A stretch of DNA of 64,000 bases from Bacteroidota bacterium. GTDB taxonomy: Bacteria; Bacteroidota; Ignavibacteria; Ignavibacteriales; Melioribacteraceae. The stretch is taken from assembly GCA_018818165.1 (NCBI GenBank), contig JAHISP010000062.1, forward strand, positions 1 to 64,000. Direction: 5' to 3'. The stretch's first letter is position 1, and every line of letters begins with the position of its first letter. The notes beneath the pieces were generated by a model. The model was given only the letters and a program-made list of their open reading frames with translations, was not told where the DNA came from and searched no databases. Shown here piece after piece: positions 1-64,000 of the stretch. The translations under genes and the position numbers were made by a program.

Positions 1-542
1 GAAGCTTTCTTTTCTTTAAGTTGTCTTTCTAATTCTTTATATATTTTATAAGCTACAAATGAAATAGTTATATGAGCTTCGATACGTTTTTGCAGTCTGT
101 GAAAGATTGACCGTATTTTCTAATCATGTTTTGAAATCCGAAAAGCTTCTTCTATCTTCCATAGATTGGCATAATTCTCCATTATTTCCTCTTTTGATAA
201 TTCTGTATTCGTTAAATAGCCTTTTAACCCGTCCCATTTTCCATCATCTTCAACTTTCTGCTCATCAAGGCTTATTTTTACATTTCCATCAAATATTAGA
301 TATTTATTGTAACCTCTGTTGTTAATGTTGGACTTAGTTAGTTTACCACTTTTAATTTGTGCTTTGAGCCGTTTAAGCCCTCGTTCTCGGTTGAATTTAT
401 TTTTCTTTGCTCTTTTGGCTGAATAACTTACTATTAGTCTTAAATCATCTTTCTTTATGTTTTTGCTTTCTTTGTCAGAGAATTCCAAACAGCAATTGCC
501 CTCAAATATTTCATAGGCTAATGGATAACTGTTTATATTAAC
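1..542 (-). pseudogene. Degenerate IS1634-family (IS4-superfamily) DDE transposase remnant, running off the left edge
   Basis: Reading the minus strand from 542 gives NSYPLAYEIFEGN, the start of the DDE core of IS1634-type transposases. The frame then jumps to EFSDKESKNIKKDDLRL, so the central part of the catalytic core appears deleted near 491-488. It continues through KGYLTNTELSKEEI and YANLWKIEEAFRISKHD, hits an in-frame TAG at 122-120 where the family normally has Leu, and stays open beyond it (FHRLQKRIEAHITISFVAYK) to the window edge. The amino-terminal third is absent: an in-frame stop lies at 545-543. Terminal inverted repeats were not identified. Large deletion plus nonsense codon means no active transposase is made. 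The family call is recognition from the conserved carboxy-terminal motif. Confidence 0.85.
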
Positions 543-582
543 TTAACTTTTTTCTAGCAAAATTATGTCGAAAACAGGAGCT

Positions 583-629
583 CTCGAATCAGTGATTCGA
601 GCTACAATGTAGTACGATTCGCCGAATCG
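583..629. repeat. Pair of related GAATC/GATTC palindromes
   Basis: Two perfect inverted repeats lie 13 bases apart. CTCGAATCA and TGATTCGAG pair around one base at 583-601, and CGATTCG and CGAATCG pair around one base at 615-629. Both contain the same GAATC/GATTC core. They sit just outside the transposase remnant, so they may be part of its lost end or an independent REP-like repeat. No function is claimed. Confidence 0.6.
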
Positions 630-699
630 CAAAGCCGATACTGACAAACTTGTAAAACTGTATTAGAAATAGGCTAAATTACAACAATATTCTTTAAAG

Positions 700-987
700 T
701 TATATGAGCCAATACTGAAAACACGACATATCCACTTCCTCTTTTTCATTAACAACTAAGAATTTTTTAATATTGCGTCTAATCCTTGCCCTATTTTTTG
801 TAAGAAAAACAGTTATTTTATTCGGGTCTTCCAGTTCTAAGATTTCCTCAAATGATTTGAAAAACTCTTATTCAGTTTTATCTGTATCAAGTATAGCGAA
901 GAAAAATGGTAAATCATATAATTCAGATGTTGATATTAGCTCAATTGTGGCAAATGTAATTGTAAATTCAATCCTTATACCGTTACA
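700..987 (-). pseudogene. Possible broken small gene, unknown product
   Basis: A minus-strand frame with coding-like composition runs from about 987 to a TAA at 702-700, with one internal TAA (around KTE-stop-EFFKSFEEIL). Pieces such as IRIEFTITFATIELISTSEL and PNKITVFLTKNRARIRRN look like real protein, but no family is recognised. It begins about ten bases after the stop of the HEPN-like pseudogene upstream, and an ATG just before it is one base out of frame, so a frameshift near the start is likely. It is probably the second gene of a decayed two-gene unit. Confidence 0.4.
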
Positions 988-996
988 TTAACATTT

Positions 997-1716
997 CTAA
1001 TTTTCTGAATCCAAATATTTAACTATCTCTTTTTTAATATTTTTTACATCCGATAAAACTTCTGTAAAAAAGTCAGATCCTTTTTCTCCTAAATATCTTA
1101 AATCATTAGTGTTAAATAATTCAGTTTCAATCATGTTTTCAGGATAACGCAAAAGCTCATAATACTTTGAAACATTTGTATTATTGTTAGTAAAGAAGGT
1201 ACTAAGGGTTTCAATTAAGTTAGAGTTTGTGTTAATATATTTCTTATAGATTTTAATTAACTCAAGTTGATCAGGATATCTTTTAACAAAAGACTCAATT
1301 AATGACAGTAAATCATGGTTCTTTCTGTCATTTAACGATAAATGCGGTTTTAAAAATCCTTTTAAACTAAGTTCAATTCCATGGAAAAAATTAAAGAGTA
1401 ATGGCTCAATTATGTTGTAATCACTCCATTTAGTTTTCTCATCAAATTCAGAATCAGGTATTGGATAGTTAGAAATAATAATATGAGCATTTCCTCATTT
1501 AGTAATTTCTTCTAACACATTTTCAACTAAATTAAAATATTTACCAGCGAGTACAAAATATAAATACTGTTTATCTGATTTGTTATTATTAAACATGGTT
1601 TTCTCTGTATAGTTAAATAATGCCATGTGAATTCGGCATTTATTTAGATTATTTAATAAAACTATTCTGTTAGCAAAAACATCAATTCTTTGTAACAGTC
1701 TATCACTAAATACGGT
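997..1716 (-). pseudogene. HEPN-like protein gene interrupted by one in-frame TGA
   Basis: A minus-strand frame stays open from 1716 to TAG at 999-997 except for a single TGA at 1497-1495 (context LEEITK-stop-GNAHIII). The carboxy half resembles HEPN-domain proteins: PLLFNFFHGIELSLKGFLK (the usual HAIELxLKAxL helix), then NHDLLSLIE (the HDL helix), then LLRYPENM (the common RYP segment). HEPN proteins are helical, often RNases or partners of nucleotidyltransferases in toxin–antitoxin and defence modules. The TGA could be one point mutation from TGG (Trp). An ATG at 1626-1624 is a plausible start, but the frame looks coding upstream of it too. With a transposase remnant nearby, decay of a mobile defence gene is the simplest reading. 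The HEPN call is an inference from motif spacing. Confidence 0.6.
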
Positions 1717-1750
1717 TTATCAAAAATTACCCCAAAAGAAAATCAAAATA

Positions 1751-1918
1751 CATCTTTCCAGTATTCCTTTCTTCCATCATTCCCTTTTTCACTTCATCCC
1801 ACCTTTCCAACATTCCTTTCTTCCATCTTTCCTTTTGCACTTCATGCCATCTTTCCAACATTCCTTTCTTCCATCTTTCCCTTTTGCACTTCATTCCGCT
1901 TTAATTCCAACATTCCAG
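1751..1918. repeat. 48/49-bp imperfect tandem repeat, about 3.3 copies
   Basis: The pyrimidine-rich unit ATTCCTTTCTTCCATC begins at 1763, 1812 and 1860, so the period is 49 then 48 bases; a partial copy follows with a CATTCCAGTTC-type end. Copies are separated by CTTTTGCACTTCATxCC-type sequence. It ends just past the stop codon of the TrkA-like gene, whose own end is not affected. There are no unique spacers, so it is not CRISPR. Confidence 0.85.
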
Positions 1919-1923
1919 TTCTT

Positions 1924-2619
1924 CTACTTCAAATCCAGAATTTTCTTAATATCTCTTTCTCTTCCGTAAAGGACTAATTTATCGTTATCCTCAATTACAG
2001 TACTTTCGGTTGGAACTCCATAAATTCTTTCGCGCAATTCGGTTTGTTTTGTTTCTTCATTTTCAATTTTATATTGCCGTTTAATTGTAATTAAATTTAC
2101 GTTAAACCTAATGCGCATTTCAATTTCACGAAGTGATTTGCCAATAAATTCGTTTGGAGTTTTAATTTGAAAAATTGTATGCCCATCGCCCAAATCGAGA
2201 TAATCCAAAACATCTTCGTTAATTAAGCTGGTAGAAACCTTAGCTGCAATTTCAAGTTCTGGATTTATAACTTGATGAATACCAAGTTTTTTTAATATTG
2301 TTTCTTGAATTTTTGAATTAACGCGCGCTATAACCATTTTAACTCCAATATTCATTAATAGAACGGAAGTTAAAATTGTATCTTCAAAATTAGTTCCAAT
2401 AGAAACAATAACAGCATCAATTTTTTCCAATCCAAGTGAGCGTAATGCTTTTTCGTCTGTTGAATTTAACCTAACAGCATATGTAACTTTATCTTTAATG
2501 TCTTCAATAACTTCAATATCATGGTCAATAGCAACAACCTCTGCATTTCGTTCGGCAAGGGAAATGGCAACACTCCAGCCAAAATCGCCCAAACCAATAA
2601 CTGCAAACTTTTTTCTCAT
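1924..2619 (-). CDS. trkA: TrkA/KtrA-type potassium channel regulatory subunit (RCK domain)
   Basis: Cytoplasmic gating subunit for the TrkH-type transporter encoded just upstream. Residues 1-130 form an RCK_N Rossmann domain with the nucleotide-binding GLGDFG at 9-14 and an acidic residue ending strand two (VVAID), followed by an RCK_C/TrkA_C domain at about 145-231. At 231 residues it matches single-RCK KtrA proteins rather than the doubled TrkA of enterobacteria. It is the last gene of a five-gene minus-strand operon, 11 bases after trkH. In this family ATP/ADP or NAD(H) binding to the octameric ring controls K+ flux through the membrane subunit. A tandem repeat lies directly downstream. 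Confidence 0.93.
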   Translation of the reverse strand: MRKKFAVIGLGDFGWSVAISLAERNAEVVAIDHDIEVIEDIKDKVTYAVRLNSTDEKALRSLGLEKIDAVIVSIGTNFEDTILTSVLLMNIGVKMVIARVNSKIQETILKKLGIHQVINPELEIAAKVSTSLINEDVLDYLDLGDGHTIFQIKTPNEFIGKSLREIEMRIRFNVNLITIKRQYKIENEETKQTELRERIYGVPTESTVIEDNDKLVLYGRERDIKKILDLK

Positions 2620-2630
2620 TTTAATTTCCT

Positions 2631-4391
2631 TTATAAAATTGAAATATTTTCTTGTGGCAAATCATAATTTGGCTGTTCAATTGGCTTCAAAATACTGTAA
2701 ATGAAAGCCAGTGGTCCAACACGACCAATGAACATTAGAAATGAGATTATAATTTTACCTGAAATTGTTAAATCGCCAGTAATTCCTCTGGATAAACCAA
2801 CTGTTCCAAAAGCACTAAATGTCTCGAACATAATATCTAGCAAATCTTGCTTTTCGGTAATTGTAAGGGCAATAATACCAGCTGAAATTATTGCAATACT
2901 AAAAAATGTTTTGATAAATGCTTTCATAATAATTTCTTTTGGAATAGTTCTATTTCCGTAATGTGTGGCTTTTTGATTTCTTAAAATAGACATAGTTCCA
3001 ATGTACATAATTGCAAAAGTTGTTGTTCTAATTCCACCCCCGGTTCCACCAGGCGAAGCGCCAACAAACATCAAAAATAGAACCATTAGAGTTGTAGGAA
3101 TTCCCATTTGAGCAAAATCGAGTGTGTTAAAACCAGCAGTTCTTGTTGTAACTGATTGGAAAAAAGATGCGCTTAATTTTTGTAAAAATCCTAAATCCTT
3201 AATTGTGTTGTTTAATTCAAAAGTGTAAAACCAAACGGTTCCTAAAACGAGCAAGCCCAAAGTTGTAATAAGCACCAATTTGGTTTGGAGTGAATTTCGT
3301 TTTTGAATTGCTAGTCTTTTCCTATTTGAAACGCGAGCCCATAGAGCCAAAATAGTTGGAAATCCTAACCCACCAATAATTATTAAAACGGCAACTGTAA
3401 GAGTAAAAGTATAATTTCCAATAACCAAATTATCCATTAATCCCAAAGAAAAAAGAGAAAATCCAGCATTACAAAAAGCAGAAATAGAATGAAAAGCCGA
3501 AAGGAAAATAGCATCTGACTGATTTGGCACTTGGTTAGAAATGCTAAAATAGAGAATTACAGCTCCAATAAGTTCAATTATAAAAGTTGAAAGTGTTAAA
3601 AATGTTAACACTTTTGTAATTTGCCCTATACTATCTTCATCCAATAAATCATGTAAAAGAATTCGTTCTTTAATTCCTAAGCCGCCGGAAAGGAAAAGTG
3701 CAAAAAATGTTGTAAAAGTCATTAAACCCAATCCACCAATTTGGAAAAGCAGCATAATAACAATTTGACCAAAAGTAGTAAAATATGTTGCAGTATCCTG
3801 AGTAATTAAACCAGTTACACAAACAGCACTAGTTGAAGTAAATAGTGCATCGATAAAACTAATACTTCCTCCAACGGTAGCAGCAGGAAGCAAAAGTAAA
3901 AGAGTTCCAGCTAATATGGTAAACAAAAAACTGAGGATAAAAAGACGGGAAGGATGAATTCTTAACTGTAGAATGTTTTGGTTAAAACGTAATCCACCAA
4001 GAATAAAACCTAAAACGATAAATACTTGAGCAAAAACAATGTAAAGGAAGGCAATATCTTTGAAGTTAAAAAAGTAACCAAGTTCTGCAATTATACTTTT
4101 ATCAAAAATTGAAAGAGCAATTTCCAATAAAACAATGGCAATAAAAAAGGCTTCAATTTTATGACTTTTTATATAATCCCCTTTGGATGAAGAATAAGTA
4201 AAATTAACACCTTGGTATAGAAAAAATGAAACTACAACTCCGAGTGAAACAAGGTGAAGAATTTCTGCCATTTGATGTGAAATATTGAAACCATATTCTA
4301 AAACAATAGCCGATAAGCCAATGATACTTGTAACAATTACAAGTATTTTAGAAATAAAAAGTATTTTGCTTGTATTTTGATTTGTATCCAT
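2631..4391 (-). CDS. trkH: TrkH/KtrB-type potassium uptake transporter
   Basis: Integral membrane K+ (or K+/Na+) translocating subunit. The first 140 residues add about four membrane segments before the family core, making the protein (586 aa) longer than typical KtrB (about 450). The four pore-loop repeats are visible: TSTSAVCVTGL, HSISAFCNAGF, QSVTTRTAGFN and ETFSAFGTVGLSRG, each with the selectivity-filter glycine. GGTGGGIRT, a conserved intramembrane stretch of the family, is also present. It lies six bases after mscS and 11 bases before trkA, so both K+ subunits should be made together. It acts in the inner membrane for osmotic and ionic homeostasis. Confidence 0.93.
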   Translation of the reverse strand: MDTNQNTSKILFISKILVIVTSIIGLSAIVLEYGFNISHQMAEILHLVSLGVVVSFFLYQGVNFTYSSSKGDYIKSHKIEAFFIAIVLLEIALSIFDKSIIAELGYFFNFKDIAFLYIVFAQVFIVLGFILGGLRFNQNILQLRIHPSRLFILSFLFTILAGTLLLLLPAATVGGSISFIDALFTSTSAVCVTGLITQDTATYFTTFGQIVIMLLFQIGGLGLMTFTTFFALFLSGGLGIKERILLHDLLDEDSIGQITKVLTFLTLSTFIIELIGAVILYFSISNQVPNQSDAIFLSAFHSISAFCNAGFSLFSLGLMDNLVIGNYTFTLTVAVLIIIGGLGFPTILALWARVSNRKRLAIQKRNSLQTKLVLITTLGLLVLGTVWFYTFELNNTIKDLGFLQKLSASFFQSVTTRTAGFNTLDFAQMGIPTTLMVLFLMFVGASPGGTGGGIRTTTFAIMYIGTMSILRNQKATHYGNRTIPKEIIMKAFIKTFFSIAIISAGIIALTITEKQDLLDIMFETFSAFGTVGLSRGITGDLTISGKIIISFLMFIGRVGPLAFIYSILKPIEQPNYDLPQENISIL

Positions 4392-4397
4392 CAGTAT

Positions 4398-5438
4398 CTA
4401 TTTGTCTTCAGAAATTGCGCGGTTGATAATCATATTTAAAGAGTGAACTAAGTTATCTGTAAATTTAATATCAATAATATAAACATGTAGTTGGTAAACT
4501 CTTTTTTGAGCTATAAAGTCATTATTTATTAATAAGACTTTGTGCTTCATCTTTGAATAAAAATAAGGAGAAGAAAGTGCTGCTTCATAAATGATTTTAA
4601 TTATTTTTTCCGGGTCATAATGGAATGGAAGTTCAAAATTGAGAGTAACAAGTTGTTCTTTTTGTTGTCTTCTAAAATTTGAAACAGGATGAATTAAAAA
4701 TAAACTATTAGGAATATTTACAAAATTTGAACCTTCTGAAATAAGAATAATATCTTTCCAATTGATTTTTTCAACTTCGCCCTCAAAATCAGCAATTTTA
4801 ATAAAATCGCCAATACTAAATGGCATTGAAACCGTTAAATAAAATCCACCAATAAAATTTTTAATAAGAGGGATTAAAGAAACAGAAAAAACTATAAATA
4901 CTATTAGCATAAGGACAAAAATAAATTCTTTACTATTTGGCATAATTGAATCGAAAGCAATATAAACAACTATAAACCAGATAATTCCTTTAAGTGAGCC
5001 AAAAGCAAATTTGAAAAAGATAAACCGTTTCTTCAAATTATTAAGTTTACTTACAAAATCGATAAGTTTTGTAAGACCAATACTTATTAAGATGAGTATA
5101 AATATTTCAAAAAACGTGAAAAGGTTAACAGTCTTAAAAATAGTAAGTTCTGGAATATTTAATTGAGGTAAAATTTTATCAGTTTCAAAAAGTTCATCTG
5201 CTTTTTTTGTGGGTGTTGCATTAGGAACTTCAGACACAATTGTTTCGCTTGTATCTTTGCTCTGTGGTTTCTCAATCATTTTTTGCTTGGATATAATTGA
5301 ATCAACAGCAGGTAATTCTTCTGTAGCTTTAGCTGAGCTATCTATAATAGTTAAAGAATCGCTAGTTGGAAGAAGCTTAACTTGGGCAATAGTTAAACTG
5401 CCGCAAAGTAATAATATTAGTAGAATATATTTTTTCAT
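4398..5438 (-). CDS. MscS-family mechanosensitive channel with signal peptide
   Basis: 346 residues. A signal peptide (MKKYILLILLLCGSLTIAQ) is followed by a polar, Ser/Thr/Glu-rich periplasmic stretch to about residue 90, then three or four membrane segments and the MscS core: the pore-lining helix and NFIGGFYLTVSMPFSIGDFI, the beta domain (FEGEVEKINWKDIILIS, VNIPNSLFL) and a short carboxy-terminal alpha/beta region. MscS channels open under membrane tension and release solutes after hypo-osmotic shock. Its start lies one base after the stop of the giant antiporter gene, and trkH follows after six bases, so it is translated as part of the ion operon. The family assignment is firm; gating or ion preference is not readable. 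Confidence 0.88.
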   Translation of the reverse strand: MKKYILLILLLCGSLTIAQVKLLPTSDSLTIIDSSAKATEELPAVDSIISKQKMIEKPQSKDTSETIVSEVPNATPTKKADELFETDKILPQLNIPELTIFKTVNLFTFFEIFILILISIGLTKLIDFVSKLNNLKKRFIFFKFAFGSLKGIIWFIVVYIAFDSIMPNSKEFIFVLMLIVFIVFSVSLIPLIKNFIGGFYLTVSMPFSIGDFIKIADFEGEVEKINWKDIILISEGSNFVNIPNSLFLIHPVSNFRRQQKEQLVTLNFELPFHYDPEKIIKIIYEAALSSPYFYSKMKHKVLLINNDFIAQKRVYQLHVYIIDIKFTDNLVHSLNMIINRAISEDK

Positions 5439-5439
5439 T

Positions 5440-8400
5440 TTATATCATATTTCGTTTAATTAATTCTTTTTCGATTAGTTTATAAATCGATTTATTCAAA
5501 AAATATCTATTGGACATAAACTCAATTTGATCAATATACAAAATATTTAATGCAGCAAGATAACCTAAAATTTCGCGACTAACTTCAACATTTACATCAA
5601 ATAATAAAGAGTGTTCAACATCTGTAAATGTTTCGTGTACTAAAATTTCTGATAATGTTAGCAAATAAATATCTTCAAGTTTATCCAAAAGAGCAAATTG
5701 AATTTTTCGCAAAGGTTCAATAATTAGAGTATTTTCCTTTACTTCGCGAATTGATTGAAGCCAATAATACATTCCAGAAATAATATTACCTTCGCTATAT
5801 TCTTCAAGTCTGGTAAAAAATTGATTGCTTAGTTTTTTTTGTTCTTCCTCAACACTTGCTCCTTTTATTAATTTATTCTTCAATTCTCTTATTTCATCAA
5901 CTTTGAAAAATAAATTATAACCAGTAACACTATGTCTATTTAAAATAACGTTTCTAATATCGTTTCTATGTAGTGCGGTAATATCAATTTTACTAAAAAA
6001 GATTCTATCTAATTCAAAACTATTATTAACAAAAGTCCAAGGATGTTTACCAATAGAACAAATCCATAAAACATTTTTTGAAGTAGAAGAAACTATATAA
6101 GAAAATGTTTTAATTGCTTCAAAACCACTAATTTTTTTAAAGAAAAGACGACCAATATTTTCGAGAATAATTACTTTTTTATTGTTTCTATCATTCATAG
6201 TTAAAATCAGTTCTTCAATTTTAAGATTGCTACTATAACCTAAAATTTCAGTAAGAATTGAAATTAAATTAGAACCAGAACTGCATGTTTTTTTAAATTC
6301 ATATCTAACAAAATTATGGTTTGATAAGTATTTTTTGATTATAGAATTAATGAGTGTGTTTTTTCCGCTGCCAGGTTCACCAATTAAAACAGTTGAAGAG
6401 AATTTACCGTCCTTAAAATTTTTAATAGAAGTTAAAATCTTTTTCTCAAGCTCATCGCTTTGAACAAAAAAATCATCCGATTCAATTGTTGTTCCATCAA
6501 AAAGTTTACGATAAAGAAAAGGAAGTTTTTTAATCCTCTCTTCATTAAGAAAAATTGTTTCACTCATTAAGACAGAAGGCATTGGTTTAAAAAATTTGAG
6601 TTTAAGCATTAATCTTTTAACAGATGGATGAAAATATTTTAAGTAACTTCTTTTAGTTAATAGCTTATATTTTCTAATAAATTGACCTAATTGATATAAT
6701 TTATTTTCAAAAACATTAACGACTTCTTTTTTATGAGATTCCTTACTCATATAAATATTAGTCCTTAAAAGAGAACTTTCGGCAATATATTTGCCAAGAT
6801 CTTCAATTGTAAGCTCAACTTTTTCTAATATTTTAGTATTTATATTGTTCTCCAGTTGATCAATTTGGTTGCTCAATTGTTCAATTCTGTATTCAAGTTT
6901 ATCGTTAAGTGAAATATGTAATTCCATTGCTAATTGGGAATTGTTTCCACTATTACTTTTAAGTTCATTTTCCGCAGATTTAAAATGATATGAAACTATT
7001 GAATACAAATTTTTTAATTCCATGATTGTTAAATTAAGGTGGTTAAGTAAAAGTTCATTAACTTCACCCATTTCACGCAAAAACTTCTGTTCCAAAATAG
7101 CTTTTGTAATTTTTCTTAAATGAACAGCTTTTAATTTTTCAAATTCTGGTGTTCTGTTATCAAATTGAAAATCGGATTCTTCAAGTAACCAAATTTCTTC
7201 GGGAAGATTAGAAGAAACTTCGGCAAACTCATTCATTAATTTTTCCAGAAGCAAGTTAAGCTTTTTGCTTCTTTTAATATTTTCAAGATGCTGTGTGTAA
7301 TATTTAATTGTTGAAATAAAAAATTTATTGTGCAATTTGCTAATAGTTTTCTGCAAATCCTCATTGCTTTCATTGGAATTTAGCAATATTCTAAAATCAA
7401 AAATTTCAGTTAAAAGTTTACTGCAAACTTTTCTAAGATTTCCGTTAATTTCTCTTGAAATATTTATTAATGAATCATTAACAATTTTAGTAAGATCAAA
7501 CTTAAGTTTATATAAATATGATTCTTTTTCAATTATTCCTAAATAACCTTGATAGAAATTAACCCAATATCTTATGGCGTCGGAAGTTAAATCTTTTTTT
7601 GCTTCGCTTTCATTAAATAATTTGGAATATTTATATTTTTTTGGACTAAATTTATAAGTCCCAGCAATTTCCAACACATCCAATAAACCATTAAAAGGTG
7701 TTGCTAATGCATAAGTTAAGCGCGCACTAATTTCATTTGCTGTGTTGTGTATTTCTGTACGATATATATTTATTTCACTTATAAATGCAGTGTGCAATTC
7801 CATTAATTTGGCAGAATATTTTTCTTTTACATTTTCCTCATTTTCATTTTCTGAAAGTAAGGTTATAAGTTCATCTAAATATTCAAAATAATTAGTGAAT
7901 AGTGTATGAATTTTCTTTAAAGTAGTAAGTCTTTCAGCACCAACAAGATTTACAGTTTCCATAATTTCGGAAGTTGATTTGCCCACCAAGAAATATTTAG
8001 CAAGATTTTTATATTCAACAATGCGTTGAAGTTTATATTTCTTATTAAATAATTTTCCAACAAAAAGCTTAAACTGAGCAATACTTTTGTAAATTGTATC
8101 ACGCAGATTATCCGTTGGGGCAGATAAAATAAAACGTTCTTCCAAATCAAGATCAATAGTTCGTGTTAAACCATCTGTTAAATCAACAAGTGAATTGAAC
8201 AAATCCTTAATAAGTGGATCTAGTTTTAAAATGTTCTTTTCGGTAGTTTTTCGCTCGTTACAAAGTGAAAGATAGTATTCAGAAAGCTCCGATTTTAACT
8301 CCGTAATTTTGTTTTTAAGCTTCTGCGAATCAAACTTCTCTTCTTTTAATAAGCTATTCATTAACATTAAATTATCGGTGTATTTTTCACTAACTGTTAC

Positions 8401-9930
8401 AACCAATTCAATTGATTCTTCAGTTCGGCTATAAATAAACTTACTATTAAAAATTTTTAGAATATCGTTGAGTTTTACTAGAATTAAGAAAAGTGATTTA
8501 TTCAGTTTTTTATTTGCTAAAGCAGGTTCTTTGAATTTTGCTGAATAGAGTTTTTCAGCCTGCTTTACGGCAATTTGTGAAGTAACTTCGGCATTAATCG
8601 GCTCAGATTCTATCTCGTTTTTCTTTGCAATTTTAGATAATGCAACTTTTAATAATATTGGACCAAGAAAAATATTAATAGCCACAATTGACGTAATTAA
8701 TGGCTTAAGTTGAGCTCCAAATCCAGGCAGTTTTTGTTCAATTATAATTGCTATACCAAGCATTAATCCACCAATTGAAAGAAAGCCCATCCAACCATAA
8801 TCTCTAATGCTAACATCCTCTTTAGCAATTTGAGCAGCTGTTCTAACTGAAAAATACATTGCAATAGCTCTAACTATAACAACAACTAATCCAATAACAA
8901 TTGTGGATTTAAGTGATGTAATATCAATTGCAGCCCCGGCAACTGTAAAAAATGTAATAAATATTGGAAGTGAAAGTTTCTGTAATGGATGATGAAATTT
9001 TTCTCCAAATTCGGAATAATTCTGTACAACAAAACCAGCTGCTACAAAAACAATTAAAGTTTCAAGATGGAGAACAATTGACACTTGACTTGCCAATACA
9101 ATAAATGCTAATAAAAATAGTAATATTTCTTTTCCAACATATTTTATATAGGCTATTAATATTCCGCCGAAAATGACACCAGTAATTACAGAAAGCAGAA
9201 GTTCGAGCCCAAGCGCAGTAAATATTTCTAGCTTTATTTCTGCTGTAGGATTTAACAATGAAAGTGAGATTGTTAAGCTTAATGCAAGCAGCAAAATTAC
9301 AATTACGTCTTTTACGATGGCTGTACTTAAAATTAAATCAATAAATTTTCCTTTGGCTTTTGCTTCATCTGCAACAACAAGAGTAAGTTCAATTGAAGTG
9401 CCCATTGCTATTACGGAAACTAATAGACCAGCAGCTAAAATTGATTTCCAACCAGCATCTGCTAAAAATGGGATAAAGGGTGAAAGGGCAAAAATAGTAA
9501 CAGGAATTAAAATATAGATTAATAATGTTTTAAAGCCGAGAATAAGAAATATTGATTTAAGCGATTTTTTAATTCCATCTAGTTTTAATTCTAAACCAGC
9601 TGTTAAGGCTATTACGCTTAAAGTTACTGTGTTAATTAAACTCAAATCTTTAATTACTTCCAAACTAAAAACTTTTAAGAATGGAAGTTTTAATAATTCT
9701 GTTGAATATGGACCAAAAATAATGCCTATTAATAAATATCCAATTACTCTTGGTAATTTTAAATAGGATAATATTTCGCCCGTAGTAAATGATGCTAAAA
9801 TTAAAAATCCAAGCACAGCCAGAGTTTTAGGATTAAAAGCTGAAACAGTTGCAAGTTGAATGGACTGAATAAATAAAATTATTCCAAATAAAATACTGAT
9901 AATTACAAAGCGGCGGATAACAGGTATCAT
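5440..9930 (-). CDS. Giant CPA2 cation/proton antiporter fused to a helical region and a C-terminal P-loop ATPase
   Basis: 1496 residues, about three times a normal antiporter. Residues 1-440 are a 12-13-span CPA2 (KefB/NapA-like) exchanger with the family stretches GYLLIGIIFGP and TAGLELKL. From about 450 to 1170 the chain is charged, helical and coiled-coil-like, with no recognised domain and no KefB-type TrkA_N. At about 1182 a Walker A motif (GEPGSGKNT) begins an AAA/STAND-like ATPase with VIILENIGRLF at about 1255 as Walker B; the usual Asp is replaced, leaving a Glu. The last 100 residues look like a winged-helix lid (LSEILVHETF… LAALNILYID). It overlaps the preceding antiporter gene by four bases and sits one base before mscS. 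The frame is continuous with no shift, so the fusion is real in this assembly. Coupling of ATP binding to ion exchange is inference. Confidence 0.85.
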   Translation of the reverse strand: MIPVIRRFVIISILFGIILFIQSIQLATVSAFNPKTLAVLGFLILASFTTGEILSYLKLPRVIGYLLIGIIFGPYSTELLKLPFLKVFSLEVIKDLSLINTVTLSVIALTAGLELKLDGIKKSLKSIFLILGFKTLLIYILIPVTIFALSPFIPFLADAGWKSILAAGLLVSVIAMGTSIELTLVVADEAKAKGKFIDLILSTAIVKDVIVILLLALSLTISLSLLNPTAEIKLEIFTALGLELLLSVITGVIFGGILIAYIKYVGKEILLFLLAFIVLASQVSIVLHLETLIVFVAAGFVVQNYSEFGEKFHHPLQKLSLPIFITFFTVAGAAIDITSLKSTIVIGLVVVIVRAIAMYFSVRTAAQIAKEDVSIRDYGWMGFLSIGGLMLGIAIIIEQKLPGFGAQLKPLITSIVAINIFLGPILLKVALSKIAKKNEIESEPINAEVTSQIAVKQAEKLYSAKFKEPALANKKLNKSLFLILVKLNDILKIFNSKFIYSRTEESIELVVTVSEKYTDNLMLMNSLLKEEKFDSQKLKNKITELKSELSEYYLSLCNERKTTEKNILKLDPLIKDLFNSLVDLTDGLTRTIDLDLEERFILSAPTDNLRDTIYKSIAQFKLFVGKLFNKKYKLQRIVEYKNLAKYFLVGKSTSEIMETVNLVGAERLTTLKKIHTLFTNYFEYLDELITLLSENENEENVKEKYSAKLMELHTAFISEINIYRTEIHNTANEISARLTYALATPFNGLLDVLEIAGTYKFSPKKYKYSKLFNESEAKKDLTSDAIRYWVNFYQGYLGIIEKESYLYKLKFDLTKIVNDSLINISREINGNLRKVCSKLLTEIFDFRILLNSNESNEDLQKTISKLHNKFFISTIKYYTQHLENIKRSKKLNLLLEKLMNEFAEVSSNLPEEIWLLEESDFQFDNRTPEFEKLKAVHLRKITKAILEQKFLREMGEVNELLLNHLNLTIMELKNLYSIVSYHFKSAENELKSNSGNNSQLAMELHISLNDKLEYRIEQLSNQIDQLENNINTKILEKVELTIEDLGKYIAESSLLRTNIYMSKESHKKEVVNVFENKLYQLGQFIRKYKLLTKRSYLKYFHPSVKRLMLKLKFFKPMPSVLMSETIFLNEERIKKLPFLYRKLFDGTTIESDDFFVQSDELEKKILTSIKNFKDGKFSSTVLIGEPGSGKNTLINSIIKKYLSNHNFVRYEFKKTCSSGSNLISILTEILGYSSNLKIEELILTMNDRNNKKVIILENIGRLFFKKISGFEAIKTFSYIVSSTSKNVLWICSIGKHPWTFVNNSFELDRIFFSKIDITALHRNDIRNVILNRHSVTGYNLFFKVDEIRELKNKLIKGASVEEEQKKLSNQFFTRLEEYSEGNIISGMYYWLQSIREVKENTLIIEPLRKIQFALLDKLEDIYLLTLSEILVHETFTDVEHSLLFDVNVEVSREILGYLAALNILYIDQIEFMSNRYFLNKSIYKLIEKELIKRNMI

Positions 9931-11225
9931 TTTGATTCTCCTGTTATTTCACCAACATCTACTAGCAGATTTTTTGCCATTGAATACCCAATTACATTAA
10001 ATAGAATAATGGAAGTTAAAACTGCGCTGACAACTATTGGAGTAAATTCATTGTTGTAAACATTTACATAATCTATTATCATTGCACAAGTAACAATATC
10101 AAGTGACATTAAACCTTTTCCAATGCCAGGCGATAATTTTTCACGAGAATATGCAGAATGATAAGCCACCGAACCAGCAGTTGATTTTGTTATAAATCGT
10201 AATAAAATAAAAGTAAGGGAAACGGCAATAAATATTACTAAACTTGGCGGTACCCAAATAAAGCCTGCCATTACAACAACCAAAATACTCATTGGCTGAA
10301 AAAGCCTTTCGAGTGATTCTTTTATTTTTGAAGCAATTTTAGAAAAATTTGCAAGCATCATTCCTAAAATAAAATTCATATAAAGAGGTGAAAAATTTAG
10401 GAAGTATGCTATTCCACTAGTGAAAATCACAATTCCTAAAATAGCAACAAATAATTTTTTTTCATCGGTCTCCCGTCCAATAAAAATAAAAAACAGAAAA
10501 CCTATTAGGAAAGCAAGCACAATACTTATTACAATCCATTCAATAGCTGATATATCATAAGAGGAATTTGCACCAATATGAATAATTGAAAAAAGCAATC
10601 CATATAAAAATATATTCAAATTGGAATTTATTAGGGAAGACTTAACTAAAGATTCACCAACACGACCAGAAACTTTATTTCTAGTGATAAGTGAACTAAC
10701 AATAAAATTGGAGGAAAAGGCACCAATTACACTTAAAGCAAACGCTGCTGCAATTATATCGTTTAAATTGTTTTCATTACCCCAAAGATAATTTAATGCA
10801 AAAAATGAAATTCCACCAATTATTAAAAACGAAAAGAAAATCTCAAATAGTGCTAAACGCCAATGTTCTGGTTCGGAAGAGCTAATATTTTTAAAGTTGA
10901 AATTTAATCCATAAATAAAGCCAATAAAACCAATAGCTGCGGCAATACCTGGTATTAATTGAGTAATCATTTCGGGTGAAATTAAGGTAGGATAATTATA
11001 ACCAAAAAAATCTTTGAACCACCTTGAAAATGCAGGGCTTATTAAAATTCCTAAAAAAATATATTCAATTCCAGATGGCACATAATATTTTGACTGAATT
11101 TTGTTGAAAATAAAATGGGTACTTATATAACCCAAGATTAGTACAACAATTAAAACTATTAAAGATTCCATGAAAAAACTATTACCTAAAATAATAATTG
11201 TCAAATATACTTTAAAAATCATCAA
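9927..11225 (-). CDS. CPA2-family cation/proton antiporter-like membrane protein
   Basis: 432 residues, almost entirely hydrophobic, with about 12 predicted spans in the Na+/H+ exchanger arrangement (YIFLGILISPAF in the first core repeat, FILGMMLANFSKIASKI and GKGLMSLDIVTCAMIIDY later). It is the first gene of the ion operon and overlaps the giant antiporter gene by ATGA, indicating translational coupling, so the two may form a heteromeric exchanger. An internal Met (MESLIVLI, codon at 11171) with AGGTAA upstream is an alternative start that would remove 18 residues. Substrate cannot be read from sequence; Na+, K+ or H+ exchange is the family norm. It is divergent from typical NhaA and NapA, so the subfamily is left open. 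Confidence 0.82.
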   Translation of the reverse strand: MMIFKVYLTIIILGNSFFMESLIVLIVVLILGYISTHFIFNKIQSKYYVPSGIEYIFLGILISPAFSRWFKDFFGYNYPTLISPEMITQLIPGIAAAIGFIGFIYGLNFNFKNISSSEPEHWRLALFEIFFSFLIIGGISFFALNYLWGNENNLNDIIAAAFALSVIGAFSSNFIVSSLITRNKVSGRVGESLVKSSLINSNLNIFLYGLLFSIIHIGANSSYDISAIEWIVISIVLAFLIGFLFFIFIGRETDEKKLFVAILGIVIFTSGIAYFLNFSPLYMNFILGMMLANFSKIASKIKESLERLFQPMSILVVVMAGFIWVPPSLVIFIAVSLTFILLRFITKSTAGSVAYHSAYSREKLSPGIGKGLMSLDIVTCAMIIDYVNVYNNEFTPIVVSAVLTSIILFNVIGYSMAKNLLVDVGEITGESK

Positions 11226-11324
11226 AATTGGAAGAAAAGTAAAATTATTTGAAAGTTGAAATTGTTCTTCAACTTAATTTAATTGTTAATGTTTAGAATT
11301 TAATGGGGTAGTAACTTGTTTTAT

Positions 11325-11352
11325 AAACATGGTGCCAGTTGGCACCATGTTT
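11325..11352 (-). terminator. Strong hairpin downstream of susCD
   Basis: AAACATGGTGCCA and TGGCACCATGTTT form a perfect 13-bp stem with a two-base loop, 17 bases past the susD stop on the minus strand. On that strand it is followed by an ATAAAAC stretch rather than a clean T-run. It lies between the susCD unit and the ion operon, so it probably ends susCD transcription. Confidence 0.65.
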
Positions 11353-11368
11353 AATAAGTAATAATTAC

Positions 11369-12622
11369 TTAAGGATTTGAAGGTGTACTTGGATTAGATT
11401 CTCTTTCAACTTGTGGATATGGAAGCCAAGCTACTTTAGCTAAACTTATTTTACCAAATCTTCTTAAATCTTCAAGACTAACACCAGTTGCATATAATTC
11501 ATATTGACGTTGTTTTAAAATTTCTTGAAGAACTGCACTTTGATCGTTGCTATTAAAATTAGCTAAACCAGCTGCTGACCGAATTATATTTATTTGAGTT
11601 GCAGCATTAGATAAGTCATTAGTTCTTGCATAAGCTTCAGCTTTAATCAAGGTCATTTCTCCATATCGAAAAAGTTCAAATGAGGAGAGTTGATTTTTCC
11701 ATAATAACACATCATAAAGTTTGTTCTCATCAGGGTTAGTCCAAGTTAAACCACTATTGTAACTGGTAGTATCAAAAAGAGCTTCAACACGGGTATCACC
11801 ACTTTCTGCATTATCTCTCCAATTTGCAGTAGCTCCAAACATATGTCTTGTATGGAAATTATCTGTCATTGGATTTAAGTTAATTGCACTATATACAAAA
11901 ACTGAAGTAGCACCAGCATCAACACTATTTGCAAAAGTAATTGCCGCAGAATAATCTTCTTTCATTAGTGATAATCTTGCTTGGAATACTTTAATTGTGT
12001 TTAACAAATCGAAACCATCTCCAAGAATATCATTTGTAAATTCATCAGATACATTTGCAGCTGGTGTTGCAGCTTCAGAAAGTAAAGTTAAGCAATAATT
12101 AATTGCTTCTGTTTTGCTAACAAATGATGGAGTATTTGAATTATAAGTCTCAACTGGTAATTGTTGGAAACCACATTGAAGCAATGTAGTAAACTCAATT
12201 ACTTTTGCTGTTTTTGCTAATGCCACCATTCCATTTTTTGTGCCATCGCTAAATTGTACAGCATCAATATTGTGAAGAATATCATTTGCAGACTTAATAG
12301 CTTGATAAGAATGTGACCAAAGCAATCTTACAGAAGCATTATCTTCAATGATCATTTGATCTTGAAATTCACGATCGTTTGCCATAGAATTGCTATTTGC
12401 ACTAAATTCTCCAGCAAGTAAGCCTGGAATTAAAACTTGATCATCAACACCAATTGCCATTCTTCCTTGCATTCCAATTGCAACAGCTTTTAATCCTTGA
12501 GCCGTTGAAAGCACATCGGCTTCCGTTGGAGTGTTAGGGTTTGATATGTTTAAATCGCAACTAGTAACAATACTTGCAATTATTACAATTAAGAAAAATG
12601 TGCTTATATTAAATTTTTTCAT
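11369..12622 (-). CDS. SusD/RagB-family outer-membrane nutrient-binding lipoprotein
   Basis: 417 residues from the chosen Met (MKKFNISTFFLIVIIASIVTSC). A Met seven codons upstream also opens the frame, but AGAGAGGAAAA sits just before the inner ATG and only that start gives a proper lipoprotein signal; Cys of VTSC is the lipidation site. The rest shows SusD features: an early NPNTPTEADV segment, helical TPR-like stretches and the carboxy-terminal ILKQRQYELYATGVSLEDLRRFGK motif of the RagB/SusD family. It caps the SusC barrel encoded just upstream and delivers oligomers to it. Ligand is unknown; no glycosidase is adjacent, and a GH13 amylase lies 45 kb away. Confidence 0.93.
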   Translation of the reverse strand: MKKFNISTFFLIVIIASIVTSCDLNISNPNTPTEADVLSTAQGLKAVAIGMQGRMAIGVDDQVLIPGLLAGEFSANSNSMANDREFQDQMIIEDNASVRLLWSHSYQAIKSANDILHNIDAVQFSDGTKNGMVALAKTAKVIEFTTLLQCGFQQLPVETYNSNTPSFVSKTEAINYCLTLLSEAATPAANVSDEFTNDILGDGFDLLNTIKVFQARLSLMKEDYSAAITFANSVDAGATSVFVYSAINLNPMTDNFHTRHMFGATANWRDNAESGDTRVEALFDTTSYNSGLTWTNPDENKLYDVLLWKNQLSSFELFRYGEMTLIKAEAYARTNDLSNAATQINIIRSAAGLANFNSNDQSAVLQEILKQRQYELYATGVSLEDLRRFGKISLAKVAWLPYPQVERESNPSTPSNP

Positions 12623-12642
12623 AATGTTTTTCCTCTCTCTCA

Positions 12643-15531
12643 TTAAAAGTTTAACTGAATACTAAAATTATAGCTTGCTGGAATTGGAACAGTTGCAAAG
12701 TCAAATCCACGAACTAGTGTACTTTGTGCTGCAACATTTATTTCAGGATCCATTCCAGAATATCCCGTAATTGTTAGCAAGTTTCTTCCGGAAAGAGTTA
12801 AGTTTACGCTCTCTAAGCCTAAATCACTTATAAAATTATTTCTTAATTTATAATTGACACTCAGATTTCTTAGCTTCACAAAACTACCATCTTCTATATA
12901 GTTTGAGTAATTACTTCTTTTAATGTTATAATAACCAACTGGAACTTCGCCTTTAATTTCTTTGTCATATTCTGTACCAATTGCAAAGGCAGGTGTTTGT
13001 AACATTCTTTCAGTAAAGTTAAATACGTCTTGTCCAATCATAGCATCAAACTGGATATTAACACTTAGGTTTGAACCAATTTGGAAATCATTAGTAAGTG
13101 ACATTACAAAATCTGGATTTGGATCGCCAATAATTGATTTTGTAGCACTTTTAATTGGCAATCCAGTTGTTGGATTAATGCCGTCTTCAGTATAACCATA
13201 AAAATATCCTGGAACTTCACCTTCACCAACCCAAACAATACCCCAACTATCTGGCAATGCAAATTCACCACCGTCACTTAAACTTTCAATAAGTGGAGTA
13301 TTTTTTGAGAATGTTAAAGTTGTTGTCCAAGAAAAATTTTCGTCTCTTATGTTTAAAGAACGAACTAACAATTCAATACCTTTATTAGAAAGTACACCAA
13401 CATTTGCTAACTGTTCGGTATAACCAGTAGAAAGAGCAACATTTTTAGGAAGTATTAAATCGGTTGTTTTACTGTTGTAATAAGTTACTTCAATACCAAT
13501 TCGATCATCAAGTACAGAAAAATCAGTACCAATTTCAAATTCTTCTTGACGTTCAGGTTTCAAATTAGGGTTTCCACTTCTTAAAGCATTTACTAGACCA
13601 GCACCACCTGAATACTCTCTAAATATGTAATTATTAAATTGGCTATAACTATCAACAGGTTGACCGCCTGAAAAACCATAAGCAGCACGCAATTTAATAT
13701 TATCGTTATAATGGTATGTTGTGCTAAATTTAGGAAATAGCTGCCATCTCACATCCTTACCAAAAGTTGATGAGCCATCTAATCTTAATGAACCAGTTAA
13801 AAATAATTTGTCTAAATAACTAGCTGTTTCCTGAAGGTAGTAACCCAGTGTTTTTCGCTCATTTATATATTCACTAGAAAATTGAGTTTCACCTTGAACA
13901 ATATCTACTAGCATTGTCAAATTTTTTGCTGTTGCTGTAACAATATCTGATTGATCATATTGGAAATTTATTCCGCCTGTAGTAACTGATTTTATATCTT
14001 TAGTAAAATTATGTGTATAAGATGCATCAGCATCTATATTCATAAGTTTAGATGTTTTTGATGCAGATGCAGAATAACCGTCTATTCGTGAAGGAGCAGA
14101 AGAATTACGTGGAGTAAATTCTTTTGCTAATTGTGTATATGTATCATAACCTATATTAAAATTCATTACAAAATTATCAATTGGAGTAAACGAAAGTTTT
14201 GCTCCACTAATAAGACGATCAATTTCTTGAGGGGCTTTCCAATTGTTAATAACATCCAAAGGGTTTGCTGTATAACCATTAGATGGATAAATGCCTGTTT
14301 CTGAATCTTTATTATAATCTTTAGTGTTGGGTCCAAAAATTATATTTGTAAATACACCATAGAATCCTACTAATCCACCATTTGGGACAAGATTTGAATA
14401 TGAGTGTATGTAATTTGAATTTACTGACAAATACAAATATTTGTTGATATATTGGTCCAAATTAAGACGGAAACTTTGCTTTGAGTAATCAGTTCCTCTC
14501 ATAACACCATCTTGTGTAAGTTGAGAAGTTGAAAAATAATAACGCGTTTTATCATTCCCACCAGCTATTGAAAGTGATGTACTATTTGACCATCCTTTTC
14601 TATAAATTTGGTCATGCCAGTCATATCGTTCAACAGGAGTTAAACTATTTTGGTCAAAATAAGTCCAGCCATTAGCTCCAGTAACAGTTGTATTTCCCTT
14701 ATATGGATAATCTGAAACGTCTAACTTACTATTAAGAACATCTACGCCAATTGATTGTTTCAACTGAATTTCTAGTTTCCCAGCTTTACCTTTTTTTGTG
14801 AAAATTTGAACTACACCATCATTTGCTCTTGAGCCATAAAGAGCTGCTGCTGCAGCACCTTTAATTACTTCAATTTTTTCAATATCATTTGGGTCCAAAT
14901 CAGCTATTCTGTTTGATCTATAACCACCAAGATCAATAAGCTGGTCTGAACTATTATCGATAACAACACCATCAATAATATAGAGAGGTTCTGCACTTCT
15001 TGAAATAGAAGATGTTCCTCTAAGTCTAACAGATGTTCCGCCTCCAGGTGTTCCAGAATTTACTTGAACCATGGCTCCAGCAACTTGCCCAGAAAGCGCA
15101 GCATCAAGTTGTGGCCCCTTGTTTTGAAGCTCATCACCTGAAATAATTCCAATACTGTTTCCCAAGTTCTTTTTTTGTTGCGGATCAGCTGTTCCAGTTA
15201 CAACAAGAGCTTCCATTTCAAGAATATCATAATTAAGTTGAAAATTTACTTGTACTGTACCGTCTTGCACTGAGACTGTTTTTTTTGAACTTTTATAACC
15301 AATATAACGGGCTTCAAGAACAATATCCCCGTCTTGTTTTGGTATTTTTAAGGAATATAATCCATCAAGATCAGTGGATGTTCCAATATTAGTATTTACT
15401 ATTAAAATATTTGCTCCAGGAAGCCCAATTCCCTTTTCATCAACTACTTTTCCAGCCAAATTAAGCTGGGCAAAAGTAATTGAAGAGCAAATGAGTAATA
15501 CTAAATTAATAATTAGTGCTTTTTTGATCAT
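12643..15531 (-). CDS. SusC/RagA-family TonB-dependent outer-membrane transporter
   Basis: 962 residues with signal peptide (ends SITFAQ) and AAGGAG before the ATG. Order: carboxypeptidase-regulatory-like domain at about 22-110 (GKVVDEKGIGLPGANILI), a plug domain with the SusC signatures LSGQVAGAMVQVNSGTPGGG, SVRLRGTSSI and PLYIIDGVVIDN at about 145-240, IEVIKGAAAAALYGSRANDGVV, then a 22-strand-type beta-barrel to the terminal aromatic residue (SIQLNF). It imports SusD-bound ligand across the outer membrane using TonB energy. susD follows directly. The 620-base region upstream is the presumed promoter region. No anti-sigma or ECF sigma gene is adjacent, unlike many SusCD loci. Confidence 0.95.
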   Translation of the reverse strand: MIKKALIINLVLLICSSITFAQLNLAGKVVDEKGIGLPGANILIVNTNIGTSTDLDGLYSLKIPKQDGDIVLEARYIGYKSSKKTVSVQDGTVQVNFQLNYDILEMEALVVTGTADPQQKKNLGNSIGIISGDELQNKGPQLDAALSGQVAGAMVQVNSGTPGGGTSVRLRGTSSISRSAEPLYIIDGVVIDNSSDQLIDLGGYRSNRIADLDPNDIEKIEVIKGAAAAALYGSRANDGVVQIFTKKGKAGKLEIQLKQSIGVDVLNSKLDVSDYPYKGNTTVTGANGWTYFDQNSLTPVERYDWHDQIYRKGWSNSTSLSIAGGNDKTRYYFSTSQLTQDGVMRGTDYSKQSFRLNLDQYINKYLYLSVNSNYIHSYSNLVPNGGLVGFYGVFTNIIFGPNTKDYNKDSETGIYPSNGYTANPLDVINNWKAPQEIDRLISGAKLSFTPIDNFVMNFNIGYDTYTQLAKEFTPRNSSAPSRIDGYSASASKTSKLMNIDADASYTHNFTKDIKSVTTGGINFQYDQSDIVTATAKNLTMLVDIVQGETQFSSEYINERKTLGYYLQETASYLDKLFLTGSLRLDGSSTFGKDVRWQLFPKFSTTYHYNDNIKLRAAYGFSGGQPVDSYSQFNNYIFREYSGGAGLVNALRSGNPNLKPERQEEFEIGTDFSVLDDRIGIEVTYYNSKTTDLILPKNVALSTGYTEQLANVGVLSNKGIELLVRSLNIRDENFSWTTTLTFSKNTPLIESLSDGGEFALPDSWGIVWVGEGEVPGYFYGYTEDGINPTTGLPIKSATKSIIGDPNPDFVMSLTNDFQIGSNLSVNIQFDAMIGQDVFNFTERMLQTPAFAIGTEYDKEIKGEVPVGYYNIKRSNYSNYIEDGSFVKLRNLSVNYKLRNNFISDLGLESVNLTLSGRNLLTITGYSGMDPEINVAAQSTLVRGFDFATVPIPASYNFSIQLNF

Positions 15532-16156
15532 GTTTTAACTCTCCTTTTTGTTGTTATATGTTTAATTAATTGTATATTTTATAATATATTTGGTGTGAAG
15601 AAATTGTGAGGAAATAATTTTCGATAATTAAAAGGGTAATAGTAAACTTGCAAATCATATACCTTGTAAAATATTTAGAAATTAAATAATGAAATATTTA
15701 TAAAAAATAATATAATAATATTTAATTAAATAAGTTAACTAAAATTAAAACTTATTGCTATAATTTATAAGGTAAAATATTTATGTAGTTTTCACAAAAT
15801 TTTGCTGTTATGGATTAATAATAAGACAAGTTCCGCTATTAAATACATAAACTAAAATTACATTTTGGCAAGAGTTAAAAAAATCTTTCCTGTTTTTTGT
15901 TGCGAACACATGACAAATATCAACAATAGTCTTTGTGAGGAGTTTATAAAAAAAAATACGAGTTAGTTTCAATTGATATTTCCCACTTTATTAATTAGTG
16001 CAATCATATCAATCAAATTTACTTCTATTGGTTTGGGAATAAGTTTACTGAATAACACGCTTATTTGGCTTGTAATTAAACTCAATGAATTACCAATTTT
16101 TTAATGTACTTTTTCAGTTTATAAACTGATTGAAATTTCTTTTTTCTTTTCTAGCT
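15532..16156. other. Gene-free AT-rich spacer between susC and the CotH gene
   Basis: 625 bases with no supported intact gene. The part next to susC should carry its promoter, but no confident -35/-10 pair was found. Near 15969-16105 the minus strand encodes a short open stretch (SKLIPKPIEVNLIDMIALIN, then stop) that resembles the K-P-I end of a response-regulator receiver domain; it has no start or upstream body, so at most it is a decayed remnant. The middle is runs of A and T. Confidence 0.5.
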
Positions 16157-18505
16157 TTATTTGACTAAAATCATTTTCTTACTTTGTGAAAAGCTGCCAC
16201 TTTGAAGTTTGTAAAAATAAATTCCAGAACCTAAATTTTTAGCGTCAAAATTTACTTCATAATTTCCAGCTTTTTGTTGTTTGTTAACAAGCGTAGCAAC
16301 TTCACGTCCGAGAATATCATAGATTTTTAATTGCACTTGCTTCACAGAATAATATTCAGAACTACGAGGTATTGAGTATTCAATCGTAGTGCTTGGATTA
16401 AACGGATTTGGATAGTTTTGAAAAAGTTCAAAATTTGCTACAGAATAATCATCCGTAACATTCACAAAATCGAAATTTTTGGCTTCGGGAGATGGATCCA
16501 TAAATCGCCAACTATTTTCGCCATCTGGAAATCTTCCGTATGAAATATTTGCTGATTGCAGAGGAAAAGTAATTGAATCGATAATTGTTTTTCCATCTTT
16601 GTCAGTAATCGCGACAAATTCGCCATCAACGCTGAGTTTAAAATTTGTGTGAATACCTTGTTGACTTCCATCTTTATCGCACCAAACAATTAAGTGCTTA
16701 TTTGGACTAATTACAACACCATCGCCAAATTGCCATTTTGTGAGATTTGCTTTGTCATCGGACAAAAATAATCCCGATAAATCAATCGTTTCATTTGTAG
16801 AATTATAAAGTTCGAGCCAATCTTCATACTGTCCATTTAAATCTTGATTTAACGAATCGTTTTTAGCTAAAATTTCGTTAATTACTATTTGGTTCTCTGT
16901 CAATTGAGGAGCAGAAATGGAGATTAATTTATTTCTAGGAAAAGTGCTATATTTATAATTTAAATCATTAACCTCAATCTGAAAATTGCCAAATCCGGCT
17001 TTTCCCAGTGGTGGAATTACTCCAACCCAACGGTCAGATTCTTCAACAATTTTGGTTCCCACAACTGGAGAAAATTTCATTGGGTATTGATTTGTAATAG
17101 TAAGATTTCCTGGATTGAAAAGTATTTTAACATTTTCTATTCCAAAATTGCTAAAAGCAGAAATAAAAACATGAATTGAATCTTCTGCAGAAGGGAATTT
17201 TGGTTCGTAATCAATTTTGTACACAATTGGATTTGTGGTTTGATAAGAAATTAAATTTGGAAGCGAAGCTGCTCTCAGTCTTATAAATTCCTTAATTCCT
17301 CTTTTTACATGCTTTTCGCTGAAACTAATTGATGTGTATGAGCGATGAAATTGATTTACTGTAAATTGGTAATCGCGTGTACGATAATTATCAGCTTCCG
17401 CAAAAGGCGTAATCATTGTATGAAGAGTATCAATATTGCGGTCAAATTCAGAATCCAACATAATATTTGAATTTATAAACTCAATAAAATGCGAATAAAG
17501 ATTGCGATACTGTGCATTTTGCATAATTTTATCCGAAAGTGGACGCGAGCCGCTATTTGCTTTTGGGTAGCTATATGGATTTGCATTTGCCCAATCAACA
17601 TCAAACCAATCTATTCCAAAAGTATTGTCGTAATCATAAGGAATCCATCGAAATATTTTGGATTTTGGTTCGTAATAAAGATAATAATTATTCATTAGTG
17701 AGCGATAATCGTCCCAACTTCCAACAAGAGTGTTTACGGCCAAATATTTAAGAAATTCTGGAATGTCCAAAATATTTTCGAGCGAGTCAATCCAGTATTG
17801 AGTTGGAGTTAAAGTAATTGTGGAAATTAACTTTGCAAGCATGGAATAGTCATATTCATCCTCGTTAGTTTTTAAAGCGTAAGGAGTTTCGGCGCTGCTG
17901 TAAGGGAAATAATCCTCTGGATTAGAGCCACGATACGTTAAATCAGCTGGCCAAAGGCAACGCCATAAATTTCCAGAATCATCTGCGTAATTCTTTTGAA
18001 GAAATTCTTCATCAATATGCTCTGTTGAAATATAAAGTCCATAATAATAGCCATTTATATAAACAGCGGCATGTGCAGCACGCGGAGCTGGCATTCCAAT
18101 TTTATCGTAAATATCCCAACAAAGTTTGCTTCTAACAATAGATGGGTCATTATGTTCGCCATTTAAATTAAGTTTTTCAATATTGTAAAACTGTCTTCCT
18201 TTTATCAAAGAATTGAATGAAATTTTAAATGACTTTTTAGCCGCGTCTCGCGAGGTATTTCCACGCAAACGAAAGCCAATGGAATCAACAGTTTCGTCAA
18301 TCCATTTGTTTTTAAAATGGAAAGATGCATAATGCATTGAATCACTTTGGACGTTATTGTAAATCCAAGACAAATTATCAGGATTTATTGTTATTTCAAT
18401 TATGGCAACTTCGGAATCGTCATAAAGTTTCCAGCTTTCATCAACAGATTGCGCAAAAAATATATTTCCAAATAGAGCAAAAAATAAAAACGCTTTTAGT
18501 TTCAT
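16157..18505 (-). CDS. Secreted CotH-kinase-family protein with lamin-tail domain and T9SS sorting domain
   Basis: 782 residues. Signal peptide MKLKAFLFFALFGNIFFAQS, then a CotH kinase domain (about 30-420) with RLRGNTSRDAAKKSFKISF, the YYYGLYISTEHIDEEFL segment and the metal/catalytic WIPYDYDNTFGIDW. CotH proteins are atypical protein kinases; in spores they phosphorylate coat proteins, while extracellular bacterial homologues are poorly studied. Around 540-650 there is a lamin-tail domain (INEILAKNDS, EDWLELYNSTNETIDLSG). The carboxy end (about 695-782) starts FQNYPNPFNPSTTIEYSIP and finishes with a Lys-rich strand, the type IX secretion signal. It is expected outside the cell or on its surface. 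It stands alone, with TAGGAT before its ATG. Confidence 0.9.
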   Translation of the reverse strand: MKLKAFLFFALFGNIFFAQSVDESWKLYDDSEVAIIEITINPDNLSWIYNNVQSDSMHYASFHFKNKWIDETVDSIGFRLRGNTSRDAAKKSFKISFNSLIKGRQFYNIEKLNLNGEHNDPSIVRSKLCWDIYDKIGMPAPRAAHAAVYINGYYYGLYISTEHIDEEFLQKNYADDSGNLWRCLWPADLTYRGSNPEDYFPYSSAETPYALKTNEDEYDYSMLAKLISTITLTPTQYWIDSLENILDIPEFLKYLAVNTLVGSWDDYRSLMNNYYLYYEPKSKIFRWIPYDYDNTFGIDWFDVDWANANPYSYPKANSGSRPLSDKIMQNAQYRNLYSHFIEFINSNIMLDSEFDRNIDTLHTMITPFAEADNYRTRDYQFTVNQFHRSYTSISFSEKHVKRGIKEFIRLRAASLPNLISYQTTNPIVYKIDYEPKFPSAEDSIHVFISAFSNFGIENVKILFNPGNLTITNQYPMKFSPVVGTKIVEESDRWVGVIPPLGKAGFGNFQIEVNDLNYKYSTFPRNKLISISAPQLTENQIVINEILAKNDSLNQDLNGQYEDWLELYNSTNETIDLSGLFLSDDKANLTKWQFGDGVVISPNKHLIVWCDKDGSQQGIHTNFKLSVDGEFVAITDKDGKTIIDSITFPLQSANISYGRFPDGENSWRFMDPSPEAKNFDFVNVTDDYSVANFELFQNYPNPFNPSTTIEYSIPRSSEYYSVKQVQLKIYDILGREVATLVNKQQKAGNYEVNFDAKNLGSGIYFYKLQSGSFSQSKKMILVK

Positions 18506-18719
18506 CAGTATCCTACAATAAACTTTTCATAAAGTTTATTAATCAATTTTATTCAAGAATAACCCCAAAATACAAAATTTACGTTTGTGAAATGTTAATA
18601 AACTAACAGATGCAATTGATGAAACGATGTAAACAAACTAATTTTACTTGTTATTACAAGGTCTTTGCTTTATTTTCAAAGTCCAATTATTAGAAAAATG
18701 AATTATATATGCTAAAATT

Positions 18720-21700
18720 ATGAGTGATAAATTTTATAGGATATCCATTGAGCGTTTGTTCCAATGGATTTTGAATGAAGAAAAAGAGGGGAAAATATTT
18801 GGAATTTATAAGGAAAATATTTTTACTCCACCAACTAACAATCCTTTTGAGATAGAACGTTATGGACAGATTCTTGAAACTCCTCTTGGAGTTGCAGCTG
18901 GACCGCACACTCAAATGGCTCAGAATATTGTTGCAGCTTGGCTAACTGGCTCACGATATATCGAGTTAAAAACTGTTCAAACCCTTGATGAGCTTGAGGT
19001 TACAAAACCTTGTATTGAAATGGAAGATGAAGGCTACAATTGCGAGTGGTCGCAAGAGCTAAAAATTAAAGACTCTTTTGACGAATACTTAAATGCGTGG
19101 ATTATAATTCACATTCTAAAACACAAGTTTGGGTGGGAAAATAAAGAAATTGGTGTAATATTTAATATGAGTGTTGGATATAATTTGGAAGGAATTCTCA
19201 AACCAAATGTTCAGTGGTTTTTTGATAAAATGAATGATTGCTCCGCTGAGCTTGAGGAAAAAATATCGAAACTCGAAAAGTTATATCCGCCAATAGGAGA
19301 AATTACTATTCCAAAGCAAATATCTAATAATATTACGCTTTCTACAATGCACGGTTGCCCAGCAAATGAAATTGAAAGTATTGGAAAATATTTAATTGAA
19401 AATCGCAAACTCCACACAACTATAAAGTTAAATCCAACTCTTTTAGGCAAAGAGCGGTTGAGATATATTCTAAACGAAAAATTGGGATTTGATATAAATG
19501 TTCCCGATGAAGCTTTTGAACATGATCTGAAATATGACGACGCAATTCTAATTATAAAATCACTTCAAAAAAGTGCTGATAATAGTGGAGTTCAGTTTTC
19601 GTTAAAACTTACAAATACACTCGAAGCAATAAATACAACCAACTGGCTTCCAGAAAAAGAAAAAATGGTTTATGCAAGCGGACGGGCTTTGCATCCAATT
19701 AGCATTAATGTCGCAAAAATATTGCAAGAAAGTTTTGACGGGAAACTTGACTTATCATTCTCTGCTGGAATTGATGCTTTTAATGTGGCTGATACTTTGG
19801 CTTGCAATTTAAAGCCAATAACTGTCTGCACGGATTTACTTAAGCCTGGTGGATATTTGCGAATGACTCAGTATTTTACTGAATTGCAAAAGGAATTTGA
19901 TAAAGTTGGTGCAAAAAACATTGACGAATTCATAATATCAAAAGGTAAAAAATCAACTGTCAATAATTCTGGAATGGCAAACTTATTTGAATATGCCGAT
20001 AGAGTGCTTGAAAATAAAGCCTTTCACAAAAATAGTTTTCCATATCAAAATATTAAAACATCACGAAAATTAACAGCTTACGATTGTGTTCATGCACCGT
20101 GTTCGGAAACTTGTGCAATTACACAAGATGTGTCAGAATATATGTGGCACACGGCAAATGGTAATTTTGAGAGAGCTTTGCACGCGATAATGAAAGATAA
20201 TCCGCTTCCAAATATTACTGGAAATGTTTGCGATCATCTTTGCCAAACAAAGTGCACGAGAATGAATTATGACAACTCGTTGTTAATTCGTGGAATAAAA
20301 AGATTTAATTCAGAAAAGGAAAACGTTGATATTTCCTCAATCGTAAAAGATAAAAATGGATTAAACGTTGCTATTATTGGAGCTGGTCCTTCGGGTTTAT
20401 CGTCTGCTTTCTTTTTAGCATTGGAAGGATTTAATGTGAACGTATATGAAGCCAAACCTTTTGCTGGTGGAATGGCTGCTGATTCAATTCCATTTTTTAG
20501 ATTAACCGATGCTCAAATTAAAGCTGATGTTGATTTAATAAAATCTCTTGGAGTAAATTTTAACTTTAATCACAAAGTTGATTCAAAAACATTTATGTTG
20601 ATTCAATCACAAAATGATTTTATTCATATTGCCGTTGGAGCACAAAACAGCAAATTATTAAATATTCCAGGTGAGAATTATGAAGGTGTTTTTGACCAGT
20701 TGAATTTTCTTTCAAAAGTGCGAAGAAAAGAGAATGTAAATCTTGGTAAAAATGTTGCAATAATTGGTGGTGGAAATTCCGCAATTGATGCGGCTAGAAC
20801 AGCGAATAGATTAGTTGGAAGTGATGGAAAAGTTACTGTAGTTTATCGCCGAACAAAAAGAGAAATGCCAGCGGATGCCGAGGAAATAAAAGCTTTATTG
20901 GAAGAGGGAATTGAGCTTCTTGAACTAACTGCGCCACTAAAAATTGAAAAGGAAAATGGCAAATTAAAATTCAATTTAATAAAAATGGAGTTGGGTGAAG
21001 AAGATAAAAGTGGAAGAAGAAAGCCGCTTGAAATTCCATATTCGGAATTTAGTTTGTTTTTCGATTCAATTATTCCAGCTATTGGACAAGAAGTTAAATT
21101 GGATTTTCTCGAAAACTCAACATTAAACTTAAATTACGAAACTCTCGAAACAGATATTCCAAATGTTTTTGCTGGTGGAGATGCAATTCGTGGAGCAGAT
21201 TCGTTGATAAATGCTATCGCGGATGGTAAAAATATTGCAAGAGAAATTATCAAAAGAGCGACTGTAATTAGTGGAAATCAAGTCCAGCAATTAGAAAAAT
21301 TAACCTCTGCAGAATTTCAACAGAAACAAGCAGTTCGCGTCTATGGAAAACCAATGCCCGAAATAGCTTTGATTCATAGAAATAATTTTGAATTAGTACA
21401 TCCTTCATTAAACGAAACTGAAGCGATTGCCGAAGCGTCAAGATGTTTATTTTGCAATGATGTTTGTAATATTTGCGTTGGTGTTTGTCCAAATTTTGCC
21501 AATGTTGCATTTGAAGCAACTCCAGAAAATATTCCAATTTATAGAATAGAAAAAAGGGATGAACGGTTTGTTAGCTTTGTTGAAAATTATTTTACAATAG
21601 AGCAAAAGCCACAGATATTTAATATTGGTGATTTCTGTAACGAATGTGGAAATTGTAACACATTTTGTCCAACAAACGATGCTCCATATTTAACTAAGCC

Positions 21701-21986
21701 AAAGTTTTATCTAACCGAAACCAGTTTTGATAATGAGGATAATTGTTACTACTTGAGCGATAACGTTTTGGTTTACAAAAATAATGGAATAAAACAGACA
21801 CTTAAAATTGAAAATGATAAGTTAAAATATTTGTCAGAAAGTTTGGAAATTGAATTTAATATGAGTGATTATTCTGTAACAGAAACGAAAGTATTGAATA
21901 ATAATTTCACTTCGTTTGTTACAGATAAGGTTGCAGAAATGATTTTTCTAATAAAAAACTTAAATAAGAAAATTGTATTTAATTAA
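18720..21986 (+). CDS. ygfK: YgfK-type multidomain Fe-S flavoprotein (annotated as putative selenate reductase subunit)
   Basis: 1088 residues. The amino third is a dihydroorotate-dehydrogenase-like barrel (LETPLGVAAGPHTQMAQN). At about 450-500 comes a GltD-type cysteine cluster domain (YDCVHAPCSETC, CDHLCQTKC). Then there is a two-nucleotide FAD/NAD(P) reductase: IIGAGPSG at about 553 and IIGGGNSAIDAARTA at about 680. Two ferredoxin-like clusters close it: CNDVCNICVGVCP at about 910 and CNECGNCNTFCP at about 972. The architecture resembles dihydropyrimidine dehydrogenase. YgfK is a marker of selenium-dependent molybdenum hydroxylase loci and is now linked to anaerobic purine breakdown. The xanthine-dehydrogenase-like gene follows after 14 bases and lacks an FAD domain, so YgfK may be its electron partner (inference). 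Confidence 0.92.
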   Translation: MSDKFYRISIERLFQWILNEEKEGKIFGIYKENIFTPPTNNPFEIERYGQILETPLGVAAGPHTQMAQNIVAAWLTGSRYIELKTVQTLDELEVTKPCIEMEDEGYNCEWSQELKIKDSFDEYLNAWIIIHILKHKFGWENKEIGVIFNMSVGYNLEGILKPNVQWFFDKMNDCSAELEEKISKLEKLYPPIGEITIPKQISNNITLSTMHGCPANEIESIGKYLIENRKLHTTIKLNPTLLGKERLRYILNEKLGFDINVPDEAFEHDLKYDDAILIIKSLQKSADNSGVQFSLKLTNTLEAINTTNWLPEKEKMVYASGRALHPISINVAKILQESFDGKLDLSFSAGIDAFNVADTLACNLKPITVCTDLLKPGGYLRMTQYFTELQKEFDKVGAKNIDEFIISKGKKSTVNNSGMANLFEYADRVLENKAFHKNSFPYQNIKTSRKLTAYDCVHAPCSETCAITQDVSEYMWHTANGNFERALHAIMKDNPLPNITGNVCDHLCQTKCTRMNYDNSLLIRGIKRFNSEKENVDISSIVKDKNGLNVAIIGAGPSGLSSAFFLALEGFNVNVYEAKPFAGGMAADSIPFFRLTDAQIKADVDLIKSLGVNFNFNHKVDSKTFMLIQSQNDFIHIAVGAQNSKLLNIPGENYEGVFDQLNFLSKVRRKENVNLGKNVAIIGGGNSAIDAARTANRLVGSDGKVTVVYRRTKREMPADAEEIKALLEEGIELLELTAPLKIEKENGKLKFNLIKMELGEEDKSGRRKPLEIPYSEFSLFFDSIIPAIGQEVKLDFLENSTLNLNYETLETDIPNVFAGGDAIRGADSLINAIADGKNIAREIIKRATVISGNQVQQLEKLTSAEFQQKQAVRVYGKPMPEIALIHRNNFELVHPSLNETEAIAEASRCLFCNDVCNICVGVCPNFANVAFEATPENIPIYRIEKRDERFVSFVENYFTIEQKPQIFNIGDFCNECGNCNTFCPTNDAPYLTKPKFYLTETSFDNEDNCYYLSDNVLVYKNNGIKQTLKIENDKLKYLSESLEIEFNMSDYSVTETKVLNNNFTSFVTDKVAEMIFLIKNLNKKIVFN

Positions 21987-22000
21987 AAAGAAGTAACTAT

Positions 22001-24559
22001 ATGAAATTTGTACTTAACGGAATTGAGAAAGAATATAATGGTGATTTAGATTTATCGTTATTAAAATATTTGCGAAATATTGAAGGCATTACAACAGTTA
22101 AAGATGGTTGCTCTGGACAAGCCAGTTGTGGCTCGTGCACAGTAAACCTAAACGGTGAAGCTGTACTTTCATGCACTACTACAATGAAAAAAGTGGAAAA
22201 TTTAGATGTAGTTACAACTGATGGACTTGGAGAATATAAACAGAAAGTATTTGCAAATGCCTTTGTCGAAAAAGGTGGAACTCAATGCGGATTTTGTACA
22301 CCAGGTATAGTAATGAGAGCAAATGCTTTAATCCAAAGAAATGCGAAACCAACTCGAGAACAAATAGTAAACTCGCTTACTCCACATTTATGCCGATGTA
22401 CTGGATATAAAAAAGTAATCGATTCAATAGAATATGCAGCAGAATCTATTCGCGACGAAAGCGATATTCCAACTCCAAAGCAAATTGGAAAAGTTGGTGC
22501 TCGTCAACCCAAATATGACGCTGATAAACTTACTCTTGGAACAGCACCTTATGTTGACGATTTACGTTTTGAAGGAATGTTATTCGGAGCATTAAAATTT
22601 AGTAAATACCCACGAGCAAAAATTTTAGCAATTGATTTTACAGAAGCTGAAAAACTATGTGGTGTAAAAAGAATTATAACAGCCAAAGATATTCCTGGCG
22701 AAAGAATTACTGGAATGATTGTAAAAGACTGGCCGATGATGGTCGCTATTGGTGAAATTACAAGATATGTCGGTGATGTAATTGCATCAGTTGTGGCAGA
22801 AAGTGATGATATTGCTAGAGCAGCACTGGAATTAATAAAAATTGACTATGAAATATTAGAACCACTTACAGATATGAAGAAAGCATTAAGCGATGATGCT
22901 CCACAGATTCACTCAAAAGGTAATTTGCTTTCTGAAACAGTTGTTGATAGAGGCAATATTGAATTGGCAAAAAGAAAATCTAAATATATTTCGTCTGGAA
23001 TTTTTGAAACACAAATGATTGAACATGCTTTTATGGAAACAGAAGCCGCTATTGGTCGTCCGTTAAATAATGGAGTTGAAGTTTATTCGCAAGGACAAGG
23101 AGTTTATGAAGATAGAAAGCAAATTGCGAAAATATTAAATCTTGATGGAAGTAATGTCCGTGTTCAGCTTGTGCCAAATGGTGGTGGTTTTGGAGGGAAG
23201 GAAGATTTAACAGTTCAACATCATGCAGCGCTAGCTTCATATTTGTTAAATGAAACTGTAAAGTTTGCCTTAACTCGAGATGAATCAATAATAATGCATC
23301 CAAAAAGACATCCGTTAATTTTAGATTATACTGTTGGTTGCGATGAAAATGGAATGCTAACTTTTCTTGAAGCTAATATTATTGGGGATACTGGCGCTTA
23401 TGCTTCTGTTGGAATGAAAGTACTTGAGCGTGCGGCAGGTCATTCGACTGGTGCTTATACAATTCCAAATGTAAAAGTTAGTGCAAAAGCAGTTTATACA
23501 AACAATTTGCCATGTGGTGCTATGCGTGGTTTTGGTGCAAACCAAGCTACCTTTGCAATTGAAGGCTGTGTTGATGATTTGTGTGTTCAAGGAAATTTTG
23601 ATAAATGGCAATTCCGTTTTAACAATGCAATTAAAAATGGTGACCAAACTGCTACTGGACAAACAATACGCGCTGGTGCTGGAGTTCGTGAAACTTTGCT
23701 CGCGGTTAAAGAGATTTTCCAAAATGCAAAATATGCTGGTATTGCTTGTGGAATTAAAAATACTGGTATTGGAAACGGAATGCCAGATGATGGCGTTATT
23801 AAAATTGAAGTTATTTCTGAAAACAAAGTTATCTTAAATCACGGCTGGACTGAAATGGGACAAGGTGTTAACACTGTTGCCGTTCAATTCCTTTGTGAAG
23901 AAACTGGCATTGACCCAAATATTGTTGAAGTAACTGTTGATACTGCAAAAGAAGCTCGTTCTGGAATGACAACGGCTTCGCGAGCAACATCTCTAATTGG
24001 TAATTCAATTAGAGAAACATCAAAAGATTTTAAGAACGATTTAATGACAAAAACATTAGCTGAGTTGGCTGGAAAAGTTTATATCGGTGAATGGACTTGT
24101 GATTGGACGACCAAACCTGGCGATAACTCAAAAGAAGTTGTTACACATTATTCCTACAGTTATGCTACTCAAGTAGTTATTCTTGGCGAGGATGGAAAAA
24201 TAGAAAAAATAGTTGCAGCTCACGATGCTGGCAAGATTGTTAATCCAACTTTGTTTGAAGGACAAATTGAAGGCTCTGTTCATATGGGTTTGGGATACGC
24301 AATTTCTGAAGAATTGGAATTGGAAAAAGGAATTCCTAAATCAACTAAATTGCGAAAAATGGGAATATTGCGAGCAAAAGAAACTCCAGAAATTGAAGTT
24401 ATTGGAGTTGAAGTTGCCGACCCACATGGTCCGCACGGAGCAAAAGGCGTTGGTGAAATTGGTCTTGTTGCAACGGCTGGTGCGGTAGCAAATGCATTTT
24501 TCAAATATGATGGAACGCGTTATTATAAATTGCCGATTAAAAATCGCAAAAAAATATAG
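22001..24559 (+). CDS. Selenium-dependent-type xanthine dehydrogenase: fused 2Fe-2S and molybdopterin subunits
   Basis: 852 residues. Residues 1-155 carry two [2Fe-2S] centres: C37, C43, C46 and C58 (a C-x5-C variant, SGQASCGSC, rather than the usual C-x4-C) and CGFC with CRC further on. From about 165 to the end is the molybdopterin-binding hydroxylase: NGGGFGGKED, CGAMRGFGANQ, TEMGQGVN, TTASRATS and the catalytic-glutamate segment GAKGVGEIGL near the carboxy end. There is no FAD domain. The length and cysteine spacing fit the fused proteins called selenium-dependent xanthine dehydrogenase, which hydroxylate xanthine, hypoxanthine or other N-heterocycles. It lies 14 bases after ygfK and converges on mocA with abutting ends. 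Selenium use is inferred from family and neighbours. Confidence 0.9.
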   Translation: MKFVLNGIEKEYNGDLDLSLLKYLRNIEGITTVKDGCSGQASCGSCTVNLNGEAVLSCTTTMKKVENLDVVTTDGLGEYKQKVFANAFVEKGGTQCGFCTPGIVMRANALIQRNAKPTREQIVNSLTPHLCRCTGYKKVIDSIEYAAESIRDESDIPTPKQIGKVGARQPKYDADKLTLGTAPYVDDLRFEGMLFGALKFSKYPRAKILAIDFTEAEKLCGVKRIITAKDIPGERITGMIVKDWPMMVAIGEITRYVGDVIASVVAESDDIARAALELIKIDYEILEPLTDMKKALSDDAPQIHSKGNLLSETVVDRGNIELAKRKSKYISSGIFETQMIEHAFMETEAAIGRPLNNGVEVYSQGQGVYEDRKQIAKILNLDGSNVRVQLVPNGGGFGGKEDLTVQHHAALASYLLNETVKFALTRDESIIMHPKRHPLILDYTVGCDENGMLTFLEANIIGDTGAYASVGMKVLERAAGHSTGAYTIPNVKVSAKAVYTNNLPCGAMRGFGANQATFAIEGCVDDLCVQGNFDKWQFRFNNAIKNGDQTATGQTIRAGAGVRETLLAVKEIFQNAKYAGIACGIKNTGIGNGMPDDGVIKIEVISENKVILNHGWTEMGQGVNTVAVQFLCEETGIDPNIVEVTVDTAKEARSGMTTASRATSLIGNSIRETSKDFKNDLMTKTLAELAGKVYIGEWTCDWTTKPGDNSKEVVTHYSYSYATQVVILGEDGKIEKIVAAHDAGKIVNPTLFEGQIEGSVHMGLGYAISEELELEKGIPKSTKLRKMGILRAKETPEIEVIGVEVADPHGPHGAKGVGEIGLVATAGAVANAFFKYDGTRYYKLPIKNRKKI

Positions 24560-25150
24560 TTACATAATCAGCTTAATATAATTATCAACTGTATCAACAT
24601 CATTTAATATTTCTGGATGATTGCAATTCCAATATTTTTTTCTAATATCCGTCTGGCTTGATATTTCTTTTAAGTTGCTGGTTTTTGACAATGAACTAAT
24701 TATGCTAATCATTCTTTTATTTAACAGAATTGGATGCCCACTCTTTTGGTCAAACTGCGGTTGAATCCAATCAAACGAATCTTCAATTTGAGAAAATAAG
24801 TCTTCGTAAAATTTAGTTTGCAAGTTTGGTTGGTCAATAAAATGATACAAAATCCAATCTGAATCCAACGAATTATTTAATCCAACCTGAAGCGACGAAA
24901 ACATTCCGTCTTTAAAGTTATTGTTAAAAACTGTTTGAATTTTGTCATTTTCTGGAAGTGATTTTAATTCAGTTTCAATCAGACTTGCTTTATATCCAGT
25001 AACAACAACTATTTTATCGCAAATTGGATTTAATTTATCAATAATATTAACTAAAAATGATTTTCCATAATATAAAAGAAGAGGCTTAAAAGCACCCATT
25101 CGAGAGGAAAATCCAGCAGCGGTTATTAATGCGGTAATATTATGTTTCAT
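24560..25150 (-). CDS. mocA: MocA/YgfJ-family molybdenum cofactor nucleotidyltransferase
   Basis: 196 residues, a MobA-like NTP-transferase fold: ITAAGFSSRMGAFKPLLLY is the nucleotide-binding loop with the catalytic Lys, VVVTGYKASLIETEL is the second strand-helix, and HFIDQPNLQ replaces the usual hhxxDxP metal motif. Proteins of this group (MocA, YgfJ) attach CMP to molybdopterin for xanthine-dehydrogenase-type enzymes and are found in selenium-dependent molybdenum hydroxylase loci. Its stop abuts that of the XDH gene on the opposite strand, and the threonine-synthase-like gene lies 44 bases upstream on the same strand, so those two are probably co-transcribed. Its role as XDH maturation factor is strongly suggested by position. 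Confidence 0.9.
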   Translation of the reverse strand: MKHNITALITAAGFSSRMGAFKPLLLYYGKSFLVNIIDKLNPICDKIVVVTGYKASLIETELKSLPENDKIQTVFNNNFKDGMFSSLQVGLNNSLDSDWILYHFIDQPNLQTKFYEDLFSQIEDSFDWIQPQFDQKSGHPILLNKRMISIISSLSKTSNLKEISSQTDIRKKYWNCNHPEILNDVDTVDNYIKLIM

Positions 25151-25194
25151 TTAACCATGATTTATAAATAGAAATAATGCGATAAAATATGAGA

Positions 25195-26382
25195 TTACCG
25201 CTTTAATGATTCAATGTCCTTTAATCCGTTTCCAGTAATTAGTAACAAAACAGATTTATTTTGCAATTTGTTTTCGTTAATTAGCAATTTATAAGCAGCA
25301 TAAGTTGCAGCACTTGACGGTTCGCACAAAATTCCAGTTTTGATTATAAATTCCTTTTGGCTTTGTAAAATATTTTCGTCCGAAACAGAAATTCCAAAAC
25401 CACCACTTTGCATAACTGCATTGGCAGCCATGTATAAATTACGTGGTGCTCCAGCGCTAATGCTGTCAGCAATTGTTGTCGCGGGCTTGTAAACAAATTT
25501 ATTGCTACTCAAATAGTTAATTACGGCATCACTTTTATTGGATTGAACCGCAATTAGTTGAGGAAGGTTTTTAATCCAGCCCAGTTTTAACAGTTCTGAA
25601 AACCCTTTGAAAATCCCCGAAATAATAACACCATCACCAACTGGTACAAAAATAATGTCTGGAATATTTCCTTTGGTTTGGATAAAAATATCGTAAGCTG
25701 CGGATTTTTTACCTTCAATTGTTAAAGGATTATATGCCGTATTTCGGTTATACCAACTGTTAATTTTTGAATCTTCGAGACATTTGTCAAATGCAAAATC
25801 ATAATCGCCATCAACGACAACAATATTTGCTCCATAAGCTTCAATTTGGATACGCTTTGCATCAGGAATATTTTTAGGCACATAAATATGTGATTTTAAT
25901 CCAAGACGAGCACAAATTCCAGCTAGTGATGAACCTGCATTTCCTGTTGAAGCAGCCGCAATTCTATCAATTCCTAACTCAATTGCCTTTAATGCAACAA
26001 GACTCGAAGCTCTATCTTTGTAAGAAAGAGTCGGATTTCTTGTTTCATCCATTATTAAAATACTGTTTCCGTTTATTGATTGATTTATAATATTGTCTGC
26101 TGGAAGTGTTAATTTATCCAAAATGGTTTTGTTAAAATTATCAAATTTAACTGGCCAGAGTTTTGGATAAAGCCAAAATTTACCCGATTCCATATTCCAA
26201 AAATCATTTGGTGAAATATGTTTGCCTATTGAAACATAATCATACTCAACTTGTAAAACCCCAACGAGCGGTAGATTTTTTTCTGCCGAACCACATTTTG
26301 GACAGAGATAATGAAAATTATTCTCAATAAAACTTGAGTTGAATTCGGAATCGCAAGTTGTGCATTTGTAAGTATAGCTCAT
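25195..26382 (-). CDS. Threonine-synthase-like PLP-dependent lyase (fold type II) with zinc ribbon
   Basis: 395 residues. An amino-terminal zinc ribbon (CTTCDSEF… CPKCGSAEK) precedes a fold-II PLP enzyme: NPTLSYKDRASS holds the Schiff-base Lys, STGNAGSS binds the PLP phosphate, PVGDGVIISG and CEPSSAATYA complete the site. This architecture is called threonine synthase, but several relatives act on other hydroxy- or diamino-acids. The gene is upstream of and in the same direction as mocA, inside the xanthine-dehydrogenase region and away from other threonine genes, so a role in breaking down a product of purine or ureide metabolism, like that of diaminopropionate ammonia-lyase in related loci, is possible but not shown. 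Confidence 0.85.
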   Translation of the reverse strand: MSYTYKCTTCDSEFNSSFIENNFHYLCPKCGSAEKNLPLVGVLQVEYDYVSIGKHISPNDFWNMESGKFWLYPKLWPVKFDNFNKTILDKLTLPADNIINQSINGNSILIMDETRNPTLSYKDRASSLVALKAIELGIDRIAAASTGNAGSSLAGICARLGLKSHIYVPKNIPDAKRIQIEAYGANIVVVDGDYDFAFDKCLEDSKINSWYNRNTAYNPLTIEGKKSAAYDIFIQTKGNIPDIIFVPVGDGVIISGIFKGFSELLKLGWIKNLPQLIAVQSNKSDAVINYLSSNKFVYKPATTIADSISAGAPRNLYMAANAVMQSGGFGISVSDENILQSQKEFIIKTGILCEPSSAATYAAYKLLINENKLQNKSVLLLITGNGLKDIESLKR

Positions 26383-26502
26383 ATTTTGTCTTTAAAATGA
26401 AAATTTTGTCAATAATTATAATTTGAGTTTCAATTTAATGATTTATTAGACTATTTTTCCAATTAGGTGATATTGATTTAACAACAATATAGAGTGTAAA
26501 AA

Positions 26503-27648
26503 ATGAAAAGCAGAATATTTTCAATAATAGTAATAGTGTTTTTGCAACTATCATTTAGCAATATTTTTGCTCAAGATGTGACAACTGTAGAAGCAACAAG
26601 CCAAGACATTAGTGATAATTTGGATTTAGAAGCTGTTGCTTCAATTTTTGGAGAATCAAAAGATTTGGAGGATTTTGAAAGACGTTTGAATGATCCAGAT
26701 TTACAAATATGTAATTTAGATTTAAATGAGGATGGTAGAGTCGATTATTTGCGCGTGTTGGAAACAGCTGAAGAAAGTACACATCTAATTACAATTCAAG
26801 CAGTAATTGGAAAAGATTTGTATCAAGATGTGGCTACAATTGATGTAGAAAAAGATAATTCTGGCAAGACAAGTGTTCAAATTGTTGGTGATGTATATAT
26901 GTATGGTAATGATTATATTATTGAACCAGTTTATGTTCATCAGCCTGTATTTTTTGTCCATTTTTGGAGTTCAAGATATGACCCGTGGTATTCTCCTTAT
27001 TATTATAATTACTATCCAACATATTATAATCCTTGGCATCCTTATCCAATTTATAGATATCGACGCTATGTTCACAGACATGTAAATTCTGATATTTCGT
27101 ACAATTATACTAAATCACGTAAAAGTAGAAATTCTGTTGTGTTACAAGAGAAAACAAGAAGAAATGATTTTGCAAAAAGAAATCCAGATAAAACTTTTAC
27201 TAGACGTAATGAAGGAATTACAAACAGAGCTGATTTAGTGAAGGTAAGAAAATCTGAAAGTTCTAGAAAAAATGAGTCAGTAGAGAGAAAAGAAAGTAGT
27301 GGTAGAAAAGTTAAAGATAATTGGACGCCGCCATCATCTAGGGAAAAAATTAATAGTACTTCAACATCACGAGAGGTAATAAAGTCAAATAAAAAAGTTG
27401 AAAGTAGACAAAAGAAAGTTATTATGAACAAAGAATTGAAAAATTTAAATAGAGAAACCCCATCTACTTCAGTTGAGAAAAATGCAAAATCTTCTTCGAG
27501 AGAGATTAAGGCTCCTAGTCAAAAAGTTCAAACTAGAGAAAGAGTAGCCCCTCAAGTTAAAGTTAAAACTAATTCACAACGGGAAACTCCAAAGCGACAA
27601 AGTACATCTGATAAACCAGAACGGACAAAGAAAAACGATAGAAATTAA
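26503..27648 (+). CDS. Secreted protein with EF-hand-like loop, Tyr/Pro-rich middle and very basic C-terminal tail
   Basis: 381 residues, not recognised as a named family. Signal peptide ends SNIFAQ. Residues 70-130 contain DLNEDGRVDYLRV, a calcium-loop-like DxNxDGxVD motif, and a small beta domain. A Tyr/Pro/Trp-rich stretch (YDPWYSPYYYNYYPTYYNP) covers about 160-190, then about 190 residues dominated by Lys, Arg, Ser and Glu with no hydrophobic core, likely disordered and polycation-like. Such secreted or periplasmic proteins are common in Bacteroidota and Ignavibacteria. It is transcribed alone, divergent from the PLP enzyme gene, and ends at a clear rho-independent terminator. Confidence 0.75.
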   Translation: MKSRIFSIIVIVFLQLSFSNIFAQDVTTVEATSQDISDNLDLEAVASIFGESKDLEDFERRLNDPDLQICNLDLNEDGRVDYLRVLETAEESTHLITIQAVIGKDLYQDVATIDVEKDNSGKTSVQIVGDVYMYGNDYIIEPVYVHQPVFFVHFWSSRYDPWYSPYYYNYYPTYYNPWHPYPIYRYRRYVHRHVNSDISYNYTKSRKSRNSVVLQEKTRRNDFAKRNPDKTFTRRNEGITNRADLVKVRKSESSRKNESVERKESSGRKVKDNWTPPSSREKINSTSTSREVIKSNKKVESRQKKVIMNKELKNLNRETPSTSVEKNAKSSSREIKAPSQKVQTRERVAPQVKVKTNSQRETPKRQSTSDKPERTKKNDRN

Positions 27649-27652
27649 AAAT

Positions 27653-27694
27653 AAAGGCGCTAAATGAATCAATCAATTAGCGCCTTTTTTTTTT
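27653..27694 (+). terminator. Rho-independent terminator
   Basis: AAAGGCGCTAA and TTAGCGCCTTT pair perfectly (11 bp, 13-base loop) and a run of ten T follows. It starts five bases after the stop codon of the basic secreted protein gene and gives a textbook end to that transcript. Confidence 0.93.
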
Positions 27695-27809
27695 GAAGTA
27701 AATTTGGCAATAAATAATTATTTAACTAAAGATATGTTATCTTTTAAAAATCAAAATAATTGAAAAATATATTGATGATAAATTAAAAATTATTTAGTGA
27801 AAGAATAAA

Positions 27810-28838
27810 ATGAACAAAAATATAATACTAGATATTTCACAATTAAGTTTTCCATGGAAAACACATGATCCATTTCTGTTTTGTGCTTATCACAAAGATA
27901 AATACCCCAAAGGAAATGAAAATTTAGGACCAAATGTTTCTTTGAAGGGAAGAGATATTGGTCAGGATTTCATTGTAAAAGATGGATTTAGAATGTATCA
28001 TGGTGATACAGTTCCTGGATTTCCAAGTCATCCGCATAGAGGATTTGAAACTATTACAATTGCTGAAAATGGAGTTGTTGACCACGCAGATTCTATGGGT
28101 GGTGCCGGGCGTTTTGGAAAAGGAGATGTGCAGTGGATGACTGCTGGCAAAGGAATTCAACATTCTGAAATGTTTCCTTTGCTAAATAAAGATTCCGAAA
28201 ATCCATTAGAAATGTTTCAAGTATGGTTAAACTTGCCAAGAGCTAATAAAATGGTTGAACCACATTTTTCTATGATTTGGGCAGATACAGTTCCAATAAT
28301 AAATGAAAAAGATAATAATGGTAAATCAATAAGCATCAGACTTATTACTGGTAAATTGAAGAATACAAAGGCTCAAACTCCAGCACCTAATTCTTGGGCT
28401 TCAAATCCAGAAAATGATGTTACAATTTGTACAATAAGAATGGAAGCTGGGGCAGAATGGATTTTACCCAAGACTAGTGCTGAAGCTAGTAGAACTTTAT
28501 ACTTTTATAGAGGTAACTCATTAGAAATTGATGGGAAAAGTATTTCTGTCAATAATTCTATTTCTCTAAAAACGGATGAAGATGCAACTATTCAATGTGG
28601 TAGTGAGGATTGTTTCATATTAATGTTACAGGGGAAACCCATAAATGAACCAGTTGCACAATATGGTCCTTTCGTTATGAATACTAACGCAGAACTTCAA
28701 CAAACTATGAACGAATATCAAAGAACTCAATTTGGTGGGTGCCCATGGGCTAGACGCGATCAAGTTCATTCTAGAGATAAAGGTTGTTTTGCTCTCCACT
28801 CAGATGGAAGAGAAGAACTAAAACAAGAAATTAAGTAA
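27810..28838 (+). CDS. Pirin-family bicupin protein
   Basis: 342 residues. The amino cupin contains the pirin signature PGFPSHPHRGFETITI, with the His pair and Glu-containing loop that bind iron, and GKGIQHSEMFP supplying the third His. A second, carboxy-terminal cupin-like half follows (ILPKTSAEASRTLYFY). Pirins include redox-responsive regulators and quercetin 2,3-dioxygenases; bacterial roles are varied and cannot be told from sequence. It is a little longer than the usual 230-320, with an extra tail after residue 300. The carbonic-anhydrase-like gene follows after 37 bases and may share its transcript. Confidence 0.9.
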   Translation: MNKNIILDISQLSFPWKTHDPFLFCAYHKDKYPKGNENLGPNVSLKGRDIGQDFIVKDGFRMYHGDTVPGFPSHPHRGFETITIAENGVVDHADSMGGAGRFGKGDVQWMTAGKGIQHSEMFPLLNKDSENPLEMFQVWLNLPRANKMVEPHFSMIWADTVPIINEKDNNGKSISIRLITGKLKNTKAQTPAPNSWASNPENDVTICTIRMEAGAEWILPKTSAEASRTLYFYRGNSLEIDGKSISVNNSISLKTDEDATIQCGSEDCFILMLQGKPINEPVAQYGPFVMNTNAELQQTMNEYQRTQFGGCPWARRDQVHSRDKGCFALHSDGREELKQEIK

Positions 28839-28875
28839 TTGCTAAAAATCAAAAACAATATAAAGTTAGAGGTAA

Positions 28876-29418
28876 ATGAATAAATTAATTAACATTTTAA
28901 CTGCTGATGATATTTTAACAGAATATCGAGAAACTCCAATTGGATTATTGCTTGAATATCACAATCTTAATCGCGACTACCAGACCTATTCCGAAGCACA
29001 AATGTTAATAGGAATGTGCATGGATAACCGAAAGCATTTACATATGCCTGATAATTTTTCATTTATCATTAGGTCAGGCGGTGCAAATTTAAGACACAGT
29101 GAGTTTAAAGTTTCATACGCAATTGCCGTGGGCGGAGTAAAACATATTGCAATAATTGGACATAATAATTGTGGAATGGTAAACCTTAAATCACGCAAAG
29201 ATATTTTTATTAATGGACTTGTTAATAATGCTGGATGGAATAAAGATGATGCAATTGCTCATTTTAAAGCCTCAGAGCCAATTTTTGAAATTGATAATGA
29301 AATTGAATTTGTACTAAGCGAAGTAATCCGTTTGCGAAAAAGGTATCCAAAAATAAAAGTTGCACCAATGTTTTATAATGTAGATGATAATAGACTTTAT
29401 TTGATTAAAGAGAGTTAA
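28876..29418 (+). CDS. Beta-carbonic-anhydrase-like protein
   Basis: 180 residues with the zinc-binding plan of beta carbonic anhydrases: CMDNR (Cys plus the Asp/Arg dyad), then VGGVKHIAIIGHNNCGM with the His and second Cys of the site. The family converts CO2 and water to bicarbonate. It differs from canonical enzymes in a short carboxy region and in an insertion (NAGWNKDDAIAHF) after the HxxC motif, so it belongs to a divergent subgroup where activity is less certain. The carboxy end KVAPMFYNVDDNRLYLI matches the typical terminal strand. It is probably co-transcribed with pirin. Confidence 0.82.
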   Translation: MNKLINILTADDILTEYRETPIGLLLEYHNLNRDYQTYSEAQMLIGMCMDNRKHLHMPDNFSFIIRSGGANLRHSEFKVSYAIAVGGVKHIAIIGHNNCGMVNLKSRKDIFINGLVNNAGWNKDDAIAHFKASEPIFEIDNEIEFVLSEVIRLRKRYPKIKVAPMFYNVDDNRLYLIKES

Positions 29419-29586
29419 GTTATTGGAAAACTTGATTTTTACTCCAATATTTTAATTTATTCTACTTTTGCAAAATAATTGATACTCATAACTAAATTAA
29501 AAAACCATTTTGGTTTCCCAATTTATGTTTAATCTTGTATATTAAGTTTTAAGGAAAAGCTATTCGAGAAAAAATTTTGAGACATA

Positions 29587-29850
29587 ATGAAAACATTTGA
29601 AATACAATATATTAGTAGATATTACGAAGAAAAAATCTATTCATCTGAAATAATTAAAGCAAATTCTGAAAAAGTTGCATTAAAGAAGTTTGCAAAAATA
29701 TTTAAAATTAAAGATTATAAACAATTGTCAAACCCAATTTTTAGATGGGAAGATGGTTTGTGGACAGCATCATTAAAATGTATTAATGAAGTTAACGAAA
29801 TAATTTGTCCACAATGTAATGGAAAAGGGAAAATTAATATAAAGCAATAA
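29587..29850 (+). CDS. Small protein with a C-terminal CPQCNGKG zinc-knuckle
   Basis: 87 residues, no named family. The body (about 1-70) looks like a small alpha/beta fold with YSSEIIKANSEKVALKKFAKIF as its main helix. The end carries CPQCNGKGKI, one half of the CxxCxGxG knuckle seen in DnaJ; with only one such pair it would need a partner chain to bind zinc. Codon use matches neighbours. It stands alone between the carbonic-anhydrase-like and helicase genes, with no strong ribosome site. Confidence 0.65.
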   Translation: MKTFEIQYISRYYEEKIYSSEIIKANSEKVALKKFAKIFKIKDYKQLSNPIFRWEDGLWTASLKCINEVNEIICPQCNGKGKINIKQ

Positions 29851-30084
29851 AAAAAGCTTTAGACAAAAGAACAAATACAAAAGTTGATGCTTATTTGGCT
29901 GATTATCGATGCCATATTTTTTTGATATTAAAACAGCAATAACAAAAAGTTGTGTAAAAAGAGTATAAACAAACCCTTTTGCCAATTTTTATAAAACCAA
30001 GTTTAATTTTCCTCTCTAAGAAATTATTTTACTGTATATTTGCTCTCAGAAACTAATTATCACTATAAATTTAGAAAAACAATT

Positions 30085-31218
30085 ATGTCATTTACTTCAT
30101 TAGGTTTACCACAAGTTCTATTAGATGAATTAGCTAATCAAAATTACAATCAGCCATATCCAATTCAAAAGCAGGCAATTCCAGCAATTTTAAACCGAAA
30201 AGATATTTTAGGAATTGCGCCAACTGGTTCGGGTAAAACCGCCAGTTATGTTTTACCAATTTTAACAAATATGAATGGAATTTCTGCTTCGGAAAACAGG
30301 CACGTTAATGTTTTGATTTTGGTACCAACGCGTGAACTTGCGCTTCAAGTAAGAGAAGTCTTCCGAATGTTTGCTTCTGTGTTGCCAGAGCGGATTAAAT
30401 CTTTAGCTGTTTATGGAGGTGTTTCCATAAATCCACAGATGAAGGCTTTGAATGGAGTTAACATTTTAGTTGCTACTCCAGGCAGATTATTGGAATTAGT
30501 TGAATTGAATGCTGTTCATTTATCCAAAATTAGCACATTGGTTTTGGATGAAGCAGATAAGATGCTCAATCTTGGTTTCAAAGAAGAGATGACCAGAATT
30601 TTTGCACTTTTACCACAAAAGCGTCAAAATCTTTTATTTTCGGCAACATTAAGCGAAGATGTAAAAAACATTAATCAAATTTTGCTGCATGATCCTTTGG
30701 TAATAAAAGTAGAAGCTGAAACAATAGATATTGATTTAATAAACCAAGTAGCTTATTTAGTTCCAGAAGAAAAAAAAGGTCCTTTATTACGATATTTAAT
30801 TAAAAGTAAAGAATTAAAGCAAGTTCTGGTTTTTGTATCTTCTGTTTATAAAGCCGATAATATTGCTGATAAACTAAGAAAAAACGGAATAGATGCCGCT
30901 GCGATTCATAGTAAAAAAAGTCAAGGTGCAAGAACAGATGCTTTAAGTAAATTCAAATTGGGCAAACTTAGAGTTTTAGTTGCAACCGATCTGCTTTCAC
31001 GCGGAATTGATATTGAATTTTTACCTTGTGTTATAAATTACGAATTACCGCGTTCGCCAAAAGATTATGTTCACCGTATTGGAAGAACTGGGCGTGCTGA
31101 ATCATCTGGCGAAGCTATTTCATTTATTACGGACGAGGATGAGCATCACTTTAAAATTATTCAGAAAAAAATGGGCAAGCGAGTTAATAAAATTGACTCG
31201 GCAGAAATTGATTTTTAA
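30085..31218 (+). CDS. DEAD-box ATP-dependent RNA helicase
   Basis: 377 residues from the chosen Met (MSFTSLGLP); the frame extends 15 codons further up, but those residues are not family-like, whereas FTSLGLPQVLL is the usual DEAD-box start. All motifs are present in order: the Q motif YPIQKQAIP, Walker A APTGSGKT, PTRELA, TPGR, DEAD, SAT, then in the second RecA domain ATDLLSRGID and HRIGRTGR. It is a compact RhlE/CshA-like helicase with almost no tail, so targeting by extra domains is unlikely. Expected role is RNA remodelling in ribosome assembly or cold-stress mRNA turnover. A long REP-like hairpin follows and may end its transcript. Confidence 0.94.
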   Translation: MSFTSLGLPQVLLDELANQNYNQPYPIQKQAIPAILNRKDILGIAPTGSGKTASYVLPILTNMNGISASENRHVNVLILVPTRELALQVREVFRMFASVLPERIKSLAVYGGVSINPQMKALNGVNILVATPGRLLELVELNAVHLSKISTLVLDEADKMLNLGFKEEMTRIFALLPQKRQNLLFSATLSEDVKNINQILLHDPLVIKVEAETIDIDLINQVAYLVPEEKKGPLLRYLIKSKELKQVLVFVSSVYKADNIADKLRKNGIDAAAIHSKKSQGARTDALSKFKLGKLRVLVATDLLSRGIDIEFLPCVINYELPRSPKDYVHRIGRTGRAESSGEAISFITDEDEHHFKIIQKKMGKRVNKIDSAEIDF

Positions 31219-31244
31219 CGAAAATTAAATAAATGAGCTACTAT

Positions 31245-31363
31245 AAAAAGGTTCTATTGAATAATGTCATTGCGAGCGGAGCGAAGCAATCTGTCGAATT
31301 TAGCGCAAAATCAAAAGATTGCTTCGTCACTCCGTTCCTCGCAATGACGGAAAATACCTTTTT
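31245..31363. repeat. REP/MITE-like palindrome, ATTGCGAG family
   Basis: GTCATTGCGAG at 31266-31276 pairs with CTCGCAATGAC at 31338-31348. Inside, GAAGCAATCT pairs with AGATTGCTTC, and the whole is flanked by AAAAAGGT at 31245 and ACCTTTTT at 31356. The result is a roughly 120-base hairpin lying between convergent genes. A second, altered member lies at 50130-50214. The same GTCATTGCGAG core recurs in intergenic repeats of many unrelated bacterial genomes. Confidence 0.85.
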
Positions 31364-31402
31364 AGACCAGACTCATAAATAGATAATAATTAAAAATATT
31401 AT

Positions 31403-32332
31403 CTATTCATTTTTCTCTTGTCTTATTCCTAAAAGAACATTTTGTAATTTGTTAAGCTGTTCAATTAAAACTGAGTTAGTTTCTTCAACGAATTTCATAT
31501 ATCCAATAGCTGATTGACCGCTGATAATAATATTCATATCGTCACCAACATATTTTCGTAATTTTCGTAATTGTTGACCAGTTCTTGGGTCATCGGAAGG
31601 ATAAACCAAGCTCAATAAAATTGCATTAACATTATTTGCTTTTGCGGCTGCAGATATTTCTTCTGCGGGCAAATTTGCACCAAGAAATATTGCATTCCAT
31701 CCAAAATCCATTGCATATAAAGCCGCTATTAGTGCGCCTAATTCGTGCAAAAATCCTTCGGGAGTTGTTGTTAAAATTTTAGGGGCATTTGGAGGATTTA
31801 AATTATTATCAATCATACTTCCAAGAAAAGTTCGTAAAACAGAAACGGCAAAATGCTCGTGTGTAACTCTAATTTTGCCATTTTCCCAAAGATTCCCAAT
31901 TTCTTCCAGTAATGGAATTATTAAATCAACCAATAAGCTTTGACGTGAAAAATTAACTGAACTTTCTAAAAGAAGATTCTCAAAATTATTGTAATCATAA
32001 TTTGAAATATGATAAATTGATTGTTCAATTAAACTCTGAAATTTATCTGAAATATCTCCTCTTTTAGGAGATAAAACGATTTGATTTGGTATCAATTTCC
32101 TCAATTCGTCAGATGATAAATGAGCAATTGAGCCAATTGAATGCCCATTTTTTAACGCTTCAGAAAGCAAATTTAATTTTTCAATATCCGCCTTTGAGTA
32201 CATTCTTCGGTTGGTATCAGTCCTTTCGGGAGTTACTGCTGAGTAGCGTTTTTCCCAAGCTCTTATCGTATGAATATTTAAATTTGTAAGTAATGAGACA
32301 CTTTTAATATTATATTTTGATGTATTTTCCAT
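31403..32332 (-). CDS. carH: CarH/LitR-like MerR-family regulator with cobalamin-binding photosensor domain
   Basis: 309 residues from the internal Met MENTSKYNIKSVS; the 23 residues before it are hydrophobic and unlike the family. Residues 1-75 are a MerR winged helix (LLTNLNIHTIRAWEKRY…NRRMYSKADIEKL). Residues 95-185 are the B12-binding helical cap with LWENGKIRVTHEHFAVSVLR, matching the conserved Trp and Glu-His that cover adenosylcobalamin in CarH. The Rossmann cobalamin domain holds FLHELGALIAALY, where His is the lower cobalt ligand exposed by light. CarH tetramers repress in the dark and fall apart on illumination. It is divergent from folE, and its neighbourhood (photolyase, SRPBCC, lipocalin, DUF1295, DUF2177) is typical of LitR/CarH regulons. 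Confidence 0.9.
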   Translation of the reverse strand: MENTSKYNIKSVSLLTNLNIHTIRAWEKRYSAVTPERTDTNRRMYSKADIEKLNLLSEALKNGHSIGSIAHLSSDELRKLIPNQIVLSPKRGDISDKFQSLIEQSIYHISNYDYNNFENLLLESSVNFSRQSLLVDLIIPLLEEIGNLWENGKIRVTHEHFAVSVLRTFLGSMIDNNLNPPNAPKILTTTPEGFLHELGALIAALYAMDFGWNAIFLGANLPAEEISAAAKANNVNAILLSLVYPSDDPRTGQQLRKLRKYVGDDMNIIISGQSAIGYMKFVEETNSVLIEQLNKLQNVLLGIRQEKNE

Positions 32333-32373
32333 ATACAAATATAATAAATGTCTAGAAAATATCAAGAGAAATC

Positions 32374-32412
32374 TTGATAAAAGTTGACAAATAGTGAACA
32401 AATATTTAAATT
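32374..32412 (+). promoter_or_regulatory. Candidate CarH operator over the folE promoter
   Basis: Three direct repeats of a TTGAYAAA-like core start at 32374 (TTGATAAA), 32384 (TTGACAAA) and 32395 (TGAACAAA), a spacing of 10-11 bases. The middle one is a consensus -35 TTGACA, followed after 17 bases by a weaker -10, TAAATT at 32407-32412. An inverted copy of the related core, TGTCTA, lies at 32349. Thermus CarH is known to bind three 11-bp direct repeats over a -35 box, and the same layout recurs before the photolyase operon. Assignment to this regulator is inference. Confidence 0.6.
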
Positions 32413-32497
32413 TAAGTTAAACATTTTTAATAACTATACAAAATCTATGCAAAAAATAATATTTTAATTTTAATATAAAATAATTGATGGGAATAAA

Positions 32498-33172
32498 ATG
32501 AGAGATCCAGGAACAGCAAATATAAAAGAATTTCAGATAGAAGAAAGCGACCATAATATTTATTCAATTGAAACACCTCTTAGAAATGATGCATTTAAAC
32601 TTGATGACGAAATAAAAATTGAGTTAATCCAGCATAAGTTTAGAGATATTATGGAAATATTGGGACTTGATTTAGGTGATGAAAGTTTAAGAGATACACC
32701 AAAAAGAGTAGCTAAAATGTACGTAAAGGAGACTTTTAGCGGATTAAATCCAGACAATAAGCCCCAGCCAACTCTATTTTCAAACAAATTCAATTTTAAT
32801 GAAATGCTTGTAGAAAGAGATATTACAATTTATTCATACTGCGAACATCATTTTGTACCAATTATTGGAAAAGCTCATATTGCATATTTTCCAAAAGATA
32901 ATGTAATTGGGCTATCAAAATTAAATAGAATTGCACAATATTACGCAAAGCGTCCACAAGTTCAAGAAAGACTTACAATACAAATAGCGAATGAGTTGAA
33001 AGAGACTTTACAAACGGATGATGTTGCAGTTGTAATTGATGCAAATCATTTATGCGTTGCATCTCGCGGAGTAACTGATGTGAACAGCTCAACTGTTACG
33101 TCAAGCTATTCGGGTAAATTTATGAATAGTGATGTAAAAAAGGAATTTCTTTCTTACGTACATAACAAATAA
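32498..33172 (+). CDS. folE: GTP cyclohydrolase I (FolE)
   Basis: 224 residues. It opens the GTP ring to give dihydroneopterin triphosphate, the first step of folate and pterin synthesis. The family core is complete: RDTPKRVAKMYVKETFSGL, YSYCEHHFVPIIGKAHIAY with the zinc Cys and His, GLSKLNRIAQYYAKRPQVQERLT, and the second zinc Cys in NHLCVASRG. The first 40 residues are an extra polar extension. It is divergent from the carH-like gene and converges on DUF1295, whose stop abuts. folE beside CarH/LitR regulators is a recurring arrangement, suggesting that light raises pterin supply, for example for folate-type chromophores. Confidence 0.95.
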   Translation: MRDPGTANIKEFQIEESDHNIYSIETPLRNDAFKLDDEIKIELIQHKFRDIMEILGLDLGDESLRDTPKRVAKMYVKETFSGLNPDNKPQPTLFSNKFNFNEMLVERDITIYSYCEHHFVPIIGKAHIAYFPKDNVIGLSKLNRIAQYYAKRPQVQERLTIQIANELKETLQTDDVAVVIDANHLCVASRGVTDVNSSTVTSSYSGKFMNSDVKKEFLSYVHNK

Positions 33173-33949
33173 TTATTTTTTCGGAAACCATGGGAAAAAT
33201 GAGTTGGTTTTTCGGATATATTCCAAATATTCTAATTTTTTATCCTTTAGTGATTTTTCCAACAAAGCAACGCCGGAAACTTTAACTATTAATAAAGTCA
33301 TAATTATTGAGCCAATAAATGACCAATAATTTTGTGATGCAATTGAAAAAAAGGCATAAGCCCACCAAACCATTGTATCGCCAAAATAGTTTGGATGGCG
33401 TGTGTATTTCCAGAGACCAGTGTTTAGAACTTTTCCTTTATTATTAGGATTCATTTTAAATTTAGATAATTGGTAATCGCCAACCGATTCGAAAATAAAT
33501 CCAATTACCCAGAAAAGGATAGCTAAATAATCAAAAAGATTAAGATAATCGTTTTGTGTTTCAAAATTTGTTGCGAGTAACGGAAGTGAAACTAACACAA
33601 TTAAAATACCTTGAAGTAAAAAAACTTGGAAAAAGCTTACCCACCAATAACGTTCTTCGCCATATTTTTTTCTAAATTCATGATATCTATAATCCTCACC
33701 TTTGCCAATATTTCTCCAAGCAAGATAAATTGAAAGTCGCAGAGCCCAAAGTGTAACTAAGACTAACAAAATTATTTTTCGTGTGTAAAACTCATCGGAA
33801 GCTAAAAAGTAGTAAAGATTTATAAATAAAAATCCCATTCCCCAGAAAATATCTACAATACTAACATTTTTAATAAACACACTTATCAACCATAAAATAG
33901 TTAAAAGTGAAATTATTAAAAGCATACCTTCAAAAAATAAATTTAGCAC
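33173..33949 (-). CDS. DUF1295 membrane protein (steroid 5-alpha-reductase-like fold)
   Basis: 258 residues with about six or seven membrane segments. The carboxy third has the family signature LWKYTRHPNYFGDTMVWWAYA, seen in DUF1295 and in the wider isoprenylcysteine methyltransferase/sterol reductase superfamily, where it binds the cofactor. Substrate in bacteria is unknown; a lipid or isoprenoid is likely. It is the last gene of the six-gene operon that starts at 38755, nine bases-scale spacing after the DAK2–DegV gene. DUF1295 is one of the commonest passengers of CarH/LitR light regulons. Confidence 0.87.
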   Translation of the reverse strand: MLNLFFEGMLLIISLLTILWLISVFIKNVSIVDIFWGMGFLFINLYYFLASDEFYTRKIILLVLVTLWALRLSIYLAWRNIGKGEDYRYHEFRKKYGEERYWWVSFFQVFLLQGILIVLVSLPLLATNFETQNDYLNLFDYLAILFWVIGFIFESVGDYQLSKFKMNPNNKGKVLNTGLWKYTRHPNYFGDTMVWWAYAFFSIASQNYWSFIGSIIMTLLIVKVSGVALLEKSLKDKKLEYLEYIRKTNSFFPWFPKK

Positions 33950-33957
33950 AATTTACC

Positions 33958-35757
33958 TCAATTGTTAAATAATAATGATATTGCAATTGAACCTTTGCCA
34001 GCATGCATTCCAATTACTGGTGAAATATCAACGATTGATATTGCCTCTTTGCCAGAAATATTAAACATTTTATGTTCTGCTTCTTTTGCACCATCAAAAT
34101 TGTGTGCATGTAAAATAATGTAATTCCAAATTGATTTGGATTGACTCAATTTTTCGACATGCTTAAATACTTTATTTAAACTGGAATTTTGGCTAAATGT
34201 ATTTCCAAATAATAAAGATTTTCCTTCATCATCAATTGAAATAACTGGGTTTAATCCAAGTGCATTTGCAATAGATCCTTTCGGTTTTGAAACACGTCCA
34301 CCTTTTATCATGTATTTTAAGTCTTTAACACTAACGAATATTTTCGCGTTTTTTCTCCACGCTTCCAGTGAATTAATTATGCTTTCTAACGAATTTCCAG
34401 CTTCAATACTTTGAGCAGTTTTTAGAACTAAAAGTCCTAAAGCACCTGACAAACTTTTTGAATCAAAAGTAAAAATAGGCTTATTAAACTCATTTGAAAT
34501 TCTTTTCGCGGCCTTTTGGCTACTCAAATAAGTTCCACTAAATTGCGATGTTAAATGAATTGAAATTATAGCATCATAATGTGAAGCAAGATGAGAATAA
34601 ATATTTGTAAAACTTTGTTCATTAATTTGAGAAGTTTTTGGAAAATCATCACTACTTTCAAGTAAATTATAGAATTGATTTGGCTGCATAGTAATTTTAT
34701 CCAAATAATGATTGTCGCCAAAATTTATATTTATTGGAATCATGTTTATCTGATAAAAATCAATAAGTTCTTTGGATAAATCACAAGTGGAATCAGTTAC
34801 TAAAGCTATATTCCATTTCCGTTTTGTTGCAATATCAAGTTGTCTAATCATATCATCAACTTTTTGAAATGTTATAGTTCCAAAATCTTTCAATTTGTAA
34901 AAGAGTTCAGCTGGTTCATTTGTGTGGATGTGAATTCTACAAATACTTTCGGAGCCAGCAACAACAACTGAATCTGCATCATTGTTCAAAAGCTGTTTTA
35001 AGTCTTCTTTTTTAATAATTAAATTTTTTAAAATAGCCTCTGTGCAATATCGGTATTTTATGTTTTTATCAAATATTTCGTCGGAATGAACTATTGAGAT
35101 GTTTTCACTTATTTCGGTGGATAATTCCCTAATGTTCATATTATTAATTAGCGCAATTATACCTTTCATAAATAAAACAAATCCTTTTGCGCCAGCATCA
35201 ACGAGATTATGCTTATTTAAAATATTTAGTTTAGCTGTTGTTTCAAAAAGAGATTTTTCAAGGATTATATTAGATTCGTTCATAACTGTTTTTAAGTCGT
35301 AAATTTTATCCATTTTTGAATTTAGAAAATCAGACCAATCTTTAATTACTGTTAAAATTGTCCCTTCAACGGGGTTTGCAATTGCTTCATAAATATATGG
35401 AATTGCTCCTTTAACACTTTCCGCTAATTCTTTTAATGTTATTACGTGGCTATTATTTGTTTTTTGATTTAATCCATAAAAAAATTGAGCAAATATAACG
35501 CCTGAATTTCCTCTTGCACCAATTAGTGAAGCATTTGCAATTTCATTAAGTGTTGTTTTGTACGATTTATCAGGTTTAATATTATCAATAACAGACCTAA
35601 TTGTTGAGGCTAAATTTGTTCCAGTATCTTTATCGCTAACTGGAAAAACATTAATTTGATTTAGTTCATTTTGGTTTTGTAATACTTGTTTTCCACCAGC
35701 AATAAAAGCATAATAAAGATGTTTTCCATTTATTGATTGTTCTTTAATATTTTCCAT
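33958..35757 (-). CDS. Fused DAK2 (DhaL)–DegV protein, FakA/FakB-like fatty-acid kinase
   Basis: 599 residues. The amino part (about 1-200) is a DhaL/DAK2 ATP-binding domain: NVFPVSDKDTGTNLASTIRS carries the Asp residues that bind Mg-ATP, and ASLIGARGNSGVIFAQFF is the second signature. About 200-285 is a linker like the middle of FakA. From about 290 to 599 is a DegV fold: LVTDSTCDLSKELID, a SLSGALGLLVLKTAQ helix, and VIGMHAGKGSIAI at the end, with the fatty-acid-binding Arg/His region. In Firmicutes, FakA phosphorylates a fatty acid carried by FakB (DegV); here both are one chain. It sits mid-operon in the proposed light regulon, hinting at fatty-acid salvage after membrane damage (inference). 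Confidence 0.85.
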   Translation of the reverse strand: MENIKEQSINGKHLYYAFIAGGKQVLQNQNELNQINVFPVSDKDTGTNLASTIRSVIDNIKPDKSYKTTLNEIANASLIGARGNSGVIFAQFFYGLNQKTNNSHVITLKELAESVKGAIPYIYEAIANPVEGTILTVIKDWSDFLNSKMDKIYDLKTVMNESNIILEKSLFETTAKLNILNKHNLVDAGAKGFVLFMKGIIALINNMNIRELSTEISENISIVHSDEIFDKNIKYRYCTEAILKNLIIKKEDLKQLLNNDADSVVVAGSESICRIHIHTNEPAELFYKLKDFGTITFQKVDDMIRQLDIATKRKWNIALVTDSTCDLSKELIDFYQINMIPININFGDNHYLDKITMQPNQFYNLLESSDDFPKTSQINEQSFTNIYSHLASHYDAIISIHLTSQFSGTYLSSQKAAKRISNEFNKPIFTFDSKSLSGALGLLVLKTAQSIEAGNSLESIINSLEAWRKNAKIFVSVKDLKYMIKGGRVSKPKGSIANALGLNPVISIDDEGKSLLFGNTFSQNSSLNKVFKHVEKLSQSKSIWNYIILHAHNFDGAKEAEHKMFNISGKEAISIVDISPVIGMHAGKGSIAISLLFNN

Positions 35758-35774
35758 AACTATATGATAAATTG

Positions 35775-36182
35775 TTATTTGATAAATTTAATAATATAAA
35801 AACCAGCAAGACTAACGCTTGCAGTAAGAAATGAACCCCAAAGAATATCAATTATAACTATTGTAATAGGCCAATCTTTTAGAGTTGCTAAATTTGTTAA
35901 ATCGTAAGTTGCATAAGTAAAAAAGCCAAATAAAAATCCAAGAATTACTGCATTTAAGCTCGAATTTTTATTTACAGCGGGGTAAATTGCAAATATTGAA
36001 GTTCCAATTATAAAGAGTAAATAGAATATTATTGCAGCCACCCAGTTAACATTATCAGTTAAATAATGACCTAAATATTTTTTGTACAAGTCTTTCGCAA
36101 TAAAGCCCAACCAAGTTAAGTCAATTATTAAGAAAACAACCGTGGTTAATAAATAACTAATAAATATCTTTAAAATGCTCAT
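35775..36182 (-). CDS. DUF2177 membrane protein
   Basis: 135 residues, four membrane spans. The family pattern is clear: IDLTWLGFIAKDLYKKYLGH near the amino end and GFLFGFFTYATYDLTNLATLKDWP plus IIDILWGSFLTASVS in the carboxy half. Function is unknown. The gene sits 16-17 bases from its neighbours in the minus-strand operon. DUF2177 proteins recur with photolyase, SRPBCC and MerR-B12 regulators, so context points to a light- or photo-oxidation-related membrane role. Confidence 0.87.
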   Translation of the reverse strand: MSILKIFISYLLTTVVFLIIDLTWLGFIAKDLYKKYLGHYLTDNVNWVAAIIFYLLFIIGTSIFAIYPAVNKNSSLNAVILGFLFGFFTYATYDLTNLATLKDWPITIVIIDILWGSFLTASVSLAGFYIIKFIK

Positions 36183-36198
36183 ATTAAATTTCCCTAAA

Positions 36199-36723
36199 CT
36201 AGTTTGCTAATTTTTGTCTAAGTTGATTTAAGGCTGAAACAGCAAAACCTCTATCATAAAAATAAATTACTTTTCCGTTTTCATCAATTACCAAAACTCG
36301 TGCATTGTTACCGTTTTCATTTCCAGTAAACTCTTGAACAACCGAGCCATCGCGATAAATTGTAATTACTCCGCCCCAAAGTTCTTTCGGAATTCCTTTT
36401 CTCATTCCATTATCAATAAAAGTTGAAAACATTCTTGGAAATAAGCCTTGAATTGTTGGAAGTTCATAAATTTTGGCTTTTGTCTCCGTTTGGTCAAGTC
36501 CAATTAACCAGCGATCTATATCAAATTGCGAATCTTGCTTATAACCTAAAAGCAGAATCACTTTTGAACCATTAAAATATTGAGGCATTTCTATTTCAAT
36601 TTTTTCTAGTGATTCGCCACTTACAGTCGGAAATATTTCACCAACTGGATTTCTGTTTGTATAAGTTGTTGAGCATCCAACAACTGAAAGAGCAATTAAT
36701 ACTATTAAACTATATTTTTTCAT
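36199..36723 (-). CDS. Lipoprotein with thioredoxin-like fold features, unknown function
   Basis: 174 residues. Lipoprotein signal MKKYSLIVLIALSVVGC with the lipidated Cys at 17. The remaining chain alternates strands and helices as in thioredoxin-like proteins (SKVILLLGYKQDSQFDIDRW, GGVITIYRDGSVVQEF, ARVLVIDENGKVIYFYDRGF) but has no CxxC, so it should not be a disulphide oxidoreductase of the usual kind. It lies between glutathione peroxidase and DUF2177 genes in the operon. The fold assignment is a guess from pattern; no named family is recognised with confidence. Confidence 0.75.
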   Translation of the reverse strand: MKKYSLIVLIALSVVGCSTTYTNRNPVGEIFPTVSGESLEKIEIEMPQYFNGSKVILLLGYKQDSQFDIDRWLIGLDQTETKAKIYELPTIQGLFPRMFSTFIDNGMRKGIPKELWGGVITIYRDGSVVQEFTGNENGNNARVLVIDENGKVIYFYDRGFAVSALNQLRQKLAN

Positions 36724-36762
36724 TTTATTATCCTTTTAAAATATTATTGATAAATAATTACA

Positions 36763-37308
36763 TTATTTGCTTAACTCAATTTCAATACTTGATGTAATTT
36801 TCTTACTTGTTGGTTCGGTTAAACTTCTGAATCTTTCAACTACATTTCCATTTTTATCAACTAAGAACTTCTCAAAATTCCATTTAGTGGAAGAAGTTCC
36901 AGTTCCAAAATTATTGGTCAAAATATCAAATAGTGGCGATCTATTATTGCCTCTAACATTAACTTTGTCAAATATTGGAAACGTTACATTATAATTTAAT
37001 GAACAGAATTCTATAATTTGCTTGTTATTTCCAGGTTCTTGAGAGCCAAAATTATTGCACGGAAAGCCTAATATTACAAATCCTTTGTCTTTATATTCAT
37101 CATAAATTTTCTGCAAACCTTCGTATTGTTTCGTAAATCCACATTTGCTTGCAACATTAACAATAAGCAATACTTTACCTTTGTAGCTTGATAATTTTAC
37201 ATCATTTAGGTGAATATCCTTTACAACTATATCGCTAATATTTGGTGAACTTTTTGCTGAGTTTAAGTTAAATAATCCAAATAATGATGAGAGAAATCTA
37301 TTTTTCAA
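36763..37308 (-). CDS. Glutathione-peroxidase-family thiol peroxidase (cysteine type)
   Basis: 181 residues. The GPx core starts at about 27 (IVVKDIHLNDVKLSSYKGK). The catalytic Cys is in VASKCGFTKQY, where selenoprotein GPx would have Sec; the Gln of GFPCNNFGSQEPG and the WNFEKFLVDKNG Trp/Asn complete the tetrad. FPCNNF also supplies the resolving Cys used by thioredoxin-dependent members. It reduces lipid and hydrogen peroxides, probably with thioredoxin. The first 25 residues are an extra hydrophobic/basic extension that could be a membrane signal. It lies directly after the epimerase gene (one base between them) in the light-regulon operon, which fits defence against photo-oxidation. Confidence 0.92.
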   Translation of the reverse strand: MKNRFLSSLFGLFNLNSAKSSPNISDIVVKDIHLNDVKLSSYKGKVLLIVNVASKCGFTKQYEGLQKIYDEYKDKGFVILGFPCNNFGSQEPGNNKQIIEFCSLNYNVTFPIFDKVNVRGNNRSPLFDILTNNFGTGTSSTKWNFEKFLVDKNGNVVERFRSLTEPTSKKITSSIEIELSK

Positions 37309-37309
37309 T

Positions 37310-38755
37310 TTAATTTTCCTTTTTTGTTGAAGTTATATTTTTTGCCATATTTTTAAAAATTATGTTATGAATGGGTAATAGCGAAAACCAATATAAACGC
37401 CCGAGTAATCCACTGGGTCTGAAAGTTGCTCTTTGAATAAAAATATTTTTTTCACGGTTAATATCAAATTCGAGCCAAGCCTCACCAGGAAGTTTCATTT
37501 CGGCATAAAGTACCAAATGACCAATTGCTTTATTTGCGGAAATTACACGCCAAAAGTCAAGGGCATCGCCTGTATGAATTTCTTTGGGATTTTTTCTACC
37601 ACGCCGCAATCCAACTCCGCCAAAAATTTTATCAACAAAACCTCTTAAAGACCAAGCCCAATTCCAGAAATACCAACCATTTTCACCGCCTATTTCCCAA
37701 ATATTTTGAAGAGTGCTTTCAAAATTATTATTTAGTTTAATTTTGCGTTCATCAACTAAACAGCCAAATTTTGGAACCTCAATTTTATCTATTAAAACAT
37801 TTTGTAGAGTTGCGGAGTTTGTAGCGTCAATCCAACTAGATGGAACTTGATTGGAATCGATAACTTTGAAAGCTCTTTCAATTGCTTTGCTATATCCAAT
37901 TAGTTTTGTTTCAACAATATTTTCAATTCCAAAAATATTACAAACAACTTCATTTTTCATACTGTTTACAAGACTTCTGGCTAATGAAAAATTTGTTGAA
38001 GTGACAAAATATAACCAGTAAGATGAAAGCCGTGGAGTGAAAACTGGAACCGTTATAATTAATCTTCTTAAGTTTCTAACTTTGGCATATTCAAGCAACA
38101 TTTCTTTATAAGTCAAAATATCAGGGCCGCCAATGTCAAATATTTTATTAAAAGCCTCTTTTTTATCAATAACGCCTAATAAATATTCAATCACATTTTT
38201 AATTGCAATTGGCTGGCATTTTGTTTTTAACCATTTGGGAGTTATCATAATCGGTAATTTTTCGCCAAGATCTCTTATAATTTCAAAAGATGCACTTCCA
38301 GAACCGATAATTATAGCTGCACGAAGAATTGTAAAGTTAGCATTAGCATTTTGTAAAATCTTTTCAACATTTAGTCTTGACTTAAGATGCTCAGAAAGAT
38401 TTTCCTTTTTGCTTATTATTCCACTTAGATATATTACTTGTCTAACTTTTGTTGTGTTAATTGCAGTCACAAAATTATTTGCAGCTTTTGCTTCTAAATC
38501 AGAAAAATCTGAATTTGATGAACCCATTGAATGAACAAAATAATACGCAATATCTATATCTTTTGGAATATTTATTAAAGTACTTTCATCTAATAAATCT
38601 GCTTTTACTAAATGAACATTCTCATTATGAGGAAAATTATCATGAAACCGCCTCGTATCACGTACAAGGCAAACTACTTCATGTCCATTTTTTAGAAGAA
38701 ATGGTAATAATCTTTTGCCAATGTAGCCTGTTACTCCAGTTAATAAAATTTTCAT
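37310..38755 (-). CDS. NAD(P)-binding epimerase-like protein with C-terminal DUF2867
   Basis: 481 residues. Residues 1-300 are an extended SDR/NmrA-like Rossmann domain (ILLTGVTGYIGKRLLPFLLKNGHEV, AYYFVHSMGSS, ILRAAIIIGSGSASFEIIRDL). Residues 330-475 are DUF2867, a START-like helix-grip domain (WGIGGENGWYFWNWAW-type, LDFWRVISANKAIGHLVLYAEMKLPGEAWLEF). The combination is common beside LitR/CarH regulators; reaction and substrate are unknown, perhaps a lipid or quinone. It is the first gene of the minus-strand operon and faces the SRPBCC–photolyase operon across the 279-base promoter region, so both arms could be controlled from one operator. Confidence 0.87.
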   Translation of the reverse strand: MKILLTGVTGYIGKRLLPFLLKNGHEVVCLVRDTRRFHDNFPHNENVHLVKADLLDESTLINIPKDIDIAYYFVHSMGSSNSDFSDLEAKAANNFVTAINTTKVRQVIYLSGIISKKENLSEHLKSRLNVEKILQNANANFTILRAAIIIGSGSASFEIIRDLGEKLPIMITPKWLKTKCQPIAIKNVIEYLLGVIDKKEAFNKIFDIGGPDILTYKEMLLEYAKVRNLRRLIITVPVFTPRLSSYWLYFVTSTNFSLARSLVNSMKNEVVCNIFGIENIVETKLIGYSKAIERAFKVIDSNQVPSSWIDATNSATLQNVLIDKIEVPKFGCLVDERKIKLNNNFESTLQNIWEIGGENGWYFWNWAWSLRGFVDKIFGGVGLRRGRKNPKEIHTGDALDFWRVISANKAIGHLVLYAEMKLPGEAWLEFDINREKNIFIQRATFRPSGLLGRLYWFSLLPIHNIIFKNMAKNITSTKKEN

Positions 38756-38811
38756 AATGTTTCTCTAATTATTTTTTTACTAAACAGTTTTTTTTATTAA
38801 AATAAAAAATA

Positions 38812-38893
38812 TAGACAAAAATATGTAATGTCTAAATAAATAGCAAATAAAATTAGACAAAATCTTGACAAAGTCATGTAAGCTTTGTATAAT
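38812..38893 (+). promoter_or_regulatory. Consensus promoter and candidate CarH operator between the epimerase and SRPBCC–photolyase operons
   Basis: TTGACA at 38865-38870, 17 bases, then TATAAT at 38888-38893: a perfect housekeeping promoter facing the SRPBCC gene about 140 bases away. The -35 is the centre of 11-base direct repeats: TTAGACAAAAT starts at 38853, CTTGACAAAGT at 38864, and a degenerate CATGTAAGC at 38875. Further TAGACAAA copies lie at 38812 and 38915, and an inverted TGTCTA at 38829. The same repeat type is found before folE beside the carH-like gene. An activator-free consensus promoter buried in repressor-like repeats fits dark repression and light release. Confidence 0.7.
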
Positions 38894-39035
38894 TGAATAT
38901 GAAATTAAAAAAATTAGACAAAGCGATAATTATTTTGCTTTACATTATGAATAACTTGTAATTTTTATAGACTGAACAACAATAAAACCAATTTTTATTG
39001 AATGCACAATAAAAGAATATTATTTTAGGAATTTT

Positions 39036-39488
39036 ATGTACATATTTGAACAAACACAAAAAATCAATAAACCATTGGATGAGGTATTTGAGTTCTTTTC
39101 CAAACCAGAAAATCTTGGAAAAATTACCCCAAATTGGCTTAAATTTGAAATTAAAACTTCACCAGATCAGACAATGAAAAAGAATGCGGTTTTTATATAT
39201 AAAATTAAATTTCATAATGTACCAATGAAATGGAAAACTTTAATTACTAAATATGAACCTCCATATTTATTTGTTGATGAACAAGCTAATGGTCCTTATA
39301 AAAAATGGGTTCATACGCATACTTTTGAGGAAGTAAATGGTTTTACAATAATGAGCGACAAATTGGAATATGATTTATATGGAGGAATATTTAAATCAAT
39401 TTTGCACTCTGCATTTATAAAAAATTCAATAGAACAAATATTTGATTATAGAAAAACGATAATTTCTAGGGAATTTGAAAGTGAATGA
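39036..39488 (+). CDS. SRPBCC-family ligand-binding protein
   Basis: 150 residues, a START/SRPBCC helix-grip fold: FEQTQKINKPLDEVFEFFSKPENLGKITPNWLKFEI is the standard opening strand-helix, PYLFVDEQANGPYKKWVHTHTF the middle strands, and a long carboxy helix ends it. Members of this subgroup sit beside photolyase and epimerase genes in LitR/CarH regulons; the ligand is unknown, probably a hydrophobic molecule. It is the first gene of the plus-strand arm and its last codons overlap the photolyase start, so the two are translationally coupled. Confidence 0.87.
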   Translation: MYIFEQTQKINKPLDEVFEFFSKPENLGKITPNWLKFEIKTSPDQTMKKNAVFIYKIKFHNVPMKWKTLITKYEPPYLFVDEQANGPYKKWVHTHTFEEVNGFTIMSDKLEYDLYGGIFKSILHSAFIKNSIEQIFDYRKTIISREFESE

Positions 39489-40839
39489 AATATTTTCATA
39501 CGACACCAAAAGGCGAATAAAATCAATAAAGAATGTTAAAGTTGACGAAGCTAAAAAGACAGTTTTTTATTGGATGGAACGTGATCAAAGAGTCTCTGAC
39601 AATTGGGCTTTAATTGCGGCATCTGAATTTGCTGCCAAATATAACATGAGCTTGAAAGTTGTTTTCTTCTTAACCAAAAATTTGCTTGGAAATGAATTAA
39701 GAAGATTTCATTTTTTAATAAATGGTTTGGTTGAAACAAATGAAAAATTGAGACTTCTCAATATTGAGTTTATACTTAAAATTGCAGAACCTGAAAATGA
39801 ACTTCCAAAACTAATTGAGGAATATTCTGTTGGGGCTTTGTTCACTGATCAAAATCCACTAAAAAACAAACAACAAATTATTAATAAAATTAATGAAAGT
39901 ATTGATATTCCTTTTGCAGAAGTTGATGCACACAATATTATTCCAATCTGGCAAACGAGTAATAAACAGGAATTTGGAGCCAGGACAATTAGGCTAAAAA
40001 TAAACAGACTTTTGGATGATTACTTAACTGAATTTCCCAAAATTGAACCTCAGGCATATACAAATAATCAATTTTGTGAAATTAATGTTGAAGATTTATT
40101 GCACAAATTAAATTTGGATTTAAGTGTCCTGCCAATAACTTGGATTAAACCTGGAGAAACCGCTGCTTTTAACATTTTGAAAGATTTTGTTGAACATAAA
40201 CTTTCGAACTACAGTTTATTAAGAAACGACCCAACAAAAGAGTACATTTCAAATTTATCAATACATTTGCACTTTGGACATATTTCCGCGCAAAGAATTG
40301 CCTTAATTTTAAGAAAATTTAACAATGATGAAAACGCATCAGCTTTTTTAGAAGAAATGATTGTCCGAAGAGAATTATCTGACAATTTTGTTTATTATAA
40401 TAAGAATTATGATAATTTTAATGGATTTCCAAATTGGGCTAAGATAAGTTTAAATATGTACAGAATTGATAAACGAGATTATATTTATTCGCTTTCACAA
40501 TTTGAAAAAGCTGAAACCCACGATGAACTATGGAACGCAGCACAAAATGAGCTTTTATCCAATGGAAAAATGCACGGATATATGCGTATGTACTGGGCAA
40601 AAAAAATTCTTGAATGGACAAAATCACCAGAAGAAGCTCAAAATATTGCTATTTATTTGAATGACAAATATGCTCTTGACGGGATTGACCCAAATGGTTT
40701 TACTGGAATTGCATGGTCAATTGGCGGAGTTCATGATAGAGCTTGGTTTGAAAAACCAATATTTGGAAAAGTACGTTACATGAATTTTAATGGTGCAAAA
40801 AGAAAATTTGATATTCAAAAATATATAACAAAGTTTTAA
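39475..40839 (+). CDS. phr: Class II deoxyribodipyrimidine (CPD) photolyase
   Basis: 454 residues. It repairs cyclobutane pyrimidine dimers using blue light and FAD. Features of class II enzymes are clear: VFYWMERDQRVSDNWAL at the start of the antenna domain, GHISAQRIALIL, FLEEMIVRRELSDNF, MHGYMRMYWAKKILEW (with the class II Trp electron path) and the end WSIGGVHDRAWFEKPIFGKVRYM. The start is uncertain: TTG at 39475 or GTG at 39481, both overlapping the SRPBCC stop; the first in-frame ATG (codon 33) would cut into the conserved region. Its position in the proposed CarH regulon fits light-induced DNA repair. Confidence 0.95.
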   Translation: MKVNEIFSYDTKRRIKSIKNVKVDEAKKTVFYWMERDQRVSDNWALIAASEFAAKYNMSLKVVFFLTKNLLGNELRRFHFLINGLVETNEKLRLLNIEFILKIAEPENELPKLIEEYSVGALFTDQNPLKNKQQIINKINESIDIPFAEVDAHNIIPIWQTSNKQEFGARTIRLKINRLLDDYLTEFPKIEPQAYTNNQFCEINVEDLLHKLNLDLSVLPITWIKPGETAAFNILKDFVEHKLSNYSLLRNDPTKEYISNLSIHLHFGHISAQRIALILRKFNNDENASAFLEEMIVRRELSDNFVYYNKNYDNFNGFPNWAKISLNMYRIDKRDYIYSLSQFEKAETHDELWNAAQNELLSNGKMHGYMRMYWAKKILEWTKSPEEAQNIAIYLNDKYALDGIDPNGFTGIAWSIGGVHDRAWFEKPIFGKVRYMNFNGAKRKFDIQKYITKF

Positions 40840-40874
40840 AACTAATTGATAACAAAAAATGAAAAGATAATAAA

Positions 40875-43151
40875 ATGAAAAAAATAAAAATAACTTTAAT
40901 GATAATATTTATTACCGCCAATTTATTTGCGCAATCTAATGCAGTTATAACTGGCTCGGTAATTGACAAAACTACAAAACAGCCGTTAGTTGGCGTAAAT
41001 ATAATTCTCGTTGGAACTACAATTGGTGCGGCAACCAATTTAGAAGGAAATTTTATAATAAACAATCTCGAACCAGGTAGTTACATTTTAAAAGCATCTT
41101 ATCTGGGTTTTAGAGATGAGTCAAAAACTGATGTTATGGTTTCATCGGCGCGACCAACGCAGGTAAATTTTGAATTGACCGAATCGACAATTAGCTTGGA
41201 AGGCGTTACGGTTACAGCGGGATATTATAATCAAGAAATAACAGAGCCATTAAGTGTTACAAGTTTTAGTAACGAAGAAATAAGAAGAACTCCAGGTGGA
41301 TTTGAAGATGTTTTGCGCTCATTGTCGCTAATTCCTGGAGTTGCAAAGCAATCTGGTGGAAGAAATGACCTTGTTGTTCGTGGTGGTTCGCCATCCGAAA
41401 ATCTTTATTTGCTTGATGGATTTGTTGTTCCAAACATTAACCACTTTGCAACTCAAGGTGCAACTGGAGGAACAAATAGTTATGTTGATTTGGATTTTAT
41501 CGAAAATTCCACTTTTTCAACTGGTGGATTTTCAGTGAAATATGGCGATAAACTTTCTTCCGTTCTTGGTATAAATCTTCGCGAGGGAAGAACCGATCGA
41601 ATTGGCGGCAAAGCACTTATTTCCGCGACTTCGTTTGGCTTTAATTTGGAAGGACCAATTACTCAGAATGACAATTTCATATTTTCGGTTCGTCGTAGTT
41701 ACCTCGATTTTCTATTTAATGCTTTCGGATTTTCCTTTGTTCCACAATATTATGATATGCTTTTTAAGTACAATTATAATTTTAACAACAACAATAAATT
41801 ATCTGTTCTTTTTATTGGAACGCTTGATGACGTAAATTTTAACAACGAAACAAATGAAGATTTAGTAGATAATGCACGAATTTTGGCAAATAGTCAAAGA
41901 CAATATACTTTTGGCACTTCTTACCAACTTTTACTTAAAAATGGATTCGCAAATTTTAGGTTTGGAAGAAATTATATCACTTACGATAATTCGCAAAGAG
42001 ATAGTTTATTAAATCCAATTTTTCTCAATAAATCAAAAGAAGCCACCAACGAGTTTAGTGGCGATTTAATTCTTAAACTAAACAGAAGTTCAGAAATTAA
42101 TTTTGGAATGGGCTACACACTTATTAGAAGTCAAAATGAAGTTGAATTTCCAGACGATTTTGTAACTTCGTTTGGCGATGTACTTTCGTTAAATTATGTA
42201 AATAATGACAATTATTACCACAAAGCAAACATTTATGCACTTTATAACACAACTTTGTTTGAAAGATTTGTGATAAATGCTGGTTTGCGAGGTGAATATT
42301 TCAATCCACTTAACACAAAGTTTACTTTAAGTCCACGTGCATCTTTTAAATATGTTGTTTCATCAGTGGTCTCATTAAATTTTAGTGCCGGAATTTATCG
42401 TCAATCACCATCATATATTTGGTTGGCTTATCCAGGGAATGACAAGTTGGAACCAATACAAGTTGAACAATATATTTTTGGAGCTGATCATATTTTTGAT
42501 GAATCCACAAGATTCAAAATTGAAATGTTTTATAAAAATTACAGCAAATATGCAGCAAGTCAATTACGTAATTATTTAGTTCTTGCAAATTCTGGTTCTG
42601 GCTTTGGTGGTTCGGAGGATAATTATTCATCTTTTGGATTGGAGCCATTAGTCAGTGGCGGAAGTGGAATTTCCAAAGGAATTGAAATTTCTGTCCAAAA
42701 GAAGTCGTCAGATTCGCCAGTTTACGGAATTGCGAGTTTAACTTATAGCCAAACAGAATTTACTGCTTTAGACGAAATTGAGCGAGTTGGTCAGTATAAT
42801 CAAAATTGGATTTTCAACTTATCTGGTGGTTACATTTGGCAAAATTCTTGGATATTTTCTGCCAAATTCCGATTTGCTTCGGGATTTCCATACACACCAA
42901 TTCATCAATTTGGCTCACAAAATGTTTCGGAATATTTAACAGAGCAATTGCCAATAAATCACGCATTGGATATAAGAGTTGATAAAATTTGGAATTTTTC
43001 GAGTATAACATTAATTACATATATTGATATTCAAAATATTTATAGTAGAAAAAACATTAACGGTTATCGTTGGGATTTTAACGAAAACAAAGTTGTGGAA
43101 CAAGAAGAATTTGGACTTTTGCCTTCAATTGGCGTAAGTATTGAATTCTAA
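40875..43151 (+). CDS. TonB-dependent outer-membrane receptor with carboxypeptidase-regulatory domain
   Basis: 758 residues. Signal peptide ends NLFAQS. Residues 24-110 are a carboxypeptidase D regulatory-like domain (GSVIDKTTKQPLVGVNIILVG), then a plug domain (RSLSLIPGVAKQSGGRNDLVVRGGSPSENLYLLDGF) and a barrel ending in SIGVSIEF. It is shorter than SusC and lacks the SusC plug signature, and has no SusD partner, so it belongs to the general receptor class (siderophore, cobalamin or peptide-like cargo). It follows the photolyase after 35 bases and precedes the lipocalin by ten, so it seems to be part of the light-regulon transcript. Cobalamin as cargo would be attractive beside a B12 photosensor, but nothing in the sequence shows it. 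Confidence 0.9.
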   Translation: MKKIKITLMIIFITANLFAQSNAVITGSVIDKTTKQPLVGVNIILVGTTIGAATNLEGNFIINNLEPGSYILKASYLGFRDESKTDVMVSSARPTQVNFELTESTISLEGVTVTAGYYNQEITEPLSVTSFSNEEIRRTPGGFEDVLRSLSLIPGVAKQSGGRNDLVVRGGSPSENLYLLDGFVVPNINHFATQGATGGTNSYVDLDFIENSTFSTGGFSVKYGDKLSSVLGINLREGRTDRIGGKALISATSFGFNLEGPITQNDNFIFSVRRSYLDFLFNAFGFSFVPQYYDMLFKYNYNFNNNNKLSVLFIGTLDDVNFNNETNEDLVDNARILANSQRQYTFGTSYQLLLKNGFANFRFGRNYITYDNSQRDSLLNPIFLNKSKEATNEFSGDLILKLNRSSEINFGMGYTLIRSQNEVEFPDDFVTSFGDVLSLNYVNNDNYYHKANIYALYNTTLFERFVINAGLRGEYFNPLNTKFTLSPRASFKYVVSSVVSLNFSAGIYRQSPSYIWLAYPGNDKLEPIQVEQYIFGADHIFDESTRFKIEMFYKNYSKYAASQLRNYLVLANSGSGFGGSEDNYSSFGLEPLVSGGSGISKGIEISVQKKSSDSPVYGIASLTYSQTEFTALDEIERVGQYNQNWIFNLSGGYIWQNSWIFSAKFRFASGFPYTPIHQFGSQNVSEYLTEQLPINHALDIRVDKIWNFSSITLITYIDIQNIYSRKNINGYRWDFNENKVVEQEEFGLLPSIGVSIEF

Positions 43152-43161
43152 TAGGTGAAAA

Positions 43162-43695
43162 ATGAAAAAAATAATTGCTTTAATTTTTGCGTTTAGTTTA
43201 CAAATATTTGCTCAAAATATAGCAGACACAGAACCCAAAACAGTAGAATCTGTAAATCTTCAAAAATATATTGGAGTTTGGTACGAATTTGCAAAAATTC
43301 CAAACAGATTTCAAAACGATTGTGCAAAAAACACTACCGCAACATATTCGCTACAAGAAGATGGAAATATTAAAGTTGTAAATAGGTGTGTGGAAGAAGA
43401 TGGAGAAGTAAATGAAGCTGAAGGAGTTGCCCGAATTATTGATAAAGTAAACAACACAAAATTGGAAGTTAGTTTTGTTTCGTTTTTAGGCTGGCGTCCA
43501 TTTTGGGGTGATTATTGGATAATTGGTCTTGATGAAAATTATAAATGGGCAATAGTCGGTCACCCAGAACGAAAATATGGTTGGATTTTAAGTCGAACAA
43601 AATCAATTTCAAACGAAACAAAAGAGCAAATATTTTCAATTTTAGTTGAGCAAGGTTATAATCCAAAAGATTTTGAAATATCAATTCAAGAGTAG
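43162..43695 (+). CDS. Bacterial lipocalin (Blc-like)
   Basis: 177 residues with a signal peptide ending IFAQ; there is no lipobox, so unlike Blc of E. coli it should be soluble in the periplasm. The lipocalin signatures are clear: KYIGVWYEFAKIPNRFQ (GxW motif), CAKNTTATYSL, GDYWIIGLDENYKWAIVGHPERKYGWILSRT and a carboxy helix. Members carry fatty acids or lysophospholipids and help membrane repair under stress. The gene is ten bases after the TonB receptor and four before the TIGR01777 epimerase. Lipocalins are regular members of LitR/CarH light regulons. Confidence 0.93.
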   Translation: MKKIIALIFAFSLQIFAQNIADTEPKTVESVNLQKYIGVWYEFAKIPNRFQNDCAKNTTATYSLQEDGNIKVVNRCVEEDGEVNEAEGVARIIDKVNNTKLEVSFVSFLGWRPFWGDYWIIGLDENYKWAIVGHPERKYGWILSRTKSISNETKEQIFSILVEQGYNPKDFEISIQE

Positions 43696-43698
43696 AAA

Positions 43699-44610
43699 AT
43701 GGAAACAGTTTTAATTGCCGGTGGTTCGGGAACAATTGGCAAATATTTAAGCAAAAAATTGATTGAAAATGGCTTCAAAGTAAATTTATTAAGTAGAACC
43801 AACAAATCAATTAGCGGAATTACGACCTATTTGTGGAATGTTGAAAATCAATATTTGGACGAAAAAGCTATCGAATCTGCGGATTATTTAATCAATCTAT
43901 CGGGTGCAAATATTGGCGAAAAAAAATGGAGTTCCAAACGGAAAAAGGAAATAATTGATAGCCGAGTTGATAGCAATAAATTATTGTTTAATCAAATTGA
44001 AAAGCAAAATAAAAAGTTAAAATCATTTATTTCCGCATCCGCAGTCGGATATTATGGAATGATAACAAGTGACAAAATTTTTATCGAAAATGATTTGCCA
44101 GAAAATGATTTTCTTGGAATGGTTTGCAATAAATGGGAAGAAAGCTGCAATTCTTTTGAGAATTATGGAATTAGAACGGTTAAAATTAGAACAGGAGTTG
44201 TTCTAAATAGTGGCGACGGTGCTTTATCAAAAATGATGTTGCCAATAAAAATGTTTGTTGGCTCACCTTTAGGAACTGGAAATCAGTTTATTCCTTGGAT
44301 TCATATTGATGATTTGTGCAACATTTATTTAAAAGCAATAATGGATGAAAAAATGAATGGTGCTTTTAATGCCGTTGCTCCAGAGCATATTTCAAATAAG
44401 AATTTTACAAAGCTGTTGGCAAAGATTTTAAACAAACCATTAGTTTTGCCAAATATTCCAGCCTTTGTGTTAAAAATAATTTTAGGCGAAATGGCAAAAT
44501 TAGTACTTGAAGGAAGCCGAATTTCCTCTAAGAAAATTGAAAATATGGGATTTCATTTTAATTATCCAACTTTAAATAGTGCATTAAAACAAATAATTCT
44601 GGAAAAATAG
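43699..44610 (+). CDS. TIGR01777/SDR39U1-family epimerase-like protein
   Basis: 303 residues. Extended SDR Rossmann fold with IAGGSGTIGKYLSKKLIENGFKV at the start, then family-specific segments ADYLINLSGANIGEKKWSSKRKKEI, SASAVGYYG, and IRTGVVLNSGDGALSKMMLPIKMF, and a carboxy DUF1731 region (VLPNIPAFVLKIILGEMAKLVLEGSR). The reaction is unknown. It lies four bases after the lipocalin gene and 22 before the cupin gene. Its presence with lipocalin, SRPBCC and photolyase repeats the pattern of light-regulated clusters in other phyla. Confidence 0.92.
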   Translation: METVLIAGGSGTIGKYLSKKLIENGFKVNLLSRTNKSISGITTYLWNVENQYLDEKAIESADYLINLSGANIGEKKWSSKRKKEIIDSRVDSNKLLFNQIEKQNKKLKSFISASAVGYYGMITSDKIFIENDLPENDFLGMVCNKWEESCNSFENYGIRTVKIRTGVVLNSGDGALSKMMLPIKMFVGSPLGTGNQFIPWIHIDDLCNIYLKAIMDEKMNGAFNAVAPEHISNKNFTKLLAKILNKPLVLPNIPAFVLKIILGEMAKLVLEGSRISSKKIENMGFHFNYPTLNSALKQIILEK

Positions 44611-44632
44611 GAACAGAATTAAAGGATAAATT

Positions 44633-44947
44633 ATGAAAAATATATTTAAAAATTTGCCTTCTGATTTATCCAGTGAAAATTTTGTTGATCTGGTTAAATC
44701 GGAGAATGTGCGGATTGAACGCATTGTTTCATTTGGACAAACTTCGCCAGAATCGGGTTGGTATGACCAAAATGAAAGCGAATGGGTTATCGTTTTGGAG
44801 GGTTTTGGAACAATTCAATTTGAAGATGGAAGTGAAATAACATTAAAAAAAGGTGATTTTATTAACATTCCTGCACACAAAAAACACAAAGTAAGCAAAA
44901 CTGACAAAAATAATATTACAATTTGGTTGGCTGTCTTCTATAATTAG
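44633..44947 (+). CDS. Small cupin-domain protein
   Basis: 104 residues, a single cupin barrel. VRIERIVSFGQTSPESGWYDQNESEWVIVLEGFG holds cupin motif 1 with Glu and Val in place of the usual His pair, and KKGDFINIPAHKKHKV is motif 2 with the His. A metal site may therefore be incomplete. AAAGGA precedes the ATG. It is the last recognisable gene of the plus-strand arm, 22 bases after the epimerase. Function is unknown; ethanolamine-utilisation-like or sugar-binding cupins are similar in size. Confidence 0.85.
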   Translation: MKNIFKNLPSDLSSENFVDLVKSENVRIERIVSFGQTSPESGWYDQNESEWVIVLEGFGTIQFEDGSEITLKKGDFINIPAHKKHKVSKTDKNNITIWLAVFYN

Positions 44948-45068
44948 TTATTAAATTTAGCCAAAATCGAAATGCTGATTTTATTAAATTCCATTTTGGA
45001 GTGGAAAATTATCAGGAATAAAAATAAATTGAACCTCAAATTGAAAATGTTTTGAAAAACTGAGTACT

Positions 45069-45431
45069 ATGATGAAATCCAATAAAGAGCTTAAAGCCGA
45101 ATACAAACAAATGAAATTTCCGATGGGAGTTTTCCAAATTAGAAATAAGGTAAATGGAAAAATACTTATTGACAGCAGCACAAATATGAATGCCAAATGG
45201 AATAGACACAGATTGCAATTAGGTGTTGGAAATAATTGGATGACTGATTTGCAAAATGATTGGAAAAAATATGGTGAAGAAAATTTTGTTTTTGAAGTTC
45301 TATCAACTTTAGAAGAGAAAGTCGGTGGAGATGCGGATTATAAAAATGAATTGGCATTATTAGAAGAAATGATTTTAGAAGAAAAACAACCATACGGCGA
45401 AAAAGGGTATAACACAGAAAAGAAAAAATAA
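45069..45431 (+). CDS. Divergent GIY-YIG nuclease-like protein
   Basis: 120 residues. The pattern GVFQIRNKVNGKILIDSSTNMNAKWNRH matches a GIY-YIG domain (GIY…YIG…R) with GIY changed to GVF and YIG to LID, followed by LQNDWKKYGEENFVFEVL, the usual second half. The catalytic Tyr positions are therefore lost, while Arg and the Glu of the carboxy helix may remain. Small free-standing proteins like this are known in Bacteroidota and Firmicutes; catalysis is doubtful. It starts at one of two adjacent Met codons. It is not obviously part of the cupin transcript (about 120 bases apart). Confidence 0.72.
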   Translation: MMKSNKELKAEYKQMKFPMGVFQIRNKVNGKILIDSSTNMNAKWNRHRLQLGVGNNWMTDLQNDWKKYGEENFVFEVLSTLEEKVGGDADYKNELALLEEMILEEKQPYGEKGYNTEKKK

Positions 45432-45545
45432 TTTTGTCAGTTTTGGATTTGCATATTGTATGTTAATATTGATAATTTGCAATACATAGTGAAAATAATA
45501 TTTTTAATTAATTAAAATTATTTGATTTAAATGAAAGGAGAAATC

Positions 45546-45779
45546 ATGGGTGGAATAGTAACATACACAGACGAAATTGAATTGAGCACTGCCGAAAATG
45601 GCAAAATATCAGTAAGTGTTGTTGAGCAACCTTACGGACCTAATAGTGAGGCTGTTGCAAGCGTTGGAATATTTCTAAAAAAAGATAACAAAGAGCCAGA
45701 TTGGAAAGTACACATTCCAAGAAAAAATCTTGATGAAGTCCTTGCAGCGTTGCATTTTGCAAAGAGTAAATTAGATTAA
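45546..45779 (+). CDS. Small conserved hypothetical protein
   Basis: 77 residues from the chosen ATG. An ATG 15 bases upstream opens the same frame, but the sequence between them is AAAGGAG, a strong ribosome site that points to the inner start. The protein (GGIVTYTDEIELSTAENGKI… DWKVHIPRKNLDEVLAALHFAKSKLD) looks like a small mixed beta sheet with one carboxy helix; no family is recognised. A strong ribosome site in a genome where most genes lack one suggests efficient translation. It ends 42 bases before a hairpin terminator. Confidence 0.75.
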   Translation: MGGIVTYTDEIELSTAENGKISVSVVEQPYGPNSEAVASVGIFLKKDNKEPDWKVHIPRKNLDEVLAALHFAKSKLD

Positions 45780-45821
45780 TATTTCTCAGAATTTAATTAT
45801 TAGCAATTTCTAAATTTAAAT

Positions 45822-45862
45822 AATTCCCCAAATATCCATATACAAAAGATATTTGGGGAATT
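45822..45862. terminator. Bidirectional hairpin terminator
   Basis: AATTCCCCAAATATC and GATATTTGGGGAATT form a perfect 15-bp stem with an 11-base loop, between the small plus-strand gene and the convergent T9SS cargo gene. No long T-run follows on either side, but the stem length and position support transcription ending from both directions. Confidence 0.75.
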
Positions 45863-45878
45863 GTTCATTCCGAACAAT

Positions 45879-48155
45879 TTATTTAATAAGCAGCATTTTT
45901 TTCGATAAAAATTTATTACCATATTGAATAGTATAAAAATAAACGCCGCTTACAATATTGGAAGCATTAAATGTTAATTTGTGAATTCCTTCTTTTCTGT
46001 AATCATTTACAAGTACGGAAACAGTTTCTCCTAAAATATTAATAACTTTCACTTTTACATTTCCACTTTTTGGAATTGAGTATACGATAGTTGTCGTTGG
46101 GTTAAAGGGATTAGGATAATTTTGCATCAATTCAAATTTTGTTGGAAGTTGAGTTAAATTTTCGGAATCTGTAGTTATATACGATTTAAGCGTTTGGAAA
46201 GTAAACTTATCATCCGATGAAATTGGGCGTTGTGTAAATATAAAATTTGAATCACCAACCGATGGTAGTATTACTGAACTTCCAGAAAATTCACTTCTCA
46301 TACTGGCATGATACTGTGGAAATGAAGTAGCATATTTCGAGGGAGTTAAAATCCCTACTTCTTCTTTAGGATTCCATCTTAGATTTGCATTGGCGCTAGG
46401 CTCGATAATTACTAAATCCATTTTTTCACTATCTGTTAAATTCCAAGCATAAAATGGGCATTTTACGACCTTTTTTCCAGTTGTATTATAAGCAGAATCA
46501 AGTGGATTTGCATAATTGCCATTGGAAAGCGTATCCGTATTTCCCCAAACTATGACCACATCAATTGGAGCAAGTTTTTTTGTTCCAGAACCAGAGCCGA
46601 TTGAAAAATTTATATTGTGACCGCTATTATTAACGATGTATGATCTCTCAATATCAAGAGCAAATTTGAATGTTGGGTTTAATTCCACAGCAACACCTTC
46701 AAATTCTTTAGTTAAGTAAAAGACTCCTTCGCCTTTATCAATTGGATAATTATCAATAATTGTGGTTTGTGTCGTTAAGTTTTTAATTGAAGCATTGGAA
46801 TTAAATTCGTCAACTATATTAAAACTTATTTCATAATTATTTCCAGTCAGTTTTGTTGAATCAATAACATGCACATAAAATCGGCTAGTTGAATTTCCTT
46901 CGGTATGCATTACTGTTTTAGATTGAATTACACCTTGTGGAAAAATTGGAGTAACCTTTTTCAAAATTATATCATAATCATCATACTTGCCCCAACTTGA
47001 CCAAGTAACTAATAGTTCATTATTATCTGTCGAAATAAAATCAGGTTCCCATTGATAGTTATCTGAATAGTCATTTACCTTTGTTTCAAAACTTAGCTTA
47101 TTCAAATTTTCATCAAAGACTTGTAAATAAACTCCTTCCCTGCTTCCATCCTGTTGCCAACTAGACCATACAACAGCAAAGTTGTTTTCAGATGTTTTTC
47201 TAATTTTGGGTAACCACTGATAATTAACAGTTGTGCTATTAACCAAAACTTCGGTTCCAATTTTTTCACCCAACGAACCAAATTTTTGTAAATAAACTCC
47301 GCCCCAATGACCATCTTGATCCCAACTGCACCAAGCAATTATAAATGACATGTCATCAAAAGTTTCTACATCGGCAAACCATTGGAAATTTTCTGTATAA
47401 GTGTTTATTAAAAAGTCATCTTTTAATAAAGAACCATCGGCTGCAAATATTTTCCCATAAAGATCATATCCTGGATTACTTGTTCCATCGTTTAGGGTTT
47501 CCCAAGATTCCCAAATAACAATGAAACTTCCATTATTGAAATGCTTTATGGTTGGTCTTCCTTGTCCGCTATTTGTAGTAGTATTTACTAAAGTTTCATT
47601 ACCAATTTTGTTTCCATCGGAATCAAATTGTTGCAAATAAATATCTTTGCTATCAATTTGAAACCACGATTCCCAAGTAACGACAAAGCTTCCATCGCTA
47701 TTCATCGATACAGCAGGTTTAGTCTGAGAGTTTTGTGTTGTTGTGTTTATTAAAAATTCATCACCAACTGGTTGATTGCTTTTGTAAAGTCTTCCTTTAA
47801 TATCAAAAATGCTGTCAAAATTTCCAGTGTGCGAAGCCCAAACAACAACAAAATTTCCATTTCCATTCATTGAAAGAGCAGGACGTTCTTGCTCATTATC
47901 AGTTGCAGTATTGACTAATGTTTCACTTCCAACTTTATTGTTATTTGAATCGAACAATTGAAAGTAAATATCACTCTGCGAATTTGGTGTTGCTTGATTT
48001 TCCGAATCCCAAGCAATTATGTAGTTGCCTGCTGCATCTCTTGCAATATGAGAATCGCGTTGTGTTGTATCAGTTTGCGTATTTACTAAAACCTCATTCT
48101 GTCCAAGAACAAATGAGCTAATTAACATAAAAGTAATTATTAAAAATTTCATCAT
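45879..48155 (-). CDS. Secreted seven-repeat (probable beta-propeller) protein with T9SS sorting domain
   Basis: 758 residues. Signal peptide ends SFVLGQ. About 20-400 consists of seven copies of a 50-60 residue unit, each opening with xETLVNTxTxNxQ and containing GxFVVxWxSW and a YLQxFDxxGNKIG strand. Seven such units suggest a seven-bladed propeller. The middle (about 405-660) has beta-rich sequence without a named domain. The carboxy end begins FELMQNYPNPFNPTTTIVYSIP and ends KMLLIK, the type IX secretion signal. Ligand or partner is unknown. It follows the VanX-type dipeptidase gene by five bases, so the two may be co-expressed. Confidence 0.85.
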   Translation of the reverse strand: MMKFLIITFMLISSFVLGQNEVLVNTQTDTTQRDSHIARDAAGNYIIAWDSENQATPNSQSDIYFQLFDSNNNKVGSETLVNTATDNEQERPALSMNGNGNFVVVWASHTGNFDSIFDIKGRLYKSNQPVGDEFLINTTTQNSQTKPAVSMNSDGSFVVTWESWFQIDSKDIYLQQFDSDGNKIGNETLVNTTTNSGQGRPTIKHFNNGSFIVIWESWETLNDGTSNPGYDLYGKIFAADGSLLKDDFLINTYTENFQWFADVETFDDMSFIIAWCSWDQDGHWGGVYLQKFGSLGEKIGTEVLVNSTTVNYQWLPKIRKTSENNFAVVWSSWQQDGSREGVYLQVFDENLNKLSFETKVNDYSDNYQWEPDFISTDNNELLVTWSSWGKYDDYDIILKKVTPIFPQGVIQSKTVMHTEGNSTSRFYVHVIDSTKLTGNNYEISFNIVDEFNSNASIKNLTTQTTIIDNYPIDKGEGVFYLTKEFEGVAVELNPTFKFALDIERSYIVNNSGHNINFSIGSGSGTKKLAPIDVVIVWGNTDTLSNGNYANPLDSAYNTTGKKVVKCPFYAWNLTDSEKMDLVIIEPSANANLRWNPKEEVGILTPSKYATSFPQYHASMRSEFSGSSVILPSVGDSNFIFTQRPISSDDKFTFQTLKSYITTDSENLTQLPTKFELMQNYPNPFNPTTTIVYSIPKSGNVKVKVINILGETVSVLVNDYRKEGIHKLTFNASNIVSGVYFYTIQYGNKFLSKKMLLIK

Positions 48156-48160
48156 TTCCT

Positions 48161-48820
48161 CTATTTCATTTGAAAATCTTGAAGTGGATAAGAACTTGCA
48201 TCACTTAAATTATAATGCCACCATTCTGAACCATAAATATTTAAATTAGCAATTGTTGACATAGCATATTTCAAGAGATCTCGGTTATTGATTACTTCTT
48301 GAGTTAAATTGTTATTGCTGTGAGAAGCAGCAGCGCTGAAATCATCGAATTTAGTTGGCATTGCTAATTCTTCACCAGTTGCTAAATCAATTAGAGTTAC
48401 ATCAACTGCGCCACCTCTGTTATGCATTGAACCGCTTGCTGGATCCGCAATATAGGTTGGATTTGGATATATAGCGAAAAATAAATATTGAATTGCTCTT
48501 GGACGATAACCATCCCATATTTTAATTCCAATACCTTTAGGATAATTTTTTCCGTTATGCGATGTAACAGTTCGTAAATAATCTTGTGCAAGCTTTAGTG
48601 CATTAGCCATTTTTAACAAAACCAAAGTTTCGTTACAAGTATAAAATTTAGGAAGAGGAATGTCACCTTTGGTTGGAATATTTAAAAAACTATGATTTGG
48701 TGTTGAGTAACGTAAGTCAATAGCAATATCGGGTATTAAATCTTTGGGATTTACTAGTTCATCAAGCCCAGTTTGTGCAAATAAAATTGTAGATATAAGC
48801 AATAGAAAAAGGATTTTCAT
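48161..48820 (-). CDS. VanX/DdpX-type D-alanyl-D-alanine dipeptidase (peptidase M15)
   Basis: 219 residues from the Met that gives a signal peptide (MKILFLLLISTILFAQ); the frame extends 22 codons further up without family-like sequence. DIAIDLRYSTPNHSFLN is the M15D opening; SMHNRGGAVDVTLID carries the zinc His and Asp, and GSEWWHYNL supplies the catalytic Glu and third zinc ligand. It cleaves D-Ala-D-Ala and related dipeptides in the periplasm. Without vanH/vanA ligase genes nearby, cell-wall peptide recycling is likelier than glycopeptide resistance. Confidence 0.92.
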   Translation of the reverse strand: MKILFLLLISTILFAQTGLDELVNPKDLIPDIAIDLRYSTPNHSFLNIPTKGDIPLPKFYTCNETLVLLKMANALKLAQDYLRTVTSHNGKNYPKGIGIKIWDGYRPRAIQYLFFAIYPNPTYIADPASGSMHNRGGAVDVTLIDLATGEELAMPTKFDDFSAAASHSNNNLTQEVINNRDLLKYAMSTIANLNIYGSEWWHYNLSDASSYPLQDFQMK

Positions 48821-49034
48821 TTTTTTACTCGCATTATTGTTATAAAATGTAAAGTAAAAATATAAAACGAAAACCAAAGATATCAATATATTTGAATAAC
48901 TTAGCTTTGCAAAGAGTAATTATAATAATGGATTTCTAAAAAAGATACTTTTAAAAGTAAATGAAAAAGAATTGAGAAATTGCTAAAATAATAAAAAGTG
49001 ATGGAATTTAATCCACCACTTTTTAAGAATCAAT

Positions 49035-50039
49035 TTACATAGTTAAAGACATAATAGATTTTGCTGTGTGTAATCTGTTTTCTGCTTCATCAAAAACTAT
49101 TGAAATATTTGGATTATCAAGAATTTCATCAGTTACTTCGTTATTTCTATCTGCAGGTAGAGCGTGCATTAGTTTAACATTTTTGTTGGCAAGTTTAATT
49201 CTACGGTCGTCACAAATCCAATCTTTATGTTTTGCAAGATTTGATGCCATTTCAGTTTTGCAATCAGCTTCGTTATCTAAATATTCTTGAACTCCGTATG
49301 CTCCAAATCCACCCCAGTTTTTAGGAATAACTACATCCGCATTTTCAAATGCCGCATCCATATCATTAGTAAACCTAATTGTGCTACCGCTGGCAGCAGC
49401 ATTTTGCTTTGCCTTCTCAACAATATAATCACTTAATGGAAATTCCTTTGGATGTGCAATTGTTAAATCAATTCCATAACGAGGAAATAGCAAAGCTTGT
49501 GTTTGCGGAACAGAAAGTGGTTTTGAATGTGTGTTTGCATAAGCCCAAGAGACAGTGACTTTTAATCCTTTTGGATTTCTATCAAAATGTTCAAAAATTG
49601 TTTGTAAATCAGCCAGACCTTGAAATGGATGATAAACATCATCTTGCAAAGACATAATTGGTTTTGTTGAAGAGGAAGCCATTTCATCGAGATATTTTTT
49701 ACCAATTCCATAAAAGCAATTACGTACTGCAATTCCATGACCCATTCGGGAGAGAATAATTGCGGTATCTTTAGCAACTTCACCATGAGAGATTTGCATT
49801 TTATCGGCAGTTAAATCGTGTGCATGTCCACCAAGCTGAGTCATGCCAGCTTCCATTGAATTTCTAGTACGCGTTGATTGTTCAAAGAAAATCATAAAAA
49901 GTGTTTTCCAAGGTAAATGTAAGTGTTGTTCCTCTCTGTAAAATTGATCTTTTAGTTCAAACGATCTTTTAAATACTTCGTCCAATTCTTCTTTTGTCCA
50001 GTCTTCGCATGATAAAAAATGCTTTCCTTTTAAATTCAT
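49035..50039 (-). CDS. ygeW: YgeW-type knotted carbamoyltransferase
   Basis: 334 residues. It is an aspartate/ornithine carbamoyltransferase-fold protein: FFEQSTRTRNSMEAGMTQLGGHA contains the carbamoyl-phosphate loop STRTR, HPFQGLADLQTIFEH is the HPxQ motif, and HALPADRNNEVTDEIL holds the carboxy catalytic His and the knot region. YgeW belongs to the group of transcarbamylases of unknown or ureide-related substrate that occur with xdh, ygfK and ssnA in purine-degrading bacteria. It is the last of four genes running from 54429, separated from ygeY by 185 bases that hold a REP-like hairpin. Confidence 0.93.
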   Translation of the reverse strand: MNLKGKHFLSCEDWTKEELDEVFKRSFELKDQFYREEQHLHLPWKTLFMIFFEQSTRTRNSMEAGMTQLGGHAHDLTADKMQISHGEVAKDTAIILSRMGHGIAVRNCFYGIGKKYLDEMASSSTKPIMSLQDDVYHPFQGLADLQTIFEHFDRNPKGLKVTVSWAYANTHSKPLSVPQTQALLFPRYGIDLTIAHPKEFPLSDYIVEKAKQNAAASGSTIRFTNDMDAAFENADVVIPKNWGGFGAYGVQEYLDNEADCKTEMASNLAKHKDWICDDRRIKLANKNVKLMHALPADRNNEVTDEILDNPNISIVFDEAENRLHTAKSIMSLTM

Positions 50040-50129
50040 AGTTTTCTCCTTAATATAAAATATTCATGAACTCATTTTATGAGATCATCTAATAAAACAC
50101 AATTTACTGCCAATATACTATTATAAACT

Positions 50130-50214
50130 GTCATTGCGAGGAGTCTGATATTTTTCGGACGACGTGGCAATCTTCTGAAGATTGCTTCACCCAATAAATT
50201 GGGTTCGCAAAGAC
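50130..50214. repeat. Diverged member of the ATTGCGAG REP-like family
   Basis: GTCATTGCGAG at 50130-50140 faces a decayed TTCGCAAAGAC ending at 50214. Inside are two perfect hairpins: GCAATCTTC with GAAGATTGC around one base at 50167-50185, and ACCCAAT with ATTGGGT at 50189-50204. It lies between ygeY and ygeW and could reduce read-through or protect the upstream mRNA. The outer arm matches the element at 31266. Confidence 0.8.
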
Positions 50215-50224
50215 TTTTGTTTAT

Positions 50225-51409
50225 TTAATACTTCATTACAAACATTGCATAGAATGCCGAAGCACCTTCCAAATCATCTATTGGAACTTTCTCGTTTGGT
50301 GCGTGGGCAAGGACTTCGTTTCCTGGTCCAAATCCAATTACTGGAATGTCATAATATCCACGAATTGTAACACCGTTGGTAGAGAAAGTCCATTTATCAA
50401 CTTTTGGCGCTTTATTAAATATTTCAGTAAATGCTTCAACACCAGTTTTAACAAGGGGATGATTTTCTTCAAGTTTCCAAGTAGGAAAATATTTTTCCAT
50501 TCCATACTTCAGCCCAGTATATGCTGTTTCGTTATATTCCAGAAGTTCAACTTTTGCATTCATATCTTTTACAATTTCTTTAATTTGATTTAATGCAAGC
50601 TCTTTATCCTCGCCCCAAGTTAAACGTCTATCAAGATGAATGCGAGCAAAATCTGAAACAGCACAAAGGGAAGGGGATTTAGATTTAAATTCAGAAATTG
50701 TAACACTACCTTTACCAAGAAAATCGTCATTTGCAAGACGCTCATTTAATTTTTCAATTTCGAGTGCGGCACGTGATGCCATATAAATTGCATTCTTTCC
50801 TCTCTCTGGAGCTGAGCCGTGTGAGGAAATTCCGAAAAATGAAACTGCAATTTCCATTCTTCCACGATGACCACGATAAATGTTCATGTTTGTGGGTTCT
50901 GTAATTATAACACAATCTGGTTTTATTTTTTCTTCTTCAACAAGATATTTCCAGCAAAGTCCGTCGCAGTCTTCTTCCATAACGGTACCAGTAACAAGAA
51001 GAGTTACATCTTCTGGAATCCCAATTTCTTTTAGAATCCGTCCAGCAGTTACTGCCGCAATTGGTCCACCTTCTTGGTCAACAGTTCCACGACCATGAAC
51101 GAAACCGTCTTTAATTTCACCACCGAGAGGATCAAAATCCCAGTTCTCAAGATTCCCTAAATCAACTGTATCAATGTGACCATCAATAGCAATAACTTTT
51201 TTGCCATTTCCGATTCTGCCAACTACATTTCCAAGTCCATCAATTCTTGCTTCATCGAAACCTGCTTGTTCCATCATTTCTTTAATTGCGTTTGCAACTT
51301 CCTTTTCACCGCCGCTTAAAGATTTCATTTTAATTATACGCGATAAATTTTCGGCTGTAAAATTGCGGTATTCTTTGGCTTTTGCATTAATTTGTTCTGC
51401 TATTGTCAT
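50225..51409 (-). CDS. ygeY: YgeY-type selenium-metabolism-linked M20 hydrolase
   Basis: 394 residues. M20 peptidase/deacetylase fold with the binuclear metal site: GHIDTVDLG (His, Asp), HGRGTVDQEGG (bridging Asp), VMEEDCDG (catalytic Glu then ligand), and GPGNEVLAHAPNEKVP (carboxy His). SSHGSAPERG is the dimerisation-domain loop. YgeY proteins occur with the selenium-dependent molybdenum hydroxylase set and are thought to hydrolyse an amide or carbamoyl bond in ureide breakdown. It is 33 bases after ssnA and probably co-transcribed. The start follows an AAGGAAC-like site. Confidence 0.93.
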   Translation of the reverse strand: MTIAEQINAKAKEYRNFTAENLSRIIKMKSLSGGEKEVANAIKEMMEQAGFDEARIDGLGNVVGRIGNGKKVIAIDGHIDTVDLGNLENWDFDPLGGEIKDGFVHGRGTVDQEGGPIAAVTAGRILKEIGIPEDVTLLVTGTVMEEDCDGLCWKYLVEEEKIKPDCVIITEPTNMNIYRGHRGRMEIAVSFFGISSHGSAPERGKNAIYMASRAALEIEKLNERLANDDFLGKGSVTISEFKSKSPSLCAVSDFARIHLDRRLTWGEDKELALNQIKEIVKDMNAKVELLEYNETAYTGLKYGMEKYFPTWKLEENHPLVKTGVEAFTEIFNKAPKVDKWTFSTNGVTIRGYYDIPVIGFGPGNEVLAHAPNEKVPIDDLEGASAFYAMFVMKY

Positions 51410-51442
51410 AATAGTTCCTTATGTATTTGAGAACCAAATAGG

Positions 51443-52774
51443 TTACTCATTTCCAAATTTGTTAAATAATTTATTTCCTTGCTCAAATATCATTGAAGAA
51501 ATCTCTGCTTCGTCAATATTTACAAGGTTAAAATCTCTCATTAAGATTTTTCCATTTTGAATTACAGTTTTAACTTGTCGTTCAATAATACCGTATAAAT
51601 AGTGTCCCCAAAAGTTATCAGCATTTATTGGAGTTGGTGGAATGTAATCCCAAATTATTAAATCAGCTCTATCACCAATATTTAATGATGGAAAATCTGT
51701 AAAAAATTGCTTCACAAATTTATGCTGATTAAAATAAGTTTTAATCATAAAACCAAAAGCATCATCAAAAGAAAACCCAGAATTGCGTAGTTGTAAAAAC
51801 AGTTGCTTAAATGAACGAGCTATATTTGCGTGCATTCCATCAGTTCCAACAAGAACTGGAGTTGAAATTGGAACCATTTTGAAATTTGGCAATCCAACAG
51901 CATTATTTAGATTTGAATCCAAATTATATGCAAGCGCAGCACCAGAAGATTTAAGAATTTGGTAATCTTTTTCTGTAAGATGAATTCCGTGAGCGAGTAT
52001 TGAATTTTTGTTGAGTAATTTAAAATCATCAAATCGCTCAATTGGATTTTTGCCAAACTTATTTTTACTTATTTCATTATCTGATTCATCTTCAGAGAGA
52101 TGAACGTGAACTCCAATATTTTCATTTTGGATAAACTCTGAAACTGTTTTAAGAGTTTTATCTTCAAGTGTAAACGAAGCATGCAAACCAAACATTGCTT
52201 TAATATTTTGGTTAGTGTTATTCAAAAAGAAATTTTTATTTTCTTTAACTGCATTTTGTGAAAGCAGGGCATCGTTTCTATCAGAAGTTTCAAAACATAA
52301 AACTCCACGAAGCCCAATGGCTTCAATAACATTTGCAATTGTTGCAAGACTTCCTTCTGTATTATTTGGCGAGGCATGATGATCAAAGATATAAGTAACG
52401 CCATTTTTTATTGATTCTAAAACAGCCATTTGAGCAGAAGCTTTTACCATTTCTAAATCCAAATTGAGATCTAACTTCCACCAAAGATTTTTAAGAATGC
52501 TTTGAAAGGAATCCATTTCTCCTTTTGCTGGCAAACCTTTTGCAAGTCTGGAGTAAATATGGTCGTGAAAATTTACCAAAGGAATAGTAACAACTCGTCC
52601 GCCAGCATCAATAATATTTTCGCCTATAGTTGAGTAAATTTTATTTGATTCTTTTTCAATTATGGAAACAATATTTCCATTCTCAATTTCGATATCACCA
52701 AATATAGGAATTATAGATTCATCTTTAATTTGGGCAATACATGCATTTATTATTTTAACGTTTTTTTTATTCAT
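51443..52774 (-). CDS. ssnA: SsnA-type amidohydrolase
   Basis: 443 residues. Amidohydrolase superfamily (chlorohydrolase/cytosine deaminase-like): PLVNFHDHIYSRL carries the HxH metal pair, HVHLSEDESD the third His, HGIHLTEKD and VGTDGM the catalytic region. SsnA homologues are in the same loci as ygeW, ygeY, ygfK and xdhD and are candidates for aminohydrolysis of purine or hydantoin-type rings. It precedes ygeY by 33 bases. The segment between it and the PLP enzyme upstream is filled by a REP-like element. Naming rests on family similarity and the matching neighbours. Confidence 0.92.
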   Translation of the reverse strand: MNKKNVKIINACIAQIKDESIIPIFGDIEIENGNIVSIIEKESNKIYSTIGENIIDAGGRVVTIPLVNFHDHIYSRLAKGLPAKGEMDSFQSILKNLWWKLDLNLDLEMVKASAQMAVLESIKNGVTYIFDHHASPNNTEGSLATIANVIEAIGLRGVLCFETSDRNDALLSQNAVKENKNFFLNNTNQNIKAMFGLHASFTLEDKTLKTVSEFIQNENIGVHVHLSEDESDNEISKNKFGKNPIERFDDFKLLNKNSILAHGIHLTEKDYQILKSSGAALAYNLDSNLNNAVGLPNFKMVPISTPVLVGTDGMHANIARSFKQLFLQLRNSGFSFDDAFGFMIKTYFNQHKFVKQFFTDFPSLNIGDRADLIIWDYIPPTPINADNFWGHYLYGIIERQVKTVIQNGKILMRDFNLVNIDEAEISSMIFEQGNKLFNKFGNE

Positions 52775-52792
52775 GTTTCTTTAATTTTTATT

Positions 52793-52927
52793 TGTCATTC
52801 CATCTTGTTTTCAAAAGGTATTACTCTTGGATTAATTGAACCCCAAAAACTAGAGTCATTCCCGCACGTTTTCAGCGGGAATCTTAACCAAAAATTAGAT
52901 TCCGTGTAAGAACATCACGGAATGACA
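52793..52927. repeat. REP-like element, ATTCCCGC/ATTCCGTG family
   Basis: TGTCATTCC at 52793 pairs with GGAATGACA at 52919, enclosing ATTCCCGC with GCGGGAAT (52858-52882) and ATTCCGTG with CACGGAAT (52899-52923). This is a different family from the ATTGCGAG elements but has the same outer GTCATT ends. It lies between the PLP-enzyme gene and ssnA. Confidence 0.8.
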
Positions 52928-52968
52928 GTCATTTATTTGACTGAGATAAAATTCAATTATCTTCTAAT

Positions 52969-54429
52969 CTATTTAACAGCTACCATTGAATTAAAATCAC
53001 CAATTAATTTATCCCATTCTGGTACAACACTAAATCTTTCTTTCCAATAGTTTTCATCATACCATTGAGCATTAAGTTCTGAAACATCTTTTCCTTGTTG
53101 TTCAACCCATGTAAAATATTTTAAGTTGTGAATTGCTTTTTTGTCGTAGTATGTTAACTCTTTAAAATAATCTACACCTTGTCTCATGAGTGAGGATTCA
53201 AAAACTTTTGATGCATCCAGGCTAGTAAATTTACCTTTAGCAATATCCATTTCTTCTAATCTTGATAGGTACATATCAGCAGAGTCAGTAAAAATAGTTA
53301 ATATTACATCATTTTCGTTATATTCAAAATATTTTGCAAGTTTAATTGCACTTAAAACATTGCTAATACTTGAAATACCAAGTAAAGGCAATTTTTCAAT
53401 AACACTTTTTTCAATTCCAAGACTTGCTAGATATTCATGCCCTTCTTTGTCGTTAAATAACCTTAAAAGACGCATAGCATCTTCATCATCAATTGCAGCA
53501 ACTGCATCTGTATTTCTTACATTATGTACCCAAGGCACATGTTTATCACCAATTCCTTCAATTCTGTGACCACCAAAGCCATTATTTAGCAGGGTTGGAC
53601 ATTGAAGCGCCTCGGACGCAACAACTTTTAAATCTTTAGAAATATTTCTTAAATAATCGCCCGCTGCAATAGTTCCAGCAGAACCGGTTGCACTTACATA
53701 ACCACTAAGTCTTTGAGTACCATTTTTAATTTGATTAAACAGTTTTTCAATTGTGTAACCAGTTATTTCATAATGCCAAATTGAATTGCCAAATTGGTCA
53801 AATTGATTGAAAATTAAATATTTATCACTCTGTGCAACTAGTTCGTGACATTTATCATAAATTTCTTTTACATTACTTTCACAACCTGGTGTTGCGTAAA
53901 CTTCGTCAGTTCTTTCTCGTAGCCAATCAAAACGTTCCTTACTCATTTCTTCTGGAAGAATTGCAACAGAATGAACTCCTAAAAGATTTGAATTAAAAAC
54001 ACCACCACGACAATAATTTCCGGTTGAAGGCCAAACTGCTTTGTGGTAATCTGGATTAAATCTTCCAGTTACCATATACGGAGCTAAACAGCCGTATGTT
54101 GCACCAACTTTATGAGCACCTGTTGGAAAGTGTTTTCCAACTAAACCGACAATTCTGGCTTTTACTCCTGTAATTTCTTTTGGTATTTCAAGATAATTAA
54201 TATCTCCAATTCCACCATTTGTAGGATTATTTCTCCAATTAATTCTAAAAAGATTTAATGGGTGAAGGGCTTGTATATCTACATTTTTAAGTTCATCCTG
54301 TATATTATTGGGAATTTTATCTGGGTGCTTAAGTTGGCTAAAAGTAGGTAAAAGTATTTTCTTTTCTTTGCATCTCTCAACAGTTTTCTTTAAAAAATCT
54401 TCATTTTCAATATTCCATTTCCAGTTCAT
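52969..54429 (-). CDS. Large fold-type-II PLP-dependent enzyme (cysteine-synthase-like), substrate unknown
   Basis: 486 residues, longer than cysteine synthase (about 320) or diaminopropionate ammonia-lyase (about 400). FPTGAHKVGATYG contains the probable PLP Lys, resembling the GAHK site of tryptophan synthase beta. PSTGNYCRGG and SGYVSATGSAGTIAAGDYLR are the phosphate- and glycine-rich loops; SALQCPTLLNNGFGGHRIEG-type sequence is distinctive. It starts the minus-strand unit that leads to ssnA, ygeY and ygeW, in the place where other purine-degrading loci carry YgeX (diaminopropionate ammonia-lyase). It may do the same job with a different scaffold (inference). 194 bases with a REP-like repeat separate it from ssnA. 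Confidence 0.82.
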   Translation of the reverse strand: MNWKWNIENEDFLKKTVERCKEKKILLPTFSQLKHPDKIPNNIQDELKNVDIQALHPLNLFRINWRNNPTNGGIGDINYLEIPKEITGVKARIVGLVGKHFPTGAHKVGATYGCLAPYMVTGRFNPDYHKAVWPSTGNYCRGGVFNSNLLGVHSVAILPEEMSKERFDWLRERTDEVYATPGCESNVKEIYDKCHELVAQSDKYLIFNQFDQFGNSIWHYEITGYTIEKLFNQIKNGTQRLSGYVSATGSAGTIAAGDYLRNISKDLKVVASEALQCPTLLNNGFGGHRIEGIGDKHVPWVHNVRNTDAVAAIDDEDAMRLLRLFNDKEGHEYLASLGIEKSVIEKLPLLGISSISNVLSAIKLAKYFEYNENDVILTIFTDSADMYLSRLEEMDIAKGKFTSLDASKVFESSLMRQGVDYFKELTYYDKKAIHNLKYFTWVEQQGKDVSELNAQWYDENYWKERFSVVPEWDKLIGDFNSMVAVK

Positions 54430-54594
54430 TCAATAACCTCATTATCGTTCAAAAAATTGGGGATTCAATATACAACAAAAATTACATATAATAACTTATT
54501 TGTTGTTATGGTAAACAAATCAAGAATTTTTATTTATACAATTATTCTTTTAATGATTAAAATTTATGTTGTTTCTTAATCATTTTTTTTTAAA

Positions 54595-54652
54595 ATTAGT
54601 TACTAGTTATTTCACTAATTATCATAACTAATCATAAACTTTAGGAGGTACT
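54595..54652 (+). promoter_or_regulatory. 5' leader with hairpin and strong ribosome binding site
   Basis: ATTAGTTA at 54595-54602 and TAACTAAT at 54625-54632 can pair, just before AGGAGG at 54643-54648 and the ATG four bases later. Few genes in this window have such a full Shine–Dalgarno site, so the next gene is likely made at a high level, and the hairpin may modulate access or message stability. Confidence 0.55.
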
Positions 54653-57037
54653 ATGATTAAAAAACTAATGGTTGTATTGGCGTTAGTAGCGCTATTCGCT
54701 TCGGTTACTAATGCACAATGGACTATCGATGCAGGATTTGCATCCGTAATGGCTGAGGGTTCGTTACAAGGTGTTGCTGTTGACCCTGATGGGAAAGTAT
54801 GGGCTTCTAATTATTACGCAGATGACACGCTAACCGATGGAAGTGCTGTTCGTACGATCAGAGTGTATAACTCTGATGGAACACCAGCTGATTTTTCACC
54901 AATTAAAATAATAAACACAGGTGGTGGATTTGTAAGCGATACACTATTTTCTCCTTCATATGGAATGAAAGCTCATGTTGATGGAAATATTTTGTATACG
55001 ACTGGTGGCGGCAACATGTTTAAAATTGATTATAAAACAGGTGAAGGCATCGCAAAGGTCAATGTAAAAGCTGGGTCTATTGGCATTCCAGATGTATCAT
55101 CTAATGGAACTATTTATGTTCCTTCTGTTGCTCCAGGCGATCCTTTAAGAATGTTTGATGGGGATTTAGAAAGTATGGGAAATGCGATTGACGGTACTCA
55201 ACAAACTGGATATCGAAGAATAGTTGTTGTTTCTCATGATGGACTTACAATTTATGATATACCTTTTTCACAGAAAGTAGTATATATATATACTCGTGCA
55301 GATGAATTTAGCAGTTATGAATTAACGGATTCTAGTCTTATTGGATGGAATGTTGAATCTTGTGCTTGGAATCCTAAGACAGGATACCTTTGGGCAAGTG
55401 CTGGGTCTGAATTTGATTTACCAACAGCCTCTGGTGTTACTGCTGGAACTTGGTATGGATTAGATGTATCAAATAATTTTGCAATTATGGATAGTTTGAA
55501 ATGGACTTATGTTGATACAGTAGACTTTGCTTCTCAAAGACCTCGAGGAATTGACTTTTCACCTGACGGAGAGTCTGCTTACATTGGATGTTTTGGAGTA
55601 GGTTCTGGTTATGCACAAATTCAAAAATTAGTTTATGGTGCAGCTCCAACAGTTGCAATTACTTTTGAAGTTGATATGTCAGTTCAAGTTGACAAAGCAA
55701 ACTTTGATCCTGCAACTGGTACAATGAGTTTAGCTGGAACAATGAATGGCTGGGATGTTAATGCAACTCCAATGTCAGATGGTGATGGCGATAAAATATA
55801 TTCTGTTACTTTAGATTTAAATCCTGGTGACGCTCACAACTTCAAATTTGTTATGAATGGTAGCGGTTGGGAATCTATTCCTGATAGAGCATATACAGTT
55901 CCTAATTCTGCTGATACTTTCCTTGCTTACTTTGATAATGACGAAGGCACTACTGTAACAACAGAAATATCTCTTGCTTTCCAAGTTAATATGGAATTAG
56001 AAATTGCTTCGCAAAGATTTAACCCTGCAACTGATACTCTTTCTGCAAGAGGTTCTTTCAATGGTTGGTCTGATGTTACTATGTTAGAACCATCAGCAAC
56101 TGATCCTAATCTTTATGAAGGACTTGCACTTTACGATTCATTTGAAGGCGATGTAGTTTATTACAAATATGCTTACACTTCTGCAAATGGTACAAACTGG
56201 GAAACAAATCCTCCAACAGGATCTGGTAACTACGAGCAAACTATTTCTGCAGCCGACATTACTAATCTATATTCTTTAATTACATTGCGTAATTATAACA
56301 ATGCTACATTAGAAACAGTTGTTAATCAACCTTCTGTAATCAGATTTGTTGTTGATATGAATGGTGCAAAAGACGGAAATGGCGTTGCTTTCCCATCAAT
56401 TGACAATGTTTTCTTAGCTGGTGGAAATCCTCCACTTGCATGGCCTGGTGGCGGATGGCCTGATTCAGATGAAAATTTAGTTAAATTCTTGTATGATGAT
56501 GGTACAAATGGTGATGCTACTGCTGGGGATTTAATATTTTCTCTTAACTTAGATTTCCCAATCTACTCTCCATTTGATATTGAATACAAATACGGTGCAA
56601 ACTGGGGATTGCCTTCAAATCTTGGAGCAAATGATAATGAAGGTGGTGTTGGTTCAAATCATCACGTAACATTATTTAAAAGCTTCTGGTCTGGCGATGC
56701 AATTGATGTATTTGGTACAATGGAAAGAAAAGAAGTTATTAATGGTGTAGATCAAATTGGTAGCGATATTCCTTCAACTTATGAGTTAGGACAAAACTAT
56801 CCAAACCCATTTAACCCAACAACAATGATTAATTTCTCTATTCCAGAAAGTGGATTAGTGACAATGAAAATATTCAACATTCTTGGACAAGAAGTTGCAG
56901 AATTAGTAAATGATGTAAAATCTGCTGGTAGTTATGAAGTATCCTTTGATGCATCTAACTTAACAAGTGGTATGTATATTTACAAAATTCAAGCTGGTAA
57001 TTTCTCTGCTACAAGAAAAATGATGTTGCTAAAATAA
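54653..57037 (+). CDS. Secreted propeller-like protein with three carbohydrate-binding-like modules and T9SS sorting domain
   Basis: 794 residues. Signal peptide ends SVTNAQ. About 22-340 is an NHL/SMP-30-like propeller region (GVAVDPDGKVWASNYY, PRGIDFSPDGESAYIGCFG). Three beta modules follow at about 345-430, 435-530 and 560-690; the first two have the GxMNGWD / GSFNGWS and YKY/FKF patterns of starch-binding CBM20/48-like domains. The carboxy end (about 708-794) is the type IX sorting domain (LGQNYPNPFNPTTMINFSIP… MMLLK). The codon use and AGGAGG site suggest high expression. It precedes the GH13 amylase gene and may hold starch at the cell surface; that is inference. Confidence 0.87.
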   Translation: MIKKLMVVLALVALFASVTNAQWTIDAGFASVMAEGSLQGVAVDPDGKVWASNYYADDTLTDGSAVRTIRVYNSDGTPADFSPIKIINTGGGFVSDTLFSPSYGMKAHVDGNILYTTGGGNMFKIDYKTGEGIAKVNVKAGSIGIPDVSSNGTIYVPSVAPGDPLRMFDGDLESMGNAIDGTQQTGYRRIVVVSHDGLTIYDIPFSQKVVYIYTRADEFSSYELTDSSLIGWNVESCAWNPKTGYLWASAGSEFDLPTASGVTAGTWYGLDVSNNFAIMDSLKWTYVDTVDFASQRPRGIDFSPDGESAYIGCFGVGSGYAQIQKLVYGAAPTVAITFEVDMSVQVDKANFDPATGTMSLAGTMNGWDVNATPMSDGDGDKIYSVTLDLNPGDAHNFKFVMNGSGWESIPDRAYTVPNSADTFLAYFDNDEGTTVTTEISLAFQVNMELEIASQRFNPATDTLSARGSFNGWSDVTMLEPSATDPNLYEGLALYDSFEGDVVYYKYAYTSANGTNWETNPPTGSGNYEQTISAADITNLYSLITLRNYNNATLETVVNQPSVIRFVVDMNGAKDGNGVAFPSIDNVFLAGGNPPLAWPGGGWPDSDENLVKFLYDDGTNGDATAGDLIFSLNLDFPIYSPFDIEYKYGANWGLPSNLGANDNEGGVGSNHHVTLFKSFWSGDAIDVFGTMERKEVINGVDQIGSDIPSTYELGQNYPNPFNPTTMINFSIPESGLVTMKIFNILGQEVAELVNDVKSAGSYEVSFDASNLTSGMYIYKIQAGNFSATRKMMLLK

Positions 57038-57062
57038 TTTAGTTTAGCATTTCAAGTATTTC

Positions 57063-57096
57063 AAAACCCAGATCAATGATTGACCTGGGTTTTTTA
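57063..57096 (+). terminator. Rho-independent terminator
   Basis: AAAACCCAG pairs with CTGGGTTTT, with an inner TCA/TGA, followed by TTTTTTATTTTT. It starts 26 bases after the stop of the propeller-like secreted protein, so the amylase gene downstream needs its own promoter. Confidence 0.88.
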
Positions 57097-57200
57097 TTTT
57101 TAAATACTACTATTTCAAAATTCACATTTCTCATTACTATTTATAAGAAATATTTTTTATTAAATTGCTTTAGCAATTATTATTAATTTAAGGTAACACA

Positions 57201-60200
57201 ATGGTCTACTTAAAAAAAATATTATTTTTTTCACTCTTCACAGTTTCTATTTTAATAGCACAAACAGTTCCTGTTACACTACACTATAAACCAACTATAC
57301 CAGAGTTTACAACTTTACGGCTTGTGGGTAATTTTAATGGTTGGAATAATAATGATGATACTATGATTATGACTGACCCTGATGGTGATGGAGTTTATGA
57401 AATTACAAAAGATTTTGCAATTGGCGTTGAACACTTGTACAAATTTGTTTTTGATGCCAATTGGGGTTTTGCGTGGAACGATCCTGATAATCCTGATATT
57501 AAAACAACCGACAATAACAATTCTATTTTAAATGTAAAAGACCCTTTCTTAACATACTTGTTACCGCGTGGTAAAAATACTTTAAATGAAGTTTATGTAG
57601 ATACAACAATTGGAGGAGAGCCTATTAGAGCCATATTTACTTATACGGATGCAAATCCAATAAACTTAACCTCTATGATTGTAAGAATAGACGGTGCAGC
57701 AATAGAAAATCCTGGACAATATTTTAATTCAGAAAAAAAGGAATTCTATTATCAACCACCTGTTCCTCTTGCCGAGGGTGACCATACCGTAATTGTATCT
57801 GCATCTTCATCAAAAGGTTCAATATTTAAAATGTCCACTTTCACAAGAAAACCAGGTGCAATAGTATACAAAACACCAGTGGATTTTTATTATGATGAGT
57901 ATAATACAGCATCGTCAGTGTTTCAAAGTATAAATTCTGTTTCTTTAGTTGGTAATTTTAATAATTGGAATGAAGTATTTGATCCATTACAAGATAAAAA
58001 TAAAGATGGATTGTGGGAAGCTACAGCATTTCTTGAAGAAGGAAGTTATGAATATTTGTTTAAGTTGAATAAATCGCTTTGGGTAAAAGATCCAGATGAA
58101 CCTACTTTTAGTGCAATAAATGAAAATAATGCTTTTTCTGTTACACTTGATACACTACCAACAATTAAACTAATTGCACCAAATGAGAGTTCAACATTTG
58201 AATTAAACCCTGCTGAAATTAATTTTAAAGCTCTTTTAAGACCTGGAGTTAAATCAACGGTTGATGAATCGTCGATTGTGGTTAAGTTAGATGGTCTTCC
58301 AGTTACGGCAACATTTGACGCAGATAGTGGTTATGTAAGGTCATCAATTATTATTACTGGTGAAGGTGCTCATCAAATTAGTGTTGAGTTTGCTAATGCA
58401 AATAATTTCATTACCACAGAAACTTATACTTATGGAATTCACTCTGGTAATACAGGGTTTTATTACGCAGATGCAATAAATGATGAACCATATTTTTATC
58501 CAACAAATGTTCCTCAAGGAAGCTGTGATATATTGTCACTTCTTATTGATGAAGTTAGTACTCACGATTCATTAGCATTTTCAGTTCAAATGGAAGAAAT
58601 TTCTGATAGAACAAGACTTGGACTTATAATTACAAATCCAGTTTCAACTTCTGCATCTGCCCCTCTTGGTTTGGATGTTGTAACAGAGGATTGGCAAAAT
58701 AATGGTGTTTTTATTCCAATAGGAAAGCCAGGAAACGCATTTGAAAATACAACAAAAGAAAATATCTTTTGGGTTGGTCGCGATCCAGAAGTTTATAGCA
58801 ATAAGCATTTAAATGTAAATTCTAATGCAGTTCTAAATAATAGTTTCGAGTTTACAATTAGCGTTGCATATTTAGATAGTTTACTCGGAAGCTGGACTAG
58901 AGAACGAAATATTTATTTGTTTTCATATTTAGCCAATGAAGACAAGAGTGGAAATAGTTTTGAAGTTACTTCTGCCGAAGGTGGTAGTGATAAAACGGAA
59001 GACCCAGATATTTACGATGCAGCATTTTTTAGGAGTGGTTTTTGGCAGAATAGAGTTTTTGCAAACTTTATTCCAGCAGGCGATAAAATGGGACCAAGAA
59101 CCGTTTCACTAAATGGAAATGGACGAGGCAGAAACTCATTTTTAGCTAGTGATATTTCAGACAGTTTATCTACATATGGTCCAGCCATTAATTTCTATAC
59201 GCCTTCAGTTACTTACTGGTATCCAAATGTTAATGTAAAAGGTGATTTGAGCGATCCAAATATTACTACAGCTACTTTTTCTTTTAACGGAATTGAATCT
59301 GAAATTAGTATTGTAGATTCAAAATTTGATGTGCCTGTAGTTCTTAACAACGGTGAAAATATAATTTTTGTAAAAGCTACTGATAATAAAGGCTTTGAAT
59401 CAATATCTAAAAATTTATATTTATATTATGAAAAAAACGACCAGACCACAGCTACAATTAATGGTAGCGTAGATGGTAGATCCGTAACTCTTTCTGCATA
59501 CTCTTCATCATTAGAAACACTAAGCTTTGGGTATTTGTGGACAGAGGATGATAAAAATCCAGCTACTCTTTTTGGCAGTTCTGATGATCCAGGAGTTCAA
59601 TTTACAGTTCCGGATGTAGAAGGTGAATACTATATAAATGTTAGAATTTCAGGTAGTGATGGAAGTGTTGCAAATGCAAGAAAATTAATTTTCGCAAAAG
59701 ATGGTTCTGTTTCTATTGCTCAAAATAATGATCACGCTTCTTGGATTAACAGCGCTGTAGTTTATGAAATTTATCCACGATCATATAGCTCTACTGGCAA
59801 TTTTGCTGGAATCCAAAATAAAATACCAGATATGCTTTCATTAGGAATTAACACAATTTGGTTAATGCCTATTTATACTGGTCCAACTACACACGGATAT
59901 GAAATTACTGATTACTTTGGATTTGAAGAAGATTTTGGTGATGCTGAAGATTTTACAAATTTGGTAACAGCTCTTCATAATGCGGGCATAAAAGTAATAT
60001 TGGATTTTGTAGTTAACCATACTTCAGTTCAGCATCCTTTTATGCAGAACGTTTTAGAATATGGTTCTAACTCGCCTTGGGCTGATTTTTATATTTGGGA
60101 TGGCGAGCCTGGCAATTCTAACTATGCTTACTATTTTGATTGGGGAAGTTTGCCAAATCTTAATCACAACAATAAAGATGTTAGAGATTATTTTATTAAA

Positions 60201-61304
60201 GCAGCTTTGTATTGGGTTAAGGAATTTGATATTGATGGTTACAGATGTGACGTTGCTTGGGGAGTTGAAGAAAGAAATACTCAATTTTGGCAAGAATGGC
60301 GTTCTGCTCTTAAAAATATTAAACCAGAATTGTTTTTGGAAGCAGAGGCTTCGTCAGCAGAGCCAATCTTTTATGAAAATAGATTTGACTCAGCTAACGA
60401 TTGGGATTTGCGAAACGACATTATTAACACAACTAATAACACACTTTCAGTAGAAGCTATGGATGCTGAATTAAGAAAAAGTTATCCATCGTATGCAAGA
60501 CCTTTTAGATTTATCGAAAACCATGATGAAGTACGCGTGGCTTCTTCTCACGATACACAAAGATCAAAATTAATGCATACCATTTTGATGACTGCAAACG
60601 GAGTTCCACTAATCTATTCTGGTGGAGAAGTTGGCGAATTAACAAATAGAGATTTGATTGACTGGACTGACCCAGATAATCTTAAACCGTATTTTAAATC
60701 GATTATTAAAATTAGAAATAAATATTTAGCCAATCCTGTATTGTCTAGAATTACTACCTCGTTGCCTTCGGACGTGTATGCTTATATCTCAGCTTCTGGG
60801 TTAAATAATATATTAACATTAGCTAATTTTAAAAATACAGAGAAAAACGTTTCAATTAATATTGGAGATTTACCTCTAGGAACAAAATACCTTACCAACC
60901 TTGTTGATGGAACGGTGATTGATATTCAACCATTAAGTGGAGCTGTTGCTTTAGATTTTAATGCGTTTGAGGCAAAAGTATTTTATTTGGGAGAAGAACC
61001 TGTAAGTGTTGATTCAGAGGAAAACCAAGATTTAATTATTGATGAATATCAGCTTAGTCAAAACTATCCTAACCCATTTAATCCAAGTACTCAAATTACT
61101 TACCAAATTCCAGAAGCTGGATTAGTTACAATAAAAGTATTTGATATTTTGGGAAGAGAAGTAACAACATTAGTTAATAGAGAAATGGCTGTTGGTAAAT
61201 ACGATGTTTATTTTAATGCATCAAATCTTTCTAGTGGAATTTATTTTTATACCATGAAAACTGGTAAATTTATAAACACCAAAAAGTTAGTTTTACTTAA
61301 ATAG
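57201..61304 (+). CDS. Secreted multidomain GH13 alpha-amylase with CBM-like modules and T9SS sorting domain
   Basis: 1367 residues. Signal peptide ends LIAQTV. Two CBM48/20-like modules (LVGNFNGWNNN at about 40 and LVGNFNNWNE at about 250) are followed by Ig-like and unassigned beta regions. The catalytic barrel (about 850-1200) has the GH13 motifs: ILDFVVNHTS, GYRCDVAW with nucleophile Asp about 1017, LFLEAEAS with the acid/base Glu at about 1047 or 1049, and FIENHDE with Asp about 1109. A Greek-key domain and the type IX signal (LSQNYPNPFNPSTQITYQIP… KLVLLK) end it. It hydrolyses alpha-glucans outside the cell. The EAE in place of the usual GE is slightly unusual, so exact specificity is open. 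Confidence 0.92.
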   Translation: MVYLKKILFFSLFTVSILIAQTVPVTLHYKPTIPEFTTLRLVGNFNGWNNNDDTMIMTDPDGDGVYEITKDFAIGVEHLYKFVFDANWGFAWNDPDNPDIKTTDNNNSILNVKDPFLTYLLPRGKNTLNEVYVDTTIGGEPIRAIFTYTDANPINLTSMIVRIDGAAIENPGQYFNSEKKEFYYQPPVPLAEGDHTVIVSASSSKGSIFKMSTFTRKPGAIVYKTPVDFYYDEYNTASSVFQSINSVSLVGNFNNWNEVFDPLQDKNKDGLWEATAFLEEGSYEYLFKLNKSLWVKDPDEPTFSAINENNAFSVTLDTLPTIKLIAPNESSTFELNPAEINFKALLRPGVKSTVDESSIVVKLDGLPVTATFDADSGYVRSSIIITGEGAHQISVEFANANNFITTETYTYGIHSGNTGFYYADAINDEPYFYPTNVPQGSCDILSLLIDEVSTHDSLAFSVQMEEISDRTRLGLIITNPVSTSASAPLGLDVVTEDWQNNGVFIPIGKPGNAFENTTKENIFWVGRDPEVYSNKHLNVNSNAVLNNSFEFTISVAYLDSLLGSWTRERNIYLFSYLANEDKSGNSFEVTSAEGGSDKTEDPDIYDAAFFRSGFWQNRVFANFIPAGDKMGPRTVSLNGNGRGRNSFLASDISDSLSTYGPAINFYTPSVTYWYPNVNVKGDLSDPNITTATFSFNGIESEISIVDSKFDVPVVLNNGENIIFVKATDNKGFESISKNLYLYYEKNDQTTATINGSVDGRSVTLSAYSSSLETLSFGYLWTEDDKNPATLFGSSDDPGVQFTVPDVEGEYYINVRISGSDGSVANARKLIFAKDGSVSIAQNNDHASWINSAVVYEIYPRSYSSTGNFAGIQNKIPDMLSLGINTIWLMPIYTGPTTHGYEITDYFGFEEDFGDAEDFTNLVTALHNAGIKVILDFVVNHTSVQHPFMQNVLEYGSNSPWADFYIWDGEPGNSNYAYYFDWGSLPNLNHNNKDVRDYFIKAALYWVKEFDIDGYRCDVAWGVEERNTQFWQEWRSALKNIKPELFLEAEASSAEPIFYENRFDSANDWDLRNDIINTTNNTLSVEAMDAELRKSYPSYARPFRFIENHDEVRVASSHDTQRSKLMHTILMTANGVPLIYSGGEVGELTNRDLIDWTDPDNLKPYFKSIIKIRNKYLANPVLSRITTSLPSDVYAYISASGLNNILTLANFKNTEKNVSINIGDLPLGTKYLTNLVDGTVIDIQPLSGAVALDFNAFEAKVFYLGEEPVSVDSEENQDLIIDEYQLSQNYPNPFNPSTQITYQIPEAGLVTIKVFDILGREVTTLVNREMAVGKYDVYFNASNLSSGIYFYTMKTGKFINTKKLVLLK

Positions 61305-61322
61305 GTAAATGAAAAATTAATT

Positions 61323-61369
61323 AACCAACTACTTTAGAATATTATAGGTTCAAAAAGTAGTTGGTTTTT
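61323..61369. terminator. Bidirectional terminator between amylase and ftcD
   Basis: AACCAACTACTTT and AAAGTAGTTGGTT form a perfect 13-bp stem with an 18-base loop; a T-run follows on the plus strand. It lies between convergent genes, so it can end both transcripts. Confidence 0.88.
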
Positions 61370-61377
61370 AATTCTTT

Positions 61378-63207
61378 TTACAGCTTTCCCTCCACAATTT
61401 CGTTAACTTCGGCTAACTCTCTTTCAGCTTTTAATTTTAAACTGGCACAATCATTTCGCATTTTGGAATTGAATTTTTCATCTTTAATTTCTTTTAGATT
61501 AATTAGCACATTGTAAATTCCCCCAACAACTCCAGCAAACGCCATTTGAGCACCAACGCCAACATCGGTAATTGAGTTTGGATTTCCAAGTTCGGCAACC
61601 ATTTTGGCAATTTCAATTGCCTTTTCGCTTTCCACAGCAGTGTGATATGGAACTGCAACTGCTTCCTTTAATCCATTTTGCATTGCCTCAAAACGAGCAG
61701 ATTTTTCTTCCTCGGTTTTTTGCGGTAAACGGCGTGCATCCATATATGAATTAAAAGCGTTTGTATCATCATCAATTGCTTTTATTAATGCATTCTTAAT
61801 TGCTTGAGCTTTTTCAGCAGAAGTATTTAGCAATCCATCAATACTCTCGGTACCTCGTTTGTTTGCAGTTAAGTTGCTAACCATGGATGACAGTGACGCA
61901 CCAAGCGCACCAGCAAGGGCAGCAATTGAGCCTCCACCAGGTGCAGGGGATTCGCGAGAAACTTCATCAATAAAATCTGTTAATTTCATTTCTACTAATG
62001 CATTCTCCAAATTGGATGGCAAACCCAGCACACGTTCTTTAATATTAAAATCCGCGACATCAGTTAATACAAGCGATTGCACTGCTGTTTGTAAAATATC
62101 TTTTATTGGAATTCCAACCGAACGCCCTTGTTTGGTTAAATAATATTTACCAACTTCCAACAATGCAGGATAAGGTACCATTCCAACAATTTCTGAACCA
62201 GTTACAATAAGCCCACGTTCTGTAGCCATTTTTCTGGTGGCTTCCAAAACATGGTGCATTGATGTTACGTTATAATCCGTAAGATTTATTGATATTTGCG
62301 CTCTATCGTAATTAGGCACCATCCAACCGATTGCCTTACAATTATTAAAAATTCCTGGTCTTTTTACGGATTCCCCAATTACTTTATTTATCGAAATTCC
62401 ATTTATGGAAAGTAAATCGACAAGTGAATAATCATGTTTTTTTGTACAATGTTTCGTAATTTCTTCAAAAGTAGTTCCATTAAAATTACAACTTCCACAA
62501 GGATAATTACCTTCTTGATATTTAAGAACTTCTTCTCCCATGTAGTAAAATGGAACTATATTTCCTCTTCGTGCAGAGCGACCTTTTTCACGCAAGTCAA
62601 ATGCAATATCTGTTGCATGCAATATCTCGCGTGTATTTAGGTTTATATTGTATGCAATAAGAAATTCACGCACGCCAATAACCGTAGCACCACTGCGCGC
62701 ATTAAATTTGAAAGGTCCATAATCTGGTTCCCATTCTGGCTTTTTTAATTTTTCATCTAAAGCCTCATATTCTCCTGCTCTTATAACAGCAAGATTTTCG
62801 CGCTCAGGTTTTTGTGCCGATTTTTCATACAAGTAAATAGGAATACCCAATTCATTTCCAACCCGCTCCGCAAGCTCTTTAGCAAGCTGTATTGTATCTT
62901 CAATTGAAATTCCGCTAACCGGCACGAACGGACAAACATCTGTTGCACCCATTCGAGGATGAGAGCCCTTGTGTTTTGTCATATCAATTAATTCAGATGC
63001 TTTTTTGATTGCTTGAAAAGCTGCTTCCTTCACACTTTTAGGCGAGCCAATAAATGTTACAACCGTTCTATTCATGTCATAGCCTGGATCAACATCAAGA
63101 AGTTTGATGCCGTCTATTTTTTCAATTTCATCAGTAATTTGTTTAATTATTTCTGGGTTTCTTCCTTCCGAAAAATTTGGAACACATTCAATTAGTTGCT
63201 CGTGCAT
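61378..63207 (-). CDS. ftcD: Bifunctional formiminotransferase–cyclodeaminase
   Basis: 609 residues. Residues 1-400 are the glutamate (or glycine) formiminotransferase: LIECVPNFSEGRN, then HKGSHPRMGATDVCPFVPV with the catalytic His and folate-binding segment, and RSGATVIGVREFLIAYNIN. Inside is an extra 60-residue stretch with CGSC and HCTKKH in C-x2-C-x12-H-x4-H spacing, a likely zinc site. Residues 405-609 are the cyclodeaminase (SPAPGGGSIAALAGALGASL, DDTNAFNSYMDARRLP). It moves a formimino group to tetrahydrofolate and releases ammonia. This serves histidine breakdown, and formiminoglycine from anaerobic purine breakdown gives the same need here. No hut genes are in the window. Confidence 0.94.
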   Translation of the reverse strand: MHEQLIECVPNFSEGRNPEIIKQITDEIEKIDGIKLLDVDPGYDMNRTVVTFIGSPKSVKEAAFQAIKKASELIDMTKHKGSHPRMGATDVCPFVPVSGISIEDTIQLAKELAERVGNELGIPIYLYEKSAQKPERENLAVIRAGEYEALDEKLKKPEWEPDYGPFKFNARSGATVIGVREFLIAYNINLNTREILHATDIAFDLREKGRSARRGNIVPFYYMGEEVLKYQEGNYPCGSCNFNGTTFEEITKHCTKKHDYSLVDLLSINGISINKVIGESVKRPGIFNNCKAIGWMVPNYDRAQISINLTDYNVTSMHHVLEATRKMATERGLIVTGSEIVGMVPYPALLEVGKYYLTKQGRSVGIPIKDILQTAVQSLVLTDVADFNIKERVLGLPSNLENALVEMKLTDFIDEVSRESPAPGGGSIAALAGALGASLSSMVSNLTANKRGTESIDGLLNTSAEKAQAIKNALIKAIDDDTNAFNSYMDARRLPQKTEEEKSARFEAMQNGLKEAVAVPYHTAVESEKAIEIAKMVAELGNPNSITDVGVGAQMAFAGVVGGIYNVLINLKEIKDEKFNSKMRNDCASLKLKAERELAEVNEIVEGKL

Positions 63208-63465
63208 TATTTCCTCAAAGATTACTTGTTATAATTTTATGTTAAAATTTAGTTGAATTAAATGGGTTATTCAAGAAGTGAAAAATCAATTTTTTGCAAG
63301 ATCAATTTATGCCTTATTATCAATGAGTAAAAGGTTTAATATTAGCAATTTGTTTAAAAAACATTTTCAGTTTTATCTACAGAAATGTGGCTTTCATTTA
63401 ACTCTGAAAAACCAGTCTTAACTTTGTATATTTAAATCATAATTATTAATTATAAAGGAGTAAAA

Positions 63466-64000
63466 ATGATTTTTATAGTAGCTATTATAGTTGCAATTGG
63501 TGGACTTTTGGGATCTATTAATATGAAAAAAGCTGGACGAAAGCAAGAAGCATTCATATCGCTTATGGTTGGTTTAGTTGCAGTTGCAATTGCAGTATTT
63601 AATTTGTTTACAGTTATTCCTGCGGGAAATGTTGGAGTTGTTGATTTTCTTGGAAATGTTAGCGATAATACACTAAAAGCTGGTGTTAATCTTGTTAATC
63701 CAATGGCACGAATTGAAAAATTCAGCATTAAAACTCAAGAAATTAAAGAAGTAATGAGTGTCCCTTCCAAAGAAGGTTTAAGTGTTCAACTTGAAATAAG
63801 TTTGATGTATAAATTAACTCCCGATAAAGCAAATGAAGTTTATAAAAGAATTGGTTCAAATTATCGCGAGATTATATTAATTCCCCAATTTCGTTCTGTT
63901 GTACGTGGAGTAACTGCCCGTTACGAAGCAAAAGCTCTTTATACAGCTTCACGTGAAAAGCTTGCTGGAGAAATAATTTCTGATTTAAATGGTTTAGTGG
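63466..64000 (+). CDS. SPFH/prohibitin-family membrane protein (5' part; runs off the right edge)
   Basis: The frame is open from ATG at 63466 (AAGGAG six bases before) to the end of the window, 178 codons. One or two amino-terminal membrane segments (MIFIVAIIVAIGGLLG and ISLMVGLVAVAIAVFNLF) are followed by a band 7 domain: VIPAGNVGVVDFLGNV, LKAGVNLVNPMARIEKFSIKTQE, LSVQLEISLMYKLTPDKANEVYKRIG and a start of the helical part (ARYEAKALYTASREKLAGEI). Prohibitin-like proteins scaffold membrane microdomains and control proteases. It is longer than shown, and its carboxy coiled coil is beyond the edge. Confidence 0.9.
   Translation, partial: MIFIVAIIVAIGGLLGSINMKKAGRKQEAFISLMVGLVAVAIAVFNLFTVIPAGNVGVVDFLGNVSDNTLKAGVNLVNPMARIEKFSIKTQEIKEVMSVPSKEGLSVQLEISLMYKLTPDKANEVYKRIGSNYREIILIPQFRSVVRGVTARYEAKALYTASREKLAGEIISDLNGLV

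Follow-up and report, generated by a model that had tools for sequence, protein, structure and literature searches.

The window analyzed here comprises 64,000 nucleotides of contig JAHISP010000062.1, from a member of the Melioribacteraceae (Bacteroidota). On its minus strand it carries a closely spaced run of genes for a CPA2 antiporter paralogue (ANT2), a long fusion protein, an MscS-like channel and the TrkH and TrkA/KtrA-type subunits of a K+ uptake system (Table 1). The spacing of the genes is -4, +1, +6 and +11 bases when ANT2 is started at the ATG at 11171, which is the start in homologues; the mechanical ORF extends to a TTG at 11225. A scan for promoters and terminators yielded no more sites than shuffled sequences (56 vs 55.8; 4 vs 4.1).

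Table 1. Genes, domains and motifs of the operon
Feature	Coordinates	Strand	Product or residues	Remarks
ANT2	9927..11171	-	414 aa	CPA2 paralogue; 4-base overlap with fusion gene
Fusion gene (CPA2 antiporter, helical tandem repeat, AAA+, winged helix)	5440..9930	-	1496 aa	ORF, Pfam, AlphaFold, homologues
CPA2 domain	8638..9795	-	residues 46-431	contains K207-D208; PF00999, E 4.3e-18, over cut-off
Helical region	6595..8547	-	residues 462-1112	two related halves
AAA+ and winged-helix module	5443..6576	-	residues 1119-1496	part used for surveys
Walker A GEPGSGKNT	6355..6381	-	residues 1184-1192	Asn at usual Ser/Thr place
Walker B-like VIILEN	6157..6174	-	residues 1253-1258	VIILENI starts at 1253
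MscS-like channel	4398..5438	-	346 aa	1 base after fusion gene; PF00924, E 5.6e-16
TrkH K+ uptake subunit	2631..4391	-	586 aa	PF02386, E 3.6e-55
TrkA/KtrA-type RCK subunit	1924..2619	-	231 aa	PF02254, E 1.3e-24; PF02080, E 8.2e-10

ORF analysis places the start of the fusion gene at an ATG at position 9930. The preliminary description had the extent and length of this frame right, but its strand had to be corrected, as the plus-strand reading contains many stops. That a CPA2 exchanger is joined to a winged-helix module of the AAA+/STAND-like P-loop kind, as described there together with the two nucleotide-binding motifs, was borne out by the Pfam match and the AlphaFold model, and both motifs were located in the chain. 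The CPA2 domain also matches TIGR00932, below the cut-off of that model. Its K207-D208 pair, the acidic member of which we take to be the ion-binding residue of a TM5-like helix, is kept as K-D/E in 16 of 17 aligned fused CPA2 domains (KD 14, KE 2, KS 1). Between residues 432 and 1178 no Pfam model scored over its cut-off. A KefC-type domain was considered for the chain and ruled out: the Pfam search found no KTN/RCK (TrkA_N, PF02254) domain in the 1496 residues, and RCK occurs solely in the separate TrkA gene. An assembly join or frame artefact, raised earlier as a possibility, is likewise ruled out by full-length homologues in other genomes (28-81% identity) and by low dN/dS against the homologue at locus L015 (0.075-0.183 across every segment, the junction included). 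The AAA+ part (0.076) is about as constrained as the antiporter part (0.075), and the fusion gene is under purifying selection.

The 651-residue region between the two was modeled by AlphaFold as mostly helical (pLDDT 87.4, pTM 0.76). Its two halves are related (hhalign 96.6%, E 5.2e-10), and what had been called a long coiled-coil region, indeed long and helical, consists of long-helix units repeated in tandem. Foldseek returned no match for it at E<=0.001. The best VIA rows were designed bundles (Z 13.9); rows for vinculin, talin and catenin (Z 8-9) lie within the background for helical bundles, and nothing is drawn from them.

At residues ~1179-1275 Pfam reports AAA (PF00004) with 21.2 bits, exactly at the cut-off, and AAA_22 below cut-off; matches to nSTAND3 and nSTAND1 are weak and only below cut-off. 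In the AlphaFold model the C-terminus consists of an AAA+ core followed by a winged-helix-like end, with fold matches to 7tji_I (Foldseek, E 6.0e-8) and 7jgr_G (VIA Z 15.3, rmsd 3.6 over 249 residues), so that the module as predicted is an AAA+ core with a winged helix of the ORC/Cdc6 type. NSF also appears among the VIA rows, and NLRC4 and Apaf-1 among the fold matches (Foldseek/VIA). By fold comparison the module thus resembles ORC/Cdc6, TnsC and STAND-type ATPases, but its genes adjoin ion channels and transporters rather than replication or transposition genes, and its catalytic motifs are often degenerate. In the main set, 97 modules were aligned, of which 57 retain the Walker A Lys and 40 do not; it is also kept in 11/11 further loci and in all 16 aligned CPA2 fusions. 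The following Ser/Thr is missing in 7 of these 16 fusions (GKN, GKR or GKK), the window among them; all six CPA2 fusions that were added later read GKS. Since the Walker A motif in the window is GKN (the Walker B-like motif being LEN), ATP hydrolysis by this module appears doubtful. The modules of L023 and L062 are without the Walker B acid. No name for the module was found in three family libraries or in the open-access articles searched.

ANT2 gave no Pfam match, but its profile aligns with that of the fused CPA2 domain (hhalign 98.0%, E 1.9e-13). It is under selective constraint as measured by a dN/dS of 0.08, and none of 16 ANT2 proteins has an acidic D/E at the aligned ion-binding column. 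In the ANT2 proteins of L025 and L172 a D stands one place after that column. The neighbours named in the preliminary description (a second antiporter, MscS and TrkHA) are all present, ANT2 as a CPA2 paralogue and the rest by Pfam. The core order ANT2-fusion-MscS is conserved: at fused loci with the respective side on sequence, ANT2 was found in 16/16 and MscS in 17/17. TrkHA is not located 3' of MscS in any of the five loci of family f59.

When loci were collected by the module alone, an MscS-like channel gene adjoined it in 95 of 100 (81 with MscS 3' and 14 with MscS 5' of the module), and three of the five misses are loci cut at contig ends. The same adjacency was seen in 11/11 further loci and in 3/3 more, and it extends over several lineages. 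Because the MscS profile used for the neighbourhood and six-frame passes had been built from eight partner proteins of these same loci and is circular in this respect, the partners were checked against Pfam, which at E<=0.01 found PF00924 in 94 of the 97 candidates; L126-L128 have a small membrane ORF without a significant Pfam MscS match. Control AAA_22 genes had no MscS within ~1.5 kb in any of 30 loci (30 of the 74 AAA_22 matches listed; loci of 2.3-3.5 kb, some ending at contig edges), and the whole 4.88-Mb genome has only five PF00924 places. One of the controls, L199, itself matches the profile of the module (9.8e-11). The module-MscS pair is also present in NCBI's own annotation of the two plasmids viewed. 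At L108, L114 and L116 the MscS gene lies under longer spurious ORFs and was recovered by the six-frame pass; the module ORF of L114 is over-extended, and MscS there is 5'. Overlaps of more than 60 bases at L085, L107, L111 and L114 were put down to start choice. Eight loci have lost the helices (ORFs of 298-433 aa) and are still paired with MscS, so the helices are not the part that is indispensable. MscS is also retained beside solo modules without a transporter. The commonest association of the module is hence with MscS, not with an antiporter. Most genomes are without the module, which was not matched in 27 of 39 relatives; genome counts are lower bounds, the best five or best two candidates per genome having been scored.

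Fusion to CPA2 was seen at 18 loci (three partial). The arrangement had been reported as unfamiliar, and indeed no library searched names it or matched a domain known as routinely fused to CPA2; it is still regular within this clade. At seven loci (L021, L022, L113 and L179-L182) the module is fused to an SLC12-type transporter. L022 matches TIGR00930 (E 7.1e-114) and SLC12 over cut-off, L021 and L022 match AA_permease, and the other five were assigned by phmmer to L021. This second type resembles the SLC12 K-Cl/Na-K-Cl cotransporters, but it is non-homologous to CPA2 and absent from the window. At three loci a separate PF00999 (Na_H_Exchanger) gene follows in the same gene run. At L107, TrkA-TrkH precede a membrane-module fusion, the membrane part of which has no Pfam transporter match and is negative by hhalign against the CPA2 (1.3%) and ANT2 (0.1%) profiles. 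Since the majority of modules carry no transporter, any coupling to exchange would be particular to this clade. A tree of 81 of 111 modules, made by a quick method after 13 rows had been dropped as truncated or divergent and 17 as near-duplicates, fits the architectures with the smallest possible number of changes, six. The earlier interpretation, a CPA2 exchanger fused to an AAA+ protein within a K+/osmotic gene run, stands in part, but it had missed the association with MscS and the second transporter type. The ATP gating suggested there is a tentative reading, the more so as the Walker A motif of the window is without the usual Ser/Thr.

Among known systems, the glutathione-gated K+ efflux systems KefB/KefC, as far as outlined in PMC10224563, combine CPA2 with a KTN/RCK domain and KefF/KefG. 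On that outline the fusion is similar in having a CPA2 exchanger, a large C-terminal nucleotide-binding regulatory part and an accessory gene in the operon. It differs in carrying an AAA+ module and helical repeats instead of TrkA_N/KTN, and in having an MscS channel and a CPA2 paralogue for accessory genes; a quinone-reductase-like KefF/KefG gene is not among the operon ORFs (ANT2, MscS, TrkH, TrkA). The partner channel shares the PF00924 beta domain with the MscS family, including the K+-dependent MscK, but matches their NCBIfam models only far below cut-offs, and would differ in having as regulator a separate AAA+ protein or transporter domain.

The findings suggest an unrecognised controller tying pressure relief to potassium transport. 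As the best explanation of the whole, to which we give an even chance, the C-terminal ~1050 residues would be a nucleotide-binding AAA+ regulator whose standard partner throughout the family is the adjoining MscS-type channel, and which in this clade would be coupled to K+/H+ exchange by covalent attachment to a CPA2 exchanger, in the position that the KTN/RCK domain occupies in KefC. The module would be cytoplasmic, judging from CPA2 family topology, and the helical repeats and the AAA+/winged-helix part may bind the cytoplasmic part of the channel in a physical complex. Through its nucleotide state and oligomerisation, this part of the chain would then link or switch the opening of the channel and K+(Na+)/H+ exchange, with K+ as the probable ion, ATP hydrolysis as a possible step and control presumably directed from the module to its partners. 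ANT2 would be a non-transporting partner in a heteromeric exchanger, and TrkHA would serve the opposite function, K+ uptake. A wider claim is held more tentatively, at somewhat below even confidence: that bacteria of several lineages have an unrecognised class of AAA+ partners which gate MscS, that the ring of these partners was recruited by fusion to two or more cation transporters unrelated to each other (CPA2 and SLC12 type), and that channel, exchanger and Trk form one osmotic/K+ control machine with the dead CPA2 paralogue as obligate partner of the exchanger.

In the usual picture, MscS channels are valves that respond to tension on their own. If the AAA+ regulator acts as proposed, their opening would be set by a nucleotide-sensing AAA+ ring as well as by membrane tension, and a conserved nucleotide-binding partner would let energy or ion status act directly on turgor release. 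The fusions would indicate which transporters the module is likely to touch; the CPA2 fusion would represent an exchanger controlled by AAA+ in place of KTN/RCK and, together with ANT2, a natural heteromer in which one member looks inactive. A comparable way of working is known from the KATP channel (Kir6 and SUR), where metabolic sensing falls to a nucleotide-binding partner dedicated to the ion channel; the likeness is one of working only, as both the channel and the ATPase families differ.

The module could instead be a scaffold or pseudo-ATPase that holds MscS and the transporters in one assembly and needs no ATP turnover. This we consider rather unlikely: the loss of the Walker A Lys in many modules, the altered motif in 7 of the 16 CPA2 fusions and the length of the helical repeats agree with it, whereas the retention of that Lys in the majority and in all further loci, a core as constrained as the antiporter and the loss of the helices in eight short modules that are still MscS-paired do not. 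An assembly or quality-control factor for MscS and neighbouring transporters, similar to a chaperone or unfoldase, would account for the AAA+ fold, the NSF rows and the pairing with differing channel and transporter types, but is improbable, given that covalent fusion to two transporter families is permanent, that the core is ORC/Cdc6-like rather than unfoldase-like and that only one channel family is found in adjacency. Mere co-location of osmotic-response genes under a shared promoter, with no interaction and a fortuitous fusion, appears quite improbable; genes for osmotic and K+ functions could plausibly share a regulon, yet the same module is fused to two unrelated transporters and keeps MscS where no transporter is present. 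A stress or anti-phage effector, in which a STAND-like sensor opens the MscS pore and de-energises the cell, is highly improbable despite the weak nSTAND-type matches and the NLRC4 and Apaf-1 hits, since PADLOC gave little support for a defence system (one weak match, mad8, E 1.6e-4, in one of six proteins), the operon contains the housekeeping TrkHA, and at 37 loci the two upstream opposite-strand neighbours belong to the same two gene families, which argues for a set position in the chromosome over mobile islands.

The gene that joins a CPA2 antiporter to a helical region and an AAA+/winged-helix part, noted in the preliminary description as an unfamiliar arrangement, is on the sequence comparisons a genuine fusion. 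Pfam matched residues 46-431 to Na_H_Exchanger (E 4.3e-18) and gave AAA-type matches, at or under cut-off, near residues 1179-1275, with no model above its cut-off in residues 432-1178; NCBIfam matched CPA2 below threshold and named no other part of the chain. The gene occurs once in the window's genome, second in a tight run in the order ANT2 (a CPA2-like paralogue), fusion, MscS, TrkH and TrkA. Full-length fusions recur in other genomes, both within the window's own genus and family and farther out, in a second family of its order and in f59, a family of its class; named records titled Ignavibacteria or Ignavibacteriales carry them too. The fusion of the homologous locus L015 is 81% identical to the window's, with dN/dS values of 0.075 (exchanger), 0.183 (junction), 0.131 (helical part) and 0.076 (AAA+ part). 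The fusion of L016, from a record titled Acetofilamentum sp., is 78% identical to the window's; the name of this MAG is probably wrong.

Features of the window and of two homologous loci (module, AAA+/winged-helix part)
Feature	Location	Coordinates	Strand	Remarks
Fusion ORF, 1496 residues	window	5440-9930	minus	start ATG at 9930
Two ORFs upstream of the operon	window	11369-15531	minus	by eye resemble a SusD/SusC pair
ORF at the start of contig C12	window	120-488	minus	by eye resembles a transposase fragment
TrkA, TrkH, ~400-aa membrane domain fused to module, MscS	L107	3716-11699		in this order
Module gene, then two consecutive MscS-annotated genes	L156 (Caulobacter plasmid pNIBR24541)	3458-7880		

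Eighteen CPA2 fusion loci were compared (the window, L005, L015-L018, L023-L025, L061, L062, L163 and L172-L177), three of them partial (L005, L018, L163). ANT2 lies immediately upstream of the fusion in 16/16 loci and MscS immediately downstream in 17/17, counting those with the respective side on sequence. TrkH and TrkA follow in ten (the window, L015-L017, L023-L025, L061, L062, L172), are not downstream in the five f59 loci L173-L177, and in L005 the fetched sequence reaches just the start of TrkH. Because ANT2 and MscS are constant but TrkHA does not follow at the f59 loci, the core as read from gene order is ANT2, fusion and MscS, with TrkHA an addition.

Of 17 aligned exchanger sequences, 16 have K-D or K-E, the exception being L177 (K-S). 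In ANT2 the aligned column is never acidic (16/16; an Asp stands one place later in L025 and L172). Its dN/dS of 0.08 indicates constraint like that of the other parts, so that ANT2 is probably a functional subunit that does not itself transport. Of the 97 aligned modules in the main set, 57 have the Walker A lysine, as do 11/11 later modules and 16/16 aligned CPA2 fusions; in these last the following residue is Ser or Thr in nine and Asn, Arg or Lys in seven, the window among them. Nucleotide binding is therefore to be expected, but ATP hydrolysis by the window's copy is doubtful.

AlphaFold models (54 sequences) had a pLDDT of 83.5 over residues 445-1496, and of 87.4 for the helical part modelled alone. 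The two halves of the helical part are related by profile (E 5.2e-10), a tandem duplication for which Foldseek found no match at E<=0.001. In fold, the predicted AAA+ part comes closest to ORC/Cdc6 (Foldseek E 6.0e-8; 7jgr_G, VIA Z 15.3, rmsd 3.6 across 249 residues), with TnsC, NSF and STAND proteins nearly as similar.

A profile of the module alone detected it in at least 75 of the 395 genomes from the window's phylum and in at least 16 of the 349 from Pseudomonadota, the phylum of an Aliivibrio record. A same-strand gene matching the MscS profile adjoins the module in 95 of 100 collected loci (3' in about 81, 5' in 14), including 17/17 from Pseudomonadota; among the other five, the contig runs out at L120, L123 and L124 on the side that carries MscS in relatives, and at L126 and L127 a small two-TM gene takes that position. 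MscS is also present at 11/11 loci fetched later and at L155, L156 and L163. Independently of the locus-built profile, PF00924 matched 94 of 97 partner candidates at E<=0.01, all except L126-L128 (L127 scores 14.9 bits), and the pair appears in the NCBI annotation of two plasmids (Novosphingobium, Caulobacter). MscS was absent from all 30 control loci, which carry general AAA_22 family members and were drawn from 20 related genomes (30 of the 74 matches listed, 2.3-3.5 kb each); PF00924 occurs at five places in the whole genome of the window. Two MscS-profile genes were also seen at L182. In 37 loci (L064-L095, L097-L099, L102, L106) the pair occupies one fixed chromosomal place, both upstream opposite-strand neighbours being homologous to those of L064 in 37/37; one of these resembles uridine kinase by eye. 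Aliivibrio S4MY1 carries two paralogous pairs (L133, L134), each module with membrane helices in its N-terminal part.

Adjacency, fusion and conservation are seen in the sequences themselves. We infer contact and nucleotide control: a nucleotide-binding AAA+ regulator would bind the neighbouring MscS, and here it would carry an exchanger along, placing tension release and cation/proton exchange under joint control; the ion and the direction of control are likewise putative. In Kef, the KTN domain gates K+ efflux (PMC10224563); it has the same place along the chain as the regulatory part of the fusion, a likeness by analogy. The window's gene is filed, as a variant, with CPA2 exchangers having a cytoplasmic nucleotide-binding regulator, and the MscS-AAA+ partnership itself may be a new kind. 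Pfam, NCBIfam and PADLOC models leave the module unnamed (a single weak PADLOC match, mad8), and a literature search of limited coverage found neither the pair nor the fusion described.

The module also occurs in other architectures. Seven loci (L021, L022, L113, L179-L182) have it fused to an SLC12-type cotransporter, in every case with a small MscS downstream. L022 exceeds the Pfam cut-off for SLC12 and matches TIGR00930 (K-Cl cotransporter) at E 7.1e-114, short of the cut-off set for TIGR00930; AA_permease matches both L022 and L021, and the other five were assigned by phmmer to L021, the SLC12 part of L181 being divided between two frames. At L126-L128 the exchanger is not fused: the small membrane gene is followed by a Na_H_Exchanger gene of its own (E 9e-19 to 2e-22). 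The membrane domain of L107 was identified neither by Pfam nor by hhalign to CPA2 and ANT2 profiles. Pseudomonadota modules mostly have their own N-terminal TM helices; other forms are soluble. In eight loci (L081, L085-L087, L090, L091, L094, L102) ORFs of 298-433 aa hold barely more than the AAA+/winged helix, the helical repeats missing and the MscS neighbour kept. Very divergent versions of 307-382 aa, with Walker A lost, lie directly 5' of an MscS gene in L150 and L151. A tree of 81 modules accommodates the architecture labels with six changes, the minimum possible; CPA2 fusions form a single group (SH-aLRT 92), as do SLC12 fusions (97), and the latter group joins that of L126-L128 with a support of 99.
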